This document shows, one piece after another, positions 1 through 64,000 of a stretch of 64,000 nucleotides of DNA (within the stretch, counting starts at the first letter, position 1; every line of letters begins with the position of its first letter). The notes under the pieces are model-generated. The model saw only the letters and a list, made by a program, of their open reading frames with translations. It was not told where the DNA came from and searched no databases. The DNA comes from Oceaniferula marina (GTDB lineage: Bacteria > Verrucomicrobiota > Verrucomicrobiia > Verrucomicrobiales > Akkermansiaceae): positions 124,001-188,000 of the forward strand of contig NZ_JACBAZ010000002.1 of the NCBI RefSeq assembly GCF_013391475.1, written 5' to 3'. A program made the position numbers and the translations under genes.

Positions 1-1786
1 CTGTGACATTGGTTGCCACACGGGGAATTAATGGCAAATCGATAAATGCTTGAGATGCTGTTCCTGAGACAGAGATGCTTGGTAGCCCGCCTTGCTCATT
101 AGCCACCAAGGTGACGGGATTCCCCGCAAGGGTGATTTTCCCTTGGTCTCCTTCAAAACGAAGGCTGTTTACAATAAATGCATGCCCCGACATGCTAGTG
201 AGGTTATTTTCCGCAGTATAACTGTTTCCTGAATTGACTGGAAATTTTAAGACTGTGTTGAGACAGCCATCTTGATTGCTCATATGCGGGCTCTTTACAG
301 AGCTATTTAATTCTTTCCACCCCTTTAGGTCGTTCCACTTGGAGATGCTCTTATTTTGGTCATGCCCCTGATAGGTAAATGTATTGGCGAGGTTCCGGTC
401 CTGTTTACCAAACCTGCCCCAGCGAGGTTTCGGAAAACTAGTTTCATAATCAACAAAAAGCCTCAGTAATTCTTTCACTTTTTTGGGATGCTTGCTGGCG
501 AGATCATTTTTTTCGTAAGGGTCGTCCGTCAGATTATAAAGTTCATAGCTCACTTTTTGTGGTTTATCTCCTTTTGCTTTATGAGTCTCATAACCAGACG
601 GGGCGTTCACTGTCTGAATTTTCCAATCACCATGGCGTAAGGATTGATTGCCTATATGACGGAAAAAGAGGGTTTGGTGAGGTCGTTCGGAAATTTTTCC
701 GTTCAGGTAGGGGAGTAAATTGACACCATCTGTTGGAAAATGAACTTTGCCTCCGGCTAAATTTACAAATGTAGACATGAAATCGAGTGAACTCACAGGG
801 TGAGGGTAATGCGCCCCTTCTTTTATATGAGGTCCGGCAAAAATCATGGGCGTACGAATACCTCCTTCATAGGTGCTCCCTTTTCCTCCACGCAGTTCAC
901 CATTATAATTTCCATATGCAATTTGCCCTCCATTATCATTGATAAACACAATCAGGGTGTTTTTACGAATCTGATGTTTATCCAGCTGGTTCACAATTTT
1001 GCCCACAGAGCGATCCATAGCTAAGTTCATGGCTGCTACAATCTTACGCTTCCCTTCCAGCTTTGGAAAACGAGCTAAATCCTGACTTTTTGCCTGCAAT
1101 GGCGTATGAGGACTGTTGAAGGCGACGTAGAGGAAAAACGGTTTTGTTTCCTTATGATGCCTGTCGATAAAAGCAGCCGCTTCATCACCTAAGGCATCGG
1201 TAAGATATCGTCCTTTTTTAGGGTCATTATCCTTGGCGTTTCCTTCGTTTTGCCAGAGAGCACTGATATCTTTTTGGTTACGCATCACGCGCTGGTTTTC
1301 TGCCTTGGCTATTCCAAAATACTGGCGCCCCCCTCCTAAAAAACCATAAAAATCATCAACCCCCTGGTCTTCTGGGCGGTTATAGCCTTTCACCGCCCCA
1401 ACATGCCACTTTCCAATGACTCCTGTTGTATAGCCAAGCTTCTTCAAACGTTCAAAAATAAGCACGTTATCAGGCTCAAGCCCGTCATTTTTAACCGTGG
1501 TCGAGTTTCCATTATTGCGATCAAAACCAAGCCGCTGTTGGATCAACCCTGTCATTAGGCTTGCCCGTGAAGGACTACACGTGGATTGCACATACGCTTG
1601 AGAAAAAATAGTGCCTGAGGATGCAAGTTTATCAATGTTCGGTGTGATCATCTCCTTGCTCCCCATAAATCCATAATCCACATAACCAGCGTCATCTGAT
1701 ATAATAAGAATGATATTCGGTGGAGCTGCGTGAGAAACTGTTAAAGTAAAAAAATATAAAGCAATGAGTGAAAATAGAGAGCGCAT
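1..1786 (-). CDS. Arylsulfatase (S1 family), secreted, with C-terminal beta-strand-repeat-like extension; 3' end cut by window edge
   Basis: Translating the minus strand from the ATG at 1786 gives 595 uninterrupted codons that run off the left edge. Residues 1-20 are a hydrophobic signal peptide (MRSLFSLIAL...SHA). The mature part opens with PPNIILIISDDAGY, the metal-binding start of type I sulfatases, and has CSPSR at residues 70-74, where Cys70 would become formylglycine. A GKWHVG motif follows, and then DLTDDPYEKNDL-like text (seen as NLTDDPYEKNDLAS) typical of the end of the sulfatase domain. The expected role is removal of sulfate esters from a polysaccharide in the periplasm or outside. 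Beyond the domain the chain continues for over 100 residues with a Trp/Asn-rich linker and a repetitive strand-like stretch (LRFEGDQGKITLAGNPVTL), which resembles autotransporter-associated beta-strand repeats. Family and active site are seen directly; the substrate is unknown. Confidence 0.93.
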   Translation of the reverse strand, partial: MRSLFSLIALYFFTLTVSHAAPPNIILIISDDAGYVDYGFMGSKEMITPNIDKLASSGTIFSQAYVQSTCSPSRASLMTGLIQQRLGFDRNNGNSTTVKNDGLEPDNVLIFERLKKLGYTTGVIGKWHVGAVKGYNRPEDQGVDDFYGFLGGGRQYFGIAKAENQRVMRNQKDISALWQNEGNAKDNDPKKGRYLTDALGDEAAAFIDRHHKETKPFFLYVAFNSPHTPLQAKSQDLARFPKLEGKRKIVAAMNLAMDRSVGKIVNQLDKHQIRKNTLIVFINDNGGQIAYGNYNGELRGGKGSTYEGGIRTPMIFAGPHIKEGAHYPHPVSSLDFMSTFVNLAGGKVHFPTDGVNLLPYLNGKISERPHQTLFFRHIGNQSLRHGDWKIQTVNAPSGYETHKAKGDKPQKVSYELYNLTDDPYEKNDLASKHPKKVKELLRLFVDYETSFPKPRWGRFGKQDRNLANTFTYQGHDQNKSISKWNDLKGWKELNSSVKSPHMSNQDGCLNTVLKFPVNSGNSYTAENNLTSMSGHAFIVNSLRFEGDQGKITLAGNPVTLVANEQGGLPSISVSGTASQAFIDLPLIPRVATNVT

Positions 1787-2023
1787 AACAGGAATGTTCA
1801 GAGGTTACAATTTACTGATATTGCCACAAGTAGAAAAGCCCTCCTTGATCTCGTCCAGAGCTACCTCACATTGAATTCTGAGGAAACAAGATCTTCTATC
1901 GTCACATCCATCAATTGAAAGACTCAGATCTCAAGCCTTTGCAGACTCTGGCTAAAACCCTGATCGATTGAAAGGAACCAACTGCCTGCATGTGACGTTG
2001 CACATTCTTCCAAGGCTGTATGT

Positions 2024-2052
2024 TTAGCGGCTTGGCGTGAGATGATTTCTCA
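2024..2052. repeat. 29-bp dispersed repeat, copy 1
   Basis: The string beginning ttagcggcttggcgtgagat matches a second copy at 4665-4693 with 28 of 29 identities. This copy lies directly against the stop codon of the trypsin-like/TPR gene. It resembles short intergenic repeats of the 'cgccaagccgctaagacgcaaag' kind seen in many environmental genomes; its function is unknown. Confidence 0.6.
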
Positions 2053-3438
2053 TCAGCGACTGCGATAAAAGTCCTCCAAAAGAAAAACCCTATCAGAAAC
2101 CTCATCGGCCTCCTTCATTTTGCCGCGAGAAATAAGGACTGTCTGGAGATCATCCCAGAAAGCGATTCTCTCAGGGGTTAAGAGTATGATGCGCCGATAG
2201 TAGTACTCGGCTTGTTCCCAATTGCCCTTTTTCGCGTACATGTGAGCGAGAGTCCCAGCAGACCCTCCAGCTGGATAGAGTTTGTCGGCCTTTTTGAGAG
2301 CCGCCGTGGCTTCTTCGATCTTGCCCGCAGCAAACAAGGCGTCCCCTAGACAGACCAGATAGAAGGCTTCTGCAGCCGCGTGATCTTTGGCCAAATGTTT
2401 GAGACCCTTCGCAAGTTCGACGAACTTAGTCGGATTCGCTGAGCTAGATCTTAGTTTCATGTTCTCAATAGTGAATTGCTTCTGTTGCACTAGGAAACTA
2501 TTCGGGAATTTTTCGACCAAGTCTCTGACAAGTTGGTCGGCCTTGGCAAAATCTATATTTCTTTTATGGAGAGGGATTTGCAACTCCTGCCATTCGTCGG
2601 TGAATTCCACGGGATCGAATCCATGGTCTTCTGCCCGTAGAGGGGTATCCAAGCGTTCGCCTTTTTTCACCGCCCCGGCGATACGGTCAGAGAGTCCCTG
2701 AGTGGGAGTAGCCAGTCTGAAGGTCTGGATCGGAAGTGGCAGAGGACTGTGGTACAGCGCTACAACTTCACCGCGTAGGTTGAGAAGAGGTGCCCCTCTG
2801 AAAAGTGCCGCATTTTGGCGCGGACCGCGACCCGTCGCAAAACTGAACTGCTTTGCCGGCGCCTCTGGGTTCTTCATTTCATAGTTGATTGCAGTGGTCC
2901 GGTGGGACAGGATGGGTCCTAAAACCAGATCCGAGGCGACTTCAGGCGAAAGGACCGCTATCCAGGATCCGACCGGAGTCGCTTCCGTTGAGATGCTGAG
3001 CGAGGTCGCGCCCTTTGGCTTGTCGGCGAACTTGATCAGGGCCAGTTCCTCCTTGGGGAATGTTGCTACCACAGTGGGAGCCTTGAGCGGGGTTTTATGC
3101 TTGTCTGCCAAGTGAAACTTGAGCTCCTCTTTCCTGCAGAATGGCCGCAGGTGACACACAGCCAGCCCCTTCTCACCAAAGAAAAATCCGACCTCGACGG
3201 CGACTCCATTTTGGGTGGGTCTGGCGATGTAGAAGAGTGCTGATCGCTTTGTCTGAGTCTTCTCCCGTAATCCATCCGGCGCTTTCTTTGATATGCTGGT
3301 TAAATCAGGAAGTTCCTGCGCATTGATGGCCGATGCGCCCAAAACGGCCAAAAGAATGACGGTGAGGGCGGGAGCTGTTCGCTTCATACGGGACTTTGTT
3401 TTTGCGCAGCTGTCGTGTGGTATTTTCGTATTTTTCAT
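2053..3438 (-). CDS. Trypsin-like (degenerate) protein with C-terminal TPR repeats, exported
   Basis: 461 codons from the ATG at 3438. A better signal peptide begins at an internal ATG at 3387 (MKRTAPALTVILLAVLGASA), so the true start may be there. Residues about 65-260 follow the layout of an S1C/HtrA-like trypsin fold, but the triad looks lost: the His region reads GLAVCHLRP, the Asp position reads EELALIKF, and the GNSGG serine motif is replaced by LFRGAPLLN. Residues about 300-460 are helical TPR-like pairs (for example LFAAGKIEEATAALKKADKLY and GNWEQAEYYYRRII). The likely role is a protein-binding scaffold in the envelope rather than a protease. No Shine-Dalgarno is visible at either start. 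Confidence 0.85.
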   Translation of the reverse strand: MKNTKIPHDSCAKTKSRMKRTAPALTVILLAVLGASAINAQELPDLTSISKKAPDGLREKTQTKRSALFYIARPTQNGVAVEVGFFFGEKGLAVCHLRPFCRKEELKFHLADKHKTPLKAPTVVATFPKEELALIKFADKPKGATSLSISTEATPVGSWIAVLSPEVASDLVLGPILSHRTTAINYEMKNPEAPAKQFSFATGRGPRQNAALFRGAPLLNLRGEVVALYHSPLPLPIQTFRLATPTQGLSDRIAGAVKKGERLDTPLRAEDHGFDPVEFTDEWQELQIPLHKRNIDFAKADQLVRDLVEKFPNSFLVQQKQFTIENMKLRSSSANPTKFVELAKGLKHLAKDHAAAEAFYLVCLGDALFAAGKIEEATAALKKADKLYPAGGSAGTLAHMYAKKGNWEQAEYYYRRIILLTPERIAFWDDLQTVLISRGKMKEADEVSDRVFLLEDFYRSR

Positions 3439-3663
3439 GGGGTGGAGGTAATGTGTTGTCGTGATTTTTACTAACTAGTCTTCATTCATGATAGCAGCCA
3501 TTTTCGCAGAACGATGAATGATTAACTGACTGCTAGAAATGGGCATTTTTTTGGAGGGATGTGTTCGCAAGGTCTGTTCCCATGCATGCTGTCTTGTTTT
3601 CCCTGAGCTTAATCGCTTGGTCAAAACCCAAAAAGGACGCACAAAGAGACAGGTCTTTTCATT

Positions 3664-4254
3664 CTATCGGACTTTTTCTGGGGGCAAAGAACGGACTCGG
3701 CTAACAACACCTTCGGACGACAGGTTGGAAATGACAAACAAATCGATGTAATGGGTCGCTAACGACGTTGAGCCTGACATGTTGTTAACATGCGTTACCC
3801 CTGCAATCGTAACATCGGCAGCAGCTGTCAAAGGAAGCAACAATGCCGCCTCCGGCGAACCGCCTATAAGGGATTTTGAAACGTCAAACGAGGAATTGAA
3901 ACCTCCCCCCGATAATGTCTGATCAGGATAGACGTCGTATTTAACAAAGTAGCTATGGCCATCCTTGGCATGGAAGCTCATTGGGACCGTTTTTTTACCA
4001 ACTTTTGGCCAATCAAAGGCCACGACGGCCTTCACCGGACCACTCGGCACGCGCGCGGCACTACCGCTGACTTTTTTGCCGTTCACAGAAACGATACGTA
4101 TACCTGATAGTCCACCTCGGTGTTCTTTTTCGGGCTTGGCTTTGAAATAGGCCTCACCGGGATTCAATGGGGGAACACGATTTGTAGCGCACTGGCTGAG
4201 AAGCAGCGCACAAAGTAAAGAGGTAACGAGTGATAGAAGATTGTTTATGTTCAT
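3664..4254 (-). CDS. Hypothetical lipoprotein, 196 aa
   Basis: The N-terminus is a lipoprotein signal: a hydrophobic run ending LLLSQC with Cys22 as the lipid-bearing residue, followed by ATNR. The rest is soluble, about 170 residues, with no cysteine pairs and no motif that I recognise. It has beta-rich stretches (GIRIVSVNGKKV, VKAVVAFDWPKVGKK). No operon partner lies close: the trypsin-like gene downstream is 225 bp away. The function is not assignable. Confidence 0.75.
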   Translation of the reverse strand: MNINNLLSLVTSLLCALLLSQCATNRVPPLNPGEAYFKAKPEKEHRGGLSGIRIVSVNGKKVSGSAARVPSGPVKAVVAFDWPKVGKKTVPMSFHAKDGHSYFVKYDVYPDQTLSGGGFNSSFDVSKSLIGGSPEAALLLPLTAAADVTIAGVTHVNNMSGSTSLATHYIDLFVISNLSSEGVVSRVRSLPPEKVR

Positions 4255-4418
4255 GATGTATTTGGGGGTGAATTCCGAACAACCGCCCCTTATATCTCCC
4301 TATGCCATTCATTCAAAGGTTAAAAAAAAAGAGGAGCCAGCCGGTATCGAGTAAAACCTTACCCTTAAGGTGCGAGCCCTGGATGCAAAGCTGTATTTTA
4401 GGCTCACGCAAAGGCGCT

Positions 4419-4627
4419 AATACCATTCTCCCAGTTAAATTGGCAGAATGGTTTGAGTTTAAGATGATGAGTCAGTCAGCAAGCTGAATGGCAAGAGGGC
4501 ACTGAGTCTTTTAGATTTTACCGTTGTTGCGCGTCAGTTGCATAGCCTGCTATGCGCCTTCCTTGCGCCTAGTTAAAATCGAAAACCTTCAGTGCCATTC
4601 AGCCAATTTAACTGATCAAATGGTATA
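4419..4627. repeat. 209-bp imperfect inverted-repeat element (MITE/REP-like)
   Basis: The outer arms aataccattctcccagttaa (4419 onward, to 4444) and the reverse complement of 4602-4627 share the blocks taccatt and cagttaaattggc. Inner parts also pair: ctgaatggcaagagggcactgag at the left against cagtgccattcag at 4590-4602. Near the middle lies a perfect hairpin, gcatag-cctg-ctatgc (4540-4555). There is no coding potential. The stretch 4255-4767 between genes holds only this element and the 29-bp repeat. The fold suggests a non-autonomous mobile element or a structured RNA, and its ends are approximate. Confidence 0.6.
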
Positions 4628-4664
4628 AGTCGCCAAGGGAAGAGCATGTTGCTGGCTTTGCGTC

Positions 4665-4693
4665 TTAGCGGCTTGGCGTGAGATCATTTCTCA
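4665..4693. repeat. 29-bp dispersed repeat, copy 2
   Basis: This is the second copy of the sequence at 2024-2052, differing by one base. It lies 38 bp after the right arm of the inverted-repeat element. Confidence 0.6.
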
Positions 4694-4767
4694 CCATCGA
4701 ACACGAAGGACCACTTCTCAAAATGTGATCACCCACACCCTACGTCAAAGATCGACTTGCAGGAACC

Positions 4768-5052
4768 ATGGATTGGAAATCACGCGATCTCTTTGATCAA
4801 GCCGCCTTCTATGCCTCCGGCGATCAAAAAAATCGATTGGAAGTAATTCAACAATGGTTCCAAAACGAAGGACGACCTATAATGTATAAAGAGATAGAAA
4901 AAACCTTACAATCAATGCACTGTCCCCTTTATAACAATTTACTAACATTCGTTAACCACAATCCTCGGCCTGACCACCACCTGGCGAAGCGGGTAAAAAG
5001 TAGGAAATGCACCGAATCTCTTCCCCTTCCACACGCATGTCCCCTTCCATGA
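4768..5052 (+). CDS. Possible small hypothetical protein, 94 aa
   Basis: An ATG-started frame of 94 codons. The first 60 residues look helical and protein-like (MDWKSRDLFDQAAFYASGDQ, then an amphipathic QQWFQNEG segment); the last 25 residues are Pro/His/Lys-rich and look like read-through into non-coding sequence. There is no family match that I recognise and no clear ribosome site. It could be the start of a decayed gene rather than a live one. Confidence 0.25.
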   Translation: MDWKSRDLFDQAAFYASGDQKNRLEVIQQWFQNEGRPIMYKEIEKTLQSMHCPLYNNLLTFVNHNPRPDHHLAKRVKSRKCTESLPLPHACPLP

Positions 5053-5198
5053 CCCTTCAATTGCTTTTAATTACAGCTGAACTGAATTGATAGATTGTGA
5101 TTTTCTTTCAGAGAGGCGCTAAAGGACTTGCAGGGAGAGGAATATTAAAGCTGAAAAATCCACACTTTCAAGACCTATAGAGTCAGCCAAAATACGTC

Positions 5199-5774
5199 CT
5201 AACGCATGCGCTTCCGGAATCCAACCAACCCGCCAAACCCCATCAACAGAAAGGCAATGCTAGCGGGTTCGGGGACAACATTAAAAGTCTGATCAACCAC
5301 AGTAGGTCCAGCAAATGGATTATGAGTTGTACTACTTCCTGCAGGGACCGCATCGATTTTTTCAAGTTGCCCCGACACACCAGATTCCGCATACATCATG
5401 CCATCGAGGTCAAGCAGATTAAACCCCGAAGTGGCGCCGGTATAATCAAAAACACGAGTATATACATAGCCGCCCACATAGATATCAGACGCCTCATCCA
5501 CAGTTTCCCCTACAACATAGGATCCATTGGGATTATTAAATTCAAACATAACCACTTCGGAGGAATCCACCTCAAAAGGATTGGTTGAATTAAAAGAAGA
5601 AATAACTCCGTCTGGAGTCCAAATTAACTGCCAGACGGAATTGGCAGACAGTGGAGTCACATTATCGATTTTAAAAACTTCATCCACTATATTGGGCATA
5701 TCCCAGTATACCTGCGTGGATGCATTGGCGTTGCCGAAAAGAAGTAAGGCTAAAAGAATAGATTTTTTTCGCAT
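5199..5774 (-). CDS. PEP-CTERM sorting domain protein, 191 aa
   Basis: Signal peptide at residues 1-19 (MRKKSILLALLLFGNANAS). The beta-rich middle has no known domain. At the C-terminus is the tripartite PEP-CTERM signal: VPEP at about residue 168, the hydrophobic segment ASIAFLLMGFGGLVGF, and the basic tail RKRMR. Such proteins are known substrates of exosortases, which cleave the tail and anchor or release the protein at the surface; no exosortase gene is in this window. It stands alone between the repeat region and the Wadjet operon. Confidence 0.88.
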   Translation of the reverse strand: MRKKSILLALLLFGNANASTQVYWDMPNIVDEVFKIDNVTPLSANSVWQLIWTPDGVISSFNSTNPFEVDSSEVVMFEFNNPNGSYVVGETVDEASDIYVGGYVYTRVFDYTGATSGFNLLDLDGMMYAESGVSGQLEKIDAVPAGSSTTHNPFAGPTVVDQTFNVVPEPASIAFLLMGFGGLVGFRKRMR

Positions 5775-6110
5775 TGGTATCGTTTAAGATTTAAATAAAC
5801 TGTCTATGGAATGGAACAACTCCCAATTCCTCCCGCAAGTTATAGATAATAAAATAGAAAAATCAATTATTTATATTCCAGATTTCCGGCTGACCAGAGG
5901 ATACCTCGGGATCAATAGATCAAGGAACACAGGGTCGCTAAACGTATCAGAAGGCCCAAAACCGGTACCAAATACACGTGTTCCATGGAAGTCATTGATC
6001 CATATAACGGATTGCACCGCACCCTTTTTTCACTCGCCACTATTTCTTTCACCAGTCTTGTTTTCCTCACTGTCTATTCAGGTTACAGGAGATCAGTTTT
6101 TTACAAAACC
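5775..6110. other. Non-coding gap downstream of truncated jetD
   Basis: 336 AT-rich bases without a convincing gene. I searched all minus-strand frames after the jetD stop for the missing JetD C-terminal part and found none. One minus-strand frame (about 5880-6035) encodes about 50 residues with a protein-like look (HGTRVFGTGFGPSDTFSDP) ending in a stop; it may be the tail of an unrelated decayed gene. This gap is the probable deletion or rearrangement junction. Confidence 0.4.
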
Positions 6111-6446
6111 CTATAATTCTTGCTCAAATACACGGGCGAGATCTTCTCGTAATTGTGTTGGAGATGGCGTGCCGATTTGTTCGAACAGCCAGAGTTCTCC
6201 ATCGGGCAGCGTTAGTCGAATGCGTTCGGGTTCGTGGCTTTTAGGATTTCGATCGATACGAAGCAGTTTGCCTGATCGAGCCTCGGCTGAGCGGAGTTTT
6301 TGTTCGGCGATCTCTCTCTCATCACCATCGGCGAGCCCGGCTGAGCGGAGGAATTTTTCGTAGTCGATTCGAAACGTCGAACTTTGAGCACGCCCCATTC
6401 CAGCTGCGGATTTTTGATAGATTTTGGCAAGATGCTGGAGTGGCAT
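6111..6446 (-). CDS. jetD: Wadjet JetD, N-terminal fragment only (truncated)
   Basis: 111 codons from the ATG at 6446, fourth in order after jetA, jetB and jetC. The text (LAKIYQKSAAGMGRAQSSTF, then DYEKFLRSAGLADGD and ERIRLTLPDGELWLFEQIG, PSPTQLREDLA) matches what I know of the N-terminal arm of JetD/DUF2220-type proteins. Complete JetD is a nuclease of roughly 380-400 residues whose C-terminal TOPRIM/Topo VI-like domain cuts the plasmid. Here translation ends at TAG (6111) before that domain, and no remnant follows. The product would therefore lack the nuclease. Family assignment rests on position and recalled similarity; the truncation is seen directly. Confidence 0.7.
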   Translation of the reverse strand: MPLQHLAKIYQKSAAGMGRAQSSTFRIDYEKFLRSAGLADGDEREIAEQKLRSAEARSGKLLRIDRNPKSHEPERIRLTLPDGELWLFEQIGTPSPTQLREDLARVFEQEL

Positions 6447-6454
6447 GGGAGGTT

Positions 6455-6594
6455 GAAGATGGAAGATGGAAGATGGAAGATGGAAGATGGGAGATGGGAG
6501 ATGGGAGATGGGAGATGGGAGATGGGAGATGGGAGATGGGAGATGGGAGATGGGAGATGGGAGATGGGAGATGGGAGATGGGAGATGGGAGATC
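6455..6594. repeat. 7-bp tandem repeat between jetC and jetD
   Basis: 19 full heptamers run without interruption: five gaagatg units (6455-6489), then fourteen ggagatg units (6490-6587), then a partial ggagatc. In the operon's sense this is a pyrimidine-rich CATCTYC array ending 8 bp before the jetD ATG. It fills most of the 165-bp space after the jetC stop. The unit is not a multiple of three, and frames through it are open on both strands, which generates artefact ORFs. Confidence 0.95.
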
Positions 6595-6611
6595 AGCGGA
6601 AGGAGTGAGGT

Positions 6612-9600
6612 CTATTTCTCCAGGCCGTTGGCTTTCATCCAGTCCTTGCCGTCTTTGCTGTCGCGGAAGAGGACGACGGGAACGTTGCGCACGCCGATGC
6701 GTTTGCCGCGGCGTTCTTCTTTTCGGGAGATGACGATGAGTTCGTCGCACTGGCTGAAGGCGTAGGGGATGTTGCCGCTGGACATCGAGAACATACCTTG
6801 GAGGTCGAGTTGGGCCATGGCGAGGATGCAGTTCTGGATTCGTTCGCCTGAGAGTTTGGAGAACGCCTCATCGATGGGAACGAGGGCGAGGGATGGCTCC
6901 TTGCGCCGGGTTTCGTGACGTTTGTAGGCGTGCAGGTAACTGGCGAGGATGGCGACAAAGTACGGGCTTTGGTTTTCGCCTCCACTCATCTTGCCACTTT
7001 GTTTGTCGACACTGACCGGTTTGAGTTTCGGGTCGCGGATGTCGGTGACCAGAAGATCGTAATCGAAGTATTGCCGGTAGTCGAGCAAGCGGGCGGCTTC
7101 CGGGCTGTTGCTCCCCTTGCGGGTGAGGATCTGGAGGAAGTCTTCGAGTGCTTGTTTGAGTTCCTCACCCATACTGGCGAAAAACAATTCGTCTTCGTGG
7201 TGCAGGGCGTTGCGGTCGATGAGTTCGCGGTAGACTTTGAAATCCGGGTTGGCTTTTTTGGCAATCTTGTAGCGGTCGTGGCCGATCGGCTGTTTGAGTT
7301 GGACGTTGAGCAGCGAGATGATGTTTTCGACGTTGTTGAGTGCCTGTTGCATCCGGCTGAGCACCTGGGTGCGGAACAGGGACTCCCATCGGCGACGCTC
7401 CTGCTTGGATTTTTTTTCGTAGGATGGAATATCTGCATTTTCGATGCTTTGCAGGATGCGTTCGTAGGCATCGGTTTCATGGGGTGTATCCGGCAGGTCG
7501 TCGAACTTCGGGTGGTATTCCCGTTTGAAATCGGCCATGGCAATGGTGATTTCGGCGCTGCTTTGGCTGGAGGATTGTTCGGCAGCCTGGGCGGCTTTGG
7601 AGAACTCTCTGCGCTGGACATCGAGGGCGGGGAAGCGCTCCGCCATGTCCTGTTTCCACTCGTCGTAGCGTGCCTGGTGCGGGTAGATATTGATTGCCTG
7701 CTGGATTTTCAAAAACTCCTGCTCACGGCGTAGGTATTCTTCCTTGTAGTTGGCGAGTTCTTTTTCGGTGCGGCGGATTTCGCCGATACCTCCTTTGCGC
7801 AGGATGCTGGTGTTTTCAGATTGCAGCGCCTGTGCCTGGGCTTCGAGGTCGTGGATTTCCTGCTCGAGTTGTTCGAGCTGATCGGTGGAGACCGCCTGAA
7901 GCTGAGCCATACCTTCGGCGTGCTTGCTTTCCAGTCCGGGGAGCTCTTCGATCCGGATCAATTGCCGGGTGAGCTCGGTGTGGTGCGGGATCTTGTTATT
8001 GCGCTCGGTGATCAGTCGTTGGACTTCGGTTTCGATGGGTTCGAGTCGGCGCAGTTCGGCCTCGATTTCGCGCAGTCGGCTTTGTTTCGATTCAAGTTGG
8101 CGCTGCAGTCCGGACTCACCGATGAAGGGGGTGCCGTCGTATCCGGGAGGGCGGCTGATGGTGGCGCCGCATTTGATGATGCCATCGATGGAGATGGCGG
8201 AGTCGTGTTGGTGAAGTTCGTCGGAAGACTGAACGCGGATCAGCTTGCCAAAGTGTTGGTCGATGTAGCTACGAGCGGCGGGGTCATCGCAGGAGAACAA
8301 TCCGGCGAGGGCGTTCTTTTTGATTTTCCCTGACTTGCCGGGTTTGGATGTGATGGCCCCGCGGTCGATCAACTCCTGCCCTTGGCTCTGTTGGATCTCG
8401 GACTCCGGGAGGGATTTCAGGATGTTGCTTGCGGCTTCGAAGTGATCGGAGCTGACAAAGACGGAGAATTTTTGGCTGAAGGCCATTTCGGCGGCGGCAC
8501 GCCATGATTCGTCGGTGATCTCGTAGAGTTCGCGTGCTGCCTGGGGTGGTGTTTCTCCGGGCAGGACGGGGAGCTGGCTTTGCAGGGCTGTTAGGAGTGG
8601 CTGGGGGTGTGGAGGGAGCCCTTGCTGGAGGAGGGAAATGTGGCGTTGGAGCTCTTCCTGTTCCCGGCGAAATTGGCGCAGTTGTTCGTCTTCTTTGCGG
8701 AAGCTATCGCGGATTTTTTTACACAGTTTGTCGGCGGCCGCGGCCAAGAGTGAGAGGTGGTTGGCATTTTCTTCCTGTTTGCAGCCATCGAGGAGTTTGA
8801 TTTCAGTGAGGAACTCGGCGGTGTTGACCGGTGGGTCACAAGGGGCCTGGGCGATTTCCTGAGCCCACTGCTTCGCTTGTTGGAGTCGGTTTCCGATGTC
8901 TCTATCGACTTTGGCGGAAATGTTGCGCAGTTGCTCGAGCCGTTTTTCCATTTCCTCGAGCTCATCGCAGAGCCGTTTGTAGAAGCGTCCTTCCTCGGAT
9001 TCGTTGAGCAGGGCGGTGCAGGTGTCACGTCGTCTCTGGACCTCTGTTAATAATTCGCCGATTTCAGCGAGGCGCTGTTCATCCTCCTCATTTTCTTTAC
9101 GGAGTTGGTCGAGGTGTTGTTGGCCGTGGTCGAAGAGGTCCTTGGCGAAGGCAAAGGCGGTTTCCGATGTGAGGTAGCGTGCCACCTCCTGGTCTTGCTG
9201 CGCTTGCTTCAGGGTGGTGGCATGGGTGCGGATGGCGAGCAGCCGCTCGAGTTGGCCGCGCAGGTCGTGAAGTTCGCGTTCATAGGTTTCGAAATCGCGA
9301 AAGCTGGAGATGACATCCTCGACCGGGATGCCCTCGCTGGGCAGGACAAACTGACGGCAGAAGTCGTCGAAGCTTTTGAGGTTGGTGAATGACATCGCGG
9401 AGGGCAGTAGCCGTTGGATGACATCCTGGTTGAAGTTGAGGTGGCTGGGGTTGGACATATCGCGCAGGTATTCGCGCGAGGAACTGAATAGCCGTCCCTG
9501 GTGGGAATCGATGAGTTGTTTGAACTCGGCCATGGTGGCCGGGTACTGTTTGCCGTCGTGTTCGGAGCGGCGGAGAAAATCGTCCCGTTCGAGGGATGCG

Positions 9601-10010
9601 GGACAGAAGAACGGGGTGATGTTTCCTTCGTGTTCGGAGACGCCGCGGTATTCGAGTCGGAGTCCCCAGGTTTCGACACGCTGGCCATCGGGCCAAGTGA
9701 ACTCGGCTGCGATGTAGGTGGTGATTCCTTTGTGGTGGAAGTATTGGGGTTGGCCGTTTTCCTCCCGTTTGGTATCGAGCAGGCAGTAACTTTTGATGGT
9801 CCGGTCACTTTTTCCGCCGGTGGCGCTACGGTTGAAGTGATGGCGTGCGCGTTCGGGGCCGACGAGGACAAGCATCAGCAAATCCATGAGGATAGATTTC
9901 CCTGAGCCGGTGACGCCGGCGAGGACGAGGTTGCCTTTGACGGGTAGGCTGTCTCGGTAGCCGTACCAGTTGAGTGCGTGGATTTTGGATAGGTTGATGG
10001 CCCGGCTCAT
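6612..10010 (-). CDS. jetC: Wadjet JetC, SMC/MukB-like ATPase
   Basis: 1132 residues. Walker A is GVTGSGKS at residues 32-39, just after a short N-terminal beta segment. The ABC signature KMSGGENQSP lies near residue 1009 and Walker B LALVPIDEAF near 1040-1050. Between them are long Glu/Gln/Arg-rich coiled coils (about 280-470 and 640-800) around a globular hinge (about 490-640). This is the loop-extruding motor of Wadjet, which acts with the kleisin JetA and JetB on small circular DNA. Its ATG overlaps the jetB stop as ATGA (10007-10010), so the two are probably translationally coupled. Length and motifs are complete and there is no sign of decay. Confidence 0.95.
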   Translation of the reverse strand: MSRAINLSKIHALNWYGYRDSLPVKGNLVLAGVTGSGKSILMDLLMLVLVGPERARHHFNRSATGGKSDRTIKSYCLLDTKREENGQPQYFHHKGITTYIAAEFTWPDGQRVETWGLRLEYRGVSEHEGNITPFFCPASLERDDFLRRSEHDGKQYPATMAEFKQLIDSHQGRLFSSSREYLRDMSNPSHLNFNQDVIQRLLPSAMSFTNLKSFDDFCRQFVLPSEGIPVEDVISSFRDFETYERELHDLRGQLERLLAIRTHATTLKQAQQDQEVARYLTSETAFAFAKDLFDHGQQHLDQLRKENEEDEQRLAEIGELLTEVQRRRDTCTALLNESEEGRFYKRLCDELEEMEKRLEQLRNISAKVDRDIGNRLQQAKQWAQEIAQAPCDPPVNTAEFLTEIKLLDGCKQEENANHLSLLAAAADKLCKKIRDSFRKEDEQLRQFRREQEELQRHISLLQQGLPPHPQPLLTALQSQLPVLPGETPPQAARELYEITDESWRAAAEMAFSQKFSVFVSSDHFEAASNILKSLPESEIQQSQGQELIDRGAITSKPGKSGKIKKNALAGLFSCDDPAARSYIDQHFGKLIRVQSSDELHQHDSAISIDGIIKCGATISRPPGYDGTPFIGESGLQRQLESKQSRLREIEAELRRLEPIETEVQRLITERNNKIPHHTELTRQLIRIEELPGLESKHAEGMAQLQAVSTDQLEQLEQEIHDLEAQAQALQSENTSILRKGGIGEIRRTEKELANYKEEYLRREQEFLKIQQAINIYPHQARYDEWKQDMAERFPALDVQRREFSKAAQAAEQSSSQSSAEITIAMADFKREYHPKFDDLPDTPHETDAYERILQSIENADIPSYEKKSKQERRRWESLFRTQVLSRMQQALNNVENIISLLNVQLKQPIGHDRYKIAKKANPDFKVYRELIDRNALHHEDELFFASMGEELKQALEDFLQILTRKGSNSPEAARLLDYRQYFDYDLLVTDIRDPKLKPVSVDKQSGKMSGGENQSPYFVAILASYLHAYKRHETRRKEPSLALVPIDEAFSKLSGERIQNCILAMAQLDLQGMFSMSSGNIPYAFSQCDELIVISRKEERRGKRIGVRNVPVVLFRDSKDGKDWMKANGLEK

Positions 10011-10753
10011 GGCTGTGGATCGGCGCTTGATGTTTCGTTTGTTGCGGCTTCGTCGCTTGGTTCATCTTCGATGGTTTCCATCGGTTCTTCATCCAGGGGA
10101 TTTTCCGGGAGTTCGTCCGGATGTTTGGCATCCTGCGGGTTAAAATCCCGGGCGAGCTCGCACCACTCGGTGAGGTCGTGGAAGGGAACGGCGCGGCGGA
10201 TGGCGGGTAGGACCTCGATGCCGGATTCCTCGAAGGGGTCGGAGGATTCCATCTTGATCAGGTTGAAGCGGACGGCTTTGCGGAGAATTTCACGGAGTCT
10301 TCCTTGAGCGATCTGGCCGCTGAGGTCGGGGAGTAATTGGTCCTGAATCAGAGCGTTGAGTTCGGAAACCGAGAGAAATGCCTGGTCGTTTCCTTCGTCG
10401 CGCCAGCGGATGTCACCGGCGTACCAGAGGGCGAGCCAGACAATGGTTTCGTCCTTGCGTAGTCGTAGGCGCAGCGAGCTGACGTGAGGAATCGCCTGGA
10501 TCAGGCGCTCATCATGAAACATGGCGATGTCCAGCCCTGCGACGGTGGCGTATTCCTTGAGGGGCTCGAGATGTTGTCGGCACCAGTGGTAGAGGGTGTC
10601 CGAGCGATGGCCTGAGATGGATCCGCTTGCCAGCAATTGTTGGATGGCTTCACCGAGTCGTTCTCGGTCGTGTTCCGGCAGGTTGATCAGAGGTTCTGCT
10701 TGCTCGGATTCAAAGGCATCCTGGGTGGGTGCTTGTGGTGGTGCGTCGGCCAT
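10007..10753 (-). CDS. jetB: Wadjet JetB, MukE-like winged-helix subunit (DUF4194)
   Basis: 248 residues. The central part has the helix-rich winged-helix layout of the MukE-like subunit (ERLGEAIQQLLASG, HDERLIQAIPHVSSLRLRLR, ALWYAGDIRWRD). The termini are disordered, with an acidic Pro/Glu-rich tail of about 45 residues. It sits between jetA and jetC, as in type I Wadjet operons, and overlaps jetC by 4 bp. It should bind the JetA kleisin and regulate the JetC heads. An 8-bp tandem repeat abuts its ATG, leaving no room for a Shine-Dalgarno sequence. Confidence 0.9.
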   Translation of the reverse strand: MADAPPQAPTQDAFESEQAEPLINLPEHDRERLGEAIQQLLASGSISGHRSDTLYHWCRQHLEPLKEYATVAGLDIAMFHDERLIQAIPHVSSLRLRLRKDETIVWLALWYAGDIRWRDEGNDQAFLSVSELNALIQDQLLPDLSGQIAQGRLREILRKAVRFNLIKMESSDPFEESGIEVLPAIRRAVPFHDLTEWCELARDFNPQDAKHPDELPENPLDEEPMETIEDEPSDEAATNETSSADPQP

Positions 10754-10817
10754 GGGAAGGTGGGAAGGTGGGAAGGTGGGAAGTTGGGAAGTTGGGAAGT
10801 AGGGAAGTAGGGAAGTA
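10754..10817. repeat. 8-bp tandem repeat abutting the jetB start codon
   Basis: Eight units in a row: gggaaggt x3, gggaagtt x2, gggaagta x3. The first unit begins at the base next to the jetB ATG, so the jetB leader in the mRNA is made of YYCTTCCC-type pyrimidine repeats. The unit differs in length and sequence from the heptamer before jetD. Confidence 0.95.
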
Positions 10818-10897
10818 GGTGTTTGGTGAATGGGTGCTGGACAAGCTGTGGGTGTTTGTATTTGGCGTAGTTAGATGAAGGACGGAAGTTCTGAAGA

Positions 10898-12355
10898 CTA
10901 TTTTTTGATCAGGGTGAAGCGCTCTACGCTGCAGCCGGGGAGAGGGTCGGTTTCGGGGGGGATGGATTCTTGTTCCACACGGTCGACTTCCAATCGGTAG
11001 CGGACGCCATTGGATTCGGCATGTAGTAGCAGGGAGATGAGGTCTGAGAATCCGGCTTCTCCTTCGAGTGGGAGATCGGCGCTGGCGATACAGATCCCTT
11101 TGCCGCCGGGGAGAGATTTGACGTAGCTATTGGCCCGGTGGGCCGAGAGGGACTCCTTGAGAGCGCGGCCCATATCGCTGAGGGCTCCCTCGCGGTCGCC
11201 TTCTTCGATGGCCTCGTCGAAGGAGTCCTGTTTGAGGTCGGGTCGTTTGATTGGCGGTTTATAGAGGGAGTCGAGACCGGCGGGAATGGAGGCTGAGGGG
11301 AGTCGGAAGGCGGGAAAGGATTCGTCTATCTGGGTGACTTGGGTGATTTTTTTTCCAGCGTGCCTGTTATTCAGGGTGTCGAAAAAGGCTTTGACCTCTC
11401 CGCGACGCTCACCGGTGACGTCCTGGAGGTAGCGGAATCGGGCGAGTGATCGGCGAATGAAGTCGGCGGTGCGGCGGTCGATTTCATCGGCCATCGGCAT
11501 GACGCGTTCGATCAAAGTGATGAGTTCGTCGAGGGTGTTGCCGACCATGGCCCGGGCGGTCTCGGCGCTCATGTCGGGGTGGCGCCTCAGAACCTCGGTT
11601 TGCATATCGGAGAAGGCGGACGCGTCCGACATCAGGCGTTTGGTGATGCGGTTGACTGCGGCGGGAAGCCGGAGTGGGAGCCGGGAGCGGACCATCTCGG
11701 CGTAACAGGCGTGTGACATCTGTTCGGTGTAATCATCGAAGACGACGCTGAGATTGCCTTTGAGGGTTTCTTCTTCGAGCTGGCGCCGAGTGAAGCGCTG
11801 GATGGATTTTTGCATCGACTGCAGTTCCGAGAGCCCGTCTTTGACGTTGGCGATGCAGTTTTCGACGGTTTGCCATGGAGTGTCCGAGAGGCTGGATTCA
11901 TCGGCGAGCATTGAGCAGACGCCGATGAGTTTGTCGGTGAAGACGGCGGCGTCTGGCCAGGCGATTTTACGCAGGGCTTGGATCAGGGTGGCTCCGTGGG
12001 CGTCGAAGTAGATGATTTTCCGCCAATCGCGCTGGGGTGGTTCATCGAGCCAGTGGCATTTCAGGAGGTAGTGCAGCAGAAGTCGGGCTTTGTCGCGCGG
12101 CGAGCTGGCTTCGGAGGGGTCCTGGGATTCGTCCTCCAGTTCGATGAATTCGAATCCGGGGTGGCGCTCCAGGGTGTCGGTGATGACGGCGATGACCTCT
12201 TCCCTTGCCAGTCCGTCCGGTTTTTCAGCGGTGAGCTGTTCCAATTCATCGAGCACATCGACGTAGAAGGCTGCGTTTTTTCCGGATAGAACGCGAAAAA
12301 ATCCAGGGCCCCGGGTTTCGCGGAACAGGGCGGTGGAGAGGTGCTCGGTGGACAT
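10898..12355 (-). CDS. jetA: Wadjet JetA, MukF-like kleisin subunit (DUF5716)
   Basis: 485 residues, the usual size for JetA. The N-terminal winged-helix part begins STALFRETRGPGFFRVLSGK and continues with FYVDVLDELEQLT. The middle is helical and coiled-coil (ELQSMQKSIQRFTRRQLEEE; PMADEIDRRTADFIRRSL), and the C-terminal beta-rich domain ends in a Val/Arg/Glu-rich strand. As the kleisin it would bridge the JetC heads and carry JetB. It is the first gene of the operon, 144 bp before jetB; its ATG lies about 300 bp from the divergent hydrolase gene. The identification comes from operon order, size and recalled family similarity. Confidence 0.9.
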   Translation of the reverse strand: MSTEHLSTALFRETRGPGFFRVLSGKNAAFYVDVLDELEQLTAEKPDGLAREEVIAVITDTLERHPGFEFIELEDESQDPSEASSPRDKARLLLHYLLKCHWLDEPPQRDWRKIIYFDAHGATLIQALRKIAWPDAAVFTDKLIGVCSMLADESSLSDTPWQTVENCIANVKDGLSELQSMQKSIQRFTRRQLEEETLKGNLSVVFDDYTEQMSHACYAEMVRSRLPLRLPAAVNRITKRLMSDASAFSDMQTEVLRRHPDMSAETARAMVGNTLDELITLIERVMPMADEIDRRTADFIRRSLARFRYLQDVTGERRGEVKAFFDTLNNRHAGKKITQVTQIDESFPAFRLPSASIPAGLDSLYKPPIKRPDLKQDSFDEAIEEGDREGALSDMGRALKESLSAHRANSYVKSLPGGKGICIASADLPLEGEAGFSDLISLLLHAESNGVRYRLEVDRVEQESIPPETDPLPGCSVERFTLIKK

Positions 12356-12422
12356 GGTGGTGGACGGCGGACGATGATGCGGCGATGCTGTCGGAATGCC
12401 AATCCCAAATTGCGACTCTCCA

Positions 12423-12648
12423 CGCTGGCTGTCTGGGGCGGGCTAGGGGCTAACAGCCTGCGGCGCTGACAGGATTCACATGATGGAAGGTGCCCAGAGG
12501 GGGGGGGACAGGATTTTTTTAGAAGGAAGCGATAGGTTTTGGGCAGAACTTGATCTTTGAAAATTAAAAATCCTGACCATCCTGTCAGCGCCGCAGGCGT
12601 CACCGAGATAATTTCCCTAATCTAGGGGCGCTGGCTGTCTGGGGCGGG
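12423..12648. repeat. Inverted-repeat element flanked by 20-bp direct repeats
   Basis: The 20-mer cgctggctgtctggggcggg occurs at 12423-12442 and again at 12629-12648. Between the copies are perfect 20-bp inverted arms: gcctgcggcgctgacaggat at 12456-12475 and its reverse complement at 12579-12598. The interior contains aggat/atcct motifs of the 'acaggat...' repeat type. The element has no coding capacity. It fills the divergent space between jetA and the hydrolase gene and could carry promoter or terminator activity. Confidence 0.8.
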
Positions 12649-12697
12649 ATGTGGACTTGCCATTTTGGGGGATCGGGGGCAGAGTCTGGTGAAACAG

Positions 12698-13717
12698 ATG
12701 CAGCTTTCCATTACATTCCAAGGTATGCTAAGTGCTGTGAGAGGGCAGTGTTGGCAACTCGTGTGGGTATCGGTGCTGGCACTGTTGTCATCCTGTGCCG
12801 CGCAACTTGATGTGAATGCTTCCAACCAAACCAAACCAGCCAAGCCGTATTTGGCAGAGAAGCAATATGCTTCATTTGATGGTGATTTTCTGGGGTACCG
12901 TAAGTGGGAGCCCAAGCAGCGGAACCCTAAGATGATCGTGATCGGCGTGCATGGTATTTCCGGCTATGCGGGGGATTACGACAACCTGGGGAAGCATTTT
13001 TTGAAACAGCATACGGATACGGCCTTGTATGCGGCGGACACCCGGGGGCAGGGAATGGATCCTGTGGTCGAGAGGCGTGGCGACATCCGCTCACCGAAAG
13101 ACTGGTATCGTGACTTGTACACCTTTACGGGATTGGTGCGTAAACTTCACCCGAAGGCCAAGGTTGTTTGGTTTGGTGAAAGTATGGGGTCGCTGATCGT
13201 CTTGCACGCGTATCACCATCCTCCGCACGGCGAGAGCAAACCGGATGCGCTGGTGATGGCTTCCCCGATTATTGGGGTGGATGAGCAGCTTACCCGGTGG
13301 AAATACTGGACCGCCAAGGTGTCAGCCATGCTGATGCCCAGGCTTCGGGTTTCTCTGGAGACTCTTTCGGATGGGCAGCGACCGGTGGTGACCAAGGACG
13401 ATATCCATGAGCAGCAAGCGGTGCAGAACCCGTGGTATATCAAGCAGTACACGCTGCGCTTGCTTTTGCATCTCAGTAGAATGTCCGAGACCCTTGGTGA
13501 TCTGGCGGCTGATACGGATTGTCCGGTGTTGGTGCTGCACGGTGGCGAGGATATTTTTACTTCCGAGGAGCGGGTAAAACAATGGTTTGGCCGTTTTCCT
13601 GCGGATGCGGATGCGACGCGAAAACTCTACCCGGACTCCTATCACCTGCTGATGTATGACCATGAGAGGGAAACCATTTTCGGGGATGTCTCGGATTGGC
13701 TGAGGAAGGTCAAATAA
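12698..13717 (+). CDS. Alpha/beta hydrolase lipoprotein (monoacylglycerol lipase/lysophospholipase type)
   Basis: 339 residues from the ATG at 12698; a TTG at 12665 and an ATG at 12725 are alternatives. A hydrophobic segment ends LALLSSC, a lipobox with Cys33. The serine hydrolase core is clear: oxyanion HGISGYAG (about 85-92), nucleophile elbow GESMGS with Ser162, acid HGGEDIF with Asp285, and base His316 in SYHLLMY. The GxSMGG-like elbow and 'DTRGQG' loop match the MGL/PldB group that cleaves monoacylglycerols or lysophospholipids. It probably acts on lipids or esters at the outer membrane. It is divergent from jetA and followed by a 109-bp gap. Confidence 0.88.
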   Translation: MQLSITFQGMLSAVRGQCWQLVWVSVLALLSSCAAQLDVNASNQTKPAKPYLAEKQYASFDGDFLGYRKWEPKQRNPKMIVIGVHGISGYAGDYDNLGKHFLKQHTDTALYAADTRGQGMDPVVERRGDIRSPKDWYRDLYTFTGLVRKLHPKAKVVWFGESMGSLIVLHAYHHPPHGESKPDALVMASPIIGVDEQLTRWKYWTAKVSAMLMPRLRVSLETLSDGQRPVVTKDDIHEQQAVQNPWYIKQYTLRLLLHLSRMSETLGDLAADTDCPVLVLHGGEDIFTSEERVKQWFGRFPADADATRKLYPDSYHLLMYDHERETIFGDVSDWLRKVK

Positions 13718-13826
13718 GCATGTCCGTCGGTGTCGCTGATTCTCTGTAAGTGGGAGAGGTGATCGAGCTAGGTGATTTTTTCCTAATATCATTGCAAAAT
13801 CAATCGTAGAAACGAACGTGAAAGAC

Positions 13827-16631
13827 ATGAAAATCAGCGGTAAGCATGAGCGGGGCGTGAATGGCTTGCCTGGGTGCCGGGGGGCAAAATGGGCAGCTGG
13901 AGTCATGTCGTTGATGGATCAGCGGCGGTGCCGGTTCTTTGCCGGAGCGATGGCTGGTGCTGCTCTGTGGTTGACGCCGACGATGTTTCAAGAGGTGCTT
14001 GCGGATACGCCATCGGGTGAGCCGATTGATCTGGAGTCGACCGGGGTCTTGGATCCGCCGACTGAGGAGGAGGTGCGTGCGATGCTGAACGCCCTGTCGG
14101 ATGTGTCTTTTGAGAAACGTCAGCGGGCAACGGTGGAGTTGTGGCAATTGGGTGAGGAGGTGTTGCCGGCCTTGAAAAAGGTGGCCGGAGGGAAGGACCC
14201 TGAAGTCGCAGCCCGGGCGTCGGAATTGATGTTGTATATTTCAGCGGGAGTTTTGTTTGACAGTTCGGACGAGGTGAAGGCCTTGGTATTGAAGTTTTCG
14301 CGGGGTAATACGAAAACCAAGGTGGAGATTCTGGGGAAGTTGACGGAGCTAGGTCAATGGAAGCAGGTGCTTCATTTGGCGGGGATGGAAAAAGACCCCG
14401 AGGTGCAGGAGAGGCTGTCCGGGGTGGTGAGGAAGACCGCGAGCCGGGCGGCGCGCGAGGCGGTGATTGATGGGGATCTGGAGCTTGCGTCTGAGATTTT
14501 GCAGTTGAGTGGGGATGGGGATCAGGCGCTGGTTGTCCGTGCTTGGTTTTACTCCTTACAAGGGAAGTATGAGGAAGAGCTGGCCAAGGCCCGGGAGCTT
14601 TCCGGCAAAAAGGGAAGCCAGTGGCGTTTGGCCCTGCACCGGGCCCATGGTAATCTGGATGGCGCCTTGAAGGAGGTCAAGTCGGGGGGGAGCGATGGGT
14701 TGGGAGCCCAGCTTCAGGTCCTGGTAGGCAATCCGGGACCGTTGTTATTAATCGGGATGGATGATGCCCTGCAAGATGCTGTGCTGGCGCGTGCCTGTCA
14801 GATTCAGCAAGCCCGGCTTCAAAGTGATCGCAACAAGGCAGACATGCTGGCCCGTGATTTGGAGCGGATGGCGGTAAACGAAGATGTTGCGGGAAGCGTG
14901 GTTTCTGGCTTGGCGGCCAATGGTTATCGGGATGCGGCTCTGAAGTTGATGGAGCGTTTTGACAAGGCCTCGGTCTTTGAATACTACGACAGCACGGAGT
15001 CACCGGAAAAGGCACTCGCGGCCTTGGGGATCCCGAAGGATTCTGTTCCCCCTTATACCGACTGGGTGAAGGCTCACAGCGAGCAGTTACTTGAGGATGA
15101 GGATAAAGAAGGCTACCTGGATATGTTATTGTTGGCTGGTTTTCTGGTCCGGCATGGTGAAGCGGAACATGCATCAGCTGTGTTGGAACCTTTGATGAAA
15201 GGGTTGGAAGATGACGGTGCGGATATTTGGTTCGACTTGATCGAAGATATGCCCCTTTTTGAATTGGGAACTCAGGCGGTGGACTTGTTAATCGCACGTG
15301 GCAATGAGGATGGTGAGATCGACCTCGGGGTGCGGCATTTGGTTGATACCTCCAAGCAGTCGGACACGATGTGGGCGTGGCTCAAAAAACGCAACGACGG
15401 TGATGCTGATAAATCGCTGCGGCAGATTGCTTTGTTGGCCGGGTTACTTAAGGATCAGGATGGTGCAACCGCGGCTTTGCACCAGGAGCTTGTAGATGAG
15501 GCTGGCAAGGGCGAGGGAGAGCTCCAGGATGCGCGATACCTTGCGCTTTTTACTTTTGCGATCAAGCGTCATGAATTGGCAACCGCTTCTACCTTGGTGG
15601 ATCAGATTGCCCAGGGGAATGAGAGGTGGCAGCAGACGAAGTTGTTTTTGGATACGGCCTTATTGAGGTGGCAAAAAGTCGAACCTGCCTATGAGGCGCT
15701 CGAGGCACAAGATCCAGGAAATTACAATAACCTGGTCAAATGGGCAATGGTGCTGAGGAAACTGGGCCAAGCTCAGAAAGCTCGCGAGGTTCTGGATCGG
15801 GCCCTGGTTCTCACCATGGGGGATCTGGGAGCATTGAATACCATCGCTTTGAATCTATCCAATGCTGGTTATTCGGATGAAGCTTGGTCGCTGTGGAAGC
15901 GAGTGGCCATGATGTCGGAAGCTGGAGAAGCGGATTACGACCGGAGTATTTTGTATATGGCGAATTACAGTTCTCCTGAAAAATCAGGAGCCTCCTGGAA
16001 GATTCATGCCTCCATTGCCGAGGTATACGCCGGATTTACAATGCGGGGGCGTGGGATGGGGTCGACGGGCGGGATACTGAATGCGCGTTTTAAAGCGGAT
16101 TTCTACCGGGGAATGGATTACCTGACTGTGGGGAAAAAGAAAGAGGGGGTTAAATTGTTAGGATCGAGTTGTCGTCTGAATCCGGGGAGCGGGGTTTTGG
16201 CGGATGAGTTTTTTCCGGCATTGAGGGGAGTGGGAGTGCAGCGTGAATACGATCAGTGGTTTGATGAAACCTATCAGCATGTTGCGGCTGCTTGTGAACG
16301 TTTTCCTCGTGCGCATAACTCACACAATACAGCGGCTTGGTTGGCATCGAGGTCCTTGCGGCGTTTGGATGATGCGCTACGTCATGCGGAGGCTGCGGTG
16401 TCCCTGCGACCCAACCAAGGTGCTTATCTGGATACCATGGCGGAAGTTTGGTTTGCCCGAGGAAACCGTAAGAAGGCGATTGAGTGGTCCGATAAAGCGG
16501 TCGCAGTCAGTATTTCCCACGCCCAGGGGGCGCCCAGGGCTGAGTCGATGGTGCTGAATAATTATTATGAGCTGACCAAACAGCGTGAGCGCTTCAAACA
16601 TGGCAAGATGCCGAAGGTGAAGAAGCGCTAG
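13827..16631 (+). CDS. Large exported HEAT/TPR-repeat protein
   Basis: 934 residues from the ATG at 13827; a GTG at 13818 and ATGs at 13905 and 13914 are possible, and the last two place the hydrophobic segment RFFAGAMAGAALWL nearer the N-terminus as a signal or anchor. Residues about 75-140 form HEAT-like helices (FEKRQRATVELWQLGEEVLP). The rest is a long TPR-type superhelix: degenerate units throughout, with clear ones near the end (REVLDRALVL; DDALRHAEAAVSLRP; RKKAIEWSDKAVAVS). There is no catalytic motif. The role would be a periplasmic protein-binding scaffold. It precedes the YugP-like gene and ftsZ on the same strand, but a link to cell division is only positional. Confidence 0.82.
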   Translation: MKISGKHERGVNGLPGCRGAKWAAGVMSLMDQRRCRFFAGAMAGAALWLTPTMFQEVLADTPSGEPIDLESTGVLDPPTEEEVRAMLNALSDVSFEKRQRATVELWQLGEEVLPALKKVAGGKDPEVAARASELMLYISAGVLFDSSDEVKALVLKFSRGNTKTKVEILGKLTELGQWKQVLHLAGMEKDPEVQERLSGVVRKTASRAAREAVIDGDLELASEILQLSGDGDQALVVRAWFYSLQGKYEEELAKARELSGKKGSQWRLALHRAHGNLDGALKEVKSGGSDGLGAQLQVLVGNPGPLLLIGMDDALQDAVLARACQIQQARLQSDRNKADMLARDLERMAVNEDVAGSVVSGLAANGYRDAALKLMERFDKASVFEYYDSTESPEKALAALGIPKDSVPPYTDWVKAHSEQLLEDEDKEGYLDMLLLAGFLVRHGEAEHASAVLEPLMKGLEDDGADIWFDLIEDMPLFELGTQAVDLLIARGNEDGEIDLGVRHLVDTSKQSDTMWAWLKKRNDGDADKSLRQIALLAGLLKDQDGATAALHQELVDEAGKGEGELQDARYLALFTFAIKRHELATASTLVDQIAQGNERWQQTKLFLDTALLRWQKVEPAYEALEAQDPGNYNNLVKWAMVLRKLGQAQKAREVLDRALVLTMGDLGALNTIALNLSNAGYSDEAWSLWKRVAMMSEAGEADYDRSILYMANYSSPEKSGASWKIHASIAEVYAGFTMRGRGMGSTGGILNARFKADFYRGMDYLTVGKKKEGVKLLGSSCRLNPGSGVLADEFFPALRGVGVQREYDQWFDETYQHVAAACERFPRAHNSHNTAAWLASRSLRRLDDALRHAEAAVSLRPNQGAYLDTMAEVWFARGNRKKAIEWSDKAVAVSISHAQGAPRAESMVLNNYYELTKQRERFKHGKMPKVKKR

Positions 16632-16771
16632 GCCTGAGGCGTTTGGCTAGGTGCGCTAAGCTGGGCATTGGGAGCGAGCTACGAATCGACCCAGGTGTGG
16701 GGCAGATGTCGCAAAACTAGTCTCGTCATGTTTGCTGGGCTGTGGCATGATTTTTTGACCGGAAGATAGTC

Positions 16772-17422
16772 ATGCATCGTTTATTTTTAATCGTATCCCT
16801 ATTGGTCATGTTAGTGGCCCTGGTGTTACGGCGCGTGAACGCGGACCGCCTGCTTCGGCGGGCCAAGATGATCCGGCTGCATGGATCATCCCGCGACATG
16901 GCGGAAAAGATGTTGGCCTCGATGGGGCATGGTGATGTGAAACTTGAGATGACAGCCCGGGCGAACCGGATTTGGGCGGGGATGGATGTGGTGGGGGAGC
17001 ACTGGATTCGGATTCCGGTAGAGAAAGAGGGCCAGGAAAATGCCTATGTGCACGGATTGACTGCTCTGCGGGTGGGTTTGTATTTATTATCGCTGAGAGA
17101 ACCCCGACTGATTGCCCGCCGCCGATGGGCGATTCGTTTTGGTCATGTGTTTCCGATCTTTGCGACGATGGTGGCGGCATTTGTGATGCTGACCGGCAGG
17201 GCATCCTGGTCGATTACGATTGTGATGAGTTCGCTGGCCATGGCGGCCTGTGTGCAGGTGGCGACATTTATGGTTGAGCGTCGGGCGGCTGAGCTTGCCA
17301 CGGTGGTTTTGGAGAAAAAGAGAATTTACCCGAGGCTGAGTGACGAGGAGGCGGTCAGTGATGCCTTGCGTGGTTGGTCGTGGTTCAGGGTGTTGCCGGG
17401 GATTTTAGCGAGATTGACCTGA
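16772..17422 (+). CDS. YugP-like membrane protein lacking the metalloprotease motif
   Basis: 216 residues. A GGAAG sequence stands 7 nt before the ATG. TM segments lie at about 3-20 and, as a pair, at about 125-170. The layout parallels the YugP/DUF2268-like membrane zinc peptidases: SSRDMAEKMLASMGHGDVKL matches the 'TGAEVA..IL...G..DV' opening, RIPVEKE the following strand, and VERRAAELATVVLEKK the late 'E.DAS.RA...L' helix. But the HExxH site expected around residues 90-100 reads HGLTALRVGLYLL, with no second His. It would therefore be a non-catalytic relative. The assignment is by pattern and moderate. Confidence 0.6.
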   Translation: MHRLFLIVSLLVMLVALVLRRVNADRLLRRAKMIRLHGSSRDMAEKMLASMGHGDVKLEMTARANRIWAGMDVVGEHWIRIPVEKEGQENAYVHGLTALRVGLYLLSLREPRLIARRRWAIRFGHVFPIFATMVAAFVMLTGRASWSITIVMSSLAMAACVQVATFMVERRAAELATVVLEKKRIYPRLSDEEAVSDALRGWSWFRVLPGILARLT

Positions 17423-17511
17423 GCGGGAGGGACTTGGGAGAGCTCGATCTTGGTTTTGGAGCAAACGACCGGAAGGAACACGCACAAGTGTGTAATTTCC
17501 CCTCTCCATTC

Positions 17512-17539
17512 TTGACTCTTTTTGTGCAGACCATACTTC
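17512..17539 (+). promoter_or_regulatory. Possible ftsZ promoter
   Basis: TTGACT (17512-17517) is followed after 16 bp by TACTTC, a weak -10 candidate, only 10 bp before the ftsZ ATG. The -35 box is good and the -10 is poor. If real, the transcript would have a very short leader, in line with the absence of a Shine-Dalgarno. Confidence 0.25.
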
Positions 17540-17549
17540 TTGGTCGACT

Positions 17550-19121
17550 ATGATTTCTTACCAGCGTGACCCACAGCAGACCATTCCCGAATCTTCCGTA
17601 AAAATCGTTGGCCTTGGTGGTGCCGGAGCCAATATGCTCGACCGGGCTGCGCTCGATGGCCTGAGTGGCGCGGAGATGTTGTGTATCAACACTGACATGC
17701 GGACGCTGGGTAGTTCCGTGGCCAGTGAAAAGATCCAGATTGGTAGAAATTTGACCATGGGCTTGGGGGCCGGAGGTGACCCTGAGTTGGGGCTGAAAGC
17801 GGCTCAGGAGTGCGAACAGGAAATTCGTGACGCATTCCGTGACCGGAAGATGATTTTTCTCTGTGTTGGCCTGGGAGGAGGCACCGGATCGGGTGCGGCA
17901 CCCTTGATTTGTCGTTTGGCCCGTGAAGAGGGCGCCTTTGTTGTGGTGTTTGCCACCGTTCCATTTGGTTTTGAAGGCTCCCGTCGCCGGAATCAGGCAG
18001 ACACAACACTCAACGAGCTGGCGGTATTGGCCAATGCCTTGGTGACCTTCGACAATGATCGGATGGGTGAGCTGGTCGTTGCGAAAAAAGGAATCCACGA
18101 GGCTTTTGCCGCTGCGGACCGGATGATTTCCGAGTCGGTTCAGGCGGTGACCCGTCTGGTGATGCGTCCGGGTCTGGTGAATGTCGGCCTGGATGATTTG
18201 ATGGCAGCTCTGCGGACCAACCGCTCACGTTGTTTGTTTGGTTCAGGATTGGCCAAGGGTGAGGATCGGCCCCAGCGGGCCTTGGAAAACACTCTGGCGA
18301 GCCCCTTGCTCGATCAGGGAAGTTTGCTTAAGGATGCCACCACGGTGTTGGTGCATATCTGCGGTGGGGAGTCCCTGACTTTGTATGAGGTGGAGTTGCT
18401 GATGCAAGGGCTGTCGAAGCACGTTCCGGAGTCGGCTCATATCCTGTTTGGTGCCGCGGTTGACCCGGCGATGAAGGATGGCCTGAGTATGACCTTGATC
18501 AGTGCCTTGCCAGAAAACAAGCTGATCGCAAGCACGGAACAGCAGGAGGCTGAAGCCCCGGTGATGGGGGAAGCCATCGAGCAGGCAGTCGAGGAGGACG
18601 GGCCGGAGGCCGAGGATATGCTGGTGCCCATGGGAGAAGAATTGGTCGTCGAGGAAGCTGAGCTTGCCGAGTCGGAGTCGGCCGAGGAAGAAAGTTTGTT
18701 TATCGTTGATTCCGAGCCTGCGCACGAGCAGGTGGCGGAAGAAGAACCCGAGCAGGTAGAGACAGATGAGGAAGTTCTGGAGGACTTGCTTGAGTCCGGA
18801 GATCCAGCCGCAGAGCTGGATTCCACTGATGAGGAAGCCATGGATCAGGGCGCCGATGAAGTTGATTTGATTGCTGATGAAGCGCTGGATGATTCGTTGC
18901 TTGAGGAAGTAGTCGAAGAGATCGATGAAGATCATGGATCCGACGAGGCGGAAGAAGAGGCGAGCAGCTTGACGATGCCGGTGCGCACCCATGCCAAAAA
19001 TCCTCAAGGGGAGCTGGAACTTGACGGTGGGCCGAAGGGTAAATTCGAAGGGGAGATCCCCAATGTGTTGGATGGTGAGGATCTGGATATCCCTCCATTC
19101 CTTCGTAAAAAACGCCGTTAA
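17550..19121 (+). CDS. ftsZ: Cell division protein FtsZ with long acidic linker
   Basis: 523 residues. The N-terminal GTPase domain has VGLGGAGANM (19-29) and the tubulin signature GGGTGSG at 109-115. The loop VPFGFEGSRRR and NDR at 169-171 are also typical. The activating domain runs to about residue 325. An unusually long acidic linker of about 150-170 residues rich in Glu/Asp follows, and the chain ends with a conserved C-terminal peptide (DLDIPPFLRKKRR) that normally binds FtsA/ZipA-type anchors. FtsZ polymerises at mid-cell to form the division ring. Oddity: the T7 synergy loop reads NVGLDDL (211-217) where most FtsZ have N-[VL]-D-F-x-D, so the first Asp is Gly while the second is kept. 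No ftsA or ftsQ lies beside it. Confidence 0.96.
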   Translation: MISYQRDPQQTIPESSVKIVGLGGAGANMLDRAALDGLSGAEMLCINTDMRTLGSSVASEKIQIGRNLTMGLGAGGDPELGLKAAQECEQEIRDAFRDRKMIFLCVGLGGGTGSGAAPLICRLAREEGAFVVVFATVPFGFEGSRRRNQADTTLNELAVLANALVTFDNDRMGELVVAKKGIHEAFAAADRMISESVQAVTRLVMRPGLVNVGLDDLMAALRTNRSRCLFGSGLAKGEDRPQRALENTLASPLLDQGSLLKDATTVLVHICGGESLTLYEVELLMQGLSKHVPESAHILFGAAVDPAMKDGLSMTLISALPENKLIASTEQQEAEAPVMGEAIEQAVEEDGPEAEDMLVPMGEELVVEEAELAESESAEEESLFIVDSEPAHEQVAEEEPEQVETDEEVLEDLLESGDPAAELDSTDEEAMDQGADEVDLIADEALDDSLLEEVVEEIDEDHGSDEAEEEASSLTMPVRTHAKNPQGELELDGGPKGKFEGEIPNVLDGEDLDIPPFLRKKRR

Positions 19122-19143
19122 AGCGGGGGCTGCTCGAGGTGAG

Positions 19144-19168
19144 GCCGCAGTCGCTGTGAGACTGCGGT
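19144..19168 (+). terminator. Hairpin after ftsZ, possible terminator
   Basis: A perfect stem ccgcagtc/gactgcgg with a 7-nt loop starts about 22 bp after the ftsZ stop. It lacks a T-run, so termination is uncertain. Confidence 0.35.
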
Positions 19169-19518
19169 CATACCAGACTGGGAGAGATGCCTAGAAATCA
19201 CATTTCTGTTAGATTGTCTTGGTGTCAATCCGGATGATCGTAGATCTTATTTTGAGTAATTTTGGTTATCCTGCCGGGCACTGCAGGAGTGAACACGAGT
19301 ATCATTTCTTGTTGGGCAAACCTTGTAGGCGGGTTGGCTCTGTTTGAATTTTTGTGGGCAAGAGCTGTGCTCTGGTGCTCCTGATATCCACCGATTGATA
19401 GAAAATCCTTCCAGCCGTTTGAGATGGCTGGGACGGTTGTTTTAGGACGTATCGTATTGGTTCTAAACGGTTTGTTTTCAAAGGTGTCATTCTGAAACCT
19501 TTGCTTTTGTGTAGTCCT

Positions 19519-19562
19519 ATTATTAGATTTGGGGTCTTAATCTGGATTAATAATCTAATAAT
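19519..19562. promoter_or_regulatory. 11-bp perfect inverted repeat upstream of the giant surface-protein gene
   Basis: attattagatt at 19519-19529 and its exact reverse complement at 19552-19562, separated by 22 bp, about 70 bp before the ATG at 19632. It could be an operator or leader hairpin. The rest of the 19122-19631 gap shows no gene; small frames on the minus strand there look random. Confidence 0.4.
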
Positions 19563-19631
19563 GCATGTTAGTCTCATCCATAATGGGAAGAGGTATCGTG
19601 CAGTATCAGTTATTTTAACCAAACACACACA

Positions 19632-22600
19632 ATGAAAATAAAATACCTATTCAAAAGCATACTGTCATTGGTTTTACCGTTGATGTTCATGGCGGTATTT
19701 CCCGCTCACGCCAGTGATGATAACGACTGGTGGTCGATGGGGCCTGTTGGTGGCTCGTTCCAAGTGCAGTCGGGAACCTCATATATCGCGGTGCGAGAGG
19801 TGGAGTCGGGAGGACCGGCGGACTTGGCCGGGGTGCAAGTCGGAGACTTCATTATGGGGGGCTACGGTAAGGCTTTCCTAACTACCGGAAGTTCTACTTC
19901 AGGATATAAAGGGGCACCGCAAGGATTTGCTAATGCCATTGAGCGAGCGGAGTCGAGTGATGGTGCGATGCCTTTGACATTACTACGCCCGGGGGTTGGC
20001 AGTGTGGAAGTGACCGTCAATTTACCTGTACTTGGCTCATTTGGGCCGGCCTATCCGCTGGGGAGTGCCAAGTTTGATGGAATTTATCAGCAGGCAACTT
20101 TGAAAATTCATGAAAACATCGAAGGGACATCAAATGGTGATGTTGGTTACATGAGTGGCTTTTACGGTATTGTGCTTTTGGCCGACCCTCATTGGAATGA
20201 TACGACGGGTGACAAGCCATATCGCTTATCGATTGATAAGCTACGAGATAGGGCTGTCGCTGTATTGGATGCTGCGGTCGTCAATCCTGTTGAAGCAACG
20301 AACTTGGATGGAACTCCTAATGATGGTTCGGAGAATGATAGTAACCCGAATGACCAAAGTTACGTAAGTGTTGGGCTTGAAAACTGGGGCTTATCGACTT
20401 GGGCGATGTTTTTGGCCGAGTATCGGGCGAAGACTGGCGATACTTCCGTGGATACAAGCGTCCAGCGCGCGGCCGATCTTTTGGCTGGTCGGATTCAGAC
20501 GTGGCAGCAGCCTCCCTATGGTGGCTCCAACGGTCCTACCAAGGTTGGCTTGATGGGGCACGGAGGCGTTGGTGGTGACTACCCGCATATTGGTTATTCC
20601 GGGATTAATATTATTAATGCGCATGCGATGACAGCCATGGCGATGCTCAAGACAGCAGGGGCCACCATTGATGATGTCAAGATGCAGGCGTCTTGGAACT
20701 GGGTGAAATCAACGACGAACACTGACGGCAATGTTGGATATGCTTGGAAGCAAGGGGGGTATGATTCCAGTGGGCGCACGGCAGGTGTTGCGTTTGCCAT
20801 GTCATCATATGGTGGCTTGGATGCGGCCGATGAGGCGGTGTTAACCACAATGAAGGACTATATTTCGCGTGAGTGGCAGCGCATGCAGCATACGCATGCA
20901 TACACGGTGGGGGGGACGCAGTTCTATCAGTTTGTTCTTCCATATCTTACGGATCGTGATCAGCGGTTTATTATGGAGAACCAAAAAATGTTTTATCATT
21001 TTCATCGGACAACAACGGATGCTCTCCGGTATTTTGGTGGGCGCGAAAACAATGGAGGAGACGGCTATGTGAACACAGGTCGAGTGGCATACGCAGGTGT
21101 TGCCATGGCTCAGGCTGTGGCTAGTGGTAATCTCACTACCATTTCCAGTGTGGATCGTTCACGGATTCACGCTGATTTTCAGTCACCATTTTTGACCTGG
21201 CCGACGATCGATGCACGTCATGTGGAGATCGATGCTCTTGCTCAAGCGTTTAGCGTGGATATCACGGATTACCAAGGAGTGTCGATTCTACCTGCGGATT
21301 ATAGCGCAAGCTGGACTCATATTTCCGGCCCGGCAACAGCGACCTTCACGTCTGCCAATACAGCGGACACAACAGTGAACTTTCCCCAAGACGGAACCTA
21401 CCGCATTCAACTGGAAGTGGTCAGCGGTGGTTATACACTTACTGAGCCCGTCGATATTGTGGTGGATACCAGCGGTGGTCCGGTTCTGACCCCACCTAGC
21501 ATTGTAACAGAGCCAACGCCTCAATCGACAACGCTAGGAGGTTCGGCCACCATGTCTGTGGTCGTGGACGGTGATGGTCCATTTCTCTATGAGTGGTTTC
21601 TTGAAGGGAAATCTCTAGGGGTTAACAGCTCCTCTACACTCAATCTTTCGAATGTGAGCGGAGGCTATGTGGGCAATTACCAATGCGTGGTCACCCACCC
21701 AGCGGGTACCTTGACCAGTGCCACCGCGAGCCTTACTGTGACGGATGCCGGCATTTTGGCGCAGGGTGGATTATGGCGTGATCAATTTGATGGCATTTCA
21801 GGAACAACGGTTGCCGATCTTACGAATCATTCGAGTTTTCCTAGGTTCTCCACATTCGCTGAGTTTTTAACGGCAGCTGAAAGTGCTCGTGAAATCGGTG
21901 ATAACTATGGTTCCCGTTGGACTGGTTGGCTGACTCCGGATGTGACAGGAGACTATATTTTCTATTTAGCCGCTGATTATTCTTCAGAGTTATGGCTCTC
22001 CACTGATGCGCAACCGGCGAATAAGGTGCTGATTCATAGTCAAGTCAACACCCTGTCGCGTGACTGGGATGCCGCTGGCCAATCAGTGGCGATCACCCTA
22101 ACGGCGGGTCAGAGTTATTACATTGAAGTTCTTCACAAGGAGAATACTGGATCAGATTATTGTGGCGTTGCATGGCAAAAGCCTGGCGAGGATGTTCCTG
22201 TCGATGGATCCGAGCCTATTCCCGGACAGTATCTTTCGTGTTTCACCGGAGGTGTGCACGATACGTCCATTGTGCTTCCCCCGGTATTTGATCGCACAAG
22301 CTACGTCTGGACGCTCGATGAGACAGCGAACACCGGCTCCGTAGTCGGCACCGTAAGTGCTACGGATTCGAGCACTCCGCTGACATATGCGATCACTTCA
22401 GGAAATACCAATGGAGCGTTTACGATTAATAGTAGCACGGGCGAGATTTCGTTGGTGAATGCTCTGGATTTTGAAGTTACGCCAAGTTATTCACTCACCA
22501 TTCAGGCAACCAATTCGATCAGCCTGATTGGCCAGGTGACAGCTACAGTTGCAGTGAATGATATTTATGATGCTCAGCTGATCGTGAATACCAACTTCGA

Positions 22601-25600
22601 AGATGCGGATGGCTTCACTGGATATTCCGGTCATGGAACATTGACGACCAACACCGATAACCTGGGAGCTCAGTGGAGTACAGCTGATGATGCCCGTATC
22701 TGGAATATGAGTGGTCTCGCCCCATCAGGTGAGCAATGCCTGGTGCTCGGCGTTGTGAACACATCGAACAGCGTGGAACTTGAGATTCCCGGAACAGATC
22801 ATGGAGTCAGCAGCGTGACCTTTGACTATGCCGCCTTTTCCAGTAGCACCAACGCAACCACCAAACTTTATTACCGTGTTGACGGTGGTGCCTGGGTAGA
22901 GGCGTGGAGTGTCACGATGAATGGGATGGTTCCTGATTGGCAGGTCAAGCCGTGGCCATGGGTGACGGTTGATATCAACCAAGCCGGTGATGTGGATCTT
23001 AAATTTGAAACGACTGGGACCAAGGGGATTCTCATTGATACCATACGCGTAAAAGATAATCGGCCGAACTTACCGCCGGTGGCGAATGATAGTAGCTTGT
23101 CGATTTTTGAAACCGTTGATATAGGCACCTCTGTAGGCATCGTGGATGGCAGTGACCCGAACGCAGGTGACCCTCTGAGCTATGCAATCACCGGAGGAAA
23201 TACCGGCAACGCGTTTGCGATTCATGCAACAACAGGTGAAATCACCTTGGTGAGTAGTCTGGATTATGATGTGCAGAGTCAATATCAACTCAGCGTTTCT
23301 GTGACGGATACCCTGGGGCTCAGTGATACGGCGACTGTGACGATCAACGTTGATCCCAACCTCATTGGTCTTGTGGATATCTTTTATGGTAACGAAATCT
23401 ATGATGGCGTCAGTTATGTGAACGGTTGGAGCGAGGTGACCGGTGGCCATGTTTCAGAATCTCTGAACGGTACCGAACTCAATCGCAACCAAGATAGTGG
23501 GAATGGTGCCACATGGTTGGAGGGGGTTTCCTCAAGTACAGACGCAGCGACCACAACCTGGAATACCGCCAATCATGGGGACTGGACTTGGGAGGCGCGG
23601 ATTCGTGTCCATGACAGCCCGAACGGCTTTGCCCTCTGGCTCGGAACCGGCCTGGGCGTTGCCATTGTGGAGATCTACAACGACCGCACCCAGGATAGTG
23701 GTAATCAGACATTCAACGTCGCTCATACGAATAACGATGGGGCTTACCACGTCTGGCGTGTTGCCAATGACTCCGCAGCCAGTAAATACCATGTCTGGCG
23801 TGATGGAGTGCTTCTGACACCTGTTGGAGGTGTTGGCTATGATAGTACATCTGACGATGACCGTATGATCATTGGTGATACCACCAGCGGAACATTCGGA
23901 AATAGTCATCACATTGATATCGATTACATTGCCTATGATCAGAGCGGGGTTTACTCACCCCCTGTAAATAACAGTGCTCCGGCTTGGAACACCCATCCAG
24001 TGAATGAGATTGCGGCAATGGAGGATGCGGCCTTTAGTGCAACACTCTCTGACGATGTATCCGATGCCGACTCTGACCCGCTGAGCTTTTCCAAGGTTTC
24101 AGGCCCTGCATGGTTAGCCATTAACTCTGATGGCACATTGAGTGGAGTCCCTGCCAACAGCGATGTTGGAAACAACAGTTGGATTATTGAAGTCAGCGAT
24201 GGCACGGCATCCCCGGTTCAAGCAACTCTGAACATCACAGTAATTAACTCTAACGACCCTCCGCTGGTGAATGATCACTCTGCAAGCATTACAGAAAATG
24301 TAGCCAATGGTACAGCTGTCGTGACCGTGGCTGCCAGTGACCCCGACGTAGGGGATAGTCTCACTTATGCGATTACTGCAGGCAATATCGGCGGGGCTTT
24401 CGCCATCGATACGAACGGAAGCATAACAACTGCCGCTGCAATCGATTATGAATCCGTGAGCAGCTACTCGCTGACTGTGACTGTCACTGATAGCAGCAGT
24501 GCCACTGATGAAGCCACTGTGACGGTAACGGTCACCAATGAAAATGAGGCTCCTAGCGCTGTGGACAACAGTGCAAGCGTGCAGGATGATCTTACGATTG
24601 GGGCTTCTGTTGTAACCGTTGTAGCAAGTGACCCCGATACCGGTGATAGCTTGAGTTATGCGATTACGGCTGGAAATACGGGTGGTGCTTTTGCCATTGA
24701 TTCGAGCGGAATCATTACAACCACCACGACATTGGATGCGGCTACGACTTCGAGTTATACGTTGACTGTGACAGTCACCGACAGCGGCAATCTAACTGAC
24801 ATTGCTACGGTTTCCATTGCGGTGACTGCTGCAAATAACGATCCGGTTTTTGTCAGCGATCCGATCATAGGAGGTGAGGGTATGCTCTTTGTTGCCTACA
24901 CCGGAACGCTTGCAGGATCTGCAAGCGATGCGGACGCAGGAGACAATCTGACATACAGCAAAATCAGTGGCCCGGCTTGGCTCAGTATTGCTGCCGATGG
25001 AACTCTCACCGGGACACCTACTTCAACGGACGGTGGCTTGAATACCTTTACGGTCGAAGTCAGTGATGGCAACGGGGGAAGTGCCCAAGCGGTGTTGACC
25101 ATTACTGTGGCTGAAGCGGGTGTTGTTTATTTCGACGACTTCGAGAGTTACGATGTGGAAAACCCATCGGACTTCTCGGTGGGAGGGACAGCCTCCGGAA
25201 ATTGGACAGCCAGTAATACGGCCTCCAATGCGACACGGACGTTTAATACCAGTAATTACGGTGGCTCGCGTTTGTGGATTAGTAATGTGGATGGGACCCG
25301 TATCACCAGTGATGGTATCGAGGTTGGAGCTGACGCCCACTACACCATGTCCGTGGTGATGCTAACCGAAACGGCTACCGCTGGACGCACCCTGAATGCC
25401 AACTACGATATTTTAGTGGGGCAGGACGCAGCTTCGGCTGTCAGTATTGTCGGCGGGCCACAAGCAGTGGTCACCGAGGGTGATGATTGGCAGACACCGG
25501 ATTCGAAATCGGATCACGTCTTTACGCACAGTTTTCAGACTGGAACGCTTAATCCAGGCGACAAGGTGTTCCTGCGTTACGAGCGTGTGGGAACCCTTTC

Positions 25601-27401
25601 CTCAGGGGGGTGGTTCGGCGTGGATGATGTTCAGCTCACGCTTGACGGACGGAATAGCGCTCCGACCGTCAATGATGACACCTTCACTGTGGCTGAAAAC
25701 GCTGGCCCGGGAATTGCCGTTGGCACCGTGAGTGCAAGTGACCCTAACGTAAATGATACTTTGGTTTACTCTATCACTGCAGGTAATGCCGGTGGCGAAT
25801 TTACAATCGACGCTCAGAGTGGAGCGATGACAACGACTAGCCCTCTCGATTATGAAATGACTGGGAGCTATGCTCTCACCGTTACGGTAACGGACGGTGG
25901 CGGAGTCGCTGACACCGCAGACATCACGGTGAATGTTTCCGATGTGAACGAAGCCCCAGTAGCTGCCGACAGCAGTGGCAGCCTCACCGAAGACTCCATG
26001 ATCGGAGCTGCTGTGGCAACGGTTGCAGCCAGTGATGTGGATGCCGGGGATTCCCTCAGCTTCGCCATTACGGCTGGTAATACAGGGAACGCTTTTGCCA
26101 TTGATAGCAGTGGTAACATTACCACCACGACACCACTTGATTACGAAACGCAATCAAGCTACACCTTGACTGTGACCGTAACCGATACCGGATTACTTAC
26201 CGATACAGCAACGGTTGACGTGACGGTCACTGATGTGGTGGAAACCACCGCTCCTGTTGTCTCCACCGGATCAGCCGGCAACTTTACGCAGACGAGTGCA
26301 GACCTTTCCTATACGGTCAGTGACGATGGTGGCGAGGCCCCAACCGTGACGCTCTACTATGGGGAAACCGACGGGGGGACGACTCCGGGGAACTGGGCAA
26401 GCAGCGCGGGTCAAGGGGTGAGAGCAATTGGCGGTCACACCGCGTCATTGAGTGGCTTGACCGAGGGCACCACCTACTACTTCACGGTGCACGCCAGCAA
26501 CAGCGCAGGTGAGGTATGGGGCAGCAGCGGTAGCTTCACTACGGAGGCCGATACCTCGCCAAAATTGGTCAGGACCACAATCAGCGGTGTCACCAATGGT
26601 AGCTGGACGACGGTTAACCTTGGCCAGAGCTATAACTCGGCAGTGATTATTGCGACTCCCATTTATCCGGATACTACGACAGCTCCAGTGGTGACCCGGA
26701 TTACCAACGTCAGCGGCAGCAGCTTTGATCTTAAGGTGGACCGCGCCGACGGACTGAGTGATGCCATGACGATTGATGTATCGATCATCGCAGTTGAAGA
26801 GGGGGTTTATACTCAGGCAACCGACGGAGTGACGATGGAAGCCGTGAAATACACCTCGACGGTAACGGCTGACAACAACAGCTGGGTGGGTGAAGCCCAG
26901 ACCTACCAAAATACTTACACAGCTCCGGTGGTGGTCGGTCAGGTGATGAGTGCGAATGATGCCAATTGGTCGGTATTCTGGAGCATGGGTAATTCGCGAA
27001 CAGTTCCCGCCAGCGCGTCGGCATTAAACGTTGGTAAACACGTAGGTGAGGACCCGAACACAACCCGGGCGAATGAGACTATTGGTTACATCGTAATCGA
27101 AAGTGGAAGTGGCACCATCAATGGGGTGGCCTATGAAGCCGCCCTCGGTGGTGACAGCGTGCGAGGCTTTGGTAACTCATCAAGCCCCTACACTTACACT
27201 CTGAGTGGCGGTTTGAGTACTGTGAGTTCGGCTGCAGCCAGCATTTCCGGTATGGACGGAGGAAATGGAGCCTGGGCAGTGCTGTCCGGTTCTCCGGCTC
27301 TGACGACGACCAGCATCGGCTTACATGCTCTGGAGGATCAGCTGAATGATTCTGAGCTGAGCCATACGACGACCCAGGTTGGCTATATTGTGTTTGAATA
27401 G
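19632..27401 (+). CDS. Giant multidomain surface protein: PDZ, helical toroid (DUF6288-like), Ig, PA14, cadherin repeats
   Basis: 2589 residues. Signal peptide 1-27 (ends PAHA). PDZ-like domain about 35-130 (VESGGPADLAGVQVGDFI). An alpha/alpha-toroid region about 140-510 resembles DUF6288. Then: Ig-like about 619-704 with the YQCVV cysteine strand; PA14-like about 709-876; cadherin-type repeats at about 880-976, 1149-1240, 1540-1735, and 2008-2200, each with D.NE.P/DP(N/D)..D and LDYE..SSY.LTV-type lines; a LamG/lectin-like part about 1243-1440; putative Ig-like repeats (GPAWL....GTLSGVP) at 1446-1536 and 1734-1826; FN3-like about 2203-2309; and a C-terminal beta domain. No PEP-CTERM tail is present. 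It is probably an exported adhesin or carbohydrate-binding protein. The start follows a CA-rich leader with no Shine-Dalgarno. Confidence 0.9.
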   Translation: MKIKYLFKSILSLVLPLMFMAVFPAHASDDNDWWSMGPVGGSFQVQSGTSYIAVREVESGGPADLAGVQVGDFIMGGYGKAFLTTGSSTSGYKGAPQGFANAIERAESSDGAMPLTLLRPGVGSVEVTVNLPVLGSFGPAYPLGSAKFDGIYQQATLKIHENIEGTSNGDVGYMSGFYGIVLLADPHWNDTTGDKPYRLSIDKLRDRAVAVLDAAVVNPVEATNLDGTPNDGSENDSNPNDQSYVSVGLENWGLSTWAMFLAEYRAKTGDTSVDTSVQRAADLLAGRIQTWQQPPYGGSNGPTKVGLMGHGGVGGDYPHIGYSGINIINAHAMTAMAMLKTAGATIDDVKMQASWNWVKSTTNTDGNVGYAWKQGGYDSSGRTAGVAFAMSSYGGLDAADEAVLTTMKDYISREWQRMQHTHAYTVGGTQFYQFVLPYLTDRDQRFIMENQKMFYHFHRTTTDALRYFGGRENNGGDGYVNTGRVAYAGVAMAQAVASGNLTTISSVDRSRIHADFQSPFLTWPTIDARHVEIDALAQAFSVDITDYQGVSILPADYSASWTHISGPATATFTSANTADTTVNFPQDGTYRIQLEVVSGGYTLTEPVDIVVDTSGGPVLTPPSIVTEPTPQSTTLGGSATMSVVVDGDGPFLYEWFLEGKSLGVNSSSTLNLSNVSGGYVGNYQCVVTHPAGTLTSATASLTVTDAGILAQGGLWRDQFDGISGTTVADLTNHSSFPRFSTFAEFLTAAESAREIGDNYGSRWTGWLTPDVTGDYIFYLAADYSSELWLSTDAQPANKVLIHSQVNTLSRDWDAAGQSVAITLTAGQSYYIEVLHKENTGSDYCGVAWQKPGEDVPVDGSEPIPGQYLSCFTGGVHDTSIVLPPVFDRTSYVWTLDETANTGSVVGTVSATDSSTPLTYAITSGNTNGAFTINSSTGEISLVNALDFEVTPSYSLTIQATNSISLIGQVTATVAVNDIYDAQLIVNTNFEDADGFTGYSGHGTLTTNTDNLGAQWSTADDARIWNMSGLAPSGEQCLVLGVVNTSNSVELEIPGTDHGVSSVTFDYAAFSSSTNATTKLYYRVDGGAWVEAWSVTMNGMVPDWQVKPWPWVTVDINQAGDVDLKFETTGTKGILIDTIRVKDNRPNLPPVANDSSLSIFETVDIGTSVGIVDGSDPNAGDPLSYAITGGNTGNAFAIHATTGEITLVSSLDYDVQSQYQLSVSVTDTLGLSDTATVTINVDPNLIGLVDIFYGNEIYDGVSYVNGWSEVTGGHVSESLNGTELNRNQDSGNGATWLEGVSSSTDAATTTWNTANHGDWTWEARIRVHDSPNGFALWLGTGLGVAIVEIYNDRTQDSGNQTFNVAHTNNDGAYHVWRVANDSAASKYHVWRDGVLLTPVGGVGYDSTSDDDRMIIGDTTSGTFGNSHHIDIDYIAYDQSGVYSPPVNNSAPAWNTHPVNEIAAMEDAAFSATLSDDVSDADSDPLSFSKVSGPAWLAINSDGTLSGVPANSDVGNNSWIIEVSDGTASPVQATLNITVINSNDPPLVNDHSASITENVANGTAVVTVAASDPDVGDSLTYAITAGNIGGAFAIDTNGSITTAAAIDYESVSSYSLTVTVTDSSSATDEATVTVTVTNENEAPSAVDNSASVQDDLTIGASVVTVVASDPDTGDSLSYAITAGNTGGAFAIDSSGIITTTTTLDAATTSSYTLTVTVTDSGNLTDIATVSIAVTAANNDPVFVSDPIIGGEGMLFVAYTGTLAGSASDADAGDNLTYSKISGPAWLSIAADGTLTGTPTSTDGGLNTFTVEVSDGNGGSAQAVLTITVAEAGVVYFDDFESYDVENPSDFSVGGTASGNWTASNTASNATRTFNTSNYGGSRLWISNVDGTRITSDGIEVGADAHYTMSVVMLTETATAGRTLNANYDILVGQDAASAVSIVGGPQAVVTEGDDWQTPDSKSDHVFTHSFQTGTLNPGDKVFLRYERVGTLSSGGWFGVDDVQLTLDGRNSAPTVNDDTFTVAENAGPGIAVGTVSASDPNVNDTLVYSITAGNAGGEFTIDAQSGAMTTTSPLDYEMTGSYALTVTVTDGGGVADTADITVNVSDVNEAPVAADSSGSLTEDSMIGAAVATVAASDVDAGDSLSFAITAGNTGNAFAIDSSGNITTTTPLDYETQSSYTLTVTVTDTGLLTDTATVDVTVTDVVETTAPVVSTGSAGNFTQTSADLSYTVSDDGGEAPTVTLYYGETDGGTTPGNWASSAGQGVRAIGGHTASLSGLTEGTTYYFTVHASNSAGEVWGSSGSFTTEADTSPKLVRTTISGVTNGSWTTVNLGQSYNSAVIIATPIYPDTTTAPVVTRITNVSGSSFDLKVDRADGLSDAMTIDVSIIAVEEGVYTQATDGVTMEAVKYTSTVTADNNSWVGEAQTYQNTYTAPVVVGQVMSANDANWSVFWSMGNSRTVPASASALNVGKHVGEDPNTTRANETIGYIVIESGSGTINGVAYEAALGGDSVRGFGNSSSPYTYTLSGGLSTVSSAAASISGMDGGNGAWAVLSGSPALTTTSIGLHALEDQLNDSELSHTTTQVGYIVFE

Positions 27402-27432
27402 ATGCTTGAGTGTCAGCAACAACGACCCGTTC

Positions 27433-27465
27433 ATCACCCTGTTTTCTTGCACGTGGCAGGGTGAT
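27433..27465 (+). terminator. Hairpin after giant surface-protein gene
   Basis: A perfect 9-bp stem atcaccctg/cagggtgat with a 15-nt loop begins 32 bp after the stop. Only three T residues follow, so it is a weak intrinsic terminator candidate. Confidence 0.4.
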
Positions 27466-27543
27466 TTCAACCATCCATTATCCACGTTGCTAATCTTGAA
27501 TTCTATACTCGCCGAGGGTTTGTCCTTTTTCTATATTCTGTTA

Positions 27544-28362
27544 ATGAAACTTTTACAGAGTCGTCTTGCTGCGGGAGCCTTGCTGGCTTGCCTGATGATC
27601 GGAATCAGCGAAGCTGAACCACAGCCGAATCAGGGGGAGGGACTTCATAAAGGAAAAGGAGAGGTCGATAGCTCGGGGAAATTCACCCCTCATGCGTCAC
27701 ATCCCAAAGGTTCAGGAAAGAAACTCTCGGTAGAAGAATCCAAGGCTGAACTGCAAAAGGCCCTGAAACTGGAACCCTTGGGTGGTGATCGTTACCGGCT
27801 GGGGAAAGTGTTACTTGATAAAAAGAAGCGGACGGTGACCATCCCGGTTAAAGTGAATATGCGCAAGGGCGTGATCGAATACGCCTTGGTGACTGAAAAT
27901 GGTAAGGTGCACGAGTCTGTTTTTACGACCAGTGCCAGCCCTAGCCACGTGCATCTGGCATGTTTATTGTTAGGGAAGGCCGAGGTTCCCGGCATGGATT
28001 GGCCCAAGAGCCACCGTGGCATTACCAAAAAGCAGGCTGTAAGTGTTGAGGTCACATGGCCCACGAACGGCCCGGTAAAACGCTATCCTCTAGCAGATTG
28101 TGTGTTGAAGAAAGACATGAGTAATGAGGCAAACAAGGGGAACAAATTGGCAACGGGTCATTGGCTTTACAGCGGGTCGCATTTTAGAGGTGGTGTTTTT
28201 GCCGCTCAGGCGGAGGGCTCGTTGATCTCAATTATCGGTGATGGAGCTGCACTGATCAACGGATTAAGAAAAGATCATACCAACGACATGATCCATTCGG
28301 TGAATGCCGATATTCTTCCAGCCCAAGGCAGGACGATCAAAATGGTCCTGACCATCCCCTAG
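27544..28362 (+). CDS. YdjY-domain exported protein
   Basis: 272 residues from the ATG at 27544, chosen because it starts a clean signal peptide (MKLLQSRLAAGALLACLMIG). The frame is open upstream, but that part has no signal character. The body has the YdjY-type pattern: strand KVLLDKKKRTVTIPVKVNM, then GVIEYALVTENGKVHESVFTT, SPSHVHLACLLLG, and YSGSHFRGGVFAAQAEGS with late 'SIIGDGAALIN'. The domain's function is unknown; it occurs in exported proteins of planctomycetes and Verrucomicrobiota. It lies 142 bp after the giant gene. Confidence 0.82.
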   Translation: MKLLQSRLAAGALLACLMIGISEAEPQPNQGEGLHKGKGEVDSSGKFTPHASHPKGSGKKLSVEESKAELQKALKLEPLGGDRYRLGKVLLDKKKRTVTIPVKVNMRKGVIEYALVTENGKVHESVFTTSASPSHVHLACLLLGKAEVPGMDWPKSHRGITKKQAVSVEVTWPTNGPVKRYPLADCVLKKDMSNEANKGNKLATGHWLYSGSHFRGGVFAAQAEGSLISIIGDGAALINGLRKDHTNDMIHSVNADILPAQGRTIKMVLTIP

Positions 28363-28521
28363 TGATGGTGGTGAGCATGGGACACGATGCAAATAGAGCA
28401 TCCAAGCGCCCATAAGGGGGGATTTTTTCACGTTTCCACGTTGAAGTCGCCCTGGTTGCCCAGGAGATCTCTGGATTCCTCGCTTGCCGCTGCATGGGAA
28501 TCATGATAGATCGGAGGCGGT

Positions 28522-29415
28522 ATGAATAACATTGGTTCGATTGTCCTGATTTTCGTTTGCGTTGGTGTTGGTTATATTCTCGAACCCATCTTCTTTTCCG
28601 GTTCTAACCAGTCACCCTTGAAGCCAGCCCCTGAAGAGGCTTCCGAGCCCGATGCCGATGAGGCAAACAAACCAGGAGATGAGACCGTTACGCCGGACCC
28701 CGACCCCGTTGTAGACCCTGCGACCGAACCTGCGGACGGTGGCATTCAAGTCGACTTGAGCAAGCTGCTTCCCGAGGATTTTCCACCCAAGGTGACCTTG
28801 AAGACCCCCTACACCTTGTCGGATGAGGCAAGTGGGGTGACGATGCAGCTGAAGACTGGCGTCAAAGTGAAACCCTTGCGTATTGAGGAGGGTTTATTGG
28901 TGTTCCAGCCGGTGGGTTTTCCAATTGAAGGCAAGACCGACGTTGCCAATACGGACTTTAAAGAGCTGGCCGTGCCCTTGATGCTGCAGCGCTTGCAAAA
29001 TGCCTTAGCCCAGCAGGAGGAGGCCGACAAGGTGGTGGTTACCCCAGTGCCTGATCCGGATCCCGACCCGACCCCCGACCCTGTACCCGATCCTGTTCCG
29101 GACCCCGAGCCCGTTGTTGAGCCCAAAGCCGAGCCTGTTGCTGACAATGGGTCGTCGCTTGATGCTGCAGCACTTGTTGAATTAATGAAGGCCAGTGTGG
29201 CTGCGGACAAGGTGACCGAGTTTGAAGCCGATCAGGTGGTTTCCTGGAAGGCTGGAGAGTCGATGGAATTTGACGGCAAGGTTTATCAGACCGGGCAGGT
29301 AACGTTCAAGGCGGAGACCATCCTGGGAATGCAGGAGCACGATGCGATTGCCCTGATTGAGAACGGCGCGGTGGTGAAGTGGATGTGGGCGAAGACCAAG
29401 CTTGAGATGCGCTAG
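28522..29415 (+). CDS. Membrane-anchored protein with Asp-Pro-rich linkers
   Basis: 297 residues. An N-terminal TM (IGSIVLIFVCVGVGYIL) is followed by an acidic linker, a small beta domain (about 75-150), a second Pro/Asp-rich linker with DPDPTPDPVPDP-type repeats (about 175-215), and a C-terminal beta domain ending AIALIENGAVVKWMWAKTKL. The two folded parts look like related small domains. It has one of the few strong Shine-Dalgarno sites here (GGAGG at 28513-28517, only 4 nt before the ATG). No known function. Confidence 0.75.
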   Translation: MNNIGSIVLIFVCVGVGYILEPIFFSGSNQSPLKPAPEEASEPDADEANKPGDETVTPDPDPVVDPATEPADGGIQVDLSKLLPEDFPPKVTLKTPYTLSDEASGVTMQLKTGVKVKPLRIEEGLLVFQPVGFPIEGKTDVANTDFKELAVPLMLQRLQNALAQQEEADKVVVTPVPDPDPDPTPDPVPDPVPDPEPVVEPKAEPVADNGSSLDAAALVELMKASVAADKVTEFEADQVVSWKAGESMEFDGKVYQTGQVTFKAETILGMQEHDAIALIENGAVVKWMWAKTKLEMR

Positions 29416-29454
29416 CCCCGAGGTGTTTGACTCGGGACGGTTTCATTACCGTTG

Positions 29455-32193
29455 CTACTTTCCGCTCTCGATGAGCAGGATTTTCCGGAAGTTCATTAAC
29501 GCGCCCTTGGTTTTGTCCGGGCTCAGGGTGAGTGTTGGATTGGCGTTTGTACCTGATTGTAGGCTATCCGGCAGAAGGATGCTTTGAAAGACCTCCCAGT
29601 CTCCGGTGGCTATGGTTTTGCCGTGCAGGGGCTTGCGCATTCCCTTGAGGATCCATTGATTCGGCTGCTTGTTTGTGGCGGCCTGGGTGATCAGAACCCG
29701 GTAGGTGGTATCTGACTTGACGGTAGGTTTCCATTGTAAGCTCGCCTTGGGGTTGCTCCAGCGACCGATGTAGTTTTTTGTCTGATCGTAGACGGGACCA
29801 CCCTGAATGTGGGCATCCGCGGCGGTGAGGCTGACACCGGGAAATGCGGGGAGCGTGTGTTCTTGCTCTTTTTGGGTTCGCCAGAGGCTTACTTTGATGG
29901 GTTGGGACGCCTCGGCCCAGGCGTGGAAAAATTCGATGCATGAGGCGACGGGAGTATCATTGACCGAGCGGATGACATCCCGGGCCTCTAGACCCATGTT
30001 GTCGGCCATACCTCCTTTTTTAAGATCGATGATCAGGGCTCCATGTTGATCCGGAAGACCCGTGGCGGAAACCTCACCGAGAGTGGTGACATTTTTAAAT
30101 CGAGCCCCGAGAACCGGATACTCACGCATGTCAGATTTTTCGTTGCTGGCTCTTTCCGCCGGAGGCTCCGGTGTGCGAGCCATGGATTTGAGATTGGGTT
30201 TTTGGACCCCGAATTGACTGAGGTCAAAGGGGCGGAACCCAGCTTGGGTGACGGCGGCATTCGGCTTGAAGCGGTAGTCGAGCGATTGGGGGTCGGTGAA
30301 TTGGAGCGGGGCATACACCCCATGGGCATCGACGCCATAGGCCTTGGCTTTTTTGAGATCGGCCTGGCGAAGATAGATATTGTGATCCCATGTTTTCCCC
30401 TTGCCTGTGAGCCTGACGTCGGCGATGGCTGCTGCCCAGATATTGTGCTCGATGACATCCTCGGATTGTTTGAACCAGACATGCGGGTGGAAGCCATTGG
30501 CGACGACCAGATTATTGCGGACTTCGCGGTGGTAGCCTTCGCGGAGTTTGATGCCTCCACCGAGGCAGAGGTTGTTCTCGATGAGGTACCAGGAGGATCC
30601 GTCATCGAGGTCGATGTCCCAGCCGTGATCACAGCGCCAGCGGGAGTTGCGGATCACATTGCGGTCGAGCATGTCGATTTTCGGGAGATCCGGGAATTCA
30701 GCCACCTGCTTGTCGACCAAGCGGTAGTTGGTATGCCAGTAGCGGTCGCGGCCCCAGGAGTTGAAGGACCCGTGGTCGGAGGACTCCTGGACGGTGTCGA
30801 AGACATCACAGAATTCAATCAGGTGACCGCCAAAGGCATTTTCACCGACGTTGATTCCGGCTCGTGGCACATCGTAGATACTGAGGTGACGGGCGGTGAT
30901 TTTGTGGGCAACCGAGATTTGCAGGCCGGCCACCTGTTTTTCCACCAGTCCGATGTCGTGAATCAAGTTGTCTTCGGCAAGGCAGTTTGCCGGGTAATCA
31001 TTGGTTTTAGGCCCCCGGTCCTTTTTATTGATTTGGTCAAATGTGATGGGTTTTCCGTAGGGGACATACATCGGGTTGTGCACGGCTTTGGTATCACCGA
31101 CAAAGTTGATGGCGCCGGCTCCGACGTGGTGGAAATGGGATCCCGTGACTTTGTGGTGACGGTTGTATCCACTGGCGAAATAGGCATTGCCTCCGAGTTG
31201 GGTGAACTCGGCATTGGCTATGTGGATGTGCTCTGCTCCTGTGAGGAACACCGCACCTTGACGATAGATTTTCCAATCGGATCGCAGCAGCGGCTCCTTG
31301 GTTTTCATGAATGTCCGACTGGTGTGGCGGAAAGAAACGCCCTCGAAGCGGATGTGTTTGGCTGCTTTTTGTTCTGAGCCTTCGATTCGGACGCAGGACT
31401 CATGCCGGGAGAAAATGACAGCAGACTTCCCCTTGGGGAGTGGCTTGGATGGTTTGAAATAGAGGGTGCGTGTTTTGTGGTTGAGGAACCACTCGTTTGC
31501 ATCATCGAGCTCTTCGAAGATGTTTTCCACGAAGCGGTCATTCGGGTGAATGGTGTCTCCACGGTTGTTCATCCATCCTCCTTCGAGGGTGCATTCGGTC
31601 GCTGACTTTTTACCTGTGATTTTCCAGTGACTTCCACCCCAGTGTGCCCGGTGCATGGCATGTAAAAATCCACCTCTTGGATCGCTCCACGATTGGATGC
31701 GCTTGGGTGAGTAGGCTTTCGCGGAGGAGCCTTTCAGCCAGCGGGCCGAGCGGTCATAGTTAGGGAACCGAGCCATCCGTGGGGATTGCTGGTCAATGAA
31801 CAGTCCGTCGCATCCTACGGTGAGATCCAGATCTTTGGGTATTTTTGTTTGATAGATGCCGTCTCGGTAACTTGTCCATTGCACTTCAACGTTTTGCCCT
31901 GCGGAGATGATGGCTTTGCCGGGCGTCATCGCCTTAATGGTGCGAGCCCGGCCCTCTTTGCCTGAATGCTCGGCCGTGAGGCTCAGCGGGGCAGAGGAAA
32001 AATAGACTCCATCTGCGAGTAGGATCAACGGATCCTTCTGTTGCACGCTGAGATCCATCGCACGTTGGATGCTGGCTACAGGGGCGTTTTTCGATCCGTC
32101 TGCACCGTCGCTTCCATCGGGGGCTACGTGGATAGCGGCGTTGGCGAGGGGGCAGGCGAGGAGCGTGGACAGACTGAGTCGGAGGATTTTCAT
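29455..32193 (-). CDS. Exported right-handed beta-helix protein with internal PDZ domain
   Basis: 912 residues from the ATG at 32193, which starts a signal peptide (MKILRLSLSTLLACPLANA); the longer frame to 32289 lacks one. Residues 20-60 (IHVAPDGSDGADGSKNAPVA) are the usual 'VSPxGxDxNxGT...PF.S' start of pectate-lyase-like beta-helices. Parallel beta-helix rungs follow to about 640 (IRFEGVSFRH; NVIRNSRWRCDHGWDID; IENNLCLGGGIKL). A PDZ domain lies at about 700-780 (GGMADNMGLEARDVIRSVND), then a C-terminal beta domain. The family is related to polysaccharide lyases or GH141-like enzymes; the substrate is unknown. It is convergent with the preceding gene, with 39 bp between the stops. Confidence 0.85.
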   Translation of the reverse strand: MKILRLSLSTLLACPLANAAIHVAPDGSDGADGSKNAPVASIQRAMDLSVQQKDPLILLADGVYFSSAPLSLTAEHSGKEGRARTIKAMTPGKAIISAGQNVEVQWTSYRDGIYQTKIPKDLDLTVGCDGLFIDQQSPRMARFPNYDRSARWLKGSSAKAYSPKRIQSWSDPRGGFLHAMHRAHWGGSHWKITGKKSATECTLEGGWMNNRGDTIHPNDRFVENIFEELDDANEWFLNHKTRTLYFKPSKPLPKGKSAVIFSRHESCVRIEGSEQKAAKHIRFEGVSFRHTSRTFMKTKEPLLRSDWKIYRQGAVFLTGAEHIHIANAEFTQLGGNAYFASGYNRHHKVTGSHFHHVGAGAINFVGDTKAVHNPMYVPYGKPITFDQINKKDRGPKTNDYPANCLAEDNLIHDIGLVEKQVAGLQISVAHKITARHLSIYDVPRAGINVGENAFGGHLIEFCDVFDTVQESSDHGSFNSWGRDRYWHTNYRLVDKQVAEFPDLPKIDMLDRNVIRNSRWRCDHGWDIDLDDGSSWYLIENNLCLGGGIKLREGYHREVRNNLVVANGFHPHVWFKQSEDVIEHNIWAAAIADVRLTGKGKTWDHNIYLRQADLKKAKAYGVDAHGVYAPLQFTDPQSLDYRFKPNAAVTQAGFRPFDLSQFGVQKPNLKSMARTPEPPAERASNEKSDMREYPVLGARFKNVTTLGEVSATGLPDQHGALIIDLKKGGMADNMGLEARDVIRSVNDTPVASCIEFFHAWAEASQPIKVSLWRTQKEQEHTLPAFPGVSLTAADAHIQGGPVYDQTKNYIGRWSNPKASLQWKPTVKSDTTYRVLITQAATNKQPNQWILKGMRKPLHGKTIATGDWEVFQSILLPDSLQSGTNANPTLTLSPDKTKGALMNFRKILLIESGK

Positions 32194-32298
32194 CTTGTGT
32201 GTTGTGGTTTTCCGATGGCTATCGGGGGATTGAGTCACTTTGTGAATGAGCCCAAGGATACGCACCAATGCAAATATTTTTTCATTCATGTCAAAAGA

Positions 32299-32331
32299 AA
32301 TGCGGCGAACTCTGCTCTGAGACGCCGCATT
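32299..32331 (-). terminator. Terminator of the cysteine-synthase-like gene
   Basis: A 9-bp perfect stem aatgcggcg/cgccgcatt. In the minus direction it is followed by TTCTTTTG, 24 bp after the stop of the gene ending at 32355. Confidence 0.6.
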
Positions 32332-32354
32332 GAGGTGATGACGGTGTAGCCTTG

Positions 32355-33323
32355 TTAAGGCCGCAAGGTTTCGAACACCTTGTGGGAGAAGTAGCGCTCC
32401 ATGCGGTCTGGAAAGACGGTGACGATGGTGGCATCGGTCGGTAGATCCTGTGCGGCATCCATGGCGGCTGCGAGGTTCAGCCCGGACGAGGGACCAACCG
32501 GGAAGCCCATTTTCCAGAGCTGGTGGGTCAGCTTCATGCAGCGATCATCATCGATGGCGATTTCCACCAAATCACTGGCTGATGGTTCCTGTTTCCAATC
32601 GGAGTAGAGTTTTGAGCAGCCGTCGATGACACCGGGAACATCTTTGGAAAAGCGAAGTGAGCAGCATTCGACGTTGGAAGTCATGGATCCGTCGGCGCAG
32701 CGTGGGATGGCAGCCACGGGTCGGGTCTGGCATCCGGCGTGGGTGAATCCTTGATGCAGTCCGACCAGCGTGCCACCGGTGCCGATTCCGGAAACGACGG
32801 CATCGATATTGACGTCGGGCAGTTGGACCATGATTTCATGGGCGGTGAACAGCTGGTGGGCTTCGGCATTGTCGGGATTTTCAAATTGTCTGGCGAGAAA
32901 GGCGCCTTCATCTGCACAGAAGGTGGCAGCGGTGCGGATCACTTCGGGCATACCGCCGCTGACCTTGCGGACTTCTCCGCCGTAGGCCTGGATCATGAGT
33001 GCCCGTTCGTTGGTGGCGGTGTCCGGGATGAAGGCGAGAAAGCGTAGGCCCATCTGGGCACAGTTCATGGCCAGTGCGATGGAGGTGGAGCCGGACGAGG
33101 CCTCAACCACCAGATTTCCGGCTTCGAGTTTCCCCTGTCGCCAGGCTTTTTCGAGGATGTGCCGGGCGATCCTGTCTTTGGTGGAGCCGGACGGGTTGAG
33201 GTATTCGAGTTTACACCAGATTGCAGGAGAATCGGCATTGATTTGAATGGGCACCAGCGGGGTGGGGGGCACTCGGTGAAGGTAGCGGTGGCATGGCAGC
33301 TTTTGCATAGCTGCGCTTAACAT
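32355..33323 (-). CDS. PLP-dependent cysteine synthase family protein
   Basis: 322 residues. The fold-type II PLP hallmark LNPSGSTKDRIA places the Schiff-base Lys at residue 49. The substrate-binding SSGSTSIALA loop and the phosphate-binding SGIGTGGT loop are intact, and a late GPSSGLNLAAA matches the CysK/CysM C-terminal region. It would make cysteine from O-acetylserine (or a related precursor) and sulfide in the cytoplasm, or be a cystathionine-beta-synthase-like variant without the regulatory domain. A start at the internal ATG (33308, MQKLPCHRY) is also possible. The exact subfamily cannot be set by eye. Sulfatases elsewhere in the window release sulfate, but a direct link is not shown. 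Confidence 0.88.
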   Translation of the reverse strand: MLSAAMQKLPCHRYLHRVPPTPLVPIQINADSPAIWCKLEYLNPSGSTKDRIARHILEKAWRQGKLEAGNLVVEASSGSTSIALAMNCAQMGLRFLAFIPDTATNERALMIQAYGGEVRKVSGGMPEVIRTAATFCADEGAFLARQFENPDNAEAHQLFTAHEIMVQLPDVNIDAVVSGIGTGGTLVGLHQGFTHAGCQTRPVAAIPRCADGSMTSNVECCSLRFSKDVPGVIDGCSKLYSDWKQEPSASDLVEIAIDDDRCMKLTHQLWKMGFPVGPSSGLNLAAAMDAAQDLPTDATIVTVFPDRMERYFSHKVFETLRP

Positions 33324-33401
33324 TGCGGTTACAGGATGGAAAATGAAAAAAGCGAGGAAATGGGCAACCTTGCTGAATTTGTGTCTGGGGCTCCGTTCCC
33401 A

Positions 33402-35819
33402 TCAATGGCCAATCGAGCGCAATGTGGGAGTCCGACTTGAGGATTCGATGAGTTTGGTGGTTGTTTGAATCAGCTCGATCGTCGACTCTAGCGATTTCGC
33501 TTCGCGGTGGTTCCGTAGTTGCCTTTCCAACTGCTTGAGCCGTGGAAGCATCGGTTTGGCTGATCCTTCGTAGAGCTGTAAGGCTTTCAGACATCCGGTA
33601 ATCCGATTCTTTTTGCCCCATTTTTCGATTTCCATTACCTCGAAGCAGAGAGGTAAACCTTCTCTGATATGGTATTTGGCGAGTATTTCCAAACCGCTCA
33701 ATAGAATGCCACTGGCAAACATGATGCCGCTTGGGGCTGGCTCAACAACAGCAGCGTGAATGGCGGGGAGCAACGGTTCTATTTCTTCGAATGTTAGCTT
33801 TTTGAAGACGCTTGCAAGGGAGCTGCGGGCGCGGCCATCCTCATTTTTTAGTCCGTTGCGCACAGCGGCGTACAATGCCTCACGGTTCACTCCATCCAGC
33901 GAGCCCCGAAGTAAGCCATCCCGCTGAGCAAAGAGAGCAAAACAAAGATAGCGTTGTTCCATTGCTCTCGGATCGTTTTGTAGATCATTGTTTGCGAGTA
34001 TCGTTAGCAGTTCTGGTAGAGCTGGCTTGGCAGCAGGTCCAATTGCCGCTAGCGCTTCCGCCGCTTTGACGCGCAACCAGAGGTCACGGGACTTCAATGT
34101 GTTTATGAGTGCCGGCACCGCGGGGGCCGATTGAGCTTTTAACTTCGCCAATGCTTGGCATGCACCCAGTTGGGTAGGCAGGTCGGACACTTTTAGTAAT
34201 GGGATGAATCGATCTACGGAAGTGGTGTCACGTTTTGCGAGAGCAAGGGCTGCTCGTTCACGCACCACAGGAGACCAGCTTTTGAGCTTCTCGTAGAGCT
34301 CTTCGTCGGTGAGGTCCGCATAAAGTGAGTTTTTATTTTTCGAACTCCAGCCCTTTCCGTCCTCAATGAATTGTGCAGCGCTTTGTTTGGAAATTTGTGT
34401 GGCAACACCTTGCTTTTTTCCTGTTAGGAAGATTTTTCTGAGTGGCTGAGCGTAGGCTAATAAATAGGCACCTGTGCAATCCCAGTTGCGATAGCTGTCA
34501 GGTTTGGTGGCTGGCGGACCTTGATGCCGATAGCTGCCATCCGAGCAGCGCGCGAGATCGTAATACCAGCCGAACTCCTTCATCCATGCTCCGCTGGCAT
34601 GGGGGCCTGAGATAGCGACTCCGGGCATTGCCCAGAGCATGTTTAGAAAATTTCCGGTATGTCCGTTGTCGCGTTCGCCACCGTAGGATGCTATGCTCAT
34701 GGAAGAAAAATACCCCGCCGCCTCAGCATCATCCAAGAGGTTAAACATGACAGCCGCGATTCCATTTTTACCGTTGTCATCGTGCGTTTGAATCCACGGA
34801 TGATGGTCACCATAGGGCACACTTCCTTTACCTACATAAAACCGGATGAGTCGCGCACTTTTCTCAATGGCCCGATCCAGTGCAGGGTCCTTCACTCCGG
34901 CTTTGCGGGCGAGTATTAAAGAAACGGTGAGTGGTAATCCGGGGGCATTCATCATGCCGTAGCCGCCAAGTCGACCGTCCTCTCTGATGAAACGATGCCC
35001 CCATGAGCCGACCTGGCTCTGCCCATGGACGATTTCCATGGTGATGCGTTTCAGATCGGGCATAAAACGTTGATCCCCTGTGGCGATGGTGTATTCCGCC
35101 AACAAGATATTCACTGGTCCATAGAACCACGAATGCAATGACCGGCTTTCAGGGTCACGATAGTTCGCAGCCCACTTGACTTGTTCACGGATGATCGGCA
35201 AGTATTCTGGATTGCCGCTCGCTAACAATGCCAGCGCATTGAGTGATCGAGTAATGCCATTGCCGGCTTCGGGCTTGGCCTTCATTTTTATTGCCAGTGC
35301 CTTGCATCCTTGTTCGAAGATGCGTTTGGATTTGGCACAGTCGAAGGGGGCTGTCGCGCTGTAAGCTCCCAGAATCGGAAGTTTGACAGTGACATTTGAG
35401 GTTTTCCCTTGGCGCCAACGAATGAGTTGAAGCTCACCATTTGTCGCTTCGGCGGCGCTGATGGCTTTGCCGAATTCCGTGCGTGGGTCATGGTTAAATG
35501 GTTTTCCTACAAGCCCAAGAATGACATCCCCCAATTGGAAGGTCGGGTCAGCTGGTGATCCTTTTGCAACTTGGGTCACAGCGATCTGCCTGGCTTCAGA
35601 GGTTTCCATTTTGTGGCTATACATCCAGCCCCGGATGCCTGTTGGGCCGAGATTCCAATCGTGGCTTGCTCCTGCAGGGATGGACGCCCCCTTGGTAAAG
35701 TCCGGGTTGATGGCAATGGATGGATTGCCCGCGGCTTGTAGGGAAGCGGCCAGCTCAAGCCAGCATGAGACCCCGGTGATGAGAATTACGAACCACTGGC
35801 TTGTTATGGTTTTTATCAT
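33402..35819 (-). CDS. Exported PDZ / DUF6288-like toroid / HEAT protein
   Basis: 805 residues. A hydrophobic segment near the N-terminus ends CWLELAASLQAAG. The PDZ-like domain at about 60-150 has the line VAKGSPADPTFQLGDVILG and mirrors residues 35-130 of the giant protein. An alpha/alpha-toroid region at about 155-490 carries many Gly/Trp/His residues (SYGGERDNGHTGNFLNMLWA; CTGAYLLAYAQPLR). HEAT repeats follow at about 505-720 (SPVVRERAALALAKRD; LRVKAAEALAAIGPAAKPAL). The toroid resembles catalytic folds of terpene or GH families, but no acid pair can be named. It is separated from the upstream PEP-CTERM gene by a terminator. Confidence 0.82.
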   Translation of the reverse strand: MIKTITSQWFVILITGVSCWLELAASLQAAGNPSIAINPDFTKGASIPAGASHDWNLGPTGIRGWMYSHKMETSEARQIAVTQVAKGSPADPTFQLGDVILGLVGKPFNHDPRTEFGKAISAAEATNGELQLIRWRQGKTSNVTVKLPILGAYSATAPFDCAKSKRIFEQGCKALAIKMKAKPEAGNGITRSLNALALLASGNPEYLPIIREQVKWAANYRDPESRSLHSWFYGPVNILLAEYTIATGDQRFMPDLKRITMEIVHGQSQVGSWGHRFIREDGRLGGYGMMNAPGLPLTVSLILARKAGVKDPALDRAIEKSARLIRFYVGKGSVPYGDHHPWIQTHDDNGKNGIAAVMFNLLDDAEAAGYFSSMSIASYGGERDNGHTGNFLNMLWAMPGVAISGPHASGAWMKEFGWYYDLARCSDGSYRHQGPPATKPDSYRNWDCTGAYLLAYAQPLRKIFLTGKKQGVATQISKQSAAQFIEDGKGWSSKNKNSLYADLTDEELYEKLKSWSPVVRERAALALAKRDTTSVDRFIPLLKVSDLPTQLGACQALAKLKAQSAPAVPALINTLKSRDLWLRVKAAEALAAIGPAAKPALPELLTILANNDLQNDPRAMEQRYLCFALFAQRDGLLRGSLDGVNREALYAAVRNGLKNEDGRARSSLASVFKKLTFEEIEPLLPAIHAAVVEPAPSGIMFASGILLSGLEILAKYHIREGLPLCFEVMEIEKWGKKNRITGCLKALQLYEGSAKPMLPRLKQLERQLRNHREAKSLESTIELIQTTTKLIESSSRTPTLRSIGH

Positions 35820-35917
35820 ATCGATTTCTTATGGGTTCTCTGTCGTTTGAATGGATGGGATCGAGCAGTATGCATGTTGTCCCATAACATTGCTGGTCCG
35901 GGATGGAAAATGAAAAA

Positions 35918-35945
35918 GCCGCAAGGGTGGTATTCCCCTGCGGCT
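35918..35945 (-). terminator. Terminator of PEP-CTERM gene 35972-36679
   Basis: The stem gccgcaaggg/cccctgcggc has one mismatch and is followed, in the minus direction, by TTTTTC. It lies 27 bp after the stop. Confidence 0.75.
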
Positions 35946-35971
35946 TAGATAGGTAGGATTGAAAGCTTTTG

Positions 35972-36679
35972 TTACATTCGGCGACGCAAGACAAGAGCAA
36001 TGCCGCCGAGTCCGAGCAGGGCTGCGGAGGATGGTTCTGGAACAGCGGTCAGAGTAGAGCCGGAGACCGAGAAGTTATCGGCAAAAGTCCCCGATTGAGC
36101 TCCTCCGTAGGTGAGGTTTCCATCTGTCCAAAGGGTTTCATAGTCGGTCTGCGTGTAGCCAGTTACGGTGAGTGATCCGGTGCTACCAGCAGTGAAGTCG
36201 ATGGTGCCGGTTCCGCTGCCAAATTGGAGATTTCCAAACTCTGCGGTTCCTGCCGAGATATTGAAGAGACCTGTGGCGTCGTTACGACCGAGGATAAACT
36301 CAGTGAGGTTAGCTCCGAGGAAGTCTCCACCGTTGAGGTTAATGATACCAGTGCTGCCCGCTGTTTGGTTACCAAGGAACAAGCGTGTGCTGTTTGCTGA
36401 AGTAGCGTTTTCCCAAGTCATTGTTCCACCTGTTTCAATGTTGATGGTTGTGGTACCAGTTGCACTGATATCACCAGCTTGAAGAATGGTTTCCCAGTTT
36501 GGGGTCGTAAATGTAAGGGTGCCCCCTGTTGTAATAGTGCAGGTTTCACCATCTGTTTTTAGCTGGCCACTATCAATAGTCTGAAGGTAGTCGAGGGTGT
36601 CAGGAAGCTGTGTGGTTGCCGCTTGTAGTGTTAGCGTGCTCGCAGCGGTTAATGCGAATAATGTCGTGTTCAATTTCAT
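35972..36679 (-). CDS. PEP-CTERM protein with beta-solenoid repeats
   Basis: 235 residues from the ATG at 36679, which starts a signal peptide (MKLNTTLFALTAASTLTLQA). The frame extends to 36739 but without signal character. The mature part is a low-complexity Thr/Gly/Ser-rich solenoid (GGTLTF, TINIETGGTMTW, GIINLNGGDF, GTIDFTAGSTGSLTV) like autotransporter-type beta-strand repeats. The C-terminal signal is VPEPSSAALLGLGG followed by ALVLRRRM. It lies next to the FecR/ECF pair on the same strand, 96 bp after the anti-sigma stop, and may be controlled by it. Confidence 0.92.
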   Translation of the reverse strand: MKLNTTLFALTAASTLTLQAATTQLPDTLDYLQTIDSGQLKTDGETCTITTGGTLTFTTPNWETILQAGDISATGTTTINIETGGTMTWENATSANSTRLFLGNQTAGSTGIINLNGGDFLGANLTEFILGRNDATGLFNISAGTAEFGNLQFGSGTGTIDFTAGSTGSLTVTGYTQTDYETLWTDGNLTYGGAQSGTFADNFSVSGSTLTAVPEPSSAALLGLGGIALVLRRRM

Positions 36680-36774
36680 CTTAGTTGTATTGTGGTTTCT
36701 TTTTGGTTTTTTAACATCATAAGGATGGATGCATTCCACTTGGGATGCGTATGATGTTTAAAAATATGGGAAAG

Positions 36775-38367
36775 TTATTGGCTGGAAGTATTTTCTAACT
36801 GATTGTTGCGGTAGAGTTGGAAAATTTGATCCTCCGACACCGCCCCCCGGATGATAAAGAGCTCATCGATAGCCGCGTTGACATTGTTTCCGGATTCATC
36901 TTTCCCCCAAAGATCAGCGAAGATGCTGAGAGGCACGGAATCGAGGCTGTCCACTCGGGTGTTGAGTTTAATTCCTCGTTTGTCGTCCACTTTGAGACCA
37001 GTATTGCGATGTTTGGTGACCTGCTCGGGTTGGCCGTCGATGTAGAGCTGGAGGTTAGGGTTTCCTTTAGAATCAGCAGTTCCGTCGTAGATGCAAACGA
37101 TGTGATGCCACTGGGAGTCAGCGATTGATTGTGTGCCGGTGATCCAAAATCGTCCGGCCGATAGTCCAACTCTCGTTCTATTTTCTTCAATACTGAGGAA
37201 GGAGTAGAAGCTTGCGGTGCTGGCTCGCCAGGGTGTGGTTTCATGGTCAATCTGGCGGTCACCCCAGCCGAGAATATTGCCTTCTTGACGAGGAGCCTTG
37301 GAATCGATTTTGATCCAGAAAGAGATCGTCCGTGCTTGGTTGGCACGTATGCCTGACCAGTCTGAGATGATTTTGCCTCCCTGCCCTAGAGAATGGAGAG
37401 CTGAATTCCGCACACCTTGGGTGGGGGAAATGGTGGTATGATGTTGATTCTCCGGTTCGATGATGGAGGTTTGAATCTCTGGGCCTGCGTAGTTGACTCT
37501 GGCTGGTTTTAGTTCTTGAGCATTGTCAAAAGACCAATGGAGGTGAGGTAGCGAGCTTGGAAGTGATGATAGGAACTCGTCGGGTTTTGAGGGAATGGAA
37601 TTGAGTTGCCCAATGGGGGTGGCCCGTCGAGCTTCACCAGAGATGAGCGTTGTAGACTCTTGTCGGATTCGTTTGGTTGAGACTCGGACTTTACCTTGAA
37701 AAACGTGAACTTCATCGTGTTGATTCGGGTGAGCGTGAACTCCGAACTCGGTGCCGAGGTCGACAACCTGGAGATCCGCAGTATCCACCGTGAACCCTTC
37801 GGCCCCCTTCGCGACGTGGAACCAAGCGATTCCTTTTGCAAGGTAGAGGTGGTTGTCGTCGTGAAGGGTGAGGTCAGCGGGTGCTTGGATAATGGATCTG
37901 ACACCTGAGCGGAAGGTGAGCTCGACGGTTCCTTGAGAGATTTGGAGTCGGGATCCGGGTTCGAGCAACTGACCTGCGGGTTGTTCTCCATGCTTGTCGT
38001 GGCTGAGGGTGAACAGCGTGCCAGGTGCTGACTGGAAGGTGAGTATTGGGGCTTTTTCTTTGCTGAAAAAGAGGCTCATGGCAACCACTACGATGACGAG
38101 GATGGCTGCGGCAGATAAGGTTGCGGAGCGTAGGTTGCGAAGCTTTTGGCGATGCATGATACGCTCAATCGGGACCACCCCGCTTGATTGCTTTGCGCGA
38201 ACTTCATGTTCCAGATCAAGCAGATTGTTGAGGTCGGTGTAGGCGATGTATTGTTGCATGGCCTCCGGGTTTGTAGCTAATTCTTGTTCGAGCTGCGCGA
38301 GAGCATCGGGTTCGATATCGCCGTCGAGCAGATCCTGAATGTGGGCATTAAGATCTTCCGGATTCAT
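36775..38367 (-). CDS. FecR-domain anti-sigma factor with C-terminal LamG lectin domain
   Basis: 530 residues from the ATG at 38367; the frame runs on to 38385, but ATGA overlap with the sigma gene favours 38367. The N-terminal cytoplasmic part (to about 80) is short and acidic (LLDGDIEPDALAQLEQEL), as in verrucomicrobial anti-sigma proteins. One TM lies at about 85-105 (SAAAILVIVVVAMSLFF). A FecR domain at about 110-240 includes VELTFRSGVRSIIQAPADL and VVDLGTEFGVHA. A LamG/concanavalin-like domain occupies about 290-520 (ARTISFWIKIDS; WHHIVCIYDG; IDELFIIRGAVS). It would hold the sigma factor until the ectodomain senses a carbohydrate or envelope cue. Confidence 0.9.
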   Translation of the reverse strand: MNPEDLNAHIQDLLDGDIEPDALAQLEQELATNPEAMQQYIAYTDLNNLLDLEHEVRAKQSSGVVPIERIMHRQKLRNLRSATLSAAAILVIVVVAMSLFFSKEKAPILTFQSAPGTLFTLSHDKHGEQPAGQLLEPGSRLQISQGTVELTFRSGVRSIIQAPADLTLHDDNHLYLAKGIAWFHVAKGAEGFTVDTADLQVVDLGTEFGVHAHPNQHDEVHVFQGKVRVSTKRIRQESTTLISGEARRATPIGQLNSIPSKPDEFLSSLPSSLPHLHWSFDNAQELKPARVNYAGPEIQTSIIEPENQHHTTISPTQGVRNSALHSLGQGGKIISDWSGIRANQARTISFWIKIDSKAPRQEGNILGWGDRQIDHETTPWRASTASFYSFLSIEENRTRVGLSAGRFWITGTQSIADSQWHHIVCIYDGTADSKGNPNLQLYIDGQPEQVTKHRNTGLKVDDKRGIKLNTRVDSLDSVPLSIFADLWGKDESGNNVNAAIDELFIIRGAVSEDQIFQLYRNNQLENTSSQ

Positions 38368-38903
38368 GCGGTATCTCCCTTCCATTGGAGGCGCAGATCA
38401 ACACAGCTGCGGAGTTTTTGCCGAATCCGGTGCAGGCTGACCCGGGTGGATGCCGAGCTGCGTCCGATCTTATTTGCGTAGGATTGTAAACTTTCCGTTT
38501 GCTCGTAGCGGGCGTGGAGGAGGTTTCGTTCGTCTTGCTTGAGAATTTTCAGGCAGCTTTGCAGTGCCTGAAGCTTATTTTCAAGCAGTTCGGGACGACT
38601 TTCCTTTCGAGCTTCTGCGATAGCATCGAGGATGGATTCACTCAGGCTGATCCGCTTGAGTTTCTTTTGTTGGCCCCAGTACTGCATCACCTTGTTGCGG
38701 GCGATGGTGAATGCCCAGGCTTGAAAATTGCTACCAGCCTCGAAACTGTGCATTTTTTCCCAGAGAACAACATTGGTGTCTTGGAGGACATCATTGACAT
38801 CCTGACACCCCGGTAACAGGGAGATGATATACCCACGTAGCGCTGTCTGATGGTTAGTCAGAAGTTTGATGAATTCAGTGCTGGGTTGCTGTGACGGATG
38901 CAT
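38364..38903 (-). CDS. ECF RNA polymerase sigma factor
   Basis: 179 residues. Region 2 at about 22-85 includes DVNDVLQDTNVVLWEK and FQAWAFTIARNKVMQYW. Region 4 at about 115-170 includes the helix-turn-helix YANKIGRSSASTRVSLHRIR. The type is the verrucomicrobial/planctomycetal ECF group whose members end with a conserved RLRSC-like line (here RQKLRSCVDLRL). Its TGA overlaps the anti-sigma ATG by 4 bp, so the pair is coupled. It probably drives the linked PEP-CTERM and envelope genes, but no promoter motif could be matched. Confidence 0.94.
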   Translation of the reverse strand: MHPSQQPSTEFIKLLTNHQTALRGYIISLLPGCQDVNDVLQDTNVVLWEKMHSFEAGSNFQAWAFTIARNKVMQYWGQQKKLKRISLSESILDAIAEARKESRPELLENKLQALQSCLKILKQDERNLLHARYEQTESLQSYANKIGRSSASTRVSLHRIRQKLRSCVDLRLQWKGDTA

Positions 38904-38969
38904 GGATACGCTAATATATCCGTCATCGGGGGAAAAGGTTAACGAAGAATCGTCAAAAAAGGATGTTTT

Positions 38970-39974
38970 TTATTTTTTGGTCCAGATGCGGGTGTTGAGA
39001 TCGAGTAGCTCAACGATGTGGAAGATCGATGTCATTTGCTGAATGAAGAGTTGCATCTGTGATGGGTCGCCTGCGGGGCGGCGGATGTCGGGCTCGAACC
39101 AATTGTTTGAATTGGGGATGGTGAGGTGAAGTTGGGAGTTGTGCATGGCGAGTCGGATACCGTCGCCAAAGTGCTGCCGCAGGTTGAGCAGTCGCTCTTG
39201 CATTTCCGGGGTGAGCAGGTAGCGGGCTTCGACCTGGTCACCACCACGGACCACGAAGGCTTGTTCGAAATCGGGGTTTTCGAGTCGGACGAGATCGCCT
39301 CCGAGCTGCTGGAGTTTGCGTCCGAGCCAGCCGAAGGAACTTTCGGCGGTGTCCGGGTGAAGAGTGACCCACGAACGGAAGTGTTTATTGAAGTCAACAA
39401 TGACGGCCAGCCCTTTGAAGATGGTCACCCAGTAGGTCTCGGATTTTCCCTTGGAGTTTCTGCGGGTTCGTTTGTCTTCCGCGTGGACTTCGGAGAACGT
39501 GATGGCGGTTTTTCCGATCTTGCCGGTGAAGAGATCCTCACCGTGGAAGCGGTCGATGTCGCCGTTGTAGAGGTTCATGGAGCGGAAGTTCGACTCGGAA
39601 AGCCCCCGGCTCGGCATGTAGTCGATATCCGGTTGAATCAGCCTGGTCATGCCCCCGATAATCTGGCTTTTATAATAGGATCGGTAAGATGCGGTGGGGC
39701 CCCCGATCGATTGCGAATAGATGACCATCGAGTAAATCAGGGCGATGGCGGCGATGGGGATGATGATGACAAGTGCGTTGCTGCTGTCTGATTGTCCCTG
39801 GCTGGTGATGAAGACGATCAGGGCAATACCAAGGGCTAGCGCTGTCGCAATCCCGATTTTTTTCCAGGCTGATCGAATTTTGTTAAGCGTTACCATCCTC
39901 CCTTCTTCCAGCGCGTTGATGGTGGGGGCGAGTTCTACGGCCAGGGTTGAGGCGTCGGTGGGTAGGGATGGCAT
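38970..39974 (-). CDS. DUF3137 membrane protein
   Basis: 334 residues from the ATG at 39974, 10 bp after the lemA stop; the frame extends further but overlaps lemA. Two TM helices lie at about 42-60 (IGIATALALGIALIVFI) and 66-85 (ALVIIIPIAAIALIYSMVIY). The cytosolic part has the DUF3137 pattern: FHGEDLFTGKIGKTAITFSE with EVHAE, then FKGLAVIVDFNKHF and FEQAFVVRGGDQVEARYLLT. Function is unknown; the domain is commonly encoded beside LemA. The C-terminus is near the ECF gene, 66 bp away. Confidence 0.88.
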   Translation of the reverse strand: MPSLPTDASTLAVELAPTINALEEGRMVTLNKIRSAWKKIGIATALALGIALIVFITSQGQSDSSNALVIIIPIAAIALIYSMVIYSQSIGGPTASYRSYYKSQIIGGMTRLIQPDIDYMPSRGLSESNFRSMNLYNGDIDRFHGEDLFTGKIGKTAITFSEVHAEDKRTRRNSKGKSETYWVTIFKGLAVIVDFNKHFRSWVTLHPDTAESSFGWLGRKLQQLGGDLVRLENPDFEQAFVVRGGDQVEARYLLTPEMQERLLNLRQHFGDGIRLAMHNSQLHLTIPNSNNWFEPDIRRPAGDPSQMQLFIQQMTSIFHIVELLDLNTRIWTKK

Positions 39975-39984
39975 GAGCGTATGA

Positions 39985-40554
39985 TCAGATAGCGACGTTG
40001 GGTGTATCTCGTTCGCTGGGCTTAGTGGCAAAGTGATGGCGTCGGGCAAAACCAAACAGGCTGGCGATGATGCTTGAGGGGAACATATCAACCCCATTAT
40101 TGTAGTCCATGACGGCGGCGTTGTAGGCGCGGCGGGCGGCGGCAATTTGTGCTTCCACCTCGGTCAGGTTGCGTTGCAAGTTGAGAAATTGTTTGTCGGC
40201 TTTCAGTTCCGGATAGGATTCTGCAAGGGCGAGGAGTTGGGGCACAGCCTGATTGATCTGGCTTTCACCGGAGAAGCGGTCGTGTGAATCATCGTGCAAG
40301 TCCTTGGCCTGTCGGCGTGCCCGGGTAAGGGTTTCGAGCAGCTCTTTTTCGTGCCGTGTGTATCCTTTGACGGTTTCGACCAGGTTGGGGATCAAGTCCC
40401 AGCGCTTTTTTAGTTGAACGTCGATGGATGCGTAGGCGTAGTTGACGGCGTTGCGGCGATTGACGTGACCGTTATACATGACGGCGACGAGCATAGGCGG
40501 AGTGGCAATCACAGCCAGAATAACGAGGGTGGTAGCGTCCACGGAAGGAGTCAT
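39985..40554 (-). CDS. lemA: LemA family protein
   Basis: 189 residues. One N-terminal TM (TLVILAVIATPPMLVAVMY) is followed by the LemA helical bundle: NAVNYAYASIDVQLKKRWDL, IPNLVETVKGYTRHEKELLE, then LTEVEAQIAAARRAYNAAVM and DYNNGVDMFPSSIIA. All diagnostic lines are intact. LemA proteins are membrane-anchored with the bundle outside or in the periplasm; the role is not settled. It forms an operon with the DUF3137 gene downstream. Confidence 0.95.
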   Translation of the reverse strand: MTPSVDATTLVILAVIATPPMLVAVMYNGHVNRRNAVNYAYASIDVQLKKRWDLIPNLVETVKGYTRHEKELLETLTRARRQAKDLHDDSHDRFSGESQINQAVPQLLALAESYPELKADKQFLNLQRNLTEVEAQIAAARRAYNAAVMDYNNGVDMFPSSIIASLFGFARRHHFATKPSERDTPNVAI

Positions 40555-40680
40555 ACCAGATGCTTGATGGCGTGGCGATTGTAAGATGGCAGGGATTTAG
40601 GAATCACTTTTTTCTCAACCGACGTGGGACCAATGTGCCTTGTCGCTGAAGCATAGGGTGAATGCCAGGATGGGCGGGCT

Positions 40681-40714
40681 AAAAAAAAAGCCGCAGTGGC
40701 GGAACCACTGCGGC
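40681..40714 (-). terminator. Terminator of PEP-CTERM gene 40748-41506
   Basis: A perfect 10-bp stem gccgcagtgg/ccactgcggc with a 5-nt loop is followed, in the minus direction, by a run of nine T. It is 33 bp after the stop. Confidence 0.9.
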
Positions 40715-40747
40715 TTGAAGAGAGGTAAAGCTCATCCGGGCTTGAGT

Positions 40748-41506
40748 TTACTTCCGGCGCCGAAGAATCAAGGCGAGGCCGCCAAGCCCGAGGAGGGCGG
40801 CGGCGGATGGCTCGGGAACCTGTTCGATGTAGATGGCCCCAATCGATCCACGCCGGGCACTGTCACGTTGCTGCCCCTGGATGGTCAGCGTGCTGGCGGT
40901 TTGCCCGGTCACCAGGATGTAGTTGCCACGGACGCTTGGTGTGGCCTCGGTGTAAGAGGTGTTGGCTCCATCGGACCCGAGGTAGTTGTATCCGAGAACA
41001 TCCGGGCCGAATCCGTTGCCGTTGACGTCGAATCCCATGGAAGTGTATCCTCCGGGCTGGCCTTGGTCGGATGATAGTTGGATGTAGACGTTGTACTGGG
41101 TGTAGGGGACATTGGTGAGTTCGATGTTGATTCCGCCGCCGCCATCATCGAGGTAGCCGACATTGAGTCGAGCTTCGTTGGACCCTGTGCCTGCTCCGTT
41201 GTAATATGGTCCGCTGGATGACCAGGTCAGTGTGCTGCCTACAACGGCGACGCCATTGCTGTCGACCAGATTTGTCAACGTGCCGGTTCCCAAGTTCCCG
41301 GTGTGGGTATTAGCTGGTCCTCCCGTCGGGTTGTTGGTGCTGTTGAAATTATCTGTGAGGATGGAGAGGATGCCGATGTTTTCAGATGAGGTCCAGCTTT
41401 GGTTTGAGCTGTTCTCGCTGAAGTTGACGGCAATGGCTGCGGCGGATGCCGTCGCGCAAAGCCCGGCCGCCAGGGTGGCCGTCAGCAGTGAATATTTCGT
41501 TTTCAT
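40748..41506 (-). CDS. PEP-CTERM protein with jelly-roll-like ectodomain
   Basis: 252 residues. Signal peptide 1-22 (MKTKYSLLTATLAAGLCATA). The mature part starts AIAVNFSENSSNQSW, a common opening of verrucomicrobial PEP-CTERM proteins, and has beta strands such as GINIELTNVPYTQYNVYIQL and a late GSIGAIYIEQ strand. The tail is VPEPSAAALLGLGG with LALILRRRK. It has its own terminator and an A/C-rich leader with no Shine-Dalgarno. It is probably a surface carbohydrate-binding or structural protein. Confidence 0.93.
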   Translation of the reverse strand: MKTKYSLLTATLAAGLCATASAAAIAVNFSENSSNQSWTSSENIGILSILTDNFNSTNNPTGGPANTHTGNLGTGTLTNLVDSNGVAVVGSTLTWSSSGPYYNGAGTGSNEARLNVGYLDDGGGGINIELTNVPYTQYNVYIQLSSDQGQPGGYTSMGFDVNGNGFGPDVLGYNYLGSDGANTSYTEATPSVRGNYILVTGQTASTLTIQGQQRDSARRGSIGAIYIEQVPEPSAAALLGLGGLALILRRRK

Positions 41507-41686
41507 GTATATTTGGGTTTCTACGTTGTTGTATGTTTTTGATGGCTCATGATGTTTATGACAACAAATGCGTCATATTAAAAAAATGAGCTGACTCGCA
41601 TACTAGAGCAAGCAGGAGTATGATGTCAATGGTGTTTTGCGATACAGAGAGGCTCGGCATGGCATCCCTTACCGTGGCCTTCCAAA

Positions 41687-41828
41687 TCAGGCTTTGATGT
41701 CAGTCCATGTTGCTCCAAAGGAGCCGGCACCCGGTTCTTGAGCCTCCGACTCCGTCGTTGTTGTTAAAATTGATACCTAACACGGAGGCCCCTTGAACGA
41801 GTAAGAGGGATGATGCTTTTGATAAGAA
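41687..41828 (-). pseudogene. Decayed N-terminus of a PEP-CTERM-type protein (frameshifted)
   Basis: Minus-strand reading from 41828 gives FLSKASSLLLVQGASVLGIN followed by FNNNDGVGGSRTG, a signal-peptide-like start joined to the 'INFNNN' opening seen in related proteins. The frame then breaks; a +1 shift continues with AGSFGATWTDIKA and a stop at 41687. A stop (TAA, 41829-41831) sits where the first residues should be, and no start is present. The remainder of the gene is absent. The rest of the 41507-41928 gap shows nothing. Confidence 0.55.
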
Positions 41829-41928
41829 TTACTGTTTTTTGTCAGATGAGCCATTCTCGGGAAATGTCAGGGTGGAGTGTCGCCGAAGCATGACGGAGGT
41901 GATGGAACACGAATTGTGAAATGGCAGA

Positions 41929-43746
41929 ATGATGAACAAAGGAATTCAAGGATTGAGGTGGAGTTTGTGCCGTGTGGTCGCTGTCTTGACAGCTGTCTCA
42001 TCTTGTGCGATGGCCGTGGAATTGAATGTGCGGGATTTTGGCGCGTTAGCGGACTCGGGTGAGGATGCATGCCCGGCATTTCAGCGTGCTTTTGCTGCAG
42101 CCAAAAAACAGAACGGTGCCGTGACCTTGCGGGTTCCAGCCGGGGTGTATGATTTTTTCCCGGATAAGGCCCACCGGCGTAAATGTTTCACCAGTAATAG
42201 TACGGAGTCGAATAGCGATGGCACCAAGACCGTGGCGCTCGATTTGCAAGGTATCGATCATCTGACGATTGAGGGTGCAGGAGCCAAGCTGATGATGCGG
42301 GGCAAGATGACGATGCTGGTGGCGGAGCAATGTGAGAATCTGAAGATCCGGGGGGTGGAGTTCGATTTCAAACGCCCGACGATGTCAGAGATGACGGCGG
42401 TCGAAAAAGGCGAGGATTACTGGCTTGCTGAAGTGCACGAGGATTCGTGGTATCGGATTGAAGGCAGGCAGCTGATCTGGGTTGGCGAGGGCTGGGAAAC
42501 CCGGCACAACATGGTGCAGCACTACGACCACAGCAGCGAAACGACCTGGAGGGCGGGCGATCCGACATCCGGTGCCAGTGCGATTGTGGATCTTGGGGGC
42601 AGAAAGCTCCGCTTTGAAATGAAGTCGGAGAAAAATGGACTTAAGCATGTGGTGCTTGGCCGCACGTATCAGCTCCGCAATACCCGCCGTGATGCGGTGG
42701 GAATGTGGATTCACCGCTGCAAGGATGTGGCATTCGAGGATGTCACGGTGCGGGCGATGCATGGATTTGGCATTTTGGGGCAGTTCAGTGAGAACATCAG
42801 CTTTGGTCGTCTGGTGGTCGCTCCGGACCCGAACCGAGGTCGGACGAATGCGTCGTCGGCGGACATCACCCATTTTTCAGGTTGCAAGGGAACCATTCGG
42901 ATTTCCGATAGTGTGCTGACCCATGCCCATGACGATGCCTTGAATGTGCATGGAACGTATTTGCGGGTTTTATCCAAAGAAGGGAGTAAACGAGTCAAGG
43001 TGCGCTTTATGCATGCCCAGAGTTGGGGGTTTCAGCCGTTCTACCCGGGCGATGAGGTACAATACATCCATCGAGACTCGATGTTACCTATCGGAGCATC
43101 GAAGGTGAAAAAGGTTCAGAGGTTGAATGATCGGGAGCTGATTTTAACCATGGATCGTGAAGTGCCCGACGAGGTGCAGCTGGGGAAGGATACGCTTGAG
43201 AATCTGACCTGGACGCCGGAGGTGGTGTTAGAAGGTTGCGATATTCGGGGGATACCGACACGGGGAATTCTCTTGAGCACGCCGAAACCGATTCGAATCG
43301 AAGGGAATCGATTTTTCCGAACGAAAATGTCGGCTGTGTTGGTCGCCTGTGACGCGGGGTCGTGGTTTGAGTCGGGTGGGGTGAAAGATTTAACCATCAA
43401 AGGGAACCTTTTTGATGAATGTGGCGAGCCTGTGATCAGGATACATCCTGAGAACCGAAAACATGCAGGTCCGGTGCATCGGGGCATCAAGGTGTTGGAG
43501 AACATGTTTGTGATGCGCGGCAAGCGGGCTTTGCAAGCGAAGTCGACGGAGGGGATTGAGCTTCGTGGAAATCGGTTCTGGATGCGAGGTCCGCTTCCCA
43601 AGGAAGTGAAGCAGATGATCTCGCTGCATAACAGTGCCGGACTGAAGCTGGAGCAGAATCGGATCGAAGACGGACGCAAGGAGGTTCCTACATGGATGCC
43701 CGAGAGGAAGAGGCACGTGCCGTCCAGATCAATTGAATTGAAATAA
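41929..43746 (+). CDS. GH110 alpha-1,3-galactosidase
   Basis: 605 residues with an N-terminal hydrophobic segment (VVAVLTAVSSCAMA) that could be a signal or lipobox (VSSC). The body is a right-handed beta-helix with lines typical of GH110: LNVRDFGALADSGEDACPAF, FDFKRPTMSEMT, WETRHNMVQHYD, EDVTVRAMHGFGILGQFSEN, ASSADITHFSGCKG, HAHDDALNVHGTYLRV, PTRGILLSTPKPIRIEGNRF and WFESGGVKDLTIKGN. GH110 enzymes remove terminal alpha-1,3-galactose, from blood-group B-type or marine galactans. It is exported. It is followed after 27 bp by the ECF gene on the same strand and may be in one transcript with it. Confidence 0.93.
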   Translation: MMNKGIQGLRWSLCRVVAVLTAVSSCAMAVELNVRDFGALADSGEDACPAFQRAFAAAKKQNGAVTLRVPAGVYDFFPDKAHRRKCFTSNSTESNSDGTKTVALDLQGIDHLTIEGAGAKLMMRGKMTMLVAEQCENLKIRGVEFDFKRPTMSEMTAVEKGEDYWLAEVHEDSWYRIEGRQLIWVGEGWETRHNMVQHYDHSSETTWRAGDPTSGASAIVDLGGRKLRFEMKSEKNGLKHVVLGRTYQLRNTRRDAVGMWIHRCKDVAFEDVTVRAMHGFGILGQFSENISFGRLVVAPDPNRGRTNASSADITHFSGCKGTIRISDSVLTHAHDDALNVHGTYLRVLSKEGSKRVKVRFMHAQSWGFQPFYPGDEVQYIHRDSMLPIGASKVKKVQRLNDRELILTMDREVPDEVQLGKDTLENLTWTPEVVLEGCDIRGIPTRGILLSTPKPIRIEGNRFFRTKMSAVLVACDAGSWFESGGVKDLTIKGNLFDECGEPVIRIHPENRKHAGPVHRGIKVLENMFVMRGKRALQAKSTEGIELRGNRFWMRGPLPKEVKQMISLHNSAGLKLEQNRIEDGRKEVPTWMPERKRHVPSRSIELK

Positions 43747-43773
43747 TGACGGGTGCTCGTAGTTTGACTGCGT

Positions 43774-44406
43774 ATGGCTGAGCAGGATGTTGATGACGCT
43801 GACATGTCCCGTGATGGGAGGGAGTTGCCTCTGCATGCCCCGGAGTCTGGCTTGCTTCAGCACGCCGTGGAGGACGACGCGCTATCATTTACCAAGCATT
43901 ATCTTGCGACGATGACATCTCTACGAGCATACCTTGGTTCTTTTTTGCGTGATCATGCTGCGGTTGAGGATTGTTTGCAGGAAACATGTCTGGTGCTATG
44001 GAACAAACGGCAGCCGCACTGGAGCGAGGAAGATTTTCGGAAGGTGGCCTTTACCAGTGCTCGCTTCAAGGCATTGAGTTGGCTGAAAAAAAACAAGCCT
44101 GCCAAGCATTTGAGTTTATCCCCGGAGTTGTCCGAGCGCCTTGCGGTGCTGGCGGCTCAGGCTGATGATTCTGGAGATGATCATCGAAGCGACCGCACGG
44201 AAGCCCTGAGAGTCTGCATGGACGGTCTGCCCGAGCGACAACGCGCACTGATTGAAGCTCGCTACGACGCGAATCAAGAGAATGCTTTGCAGAAACTGTC
44301 AAAGCAGCAGAACAGGACGATGGCTGCTATCTACAAGCAGCTTGAACGTATCAGAACGGCCTTGCGGCAGTGTGTGGAACGGCGAGCGGAGAAAGATCGT
44401 GTATGA
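43774..44406 (+). CDS. ECF RNA polymerase sigma factor
   Basis: 210 residues with a roughly 40-residue N-terminal extension before region 2. Region 2 at about 50-110 includes LRAYLGSFLRDHAAVEDCLQ, ETCLVLWNK and RKVAFTSARFKALSWLKK. Region 4 at about 145-200 includes LPERQRALIEARYDANQENA and the HTH line KQQNRTMAAIYKQLERIR. The TGA stop overlaps the ATG of the anti-sigma gene (ATGA). It belongs to the same broad group as the ECF at 38364 but is clearly diverged, so it is not a recent copy. Confidence 0.93.
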   Translation: MAEQDVDDADMSRDGRELPLHAPESGLLQHAVEDDALSFTKHYLATMTSLRAYLGSFLRDHAAVEDCLQETCLVLWNKRQPHWSEEDFRKVAFTSARFKALSWLKKNKPAKHLSLSPELSERLAVLAAQADDSGDDHRSDRTEALRVCMDGLPERQRALIEARYDANQENALQKLSKQQNRTMAAIYKQLERIRTALRQCVERRAEKDRV

Positions 44407-45467
44407 AGGATGAAATCACAGTGGTGTCTGCATTTGAACCGAGTGACGCTCTGATCACTCTGGTGGATGGCATGTTGGACGGTCAGCTTTCCGAGGCTGA
44501 AACCGCCCAACTTGAACAATGGCTGCTAGCTGATGTGCAAGCCCAGAGGTATTGCGCAGATCGCTTGCGCTTCCATGCAGAAATCCAAGAGGTGGTGACA
44601 CCGGTGCGGGTGGAGGTGCTTGAGAAACGTCATATGGTGTTTCAGCGGGTGAGGGGCTTGCCTCGCTTTGTTTCACGTGTTGGTCGAGTCGTGCGGATTG
44701 GCAACGCGGCCACAGGAAAGATGTTGGAGATTCCGCCGGACTTATTGGAGGCTTCGATCTTGCGCAAGCGTTTGTTGTGGGCCGCGGGTATCATTGTGTT
44801 GTTGCTGGCACTCTTGCTCTATGGCTTGCTGCGCGAGATGAACGCAGGGTCAGATTTGCATGTCATGGATGCCCCGGTTCTCCTAGTGAAAAATCAGGAT
44901 TTTGAGCAGACCAGTTTGGCTGATGACGACGATGCCTTGAGTTACACCTTGCTAGGTTGGCAGGATCACTTTTTATCGAGGGATACGAAACTTTGTGATT
45001 TAGAGCGGTTTTCCGATGGACGGTACCAGGCAAAGTCCGGTGACCATGTGGCTCTGATTCAACCCAAGGGCTATCTGACCCAACTACTGATGATGAGTGA
45101 TGGCAAGGCGCTTACCGCAGAAAAGGGAATGCGGATGCGTTTGGAAGGCTGGGCGCTTGTGGATGGCGAGCGTCCGGTTCCGTTGCGTGCCGCCTTACGT
45201 TTTGTTAAAAATATCAAACCGGAGATGAAGCAGTATGAATTATGGCATCAGAATATAATGATCCAAACGGGTGGCTGGCAACGGCTCACCGTGGAGCTTC
45301 AGTTGCCGGAGGATTCTCTGGAGTTTTTTCCGAGTGATGTGGACCCCGGACAGACCCGAGGAGCTAAGCTGGATGTCACGGGAAAGGCAGTGACCTTCAC
45401 TCTTGAAAACCGGAAAGGGAGTTCGGAGGTGTTTGTGGATGATTTGAGCATCCACTTGGTGAAATAG
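44403..45467 (+). CDS. Single-pass anti-sigma factor with carbohydrate-binding-like ectodomain
   Basis: 354 residues from the ATG at 44403, which gives the 4-bp overlap with the sigma gene. The N-terminal acidic part LVDGMLDGQLSEAETAQLEQ matches that of the FecR/LamG protein at 36775-38367 (LLDGDIEPDALAQLEQEL). The TM is at about 122-142 (LLWAAGIIVLLLALLLYGLL). There is no FecR domain; instead the ectodomain opens VKNQDFEQTS...GWQDHF and closes EVFVDDLSIHLVK, a pattern shared with the mature parts of the PEP-CTERM proteins nearby. It would release the sigma factor on binding a ligand or a PEP-CTERM partner (inference). Confidence 0.85.
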   Translation: MKDEITVVSAFEPSDALITLVDGMLDGQLSEAETAQLEQWLLADVQAQRYCADRLRFHAEIQEVVTPVRVEVLEKRHMVFQRVRGLPRFVSRVGRVVRIGNAATGKMLEIPPDLLEASILRKRLLWAAGIIVLLLALLLYGLLREMNAGSDLHVMDAPVLLVKNQDFEQTSLADDDDALSYTLLGWQDHFLSRDTKLCDLERFSDGRYQAKSGDHVALIQPKGYLTQLLMMSDGKALTAEKGMRMRLEGWALVDGERPVPLRAALRFVKNIKPEMKQYELWHQNIMIQTGGWQRLTVELQLPEDSLEFFPSDVDPGQTRGAKLDVTGKAVTFTLENRKGSSEVFVDDLSIHLVK

Positions 45468-45613
45468 CCCCTCCGCAATCGATGTTCATTTTTTTCAAAA
45501 AGAATGTCAGATTGGGTAGGCGAGAGAAATGTGAGAATAATGGCTTGTTGTGCTGAACGGTAACGAGCCCTTTGAATCACTATACAACTCACTATACAAC
45601 TCAATATCCAATG

Positions 45614-46327
45614 ATGAAAATGAACAAACAATGGACGGTTCTTGCCACCATGGCCGGAAGCCTGGCCGTTTCACAAGCGGCGATCTCACTAACAAATGGA
45701 GGGTTCGGCTCATCCAATCGCAATGGTGGTGTCGTCGATGGCGGTGGCTGGTTTGAAAGCGGGACGGCGAATTGGGTCGAAGGAAGCTGGAGCAGCGCCT
45801 CCACATCGAATCCTGATGATGGAGGAGATGCGATTTTGTTGTTGATGGATGGAGGCTCCACGACCATGGGTTATATCTATCAAAGTCTTGGAACGGTGAG
45901 TGCTGCCGATATCGCTTTGGGTCAACTTCAGCTTACCGCAGACTTTGCTGAAAAAAGTGATGGTGAGAGCAATAGCTCGCAGTGGGACTTTTACGTTGGT
46001 TCCTTTGGCTCGGCAGCCAATGGGTCCGACATTGATGCAAGCCTTCCCAGCCAGCATACGATCGTGCTTGATGCCGTGGCGATGGGTCTCACCTATGAGA
46101 GGGGGAATACTTCACGGCAGAATGGTGTGAGCGTAGGAAGTTTTGATATCAGTGGCCTGTCAGAAGGTGATGAAGTTTGGTTGCGAATTGGCGAAACCCG
46201 TGACGCCGCATTTCAATCCGGCGATTTGATGATTGATAATGTGTCCATCGAAGTTGTTCCTGAGCCATCGTCCTTTGCCTTGATCGGTCTCGGAGCGATC
46301 TCGCTTGTGTTACGCCGTAGACGTTAA
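45614..46327 (+). CDS. PEP-CTERM protein, jelly-roll type
   Basis: 237 residues. Several in-frame ATGs exist (45611, 45614, 45620); 45614 gives MKMNKQWTVLATMAGSLAVS, a clean signal peptide. The mature part opens ISLTNGGFGSSNRNGG and has a W-rich middle and the strand DLMIDNVSIEV before VPEPSSFALIGLGA and LVLRRRR. It sits 146 bp after the anti-sigma gene on the same strand. An 11-bp hairpin follows. The leader has a tandem ctatacaactca repeat and no Shine-Dalgarno. Confidence 0.92.
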   Translation: MKMNKQWTVLATMAGSLAVSQAAISLTNGGFGSSNRNGGVVDGGGWFESGTANWVEGSWSSASTSNPDDGGDAILLLMDGGSTTMGYIYQSLGTVSAADIALGQLQLTADFAEKSDGESNSSQWDFYVGSFGSAANGSDIDASLPSQHTIVLDAVAMGLTYERGNTSRQNGVSVGSFDISGLSEGDEVWLRIGETRDAAFQSGDLMIDNVSIEVVPEPSSFALIGLGAISLVLRRRR

Positions 46328-46383
46328 GGCGGATACGGGATATGTTGTTTGTAGCGATCTTTTGAATTGTTTACTCAGACGCA

Positions 46384-46419
46384 ATGAGCCCTTGGCAGGA
46401 GATCTGGTCAAGGGCTCAT
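46384..46419 (+). terminator. Strong hairpin after PEP-CTERM gene
   Basis: A perfect 11-bp stem atgagcccttg/caagggctcat with a 14-nt loop lies 56 bp after the stop. There is no T-run, so termination is possible but unproven. Confidence 0.4.
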
Positions 46420-46451
46420 GAAGTGATAGGATGGCAATTGATTGAATTTAT

Positions 46452-46697
46452 CTATTCTAACACGATGCAATCCATGCCAAGGAAGGTGTTGCTCGACTTC
46501 TTATTTTTACCGGTGACGACAAACTGGATTTTGATTAGGTTGCCGTCGGGCTGGTGTTTACCGAGTTTGAGGGGGGCGGATTTGGGTGCTTGTGCATAGC
46601 CGTCCCAGTCCTGCACGACGCGCTTACCGTTGACCTGGATATCGACCGTTCCGCAGTCGTGGGACTTTACCGGGTAGAGGCTGATTAGTTTTGTCCA
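46452..46697 (-). pseudogene. Orphan C-terminal domain of a lost large protein
   Basis: The minus strand encodes an open stretch without a start. It reads KLISLYPVKSHDCGTVDIQV, NGKRVVQDWDGYAQAPKSAP, LKLGKHQPDGNLIKIQFVV and ends TFLGMDCIVLE with a proper TAG at 46452. The text resembles the C-terminal beta domain of large exported hydrolases (DUF2961/GH172-like proteins are one candidate). An in-frame stop at 46698-46700 and the different sequence beyond mark a break point next to the start of the beta-helix gene. It is a remnant left by deletion or rearrangement. Confidence 0.6.
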
Positions 46698-46765
46698 CTA
46701 TTGAAGAACTGGGAATGCTTGTTTCTGATTTGATAAAGCCGGAGCCTTGTGGGCGTAGGTCTGAT

Positions 46766-48805
46766 ATGCAATGGGTATCATTTGACCGGAGGTCCGAGCA
46801 GAGGTGTGGCAAGCGCTTGTCTTGGGTGTTGATAGCTGCGGTTTTGACGGGTGTGTGTCCGGCGGAGCAGGCTGCCGTAAAAAACGGGTCGGAAGCGATG
46901 GATCAATGGCTGCAACAGGCGCGTGCTCTGAAGGCAAAAGAAGGATCCGGACCGGTGGTCGTGAGCATCCCTCCCGGGCGCTGGGTGCTGGATCGTCCGG
47001 TGCTGATCACCCCCGCAGATAGTGGGACGGAGAAGCGCCCCGTCATTTTCAAGGTCGAAGACCCGGAACGGACGTCCTTTAGCTCAGCCAAGTTCCTGCC
47101 GGAAATGAAGCCGGACGCTTCGGGGAAGTGGGTGTGTGAATTGCCGAAGGGTTTTCATGTCGATCAGTTGTTTGTCGATGGCAAACGGGCGGAGCCTGCA
47201 CGGTTTCCGCGCAATGGTTTTTTTGTCATGCAGGGGGTGCAGCAGAAAGTGGACAAGGTGGGGACTAATAAGCGGTATCCGGAGAAGGCGACCCAGACGG
47301 TCGCGTTGGATCCTCAGACGTTGAAGCAACTGGCCGGAGTGAATTTGGATCAGGCGCGGATGGTGGTTTTGCACAAGTGGGATTGCACGCTGCGTTCGAA
47401 GTTGCATTTTGATCGGGGCCAAAGCTCGATCACTACCAGTGGCGAAGGGATGAAATCCTGGAATCCGTGGAAAAAGGGGACACGCTTCTTTTTTCAGAAT
47501 GTTGAGGGAGAGCGTTTACAAGCAGGGCAGTGGATGCTGCAGGGAAGAACCTTGAGTTATGCTCCCCGGGAGGGTGAGATGCCGGGAAAGACGGAGGTGG
47601 TGGCTCCTCAGTTGGAAAAGTTGCTCGTCATTCAGGGGGAAAAAGATAATCCGGTTAGCCATGTGCAATTTGACGGCTTCCGCTGGATGCACTCCCGCTT
47701 GAATTTGCCGAATGGCATGCCGCCGAACCAGGCTGCAGCCAAAGTGGACGCTGCGATTATGGTGGATCATGCGAAACAGCTTGTGTTTAGGAATGGTGGC
47801 ATTTCCCAGATGGGTAGGCATGCGATTTGGTTTCGTGAAAATTGTCAGTCGTGTCGTATCGAGCATTGTTTGATTGAGGATCTCGGTGGTGGGGGCGTGC
47901 GGATTGGGGAAATGCATACCCGCAGTCAGTCGCCAACATCCGAGGTGGTGGTGGATAACTGCATTATTCGCCGGGGTGGGCGTCTGCTGCCCTGTGCCGT
48001 GGGGGTGTGGATTGGGCAGAGTTCGCACAATCGGGTCACCCACAATGAGATCAATGACTTTTATTATACCGGAGTATCTGTTGGCTGGACTTGGGGATAT
48101 GGGAAAAGCCATACCCATCATAACAAGATTCTAAACAATCACATCCATCATCTGGGGCATGGCTTGCTCAGTGACATGGGGGCGGTGTACACGCTGGGTG
48201 TTAGCCCTGGCACCGAAGTGTCGGGTAATGTGGTGCATGATATCGAAAGCTACAGTTACGGTGGCTGGGGATTGTATACCGACGAAGGAAGCACCGGCAT
48301 CCGGATGGAAAACAATCTGGTTTACCGGACCAAGTGTGGTGGCTTTCACCAGCATTATGGAAAGAAGAATGTGATACGAAACAATATCTTTGCCGATGCG
48401 AAACTCTATCAGGTGCAGGCGACACGGCCTGAGAAACACCTTTCGTTTGAGTTCAGCCGTAACATCATTGCCTTTGACCGCGGCACGCTTTATCGCGGAC
48501 CGTTTCTCAAGATACAGAACAAGATGAACCACAATCTGATTTGGTTCCCGAGAAAGGCTACTCTGCTGGCTAAAGCATCCAAGATGTTTGGTGGCACCTC
48601 CCTTGAGGCGTGGCGCAAGAGTGGCCGGGGAACAAAAAGTGTGATTGGAGATCCACAATTCAGAAATGCGGAGGAGGGTGATTATTTTCCACAGAATGAA
48701 GAGCTGTTAAAGCAAATCGGATTTGTGCGATTTGATTTTACAAAAGCGGGTGTTTACGGTGACCCCTCTTGGATCGCCAAAGCCGCGGAGGGCCTTGCCC
48801 GGTGA
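46766..48805 (+). CDS. Exported right-handed beta-helix protein, GH141-like
   Basis: 679 residues from the ATG at 46766; an upstream TTG at 46691 extends the frame but enters the remnant. A hydrophobic signal segment lies at about 18-35 (WVLIAAVLTGVCPA). The body is a parallel beta-helix with lines characteristic of the GH141-like group: ISQMGRHAIWFRENCQSC, HHLGHGLLSDMGAVYTLGV, VVHDIESYSYGGWGLYTDEG and YRTKCGGFHQHYGKKNVIRN. Known GH141 members are fucosidases or xylanases. It is likely to act on a polysaccharide outside the cytoplasm; the substrate is open. Confidence 0.85.
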   Translation: MQWVSFDRRSEQRCGKRLSWVLIAAVLTGVCPAEQAAVKNGSEAMDQWLQQARALKAKEGSGPVVVSIPPGRWVLDRPVLITPADSGTEKRPVIFKVEDPERTSFSSAKFLPEMKPDASGKWVCELPKGFHVDQLFVDGKRAEPARFPRNGFFVMQGVQQKVDKVGTNKRYPEKATQTVALDPQTLKQLAGVNLDQARMVVLHKWDCTLRSKLHFDRGQSSITTSGEGMKSWNPWKKGTRFFFQNVEGERLQAGQWMLQGRTLSYAPREGEMPGKTEVVAPQLEKLLVIQGEKDNPVSHVQFDGFRWMHSRLNLPNGMPPNQAAAKVDAAIMVDHAKQLVFRNGGISQMGRHAIWFRENCQSCRIEHCLIEDLGGGGVRIGEMHTRSQSPTSEVVVDNCIIRRGGRLLPCAVGVWIGQSSHNRVTHNEINDFYYTGVSVGWTWGYGKSHTHHNKILNNHIHHLGHGLLSDMGAVYTLGVSPGTEVSGNVVHDIESYSYGGWGLYTDEGSTGIRMENNLVYRTKCGGFHQHYGKKNVIRNNIFADAKLYQVQATRPEKHLSFEFSRNIIAFDRGTLYRGPFLKIQNKMNHNLIWFPRKATLLAKASKMFGGTSLEAWRKSGRGTKSVIGDPQFRNAEEGDYFPQNEELLKQIGFVRFDFTKAGVYGDPSWIAKAAEGLAR

Positions 48806-48849
48806 TGCCTTTTATCCCTTCATGTTTTAGTGACTCGTGCACGGTATTC

Positions 48850-48965
48850 GGTAGGGCGGATTGGCCTCAATCCGCCGTCGATGAACTCGCTTTAACGGGT
48901 GCAATCGGGGCTGGAGGTGGGATTGCTTTGGTAACGACGGAGGATTGAGGCCAATCCGCCCTACC
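48850..48965. repeat. 116-bp inverted-repeat element (MITE-like)
   Basis: The arms at 48850-48880 and 48935-48965 are reverse complements over 31 bp with one mismatch; each contains gtagggcggattggcctcaa or its complement. A further short palindrome, ggcggattggcctcaatccgcc-like, lies within each arm. The 54-bp centre has no gene. It fills part of the 48806-49136 gap; the rest holds the lacZ terminator. Confidence 0.85.
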
Positions 48966-49050
48966 CTTGTGATGTTGGAGGGTAGGTCGTTTGAGTCTTC
49001 CGCGGTCTGGATACCGACGAACGAAATCAGCCATGTTTCATGAGCAAAAA

Positions 49051-49076
49051 AATCCCCCGCCATTTGGCAGGGGATT
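49051..49076 (-). terminator. Terminator of the GH2 gene
   Basis: The stem aatcccccgcc/ggcaggggatt is followed in the minus direction by a run of T, about 60 bp after the GH2 stop. Confidence 0.8.
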
Positions 49077-49136
49077 GTCATACCAACTCAACATTGGTAT
49101 AAGTGAGTGATCGAATAAAGTCGCTTCGGATTAAAC

Positions 49137-53030
<3,894 letters not shown>

Positions 53031-53209
53031 TTAGCGTTGGCAAGGGGGGGTGCCAATCTGTGCTCATAGACAGCCATTAAACTGTCCTTGGTCACGGTTT
53101 TTTTCAAGTATCCTCGCGAGACAAGCTGATAGATTGTCGAGATTCAGCGACCTTGCGCTGTATCAATTTCTTCAGAATGCCTGAGAATTCAAGGCGGGCA
53201 GACGATAGA

Positions 53210-53237
53210 CGCCCGCGGGAAGTACTTCCAGCGGGCG
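53210..53237. other. Strong GC-rich hairpin downstream of GH43-like gene
   Basis: cgcccgc/gcgggcg arms enclose ggaagtacttcc, itself a palindrome. There is no T-run in either direction. It lies 25 bp after the stop of the orphan PEP-CTERM tail and could end or protect that transcript. The rest of the 52989-53261 gap shows no gene. Confidence 0.5.
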
Positions 53238-53261
53238 AATGAAAAAAGTGTGGCATTGGAG

Positions 53262-53366
53262 TTATCGACGGCGACACAAACTCAGCCCCAGGGCTCCGAG
53301 CCCCAGAAGAGCTGCCGACGATGGTTCGGGAACCGGGGAGTGGCCGATGCTATCGATAGAACCGTC
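53262..53366 (-). pseudogene. Orphan PEP-CTERM tail, in frame with the GH43-like gene after its TGA
   Basis: Directly after the TGA of the gene at 53367 the same frame reads DGSIDSIGHSPVPEPSSAAL, then LGLGALGLSLCRRR and TAA (53262-53264), 34 residues in all. This is a full tripartite exosortase signal with a typical strand (GSIDSI) before it. No start codon lies within. It is either the left-over 3' end of a PEP-CTERM gene, or a part of the upstream protein reached by read-through or cut off by a nonsense mutation. Confidence 0.8.
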
Positions 53367-54398
53367 TCATGGTGATGGTTTGACCTTGAGCACATATGAG
53401 CAGGTTCCATCGCTTCCGATAAAGCTGGAGCCGGATGGTAGATAAACGTAGGCGGGTTTTCCGTCGATCACCAGCACTTGTGGGCGTTCGAATTTGGGCT
53501 CGGCCGGTCCATAGTATCGTTTCGGGGAATATTGGAAGTCTGCGGGCCAGTAGTGGCGGGGCAGGTGAAAGCCTTTTTCTTTTTGGTTGAATGTTTGGCC
53601 GTCATCGGATGTCCAGAGGATACCACCACCTTTGCGTAGGATTCCGTGGTTGTCGGTGGTGAGCAGACGGACTTTGCCGTCCATGAGGAAGGCGTAACCA
53701 TCTTCGATACCTACCTTGTTATCAGTGACAGGTTTTGGGTTGTGGAGATAGGGGCCTTCCAGTTTGTCGGCGATGGCAAGCCCCATCTTTGATTTGTTCG
53801 ATTTGTAAAAGAGATAAAATTTGCCATCCGGGTGGGCAATGAAGGCGGGGTTGTTGACGCCGTTGCGCGCTTTGTGGGTCCAGTGGTTCGGATCGGTGGA
53901 CGGGGCGAGGATCATGCCATCTTTGCCAACTTTTTTCCATGGGCCGTTGAGGGATTTGGAGGTGGCCATACCGATGCGTTGGCTGGCGGGGTGGGGGTTG
54001 GATCCGTCGTTGGCGATGAAAAGCAGAACATAGCGCTCGCCAACCTTTTTGATCACCGGGTTGTGGTAGCCGCGTTTATCCCAAGTGGCTTTGCCGGTGC
54101 CTTTGATCGCGAGGTCCGAGAAGGTGAAAGGTCCTTCGGGACTGTCTGCGGTGTAGTGGGCAATTTCCGAGGTGTCTCGCCAGCCGGGATCAAACTTTGA
54201 GCTGATGGGCCAACGGGCGCAGAAGAGGTGGGTTTTGCCGTCTTCCCCGATGATGGGAGAAGACCCCCAGACGTGGTAGCCGTTTTGCTGCACGGCGACA
54301 CCTACCCATTCCAAGTGATCGGCAAAGGATGAGTCATCGGCGTGCGCAGTGCCGAGCGTGAGAGTGAGAGCGAGAGTGAGGAGTTTGATGGGTTTCAT
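53367..54398 (-). CDS. Exported GH43-like five-bladed propeller glycosidase
   Basis: 343 residues. Signal peptide 1-20 (ends LGTAHA). Blade lines WGSSPIIGEDGKTHLFCARW, RGYHNPVIKKVGERYVLLFI, NPAFIAHPDGKFYLFYKSN and EDGYAFLMDGKVRLLTTDNH fit a group of GH43/GH117-like secreted sugar hydrolases. The first conserved acid lies in the GEDGK region and a second in the VGIEDGYAF region, but I cannot assign the full catalytic triad. The end CSYVLKVKPSP looks natural, yet an in-frame PEP-CTERM tail follows the TGA. It is likely to act on oligosaccharides from the same polysaccharide as the GH2 enzyme downstream. Confidence 0.85.
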   Translation of the reverse strand: MKPIKLLTLALTLTLGTAHADDSSFADHLEWVGVAVQQNGYHVWGSSPIIGEDGKTHLFCARWPISSKFDPGWRDTSEIAHYTADSPEGPFTFSDLAIKGTGKATWDKRGYHNPVIKKVGERYVLLFIANDGSNPHPASQRIGMATSKSLNGPWKKVGKDGMILAPSTDPNHWTHKARNGVNNPAFIAHPDGKFYLFYKSNKSKMGLAIADKLEGPYLHNPKPVTDNKVGIEDGYAFLMDGKVRLLTTDNHGILRKGGGILWTSDDGQTFNQKEKGFHLPRHYWPADFQYSPKRYYGPAEPKFERPQVLVIDGKPAYVYLPSGSSFIGSDGTCSYVLKVKPSP

Positions 54399-54557
54399 TC
54401 GATTTGGGTGAATCTAGATTGAAAAAGTTGGTGGTGCGTCGGCAAGCCGATCGCAAGACGAGACCTTGGCAAATACGTTGTTGGCGTGGAGCTTGTTACT
54501 GATTTTTATTGATTATTTGAGTTGCACAAAAGGAATGCCGGATGAACGGTCTTGGGT

Positions 54558-54974
54558 ATGAAGGTTCAATACGGTATGGCTTGTTTATTGTCCCTGATCT
54601 TGTTGTCCGCCTGTGGTGTGAAGCGTGATCTCAAGGGCGCTGGTAGGGGGGCTGAAGTGCAACATGTGGATGTGTTGGAAGCAGCGAAGTTAATCGATCC
54701 ATCGAAGGAGATTACCGTGATTGATGTGCGTACTCCTGATGAGTTTGTTTCGGGTGCCATTGAGGGCGCACGTAATCTAGATGTGCAATCGGCTTCGTTT
54801 AAACAGCAAGTAGAGGCATTGGATCGGGAGAAACCGTATTTAATCTATTGTCGCAGTGGTAACCGCAGCTCCCGGGCCCTGACTGTCTTTCAAGAGGCGG
54901 GTTTCACTCATCTCTATCATCTTGAAGGTGGTATCAAAGCGTGGAACAAAGCAGGCTTGCCGTTGAAACCTTGA
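54558..54974 (+). CDS. Rhodanese-like lipoprotein
   Basis: 138 residues from the ATG at 54558; a TTG at 54552 would add two residues. Lipobox ILLSAC with Cys19. The single rhodanese domain has ITVIDVRTPDEFVSGAIEGA and the active-site loop CRSGNRSS with Cys98, then GFTHLYHLEGGIKAWNKAGL at the end. All are intact, so it should carry sulfane sulfur or act as a thiosulfate/persulfide transferase at the membrane. It is convergent with the PhoD-like gene. Confidence 0.93.
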   Translation: MKVQYGMACLLSLILLSACGVKRDLKGAGRGAEVQHVDVLEAAKLIDPSKEITVIDVRTPDEFVSGAIEGARNLDVQSASFKQQVEALDREKPYLIYCRSGNRSSRALTVFQEAGFTHLYHLEGGIKAWNKAGLPLKP

Positions 54975-55096
54975 ATACATCATCGGCGTCTCTATTGGTG
55001 AGGGCGATGTGCTACGGGATGTCGGTGGATAAAGCGATTTCTCCAGACTGGCATTCGTTCTTCTCGTTCTTCTACCTCGACATCATCTCCAATCTC

Positions 55097-56953
55097 TTAA
55101 AAATTCACTTTGATTTCACTTGTTGTCTTGGATGGGACAATTCCCTGCAGTTTCTTTTCGTTTTTACCTTGGTCTCCGACGATCAGGGTATACTTGCCAT
55201 CGGCAAAAACTTTCGGGCGGAAGGTGTCGCCTTTGATGCGTAGGGTATAGACTGTTTCACCACTAGCCTCTGCGATCAACTGGACAATTGGATTTTCCAT
55301 TCCGGTAACTTTGATGGTCGGCAGGTATGCCTTTGCTTTGCGGCCGTAGTTGTCCATTTGGCTGACGGTCATGGGCCACCCGGGATACTGTTCCGAGTCG
55401 CCTCGCTTGAAGTCGGCGCCGCGCGGCCAGCACTCCATGGTGATCTTGCGTGTCTTTTTGTTGAAGCGGACGATGCCGTGTCCTGTGGCCTGTTTGGTCT
55501 GTTTCTTACGGGTGACAATCGGCGGGACATTTTCGTCGGGGTTGGCGTAACGGTGCATGGTGATCTTGTTATGGAAACCGTCTAGGAAGTCTCCTCCACG
55601 GGGCAGGGGGCCGACCTTGCGCAGGGCCTTTTTTTTCGGTTTCCAGACACGTGGATAGTGATTGACGATTGAGGGGACCGAGAAAGAGTACCCTGCGTCA
55701 CCGAACTCATCGACCCCGTGCTGGATGACGGTGGCCAGATGCTGGTCACCGGCTAGCATGAAAGAAAAACTCTTGCGAATGGCTTTGATGGCCTTGTTAC
55801 GACCATGTTGCGGCCAGCCGTTTGTATCGAGATCCATTTTTTGTGAAGTGTGCCCGTGACAGAAGATGCTTTGTGAAAGCACGCATTTCATATCGACTCC
55901 GCGCCAGTCATTGCCCCAGACTTCAAGGAATTTCAGCTGGCGTTTGCCTAGCATTGCCGCTTTGGAAGAATTGAGTTTTTCCGGTTTAACTCCCTGCGGG
56001 TGGTCAGGACGTCTACCCTTGCTGTCCGGGAAAATCTGCAGCGGAGCACTTTTAAACTTCCGGTCTTCTATGATGGCGAAGTCCACTCCACCGATGTTCA
56101 GGGAGGTGTAGTAGACGCCGATGCCTTGTTCTATAGGAGTTGGGTCGAAGGGGTCTGGCAGGTTGGCAGTCTGGGCGAATTGAACTTCGTTCACATACTG
56201 AGCCGTCTGCAGGTAGCCACCGTCGGCACCTCCATGTCTGCTAGACTTTTTGCCATTAGCTCCCCAGAGGTTACCCTGGCCGACGTCGTGGTCATCGGTG
56301 ATCGAAACGGCTGGGGTGTTGCGTGTCAGTTCACCGAATTCGGAGCCGAAGATAAGCCATTCGTGGAGGTGATGCTGGTGGTGGTAGACTTGGTCTCCGG
56401 AAAAGAAGAGTAGGTCCGGGTTCTGCTTTTTCACCAGATCCACCATCTCCATCCTGGTGGCTTTGTCGTGGCGCGAGTTGCCGGTGAAAGCGGCAACTAC
56501 AATCTCTTCTTTGTCGACCGGGTCCTTGCGGATAATGCCGTTGTATTTGGCCACTCCGTCAAGAGCCATGACGCGGTAATTGAAGTCCTTGCTGTGATCC
56601 CAGTGATCAATACGGAAGAGCAGGTTCCATGCCTGTGCTTCAAACTCACTGCCTTTGGTGTAGTAATTCTCGCGGATTTCACCTGTCGCAATAGGCTGCC
56701 ATTTACCGTTTTTTTCCACTTCGAGATAGACCTGGCGGCTCTCATTCTTTTTAAGCGGATAGAACTGAACCATCATCTTCATGGTCCGGCCCTGAACCGT
56801 ATACATCGCAAAGCAGATACGGTCCTTCGGCTCAACCTCGTTAATCTGCACCGGACTGTCCCAGTAACCTTTGGCCATGCCTGTGGCTGGCATGAGCAGT
56901 ATAGCTAGCAAGACCGGTAATTTGATCATTTTTTTGATGGGATGGTGTTGCAT
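55097..56953 (-). CDS. PhoD-like metallophosphatase, exported
   Basis: 618 residues from the ATG at 56953; the frame extends to 57022, and a further start at 56929 (MIKLPVLLAILLMP) gives an equally good signal peptide. The metal-site lines VVAAFTGNSRHDKATRMEMV, NPDLLFFSGDQVYHH, SITDDHDVGQGN and SFSFMLAGDQHLATVIQHGV are those of the PhoD calcineurin-like family, although the first motif has GNSR where GDxG-type lines are common. It would hydrolyse phosphate esters outside the cytoplasm. It lies 104 bp after the GH36-like gene on the same strand and may be co-transcribed. Confidence 0.85.
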   Translation of the reverse strand: MQHHPIKKMIKLPVLLAILLMPATGMAKGYWDSPVQINEVEPKDRICFAMYTVQGRTMKMMVQFYPLKKNESRQVYLEVEKNGKWQPIATGEIRENYYTKGSEFEAQAWNLLFRIDHWDHSKDFNYRVMALDGVAKYNGIIRKDPVDKEEIVVAAFTGNSRHDKATRMEMVDLVKKQNPDLLFFSGDQVYHHQHHLHEWLIFGSEFGELTRNTPAVSITDDHDVGQGNLWGANGKKSSRHGGADGGYLQTAQYVNEVQFAQTANLPDPFDPTPIEQGIGVYYTSLNIGGVDFAIIEDRKFKSAPLQIFPDSKGRRPDHPQGVKPEKLNSSKAAMLGKRQLKFLEVWGNDWRGVDMKCVLSQSIFCHGHTSQKMDLDTNGWPQHGRNKAIKAIRKSFSFMLAGDQHLATVIQHGVDEFGDAGYSFSVPSIVNHYPRVWKPKKKALRKVGPLPRGGDFLDGFHNKITMHRYANPDENVPPIVTRKKQTKQATGHGIVRFNKKTRKITMECWPRGADFKRGDSEQYPGWPMTVSQMDNYGRKAKAYLPTIKVTGMENPIVQLIAEASGETVYTLRIKGDTFRPKVFADGKYTLIVGDQGKNEKKLQGIVPSKTTSEIKVNF

Positions 56954-57057
56954 GGGATGGTCTCTTATTTTCGGAGGATTATGCTCAGCTTGGAGCGCAG
57001 TACGTTCACTTATGTCAAACAAAGGAATACGTCCAGAGTTGATGAAAAATGATCGTT

Positions 57058-59121
57058 TTAGCGGGATTTGGTAATCACCACAGTTTGCTTTTCAGCTTTG
57101 ACCGGGAGGTCTGCCAGGAAAAGGCCATTACCTTTGTTTTTGAACTCGATTCCCTTGGCCGAGGGTTGGCCGGATGCAAGCCAGATGGCAAAGGGGCCGG
57201 ACTCATGCAGAGTCAGGCTGAGTTGATTTTGACTGATCGTGTTAATGTTCACCGTGGCGGCGGAGAGGTGTTTGTCGGTGCGCCCGATGACGGACCAGCC
57301 TTTCTGAATCGGGCTGAGCTGTACCAGATGCTCGCCGAAGCCGGCAATGCGGATATTGGTTCCTGATTCGGGAAGCTTTGTGGCTTGCTTGGACTGATGG
57401 TCGTAATAAAGCAGGCCGCCAACAGGCTCTGCCCATGGTCCGGGATAGGGCTGGATCATGGCTGATGCCGCTGCATACAGATCTTTGCTGAGAACACTTT
57501 CAAGCACAACTTGCTTGGAGCTTTTGTCATAGCTATGCAGGTTGTAAAAAGCGATCGCGACGGAGCGGTTTGCAAGCGGTGCCATCGTTCGATACATCCT
57601 CTGGTCCTGGCTATTCATGAAGAGATCCTCAGGCACGGGCGCTCCCGGTGCGATTGGGCGGATCAGTTGACCGTCTTGGTAGCAAAGCGGCCAGACTTTA
57701 TTAGGAATCAAGTGTTTGGGGTGATCGGAGAGGTAGATCGGCCCGCCGGAAAGAGCCTTTGAAATGGCCATCATCCGCCCGGCTTTCTTGTCGGAGGAGT
57801 GAAACATATCGTGATCTCCCCATGCCGTATGCCCCAGCCAAGCAATTGAACTGAAGCTGGTGAATATGACATCACGGGCACGTGGACTGTTGACTTTGTA
57901 ATCCGGACCACAGCGGCCGACATTGCTTTCTCCCGAGTTAAAAATAAAGTGAGGAATGTGCCAGTTGCAGTTGAGTAAGCCGTCAAACTGTTTGTCGATT
58001 TCCTTTTGAAAGACCCTGGCGTAGAGTGCGGTTCCTGCGGACGGGTTGTCCAGCGCGTGGTGGTTGTCGGCAGGGAAGCTGGCTGGCACGCCGCCTTTGG
58101 ATCCAGCATAAAGAGGCAGCAGACTGCCGTAGAAATCAACTTTTATAAAGTCGATGTCATCGCGTTTGGAAATAGAAGTCAGGTGCGTTATGAACTTGCT
58201 GATGGATGCGGCATTGGGCTTGGGAACGGCTATTTTTGTCGCTGGGGTTGAGACCAGATGATCCACCGGAACGGGCGCTTTGGCCTTTTGCATGCCTCCG
58301 GCATTGCCCAATAGCGCATGCCACATACCTACCCACTTGATGCCCTCATCATTGCGCAAGTCGGTGAGGGGTTTGTAGCCATTGGGAAAAGCGGTATTCG
58401 GCAGCAAGGTGTCTCTGGCAAAATGTCCGTCGTCAACCAGCATGTAACGTATAGGCAAGGCATTGGCTTCCAGTGTATGGAATGCCTCGACAAGTTTTTT
58501 CTCGTTGATGTTTTTTCGAAAATGTTCCCATGAGCACCAGCCGAGATACTGGAACATTTCAGGATAGGTTTTGTTTTCGCGCAATTTCATGTTGCCACGA
58601 ATTTGAATGGTCTCGGAGGCCTGTTTCCAAGCGCGTTGGGCGGCATCATAAGGTGATGCGGCGCGGGCCCAAGTGACAACCGGGATGTTGCCGGTCACGC
58701 TGGCCTGGCCTTTGGTGCCGAGCTTGAGGTATAGTTCGTCCTGTTGAGGAGCCAGCCATGCCCATGCGTGATCTCCACACAAGGGGAGAACTGCGAGGTA
58801 ATCCTGCTTGTTGAGCTGGATAATGGCGAAGAGTCCTCCTTCCTTGGACTTTTCGGAAAGCAGCTCGCCGTAGACGCGGTTGCCTCCATACGGCCACCAT
58901 TGCCCACGGTAGTAGACCGCTTGTTTGAAAGCAGGCAGTTTGAGGTGGATCTGTTCCAAGACCCCATGTTCGTCTGGAGTACCGGTATAAGATTGATAAA
59001 TGCTTACGCCTTCTTGTTTGGTGGTGAGGTCTAGTGTGGTTGCCGCACCTGCGGTGAGGCTCAGGCCAAGGAGGAACAGGGAAACGAGGGCCGAGTTGAT
59101 GATGGTGAAAGTGCCGTGCAT
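57058..59121 (-). CDS. Sip1/GH36-like alpha-galactosidase, exported
   Basis: 687 residues. Signal peptide about 1-26 (ends LTAGAA). The (beta/alpha)8 core shows LGWCSWEHF at about 193-201, IRYMLVDDGHF, KWVGMWHALLG and IDFIKVDFYG, with Asp329 as the expected nucleophile by family analogy. A region near GRCGPDYKVN and TAWGDHDMFHSS probably carries the acid/base. This pattern is that of raffinose-synthase/Sip1-related GH36 proteins, which act on alpha-galactosides. No Shine-Dalgarno is visible. It lies between a PEP-CTERM gene and the PhoD-like gene. Confidence 0.88.
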   Translation of the reverse strand: MHGTFTIINSALVSLFLLGLSLTAGAATTLDLTTKQEGVSIYQSYTGTPDEHGVLEQIHLKLPAFKQAVYYRGQWWPYGGNRVYGELLSEKSKEGGLFAIIQLNKQDYLAVLPLCGDHAWAWLAPQQDELYLKLGTKGQASVTGNIPVVTWARAASPYDAAQRAWKQASETIQIRGNMKLRENKTYPEMFQYLGWCSWEHFRKNINEKKLVEAFHTLEANALPIRYMLVDDGHFARDTLLPNTAFPNGYKPLTDLRNDEGIKWVGMWHALLGNAGGMQKAKAPVPVDHLVSTPATKIAVPKPNAASISKFITHLTSISKRDDIDFIKVDFYGSLLPLYAGSKGGVPASFPADNHHALDNPSAGTALYARVFQKEIDKQFDGLLNCNWHIPHFIFNSGESNVGRCGPDYKVNSPRARDVIFTSFSSIAWLGHTAWGDHDMFHSSDKKAGRMMAISKALSGGPIYLSDHPKHLIPNKVWPLCYQDGQLIRPIAPGAPVPEDLFMNSQDQRMYRTMAPLANRSVAIAFYNLHSYDKSSKQVVLESVLSKDLYAAASAMIQPYPGPWAEPVGGLLYYDHQSKQATKLPESGTNIRIAGFGEHLVQLSPIQKGWSVIGRTDKHLSAATVNINTISQNQLSLTLHESGPFAIWLASGQPSAKGIEFKNKGNGLFLADLPVKAEKQTVVITKSR

Positions 59122-59148
59122 TTGATGGGGTGGTGGTCTCTCGTGTTG

Positions 59149-59183
59149 GAAAAAAACGGGCAGTGAAGAGTGACCTCGCTGCC
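59149..59183 (-). terminator. Terminator of PEP-CTERM gene 59220-59861
   Basis: The stem gggcagtg/cgctgccc, with a gtgaagagtgac inner pairing, is followed in the minus direction by GTTTTTTT. It lies 37 bp after the stop. Confidence 0.75.
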
Positions 59184-59219
59184 CTTGTTGTTTAGAAAAA
59201 CAGAACGGAAAGTGGTTCT

Positions 59220-59861
59220 TTATTTGCGACGGCGCAGAATGAGGGACAGTCCGCCGAGGCTGAGTAACGTAGTGGAACTGGGCTCAGGAACAGCCGTGAT
59301 GCTTACATCATCGAGGTGCATATCGTTGCTGGCCAGGTTGGCGGTCAGAGTCGACATGTCCTGGATCCAAATCGTTGTCTTTGTAGAGGCTGCGGAGAAT
59401 TTGAGTGAGTACTCTTGGTAAGTGGTGTTCATATCCGCAGTGCTTGTCAAACTGCCTAATGTTGATCCTCCTAATCCCTCGCCGTCTAGTAGGCTGAGCT
59501 GGAAGTTTATATTGCCCGGTGCGTAAGCATTTGATGCCGTTCTCCCCCAGATGCTGAGCCTGTAGATTTGGCCGATTTCAGTGTTCACCGTTTGATAAAG
59601 CTCGCCATCGGGTCTGGAGCCTCCACCGTTCATGTTCAATGCCATTGAGCCAGAATGAACGTTTTCGTTTTTTGTTCTTACCTGACGATCTGTGTTGGAT
59701 CCGATCGTTGTTTCAACCACGGTCCAGCCTTCGGGATTGGTTCCGTCATTTCGAGTATGTGCCGGAGATTCGAATCCGCCATTGAATACTAGGTTTGTTA
59801 GTGCAGCGTTCGCCAAGCCGGAGCTTACAAGCAGACTGCCAAGGATGATGGTTGTTTTCAT
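59220..59861 (-). CDS. PEP-CTERM protein, jelly-roll (CBM-like) type
   Basis: 213 residues. Signal peptide 1-19 (MKTTIILGSLLVSSGLANA). The mature part starts LTNLVFNGGFESPAHTRNDG and has GWTVVET, LYQTVNTEIGQIYRLSIWGR, and a late DMHLDDVSITA strand, the layout of carbohydrate-binding beta-sandwiches. The tail is VPEPSSTTLLSLGG followed by LSLILRRRK. It stands between the sulfatase and GH36-like genes and has its own terminator. Confidence 0.93.
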   Translation of the reverse strand: MKTTIILGSLLVSSGLANAALTNLVFNGGFESPAHTRNDGTNPEGWTVVETTIGSNTDRQVRTKNENVHSGSMALNMNGGGSRPDGELYQTVNTEIGQIYRLSIWGRTASNAYAPGNINFQLSLLDGEGLGGSTLGSLTSTADMNTTYQEYSLKFSAASTKTTIWIQDMSTLTANLASNDMHLDDVSITAVPEPSSTTLLSLGGLSLILRRRK

Positions 59862-60088
59862 ATTGCTTTTGATGGTTGATTTTGTCTTGTGATCTTGCAG
59901 CTTACATAGCGAGCGATTATGTATGAGTTATATTCGGATGTGGGATCGATTGGCCAGATGCTGCGTTTGCGAAAACGCGTCTAATCATTGTGATAGAACG
60001 ACAGACGATCTAACTTCTATTGCGGTGTTGTTAGCGGAGAGCTTGCCCGTATCGGATTCAAGGTGGTCTGTGTGAATGAACAGGTATT

Positions 60089-61663
60089 TCATTTTTTTGT
60101 TCGCCAGACTTTTCCGTAATTGGGGATGTCGACAGGGGAATCCAGATTCTGTTGATCGTTGAGTTTTTTCATTCCCGATTTTAGCTGGGACAAGAGTGTG
60201 TCTTTGATGGATGTCCATTCAGGATTGTCAGCGAGGTTGTTCATTTCCAGAGGGTCCTTTTGCAGATCAAACAACTGGATGCGTGCTTGATAGGGTTTCT
60301 GAACTTTGAATTCCTTTCCTTTCAGGGTGATTTTATTTCCGGCATAAGGGTAATAGATGAGTTTGTAGCGCTCCGTGCGGATGGCTCGTTGATAGTCGCG
60401 GTACATCCCGATGATACGATCTTCTCCCTGGTATCCTTCTGTACCTTGGATCATGGGATGTAATGATTTGAATTCAAAGGTTTGCGGGATGGGGATGCCA
60501 CTCATTTCCAGTGTGGTCGGAGCCAGTGACTGGTAATAGACTTGCTTAGGTATGATTTTTCCTTTGGGGATACCGGGCCCGGAAAAAATCAAGGGGACGC
60601 GCATCGAGTGATCGTAGAGGTTTTGCTTTCCGATCAGGCCGTGCTGGCCAACGGCGAGTCCGTGATCGCCGGTGAAAACGATGATGGTGTTGTCTGCTTT
60701 GCCGCTTTTCTCCAGTTGCTCAAGAATGCGGCCGATAGCGGCATCGCAGTGAGAAATGATGGCATAGTATTCCTGGAGGTGAAGTTTGACGGCTTGTTCG
60801 GTTCTTGGGAATGGGGCGAGCACTTCGTCGCGAATCCGGTGGTCGCCGATGCAAAACGGATGCTCCGGCAGGTGGTTTGCCGGCACCTTGATTTTATCGA
60901 GTGGATACATATCGACATATTTCTGGGGGCTCTGCCGTGGGTCATGCGGGGCATGGAATGCGACAAACATAAAAAACGGTCGGTCTGATTTTTCGGCAGT
61001 GTTTTTTAGGAATTGAATGGCTTCATCTGCCCAGAGATCGGAGGAGTGAATCGGTGTTGATTTGCCATTTTCATCTTTGACTTTGCGCCATTGCCCTCCC
61101 CATTTTGGGTCGCTGGGGCTCCATTTTTCATCGGGTGAGCCGTCACGCCAGTAGGCTTCGCCGTTGAGGCCGGTGGATCCATACATGCCGCCTCCGGCCT
61201 TGCCCAGGTGGCTATAGCTGATACTTCGGGTTTTGTTACCATTGTGCCATTTGCCCGTCATAAAGGTATCATAGCCGGCTTTGCGGAATTGTTGGCCCCA
61301 GAGCGGGTATTGACCGTTGCCGGCTGTTTTGCCACCGCAGTTCCAAACCGTTCGCCCAGTGACCAGTTGTGCCCTGGCCGCGACGCAAACGGCGCCATTC
61401 CAAGCACCCATGTTGAAGGCGTGGCTGAAGGTGGTTCCCTGGCTGTAGAGCCGATCAATGTTGGGTGTCTGAATATCCGGATTGTTCCAGGCCCCGATGG
61501 TTTGCCAGGATTGGTCGTCGGTATAGAGAAAAAGAATATTCGGGCGTTCCGCTGATTTTGCCGTGTTTGTTTCTGCATGGCTGGTCGTGGCAATCATCGG
61601 ACTACCGAGTAACAGTGCGCTTGTGAATATTTTGAACAGGATGGAGTGCGATGAGCTTTTCAT
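60089..61663 (-). CDS. Sulfatase with CVAAR active-site motif, exported
   Basis: 524 residues. Signal peptide about 1-30 (ends TTSHA). The sulfatase start RPNILFLYTDDQSWQTIGAW carries the metal-binding Asp pair. The formylglycine site is CVAAR at residues 93-97, of the C-x-A-x-R variant where most have C-x-P-x-R. GKWHNG, AFHAPHDPRQSP and VFTGDHGLAVGQHGLIGK are intact. The end has FDLQKDPLEMNNLADNPEW. It would remove sulfate from a polysaccharide. It follows the propeller gene by 83 bp on the same strand. It is not closely similar to the sulfatase at 1-1786. Confidence 0.93.
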   Translation of the reverse strand: MKSSSHSILFKIFTSALLLGSPMIATTSHAETNTAKSAERPNILFLYTDDQSWQTIGAWNNPDIQTPNIDRLYSQGTTFSHAFNMGAWNGAVCVAARAQLVTGRTVWNCGGKTAGNGQYPLWGQQFRKAGYDTFMTGKWHNGNKTRSISYSHLGKAGGGMYGSTGLNGEAYWRDGSPDEKWSPSDPKWGGQWRKVKDENGKSTPIHSSDLWADEAIQFLKNTAEKSDRPFFMFVAFHAPHDPRQSPQKYVDMYPLDKIKVPANHLPEHPFCIGDHRIRDEVLAPFPRTEQAVKLHLQEYYAIISHCDAAIGRILEQLEKSGKADNTIIVFTGDHGLAVGQHGLIGKQNLYDHSMRVPLIFSGPGIPKGKIIPKQVYYQSLAPTTLEMSGIPIPQTFEFKSLHPMIQGTEGYQGEDRIIGMYRDYQRAIRTERYKLIYYPYAGNKITLKGKEFKVQKPYQARIQLFDLQKDPLEMNNLADNPEWTSIKDTLLSQLKSGMKKLNDQQNLDSPVDIPNYGKVWRTKK

Positions 61664-61746
61664 GTTATTTTTTCTTTGGGTAAAGTAGATGCCCGCTTTG
61701 GTTCAGTGACGGAGGGCGAGCGGATGTCTTGTGGTTGGTTTGATGA

Positions 61747-64000
61747 TTAGTGGACCCTTAAGCGCCAAAACAGGTGATGGCTGACGGTTTCTACAAACTG
61801 AAACGAGAGGGTGAGATCGCCGTTGGTTTGAGTGGTCGCGCTGACCTGTTTGATGGGTGAGCTGTTGGCGGTTGCCCGGTGCCAGGTTTGCATGTCTGCG
61901 CTGTATTCAAGGTCGAGGCTGTAGCCGTCTTGAAGCCCCGCTTCGGTGACCGTAAGGGCGAGCTTACCATCGGCATCGGGGTGGAGATCGGGGAGTTGGG
62001 TGATGCCGAGGGCAAATTCGATGACATTGGCCAGACCATTGTTGTTGTGGTCGGCAGCGGGAATGGCGGTAGTTTCCTCATCGTTCGCCCATTGTTGGAA
62101 GCGGCTGGGTTTGAATTGCATGCTGACTTTATCGATGATGGGGGAGACGCCGCTGACCACGGTGTTATCGATCCGGAATTCAAATTGGAACCCAAAGCCT
62201 TCGGGAAGGGCCGAGAGATCGATTTGGGCCGGGGTGGTGCTGACCACGCGTGCGTAGCCGGGGGTGTGATCGTAGGATTCCTGAACGTTTTGCCAGGTGG
62301 TCCACTGATCCACGGTTCCGTCGCCATCGGTGTCTACTCCGGCGCGGGCCTCGACTCCGTCGACCCAAGGGCCGGGGCTGATGTAATCGGTCGATTGCTG
62401 GGTGATGAGGTAAAATTGTCCTTCGGCAAACCCGACGGTCGGGTCGGGGTGTCCTCCTCCGAGTGATCCGGCGAGTGTGAACTCTTTGTAGATTGAACTG
62501 CTGGTAAAGCGGGCGCATTTGATGCCGGCCCCATGGACGTCGTAGTCGGCGAACAAGTAATACTGGGAACCCACCTTGATGGAGGTCCAGTCGCCGAAGG
62601 CATCTTGTCCCGGGCTATGAATCTCGTATTCGCAGGGGTTACTGATGTGGGAGCCTGCAACATGGGGGTGGGTGTAGGTGCCAATTTCGCCGGTGGGGGT
62701 AGTTCGATGGTCGATGGGTGGCAGGTGCTCGGCGGGCTGGAAGCCGGTGAAGCCGTCTTCACTGCTGGTGTGCCCCGCCAGAGGTGAGTCCCAGGAGTGG
62801 GTGGATGCCTTGATCGGGGTCCAGTCTTCGTGGATGATGTGGAACAGGCCGTCGGCATTGTCCCGGAAGACACTGCAGTCGGAACCGTGGGTGGGATCAT
62901 TAAATGCCATGCCCATGAAGGTGCCAATGATGCCGTCTTTCAGGTTGTCATCGATGTAGAGGTGAGGGGTGTGGTCGTTCGGGTGGTCCACGTAGATGTA
63001 AAACTTGCCGTCTTTGTATTCGGCGGAGGTAACCCAGCGGTGGACAGGGGCGGTGATCGGACCGTGGTGGGTCCAATTGACCATGTCGGTGCTGTGCCAA
63101 GCGTGGTAGCCACCGGTGCTGCCTCGCCCGAGGTGGTAGTAATCCTTGTCACTCAGTGGAAGTAAGATGGTGGCGTCTCCGGCACCTGAGGCTCCGACAT
63201 TGGGAACGCCGGTCCAATTGTCCCAGACGGGGGATTGCCCGAAGCTGATGGTGAGGGCTTTCTGTTTGCGGGTGAAAGATTTGACGGTGCTGCTGAACGA
63301 GGCGTTATCGGCTGTGGGTTCGAGCATGCCGTTCGCCAGAGTCAGGTTGGATGCGCTGTGCTGGCTCGCGGACCATTCCTCTTGGGTGTCAATCGTCCAG
63401 GTTTCACCAAAATCGGCGCTGCAGTTGGTGGTGAAGGTGTTGGATGCGGCATTTCCCCTGGCGGCTTGGCTGATGCTGGCTACCACTCCGGCTGGCAGGG
63501 AAATTTGAACGGCTCCGGGTGCGTTCGCTTGGACCGTTGCACAGAAAAAGCGCTTGGCGAAGTTGCGTTTGCCGCCGGAATTGAGTTGGGTGATCTTGCC
63601 GTTTTGAACAATGAAATCATTGGCATCCAAGCCGGTGACGGCTTCCGGGAAGCTCAGATGCACTTCAAATTCCGGAGTAGGAGAGGTAAGCGGTCCATAG
63701 ATCGCAACCGGGACAGGGGGCGCGTAGTTGACGACCAGGGTGTTGGAGTGGGTGTTTGTTAGCTTGTCGCCGTCGGTGTCGGTGACGCGTTTTGCAGGCA
63801 GAGTCAAGGTGACATCACCGGCTTCTTCAGGGGTGACGAGCAGAGTGTAGTTGCTGCCGTTTCCCGATAGATTGGAGAGAGAAGCGTTCTGAACATCGAA
63901 GTCTGAAAGTTCGAGCCCTGTTACGGCTTCATTGAAGGTGAGGTTCACCGTGAAGGCTGAGGTAACTGAATTGCCAGCTGTGGAGAGCGTGGGGGTCGGT
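61747..64000 (-). CDS. Secreted propeller (GH43-like) protein with Ig-like repeats; 5' end cut by window edge
   Basis: 751 complete codons are open to the right edge, so the start is outside; the in-frame GTG at 63948 is internal. N-terminal part: at least two Ig-like repeats with the line FNEAVTGLELSDFDVQNASL and the later LSFPEAVTGLDANDFIVQNG. The middle is a five-bladed propeller resembling GH43/GH32 folds (DYYHLGRGSTGGYHAWHSTD, GKFYIYVDHPND, SQYYLFADYDVHG, GHPDPTVGFAEGQFYLITQQ). The end is a thrombospondin-3-like linker (DHNNNGLANVIEFALGI) and a final beta domain. It has no PEP-CTERM tail. Its probable role is binding or hydrolysis of a polysaccharide. Confidence 0.85.
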   Translation of the reverse strand, partial: PTPTLSTAGNSVTSAFTVNLTFNEAVTGLELSDFDVQNASLSNLSGNGSNYTLLVTPEEAGDVTLTLPAKRVTDTDGDKLTNTHSNTLVVNYAPPVPVAIYGPLTSPTPEFEVHLSFPEAVTGLDANDFIVQNGKITQLNSGGKRNFAKRFFCATVQANAPGAVQISLPAGVVASISQAARGNAASNTFTTNCSADFGETWTIDTQEEWSASQHSASNLTLANGMLEPTADNASFSSTVKSFTRKQKALTISFGQSPVWDNWTGVPNVGASGAGDATILLPLSDKDYYHLGRGSTGGYHAWHSTDMVNWTHHGPITAPVHRWVTSAEYKDGKFYIYVDHPNDHTPHLYIDDNLKDGIIGTFMGMAFNDPTHGSDCSVFRDNADGLFHIIHEDWTPIKASTHSWDSPLAGHTSSEDGFTGFQPAEHLPPIDHRTTPTGEIGTYTHPHVAGSHISNPCEYEIHSPGQDAFGDWTSIKVGSQYYLFADYDVHGAGIKCARFTSSSIYKEFTLAGSLGGGHPDPTVGFAEGQFYLITQQSTDYISPGPWVDGVEARAGVDTDGDGTVDQWTTWQNVQESYDHTPGYARVVSTTPAQIDLSALPEGFGFQFEFRIDNTVVSGVSPIIDKVSMQFKPSRFQQWANDEETTAIPAADHNNNGLANVIEFALGITQLPDLHPDADGKLALTVTEAGLQDGYSLDLEYSADMQTWHRATANSSPIKQVSATTQTNGDLTLSFQFVETVSHHLFWRLRVH

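What the first reader, a model, noticed from the sequence alone, without database searches (positions are those of the whole stretch)
6111..12355. Wadjet operon with intact motor genes but a jetD cut to its N-terminal quarter
Seen: jetA, jetB and jetC are full length with motifs intact (JetC Walker A at 32-39, SGGEN near 1009, Walker B near 1047), while jetD stops after 111 codons and no C-terminal TOPRIM/Topo VI-like part follows in any minus-strand frame to 5775. Known: Wadjet needs JetD to cut the extruded plasmid. Inference: either recent loss of nuclease activity, or a nuclease-free loop extruder kept for another role, perhaps sensing without cutting. Intact jetABC beside a broken jetD is not what uniform decay would give.
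Basis: partly seen in the sequence, partly recalled or inferred. Interest (0 to 1): 0.8.

Follow-up and report, generated by a model that had tools for sequence, protein, structure and literature searches.

The report
Plasmid-defence motor without its cutter
A bacterial system that normally reels in foreign plasmids and cuts them has kept its DNA-reeling motor but lost the cutting enzyme, and relatives show that the same loss has happened many times, so the motor may be useful without the cutter.

Summary
Window 6111-12355 (minus strand) is a type I Wadjet operon with full-length jetA, jetB and jetC. The 111-codon ORF is the N-terminal quarter of JetD: it aligns with residues ~5-111 of the ~400-aa JetDs behind jetC in relatives and stops there. 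No JetD C-terminus was found elsewhere in the 5.07-Mb, 97%-complete assembly. A base-call error is excluded; a misjoin is unlikely.

It is not unique. Of 94 resolved jetC loci (window included), 60 have intact linked jetD, 24 none there, 6 a broken one and 4 one elsewhere in the genome. Losses are scattered over the JetC tree. In seven comparisons of a jetD-less locus with a jetD-bearing relative, synteny shows jetD gone from behind an intact jetC. JetABC stays under purifying selection without JetD in relatives, and one deep clade lacks jetD altogether; in that clade 6 of 9 genomes also lack a detectable Smc hinge.

JetD-less JetABC is already in print (Stenotrophomonas; P. aeruginosa MksBEF), so this is a new member of a known kind. 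For the window: a disarmed Wadjet whose motor is probably still functional. A MksBEF-like role is plausible but not shown, because its jetABC diverges most within its group.

The parts
10898..12355 (-). jetA (kleisin), 485 aa, full length
   Evidence: Pfam JetA E 1e-48; PADLOC JetA1 E 2e-40
10753..10816 (.). 8-bp tandem array, 8 copies, in the jetA-jetB gap
   Evidence: TRF
10007..10753 (-). jetB (kite subunit, DUF4194), 248 aa; overlaps jetC by 4 bp
6612..10010 (-). jetC (SMC/MukB-like ATPase), 1132 aa; Walker A at 32, SGGE at 1009, Walker B region at 1044
6445..6593 (.). 7-bp tandem array, 21 copies, between the jetC stop and the jetD fragment
   Evidence: TRF
6111..6446 (-). jetD N-terminal fragment, 111 aa, equals JetD residues about 5-111 of about 400; the Toprim/catalytic part is missing
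5199..5774 (-). 191-aa PEP-CTERM protein downstream; next ORF on this strand past the truncated jetD, unrelated to JetD

Best explanation
This is a type I Wadjet locus that has been disarmed in place. A rearrangement in the host genome removed or displaced the last three quarters of jetD (all of the Toprim nuclease) and left jetABC whole. JetABC most likely still forms an ATP-driven SMC motor that can load on DNA and extrude loops (inferred from intact subunits and motifs), but it can no longer cut circular plasmids. It is one of many independent JetD losses in this bacterial order. In at least some lineages the nuclease-free JetABC is kept by selection, most plausibly for a chromosome-looping role like that of MksBEF. 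Shown here: the truncation, absence of the C-terminus, repeated loss elsewhere, purifying selection on jetABC without JetD in relatives. Inferred: motor activity, loss of plasmid restriction, and the chromosome role.
For: Fragment identity and missing C-terminus. Recurrence: 24 absent, 6 broken and 4 relocated against 60 intact among 94 resolved loci. On the JetC tree the gross losses need 16 changes of state; the absent class alone needs 14, of which starred branches force 12 (SH-aLRT only). Removal of jetD with synteny on both sides in seven losers, jetC stop spared, one (G207 against G683) between two single-contig genomes. In G191 the last ~20 codons of jetD remain; in G052 its first codons. 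jetA and jetB lie whole beside jetC in 19 of the 20 absent-jetD loci with complete jetC (loci were chosen for a jetA or jetC match). Selection without JetD: jetC w 0.047 and jetA w 0.044 for G753/G757 (dS 0.68 and 0.53), which share the next gene after jetC; jetC w 0.082 for G036/G040 and 0.064 for G231/G719, the last with saturated dS. Pooled jetC N/S 0.26 on loser against 0.23 on keeper branches over 11 pairs. A deep clade of nine without jetD. Precedent: a review states that P. [quoted passage not shown]
Against: For the window itself retention is not shown. Its JetC has the longest end branch of its clade: 0.51, against 0.19-0.22 from the same fork to its two sister rows. It has the most departures from otherwise invariant columns: JetA 13/162, JetB 5/73, JetC 17/400, next worst 7, 3 and 11 (JetC 28/416 in a 17-member set). 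N/S on its branch against its sister: jetC 1.01/0.60 and ScpA control 0.66/0.29 with one outgroup, but jetC 0.92/0.60 and ScpA 0.51/0.42 with another, and mean pN of its ScpA is not raised; so a jet-specific relaxation is possible. In 7 of 11 pairs N/S was higher on the loser branch. Many losses sit at single tips, as they would if jetD-less operons were short-lived. The window's genome has Smc and ScpA, so JetABC would be an extra. Whether jetD is lost more often than jetA, B or C was not tested.
Confidence: 0.56

Rival explanations
1. Transient ruin: JetD was lost because it was costly or because a plasmid had to be tolerated. JetABC has no function now and is simply not yet broken.
For: Many losses at single tips; the window has the most departures at invariant sites, and the ScpA control does not clearly explain that; two related loci have decayed further (G151: jetC broken in two frames and only a tail of jetD; G113: only part of jetA, no jetC).
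Against: jetA, jetB and jetC are full length in 19 of 20 absent-jetD loci with complete jetC (selection of loci biases this); loser/keeper pairs have jetC w 0.03-0.12 against 0.02-0.15 in eight keeper/keeper pairs; shared jetD absence with w 0.047 in G753/G757; a deep clade without jetD.
Confidence: 0.35
2. The 111-aa JetD N-terminus is itself a working protein, for example an adaptor or a dominant-negative brake on JetABC.
For: The fragment is no more diverged than the same part of other JetDs (mean pN 0.416 against 0.377-0.435; 2 of 18 otherwise invariant sites changed, as in two intact JetDs). The ORF is open.
Against: No other relative examined retains only this part; other losers leave nothing detectable, a tail, or about ten codons. 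It is cut off from jetC by a 149-bp repeat array. AlphaFold without an alignment gave pLDDT 47, uninformative. A recent truncation explains the conservation equally well.
Confidence: 0.05
3. JetD acts in trans from another locus.
For: It does occur in relatives: G009, G049, G139 and G021 have jetABC with jetD unlinked.
Against: No JetD_C or further JetD-profile match in the window's genome, which is 97% complete.
Confidence: 0.02
4. Assembly artefact: a misjoin just after codon 111 hides an intact jetD.
For: Draft genome of 88 contigs; no reads are available here.
Against: The C-terminal part was found in no contig; the window lies inside a 973-kb contig; the same kind of loss is seen in single-contig relatives.
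Confidence: 0.02

Closest known systems
Wadjet type I (JetABCD / MksBEFG / EptABCD)
   Same: JetA1, JetB1 and JetC1 proteins in the usual order; the fragment is the N-terminus of a JetD1
   Different: No Toprim nuclease, so not a complete system; PMC10586767 (passages) says all four subunits are needed to suppress plasmid transformation in B. subtilis
Wadjet I lacking jetD in Stenotrophomonas maltophilia (PMC11680222, passages)
   Same: jetABC without jetD in a fixed island; the more frequent of two variants there, its JetABC over 95% alike between strains; called probably inactive
   Different: Other phylum; the window keeps the first quarter of jetD
MksBEF of Pseudomonas aeruginosa (PMC7485682, PMC10586767, passages)
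   Same: Three-subunit SMC motor beside Smc-ScpAB; [quoted passage not shown]
   Different: The proteins here fall in the JetA1/B1/C1 families; no chromosome role has been tested
MukBEF
   Same: Architecture kleisin + kite + SMC; replaced Smc-ScpAB in its hosts according to PMC10586767 (passage)
   Different: Only distant sequence likeness (Pfam MukB 15 bits, under its cut-off); the window's genome keeps Smc and ScpA

Membership tests
Wadjet type I | JetA kleisin, JetB kite, JetC SMC-like ATPase adjacent and collinear | tested here: met
Wadjet type I | JetC Walker A, signature and Walker B motifs present | tested here: met
Wadjet type I | JetD with C-terminal Toprim nuclease | tested here: not met
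Wadjet type I | restriction of circular plasmids | not testable with these tools
   needs a transformation assay
MksBEF-like condensin | three-subunit SMC complex without nuclease | tested here: met
   genes and absence of JetD; that the proteins form a complex is inferred
MksBEF-like condensin | membership of an MksB/MksE/MksF sequence family rather than Jet | tested here: inconclusive
   Only an MksE model was met in the scans: JetB scores 12.2 bits with it, under its cut-off, and 55.9 bits with DUF4194; PADLOC assigns JetA1, JetB1, JetC1; MksB and MksF families were not compared directly
MksBEF-like condensin | role in chromosome organisation | not testable with these tools
   needs Hi-C or localisation
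decaying pseudo-operon | frameshifts, stops or lost motifs in jetABC | tested here: not met
decaying pseudo-operon | relaxed constraint on jetABC | tested here: inconclusive
   divergence raised in the window; the ScpA control is raised with one outgroup and hardly with another

The most novel reading that the evidence does not exclude
Losing JetD is a repeated route by which a plasmid-defence SMC motor becomes a chromosome-organising condensin. In a jetD-free clade of the same order it has gone to completion: in the four genomes of the window's family where jetA, jetB and jetC are seen together, JetABC is the only SMC-type condensin that the searches detect, Smc (and, in the two tested, ScpA) being gone. 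The window would be an early, naturally caught step on that route.
Probability: 0.34. Interest if true: 0.8.

Novelty: new member of a known kind. Interest (0 to 1): 0.55.

Why it matters
A review speculates that MukBEF and MksBEF descend from Wadjet-like defence systems (PMC10586767, passages). Here is a set of close relatives, some differing at this locus by little more than removal of jetD, in which that idea can be tested: sister genomes with and without the nuclease, a clade that has long lived without it, and genomes in that clade without a detectable Smc. It also warns that defence-system surveys that count jetABC as Wadjet may overcount active plasmid defence.

Tried and rejected
Tried without result: genome-contig scan with JetC found no relative; a second scan with the JetD alignment gave only 10 loci, too few for the reciprocal question whether jetD survives loss of jetABC. 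PDB search with the JetD profile found only topoisomerase VI subunit A. AlphaFold of the 111-aa fragment alone gave pLDDT 47, not used. JetB N-termini were read by eye for the IFDR motif that a review names as a JetD contact (PMC10586767); they looked too variable to place it, so co-loss could not be judged.

Rejected: (1) sequencing error, because the last ~290 codons were not found anywhere in the assembly. (2) 'jetD elsewhere', see rivals. (3) My first idea that five relatives were all jetD-less: four of them carry jetD unlinked. (4) A firm claim either way on relaxed constraint in the window: the ScpA control depends on the outgroup. (5) That missing jetD always accompanies loss of Smc: G006, with jetABC, has the Smc hinge, and so have G723 and G724.

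Rows dropped: of 74 genomes with a jetA match 73 were analysed (G090 left out, contig ends); of 42 further genomes, 36 were fetched (G642, G670, G672, G674, G678, G696 left out, mostly split or partial jetC). Of 109 loci, 15 could not be resolved (contig end, or no jetC on the jetA contig, or G151 with broken jetC); counts rechecked. Four of the 24 'absent' loci have only a jetC fragment and are not in the tree. Four of the 6 'broken' cases (G064, G093, G212, G671) are single stops or frame breaks that could be sequencing errors. Absence was checked genome-wide for 12 of 24, none found; the other 12 only at the locus.
Full report
What is in the window. On the minus strand, jetA (10898-12355), jetB (10007-10753) and jetC (6612-10010) are open, full length and collinear. 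Two of only four tandem arrays in the 64 kb lie in the gaps of this operon: 8 bp x 8 between jetA and jetB, and 7 bp x 21 between jetC and the next ORF. That ORF, 6111-6446, gave no JetD match in single-protein library scans, but relatives identify it. In them jetC is followed by a ~400-aa protein with Pfam JetD_C (8 of 8 scanned, E 3e-9 to 2e-15) and PADLOC JetD1 (3 of 3). The window ORF aligns with residues ~5-111 of it, 45-56% identical to the five nearest full JetDs, and ends there.

Is the rest elsewhere? Not found. JetD_C has no match in the own genome (the same search finds it in 4 of the other 8 genomes). The JetD profile finds only the N-terminal piece. The next ORF on the same strand is an unrelated PEP-CTERM protein. 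So the loss is real unless the assembly lacks the missing part altogether.

Relatives. In one search, 74 of 239 sampled genomes of the order have a jetA match. With a later family search by JetC (59 of 260 genomes) I examined 109 loci, the window included; 94 could be resolved. States: 60 intact linked jetD, 24 none at the locus, 6 broken (the window; G191 with only the tail; G064, G093, G212 and G671 with single stops or frame breaks), 4 with jetD elsewhere in the genome. Among the eight single-contig genomes with jetC, five have jetD next to jetC (G219, G103, G100, G056, G683), two have none (G207, G006) and one has it 2.5 Mb away (G049). Missing jetD is therefore not just an assembly effect.

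How often and how. On a tree of 93 JetC proteins, intact or relocated against absent plus the two grossly broken needs 16 changes, and 20 if all broken cases count (quick LG+G4 tree, long branches flagged, no bootstrap; parsimony cannot by itself tell gain from loss). Synteny settles the direction where it is readable. G052/G142, G641/G639, G207/G683, G146/G636, G156/G079, G197/G142 and G191/G079 align up to within 30 bases of the jetC stop, and again beyond jetD, with jetD missing from the first member. In G641/G639 the gap also takes about 0.7 kb beyond jetD. Three further loser/keeper pairs (G133/G033, G094/G677, G638/G677) share no detectable sequence past jetC, so nothing can be read there. 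In G191 a C-terminal tail of jetD remains, in G052 the first codons. The window is a separate event: its closest JetC relatives are G219 (jetD intact) and G695 (contig ends early).

Is jetABC kept without JetD? For the group, probably. jetA and jetB lie whole beside jetC in 19 of 20 absent-jetD loci with complete jetC. G753 and G757 both lack jetD at the locus and have the same next gene; their jetC, jetA and jetB have w 0.047, 0.044 and 0.035 (not checked genome-wide for jetD). Over 11 loser/keeper pairs with outgroup the pooled jetC N/S is 0.259 for losers and 0.230 for keepers; it is higher in the loser in 7 of 11 (G142 and G677 each serve in two pairs, and the keeper of G154 has its jetD unlinked). 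A deep clade has no jetD after jetC in 9 of 9 genomes (G132, G231, G719, G721, G723, G724, G725, G634, G006) and none in the genome in the 3 of 9 tested. In five of the nine (G132, G231, G719, G725, G006) jetA and jetB stand with jetC; G724 has jetC without them; in three only jetC fragments at contig ends were seen. Six of the nine are in the tree. The proteins are JetA1/B1/C1 (PADLOC on G132's three and G006's JetC), and JetC of G132 is 67% identical to that of G231 (same family) and 68% to that of G006 (another family).

For the window itself the evidence is mixed. The fragment and jetABC are open and the motifs intact. But its JetC has by far the longest end branch of its clade, and it leads all 21-22 members in departures from otherwise invariant positions: JetA 13/162, JetB 5/73, JetC 17/400. 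N/S on its branch is raised against its sister for jetC (1.01/0.60) and for the ScpA control (0.66/0.29), but with another outgroup the figures are 0.92/0.60 and 0.51/0.42; jetB flips (1.15/0.46, then 0.54/0.67); mean pN is raised for jetA, jetB and jetC, not for ScpA, slightly for Smc. A mild jet-specific relaxation is thus possible and not shown. The JetD fragment is no more diverged than the same stretch of other JetDs, which suggests a recent truncation.

Mechanism. In the total-extrusion model, JetABC dimers reel in DNA; on a small circle the two motors meet and activate JetD (PMC10586767, passages). Without the Toprim part nothing can be cut; JetABC should still load and extrude (inference). 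In P. [quoted passage not shown] That is the role I think most likely where jetABC is kept. The window's own genome has the Smc hinge and ScpA.

A possible end point. Six of the eight genomes of the jetD-free clade in the window's family lack a detectable Smc hinge domain (G132, G231, G719, G725, G721, G634; the last two are only 82% and 72% complete), while G723, G724 and, in another family, G006 have it. All four genomes of this family with jetA, jetB and jetC seen together (G132, G231, G719, G725) are among the six. ScpA is only a sub-threshold scrap in the two tested, G132 and G231. Limits: the genome search missed the weak hinge-like stretch of G132's own JetC, which a direct scan sees at 26 bits, so its sensitivity is finite; true Smc hinges here score 77-96 bits. 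Nine of nine tested genomes of genus g2, without a jetA or jetC match, also lack the Smc hinge. By family and genome size g2 is probably Akkermansia (my inference), and a Hi-C study reported no known condensin in A. muciniphila (PMC10197239, passages). So in this family Smc can be lost without JetABC, and replacement is a hypothesis, not a result.

Literature status. JetD-less Wadjet I with conserved jetABC is reported in S. maltophilia and called probably inactive (PMC11680222, passages). Searches for Wadjet with JetD, Wadjet with Verrucomicrobi-, MksBEF/MksG loss, JetABC or 'without JetD', incomplete Wadjet or lacking jetD (15 of 35 listed) and a mixed search (12 of 15 listed) showed no title or abstract start that describes repeated JetD loss. 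Only open-licence papers are held, and I read passages of seven papers, none whole. Verdict: observation confirmed, ordinary in kind but part of a larger and testable pattern.

Noticed in passing
L040-L042 with L084-L086, and L038 with L087: jetD lies far from jetABC (G049: about 2.5 Mb away on one contig) in three species of one genus and in a separate lineage, G009; whether such a split system still works is unknown.
   Followed up: partly
G132, G231, G719, G725 (loci L082, L081, L198, L200): Genomes with jetABC, no jetD at the locus and no detectable Smc hinge: JetABC may be their only condensin.
   Followed up: partly
L199 (G724): A complete jetC without jetA or jetB beside it, in a genome that has the Smc hinge.
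   Followed up: no
window 6445-6593 and 10753-10816: Two of only four tandem arrays in the window sit in the gaps of this one operon; G064 has a 7-bp array in its jetC-jetD gap too (L033). A link with jetD loss is unknown.
   Followed up: partly
window genus g1: G000 and G154: Only 2 of 14 genomes of the genus have jetC, from different places of the JetC tree (separate acquisition is likely), and both lack a whole jetD.
   Followed up: partly
L093 4912-5469, L097 3278-3835, L106 1964-2521 (coordinates with jetC turned to the + strand): A ~185-aa ORF (MKQSE...YMVGG) sits between jetA and jetB in two genomes and upstream of jetA in a third; possibly a nucleotidyltransferase-like accessory or inserted gene (a guess).
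   Followed up: no
L033 (G064): jetD runs out of frame near model position 370 and its frame continues as a 1135-aa open frame; a fusion or a frame error.
   Followed up: no
L037 (G005): Roughly 0.9 kb lies between jetB and jetC, where the close relatives have about 0.2 kb or less.
   Followed up: no
L130 (G151), L089 (G113): Wadjet loci in visible decay: G151 has jetA and jetB whole, jetC broken in two frames and only a tail of jetD; G113 has only part of jetA and no jetC.
   Followed up: partly
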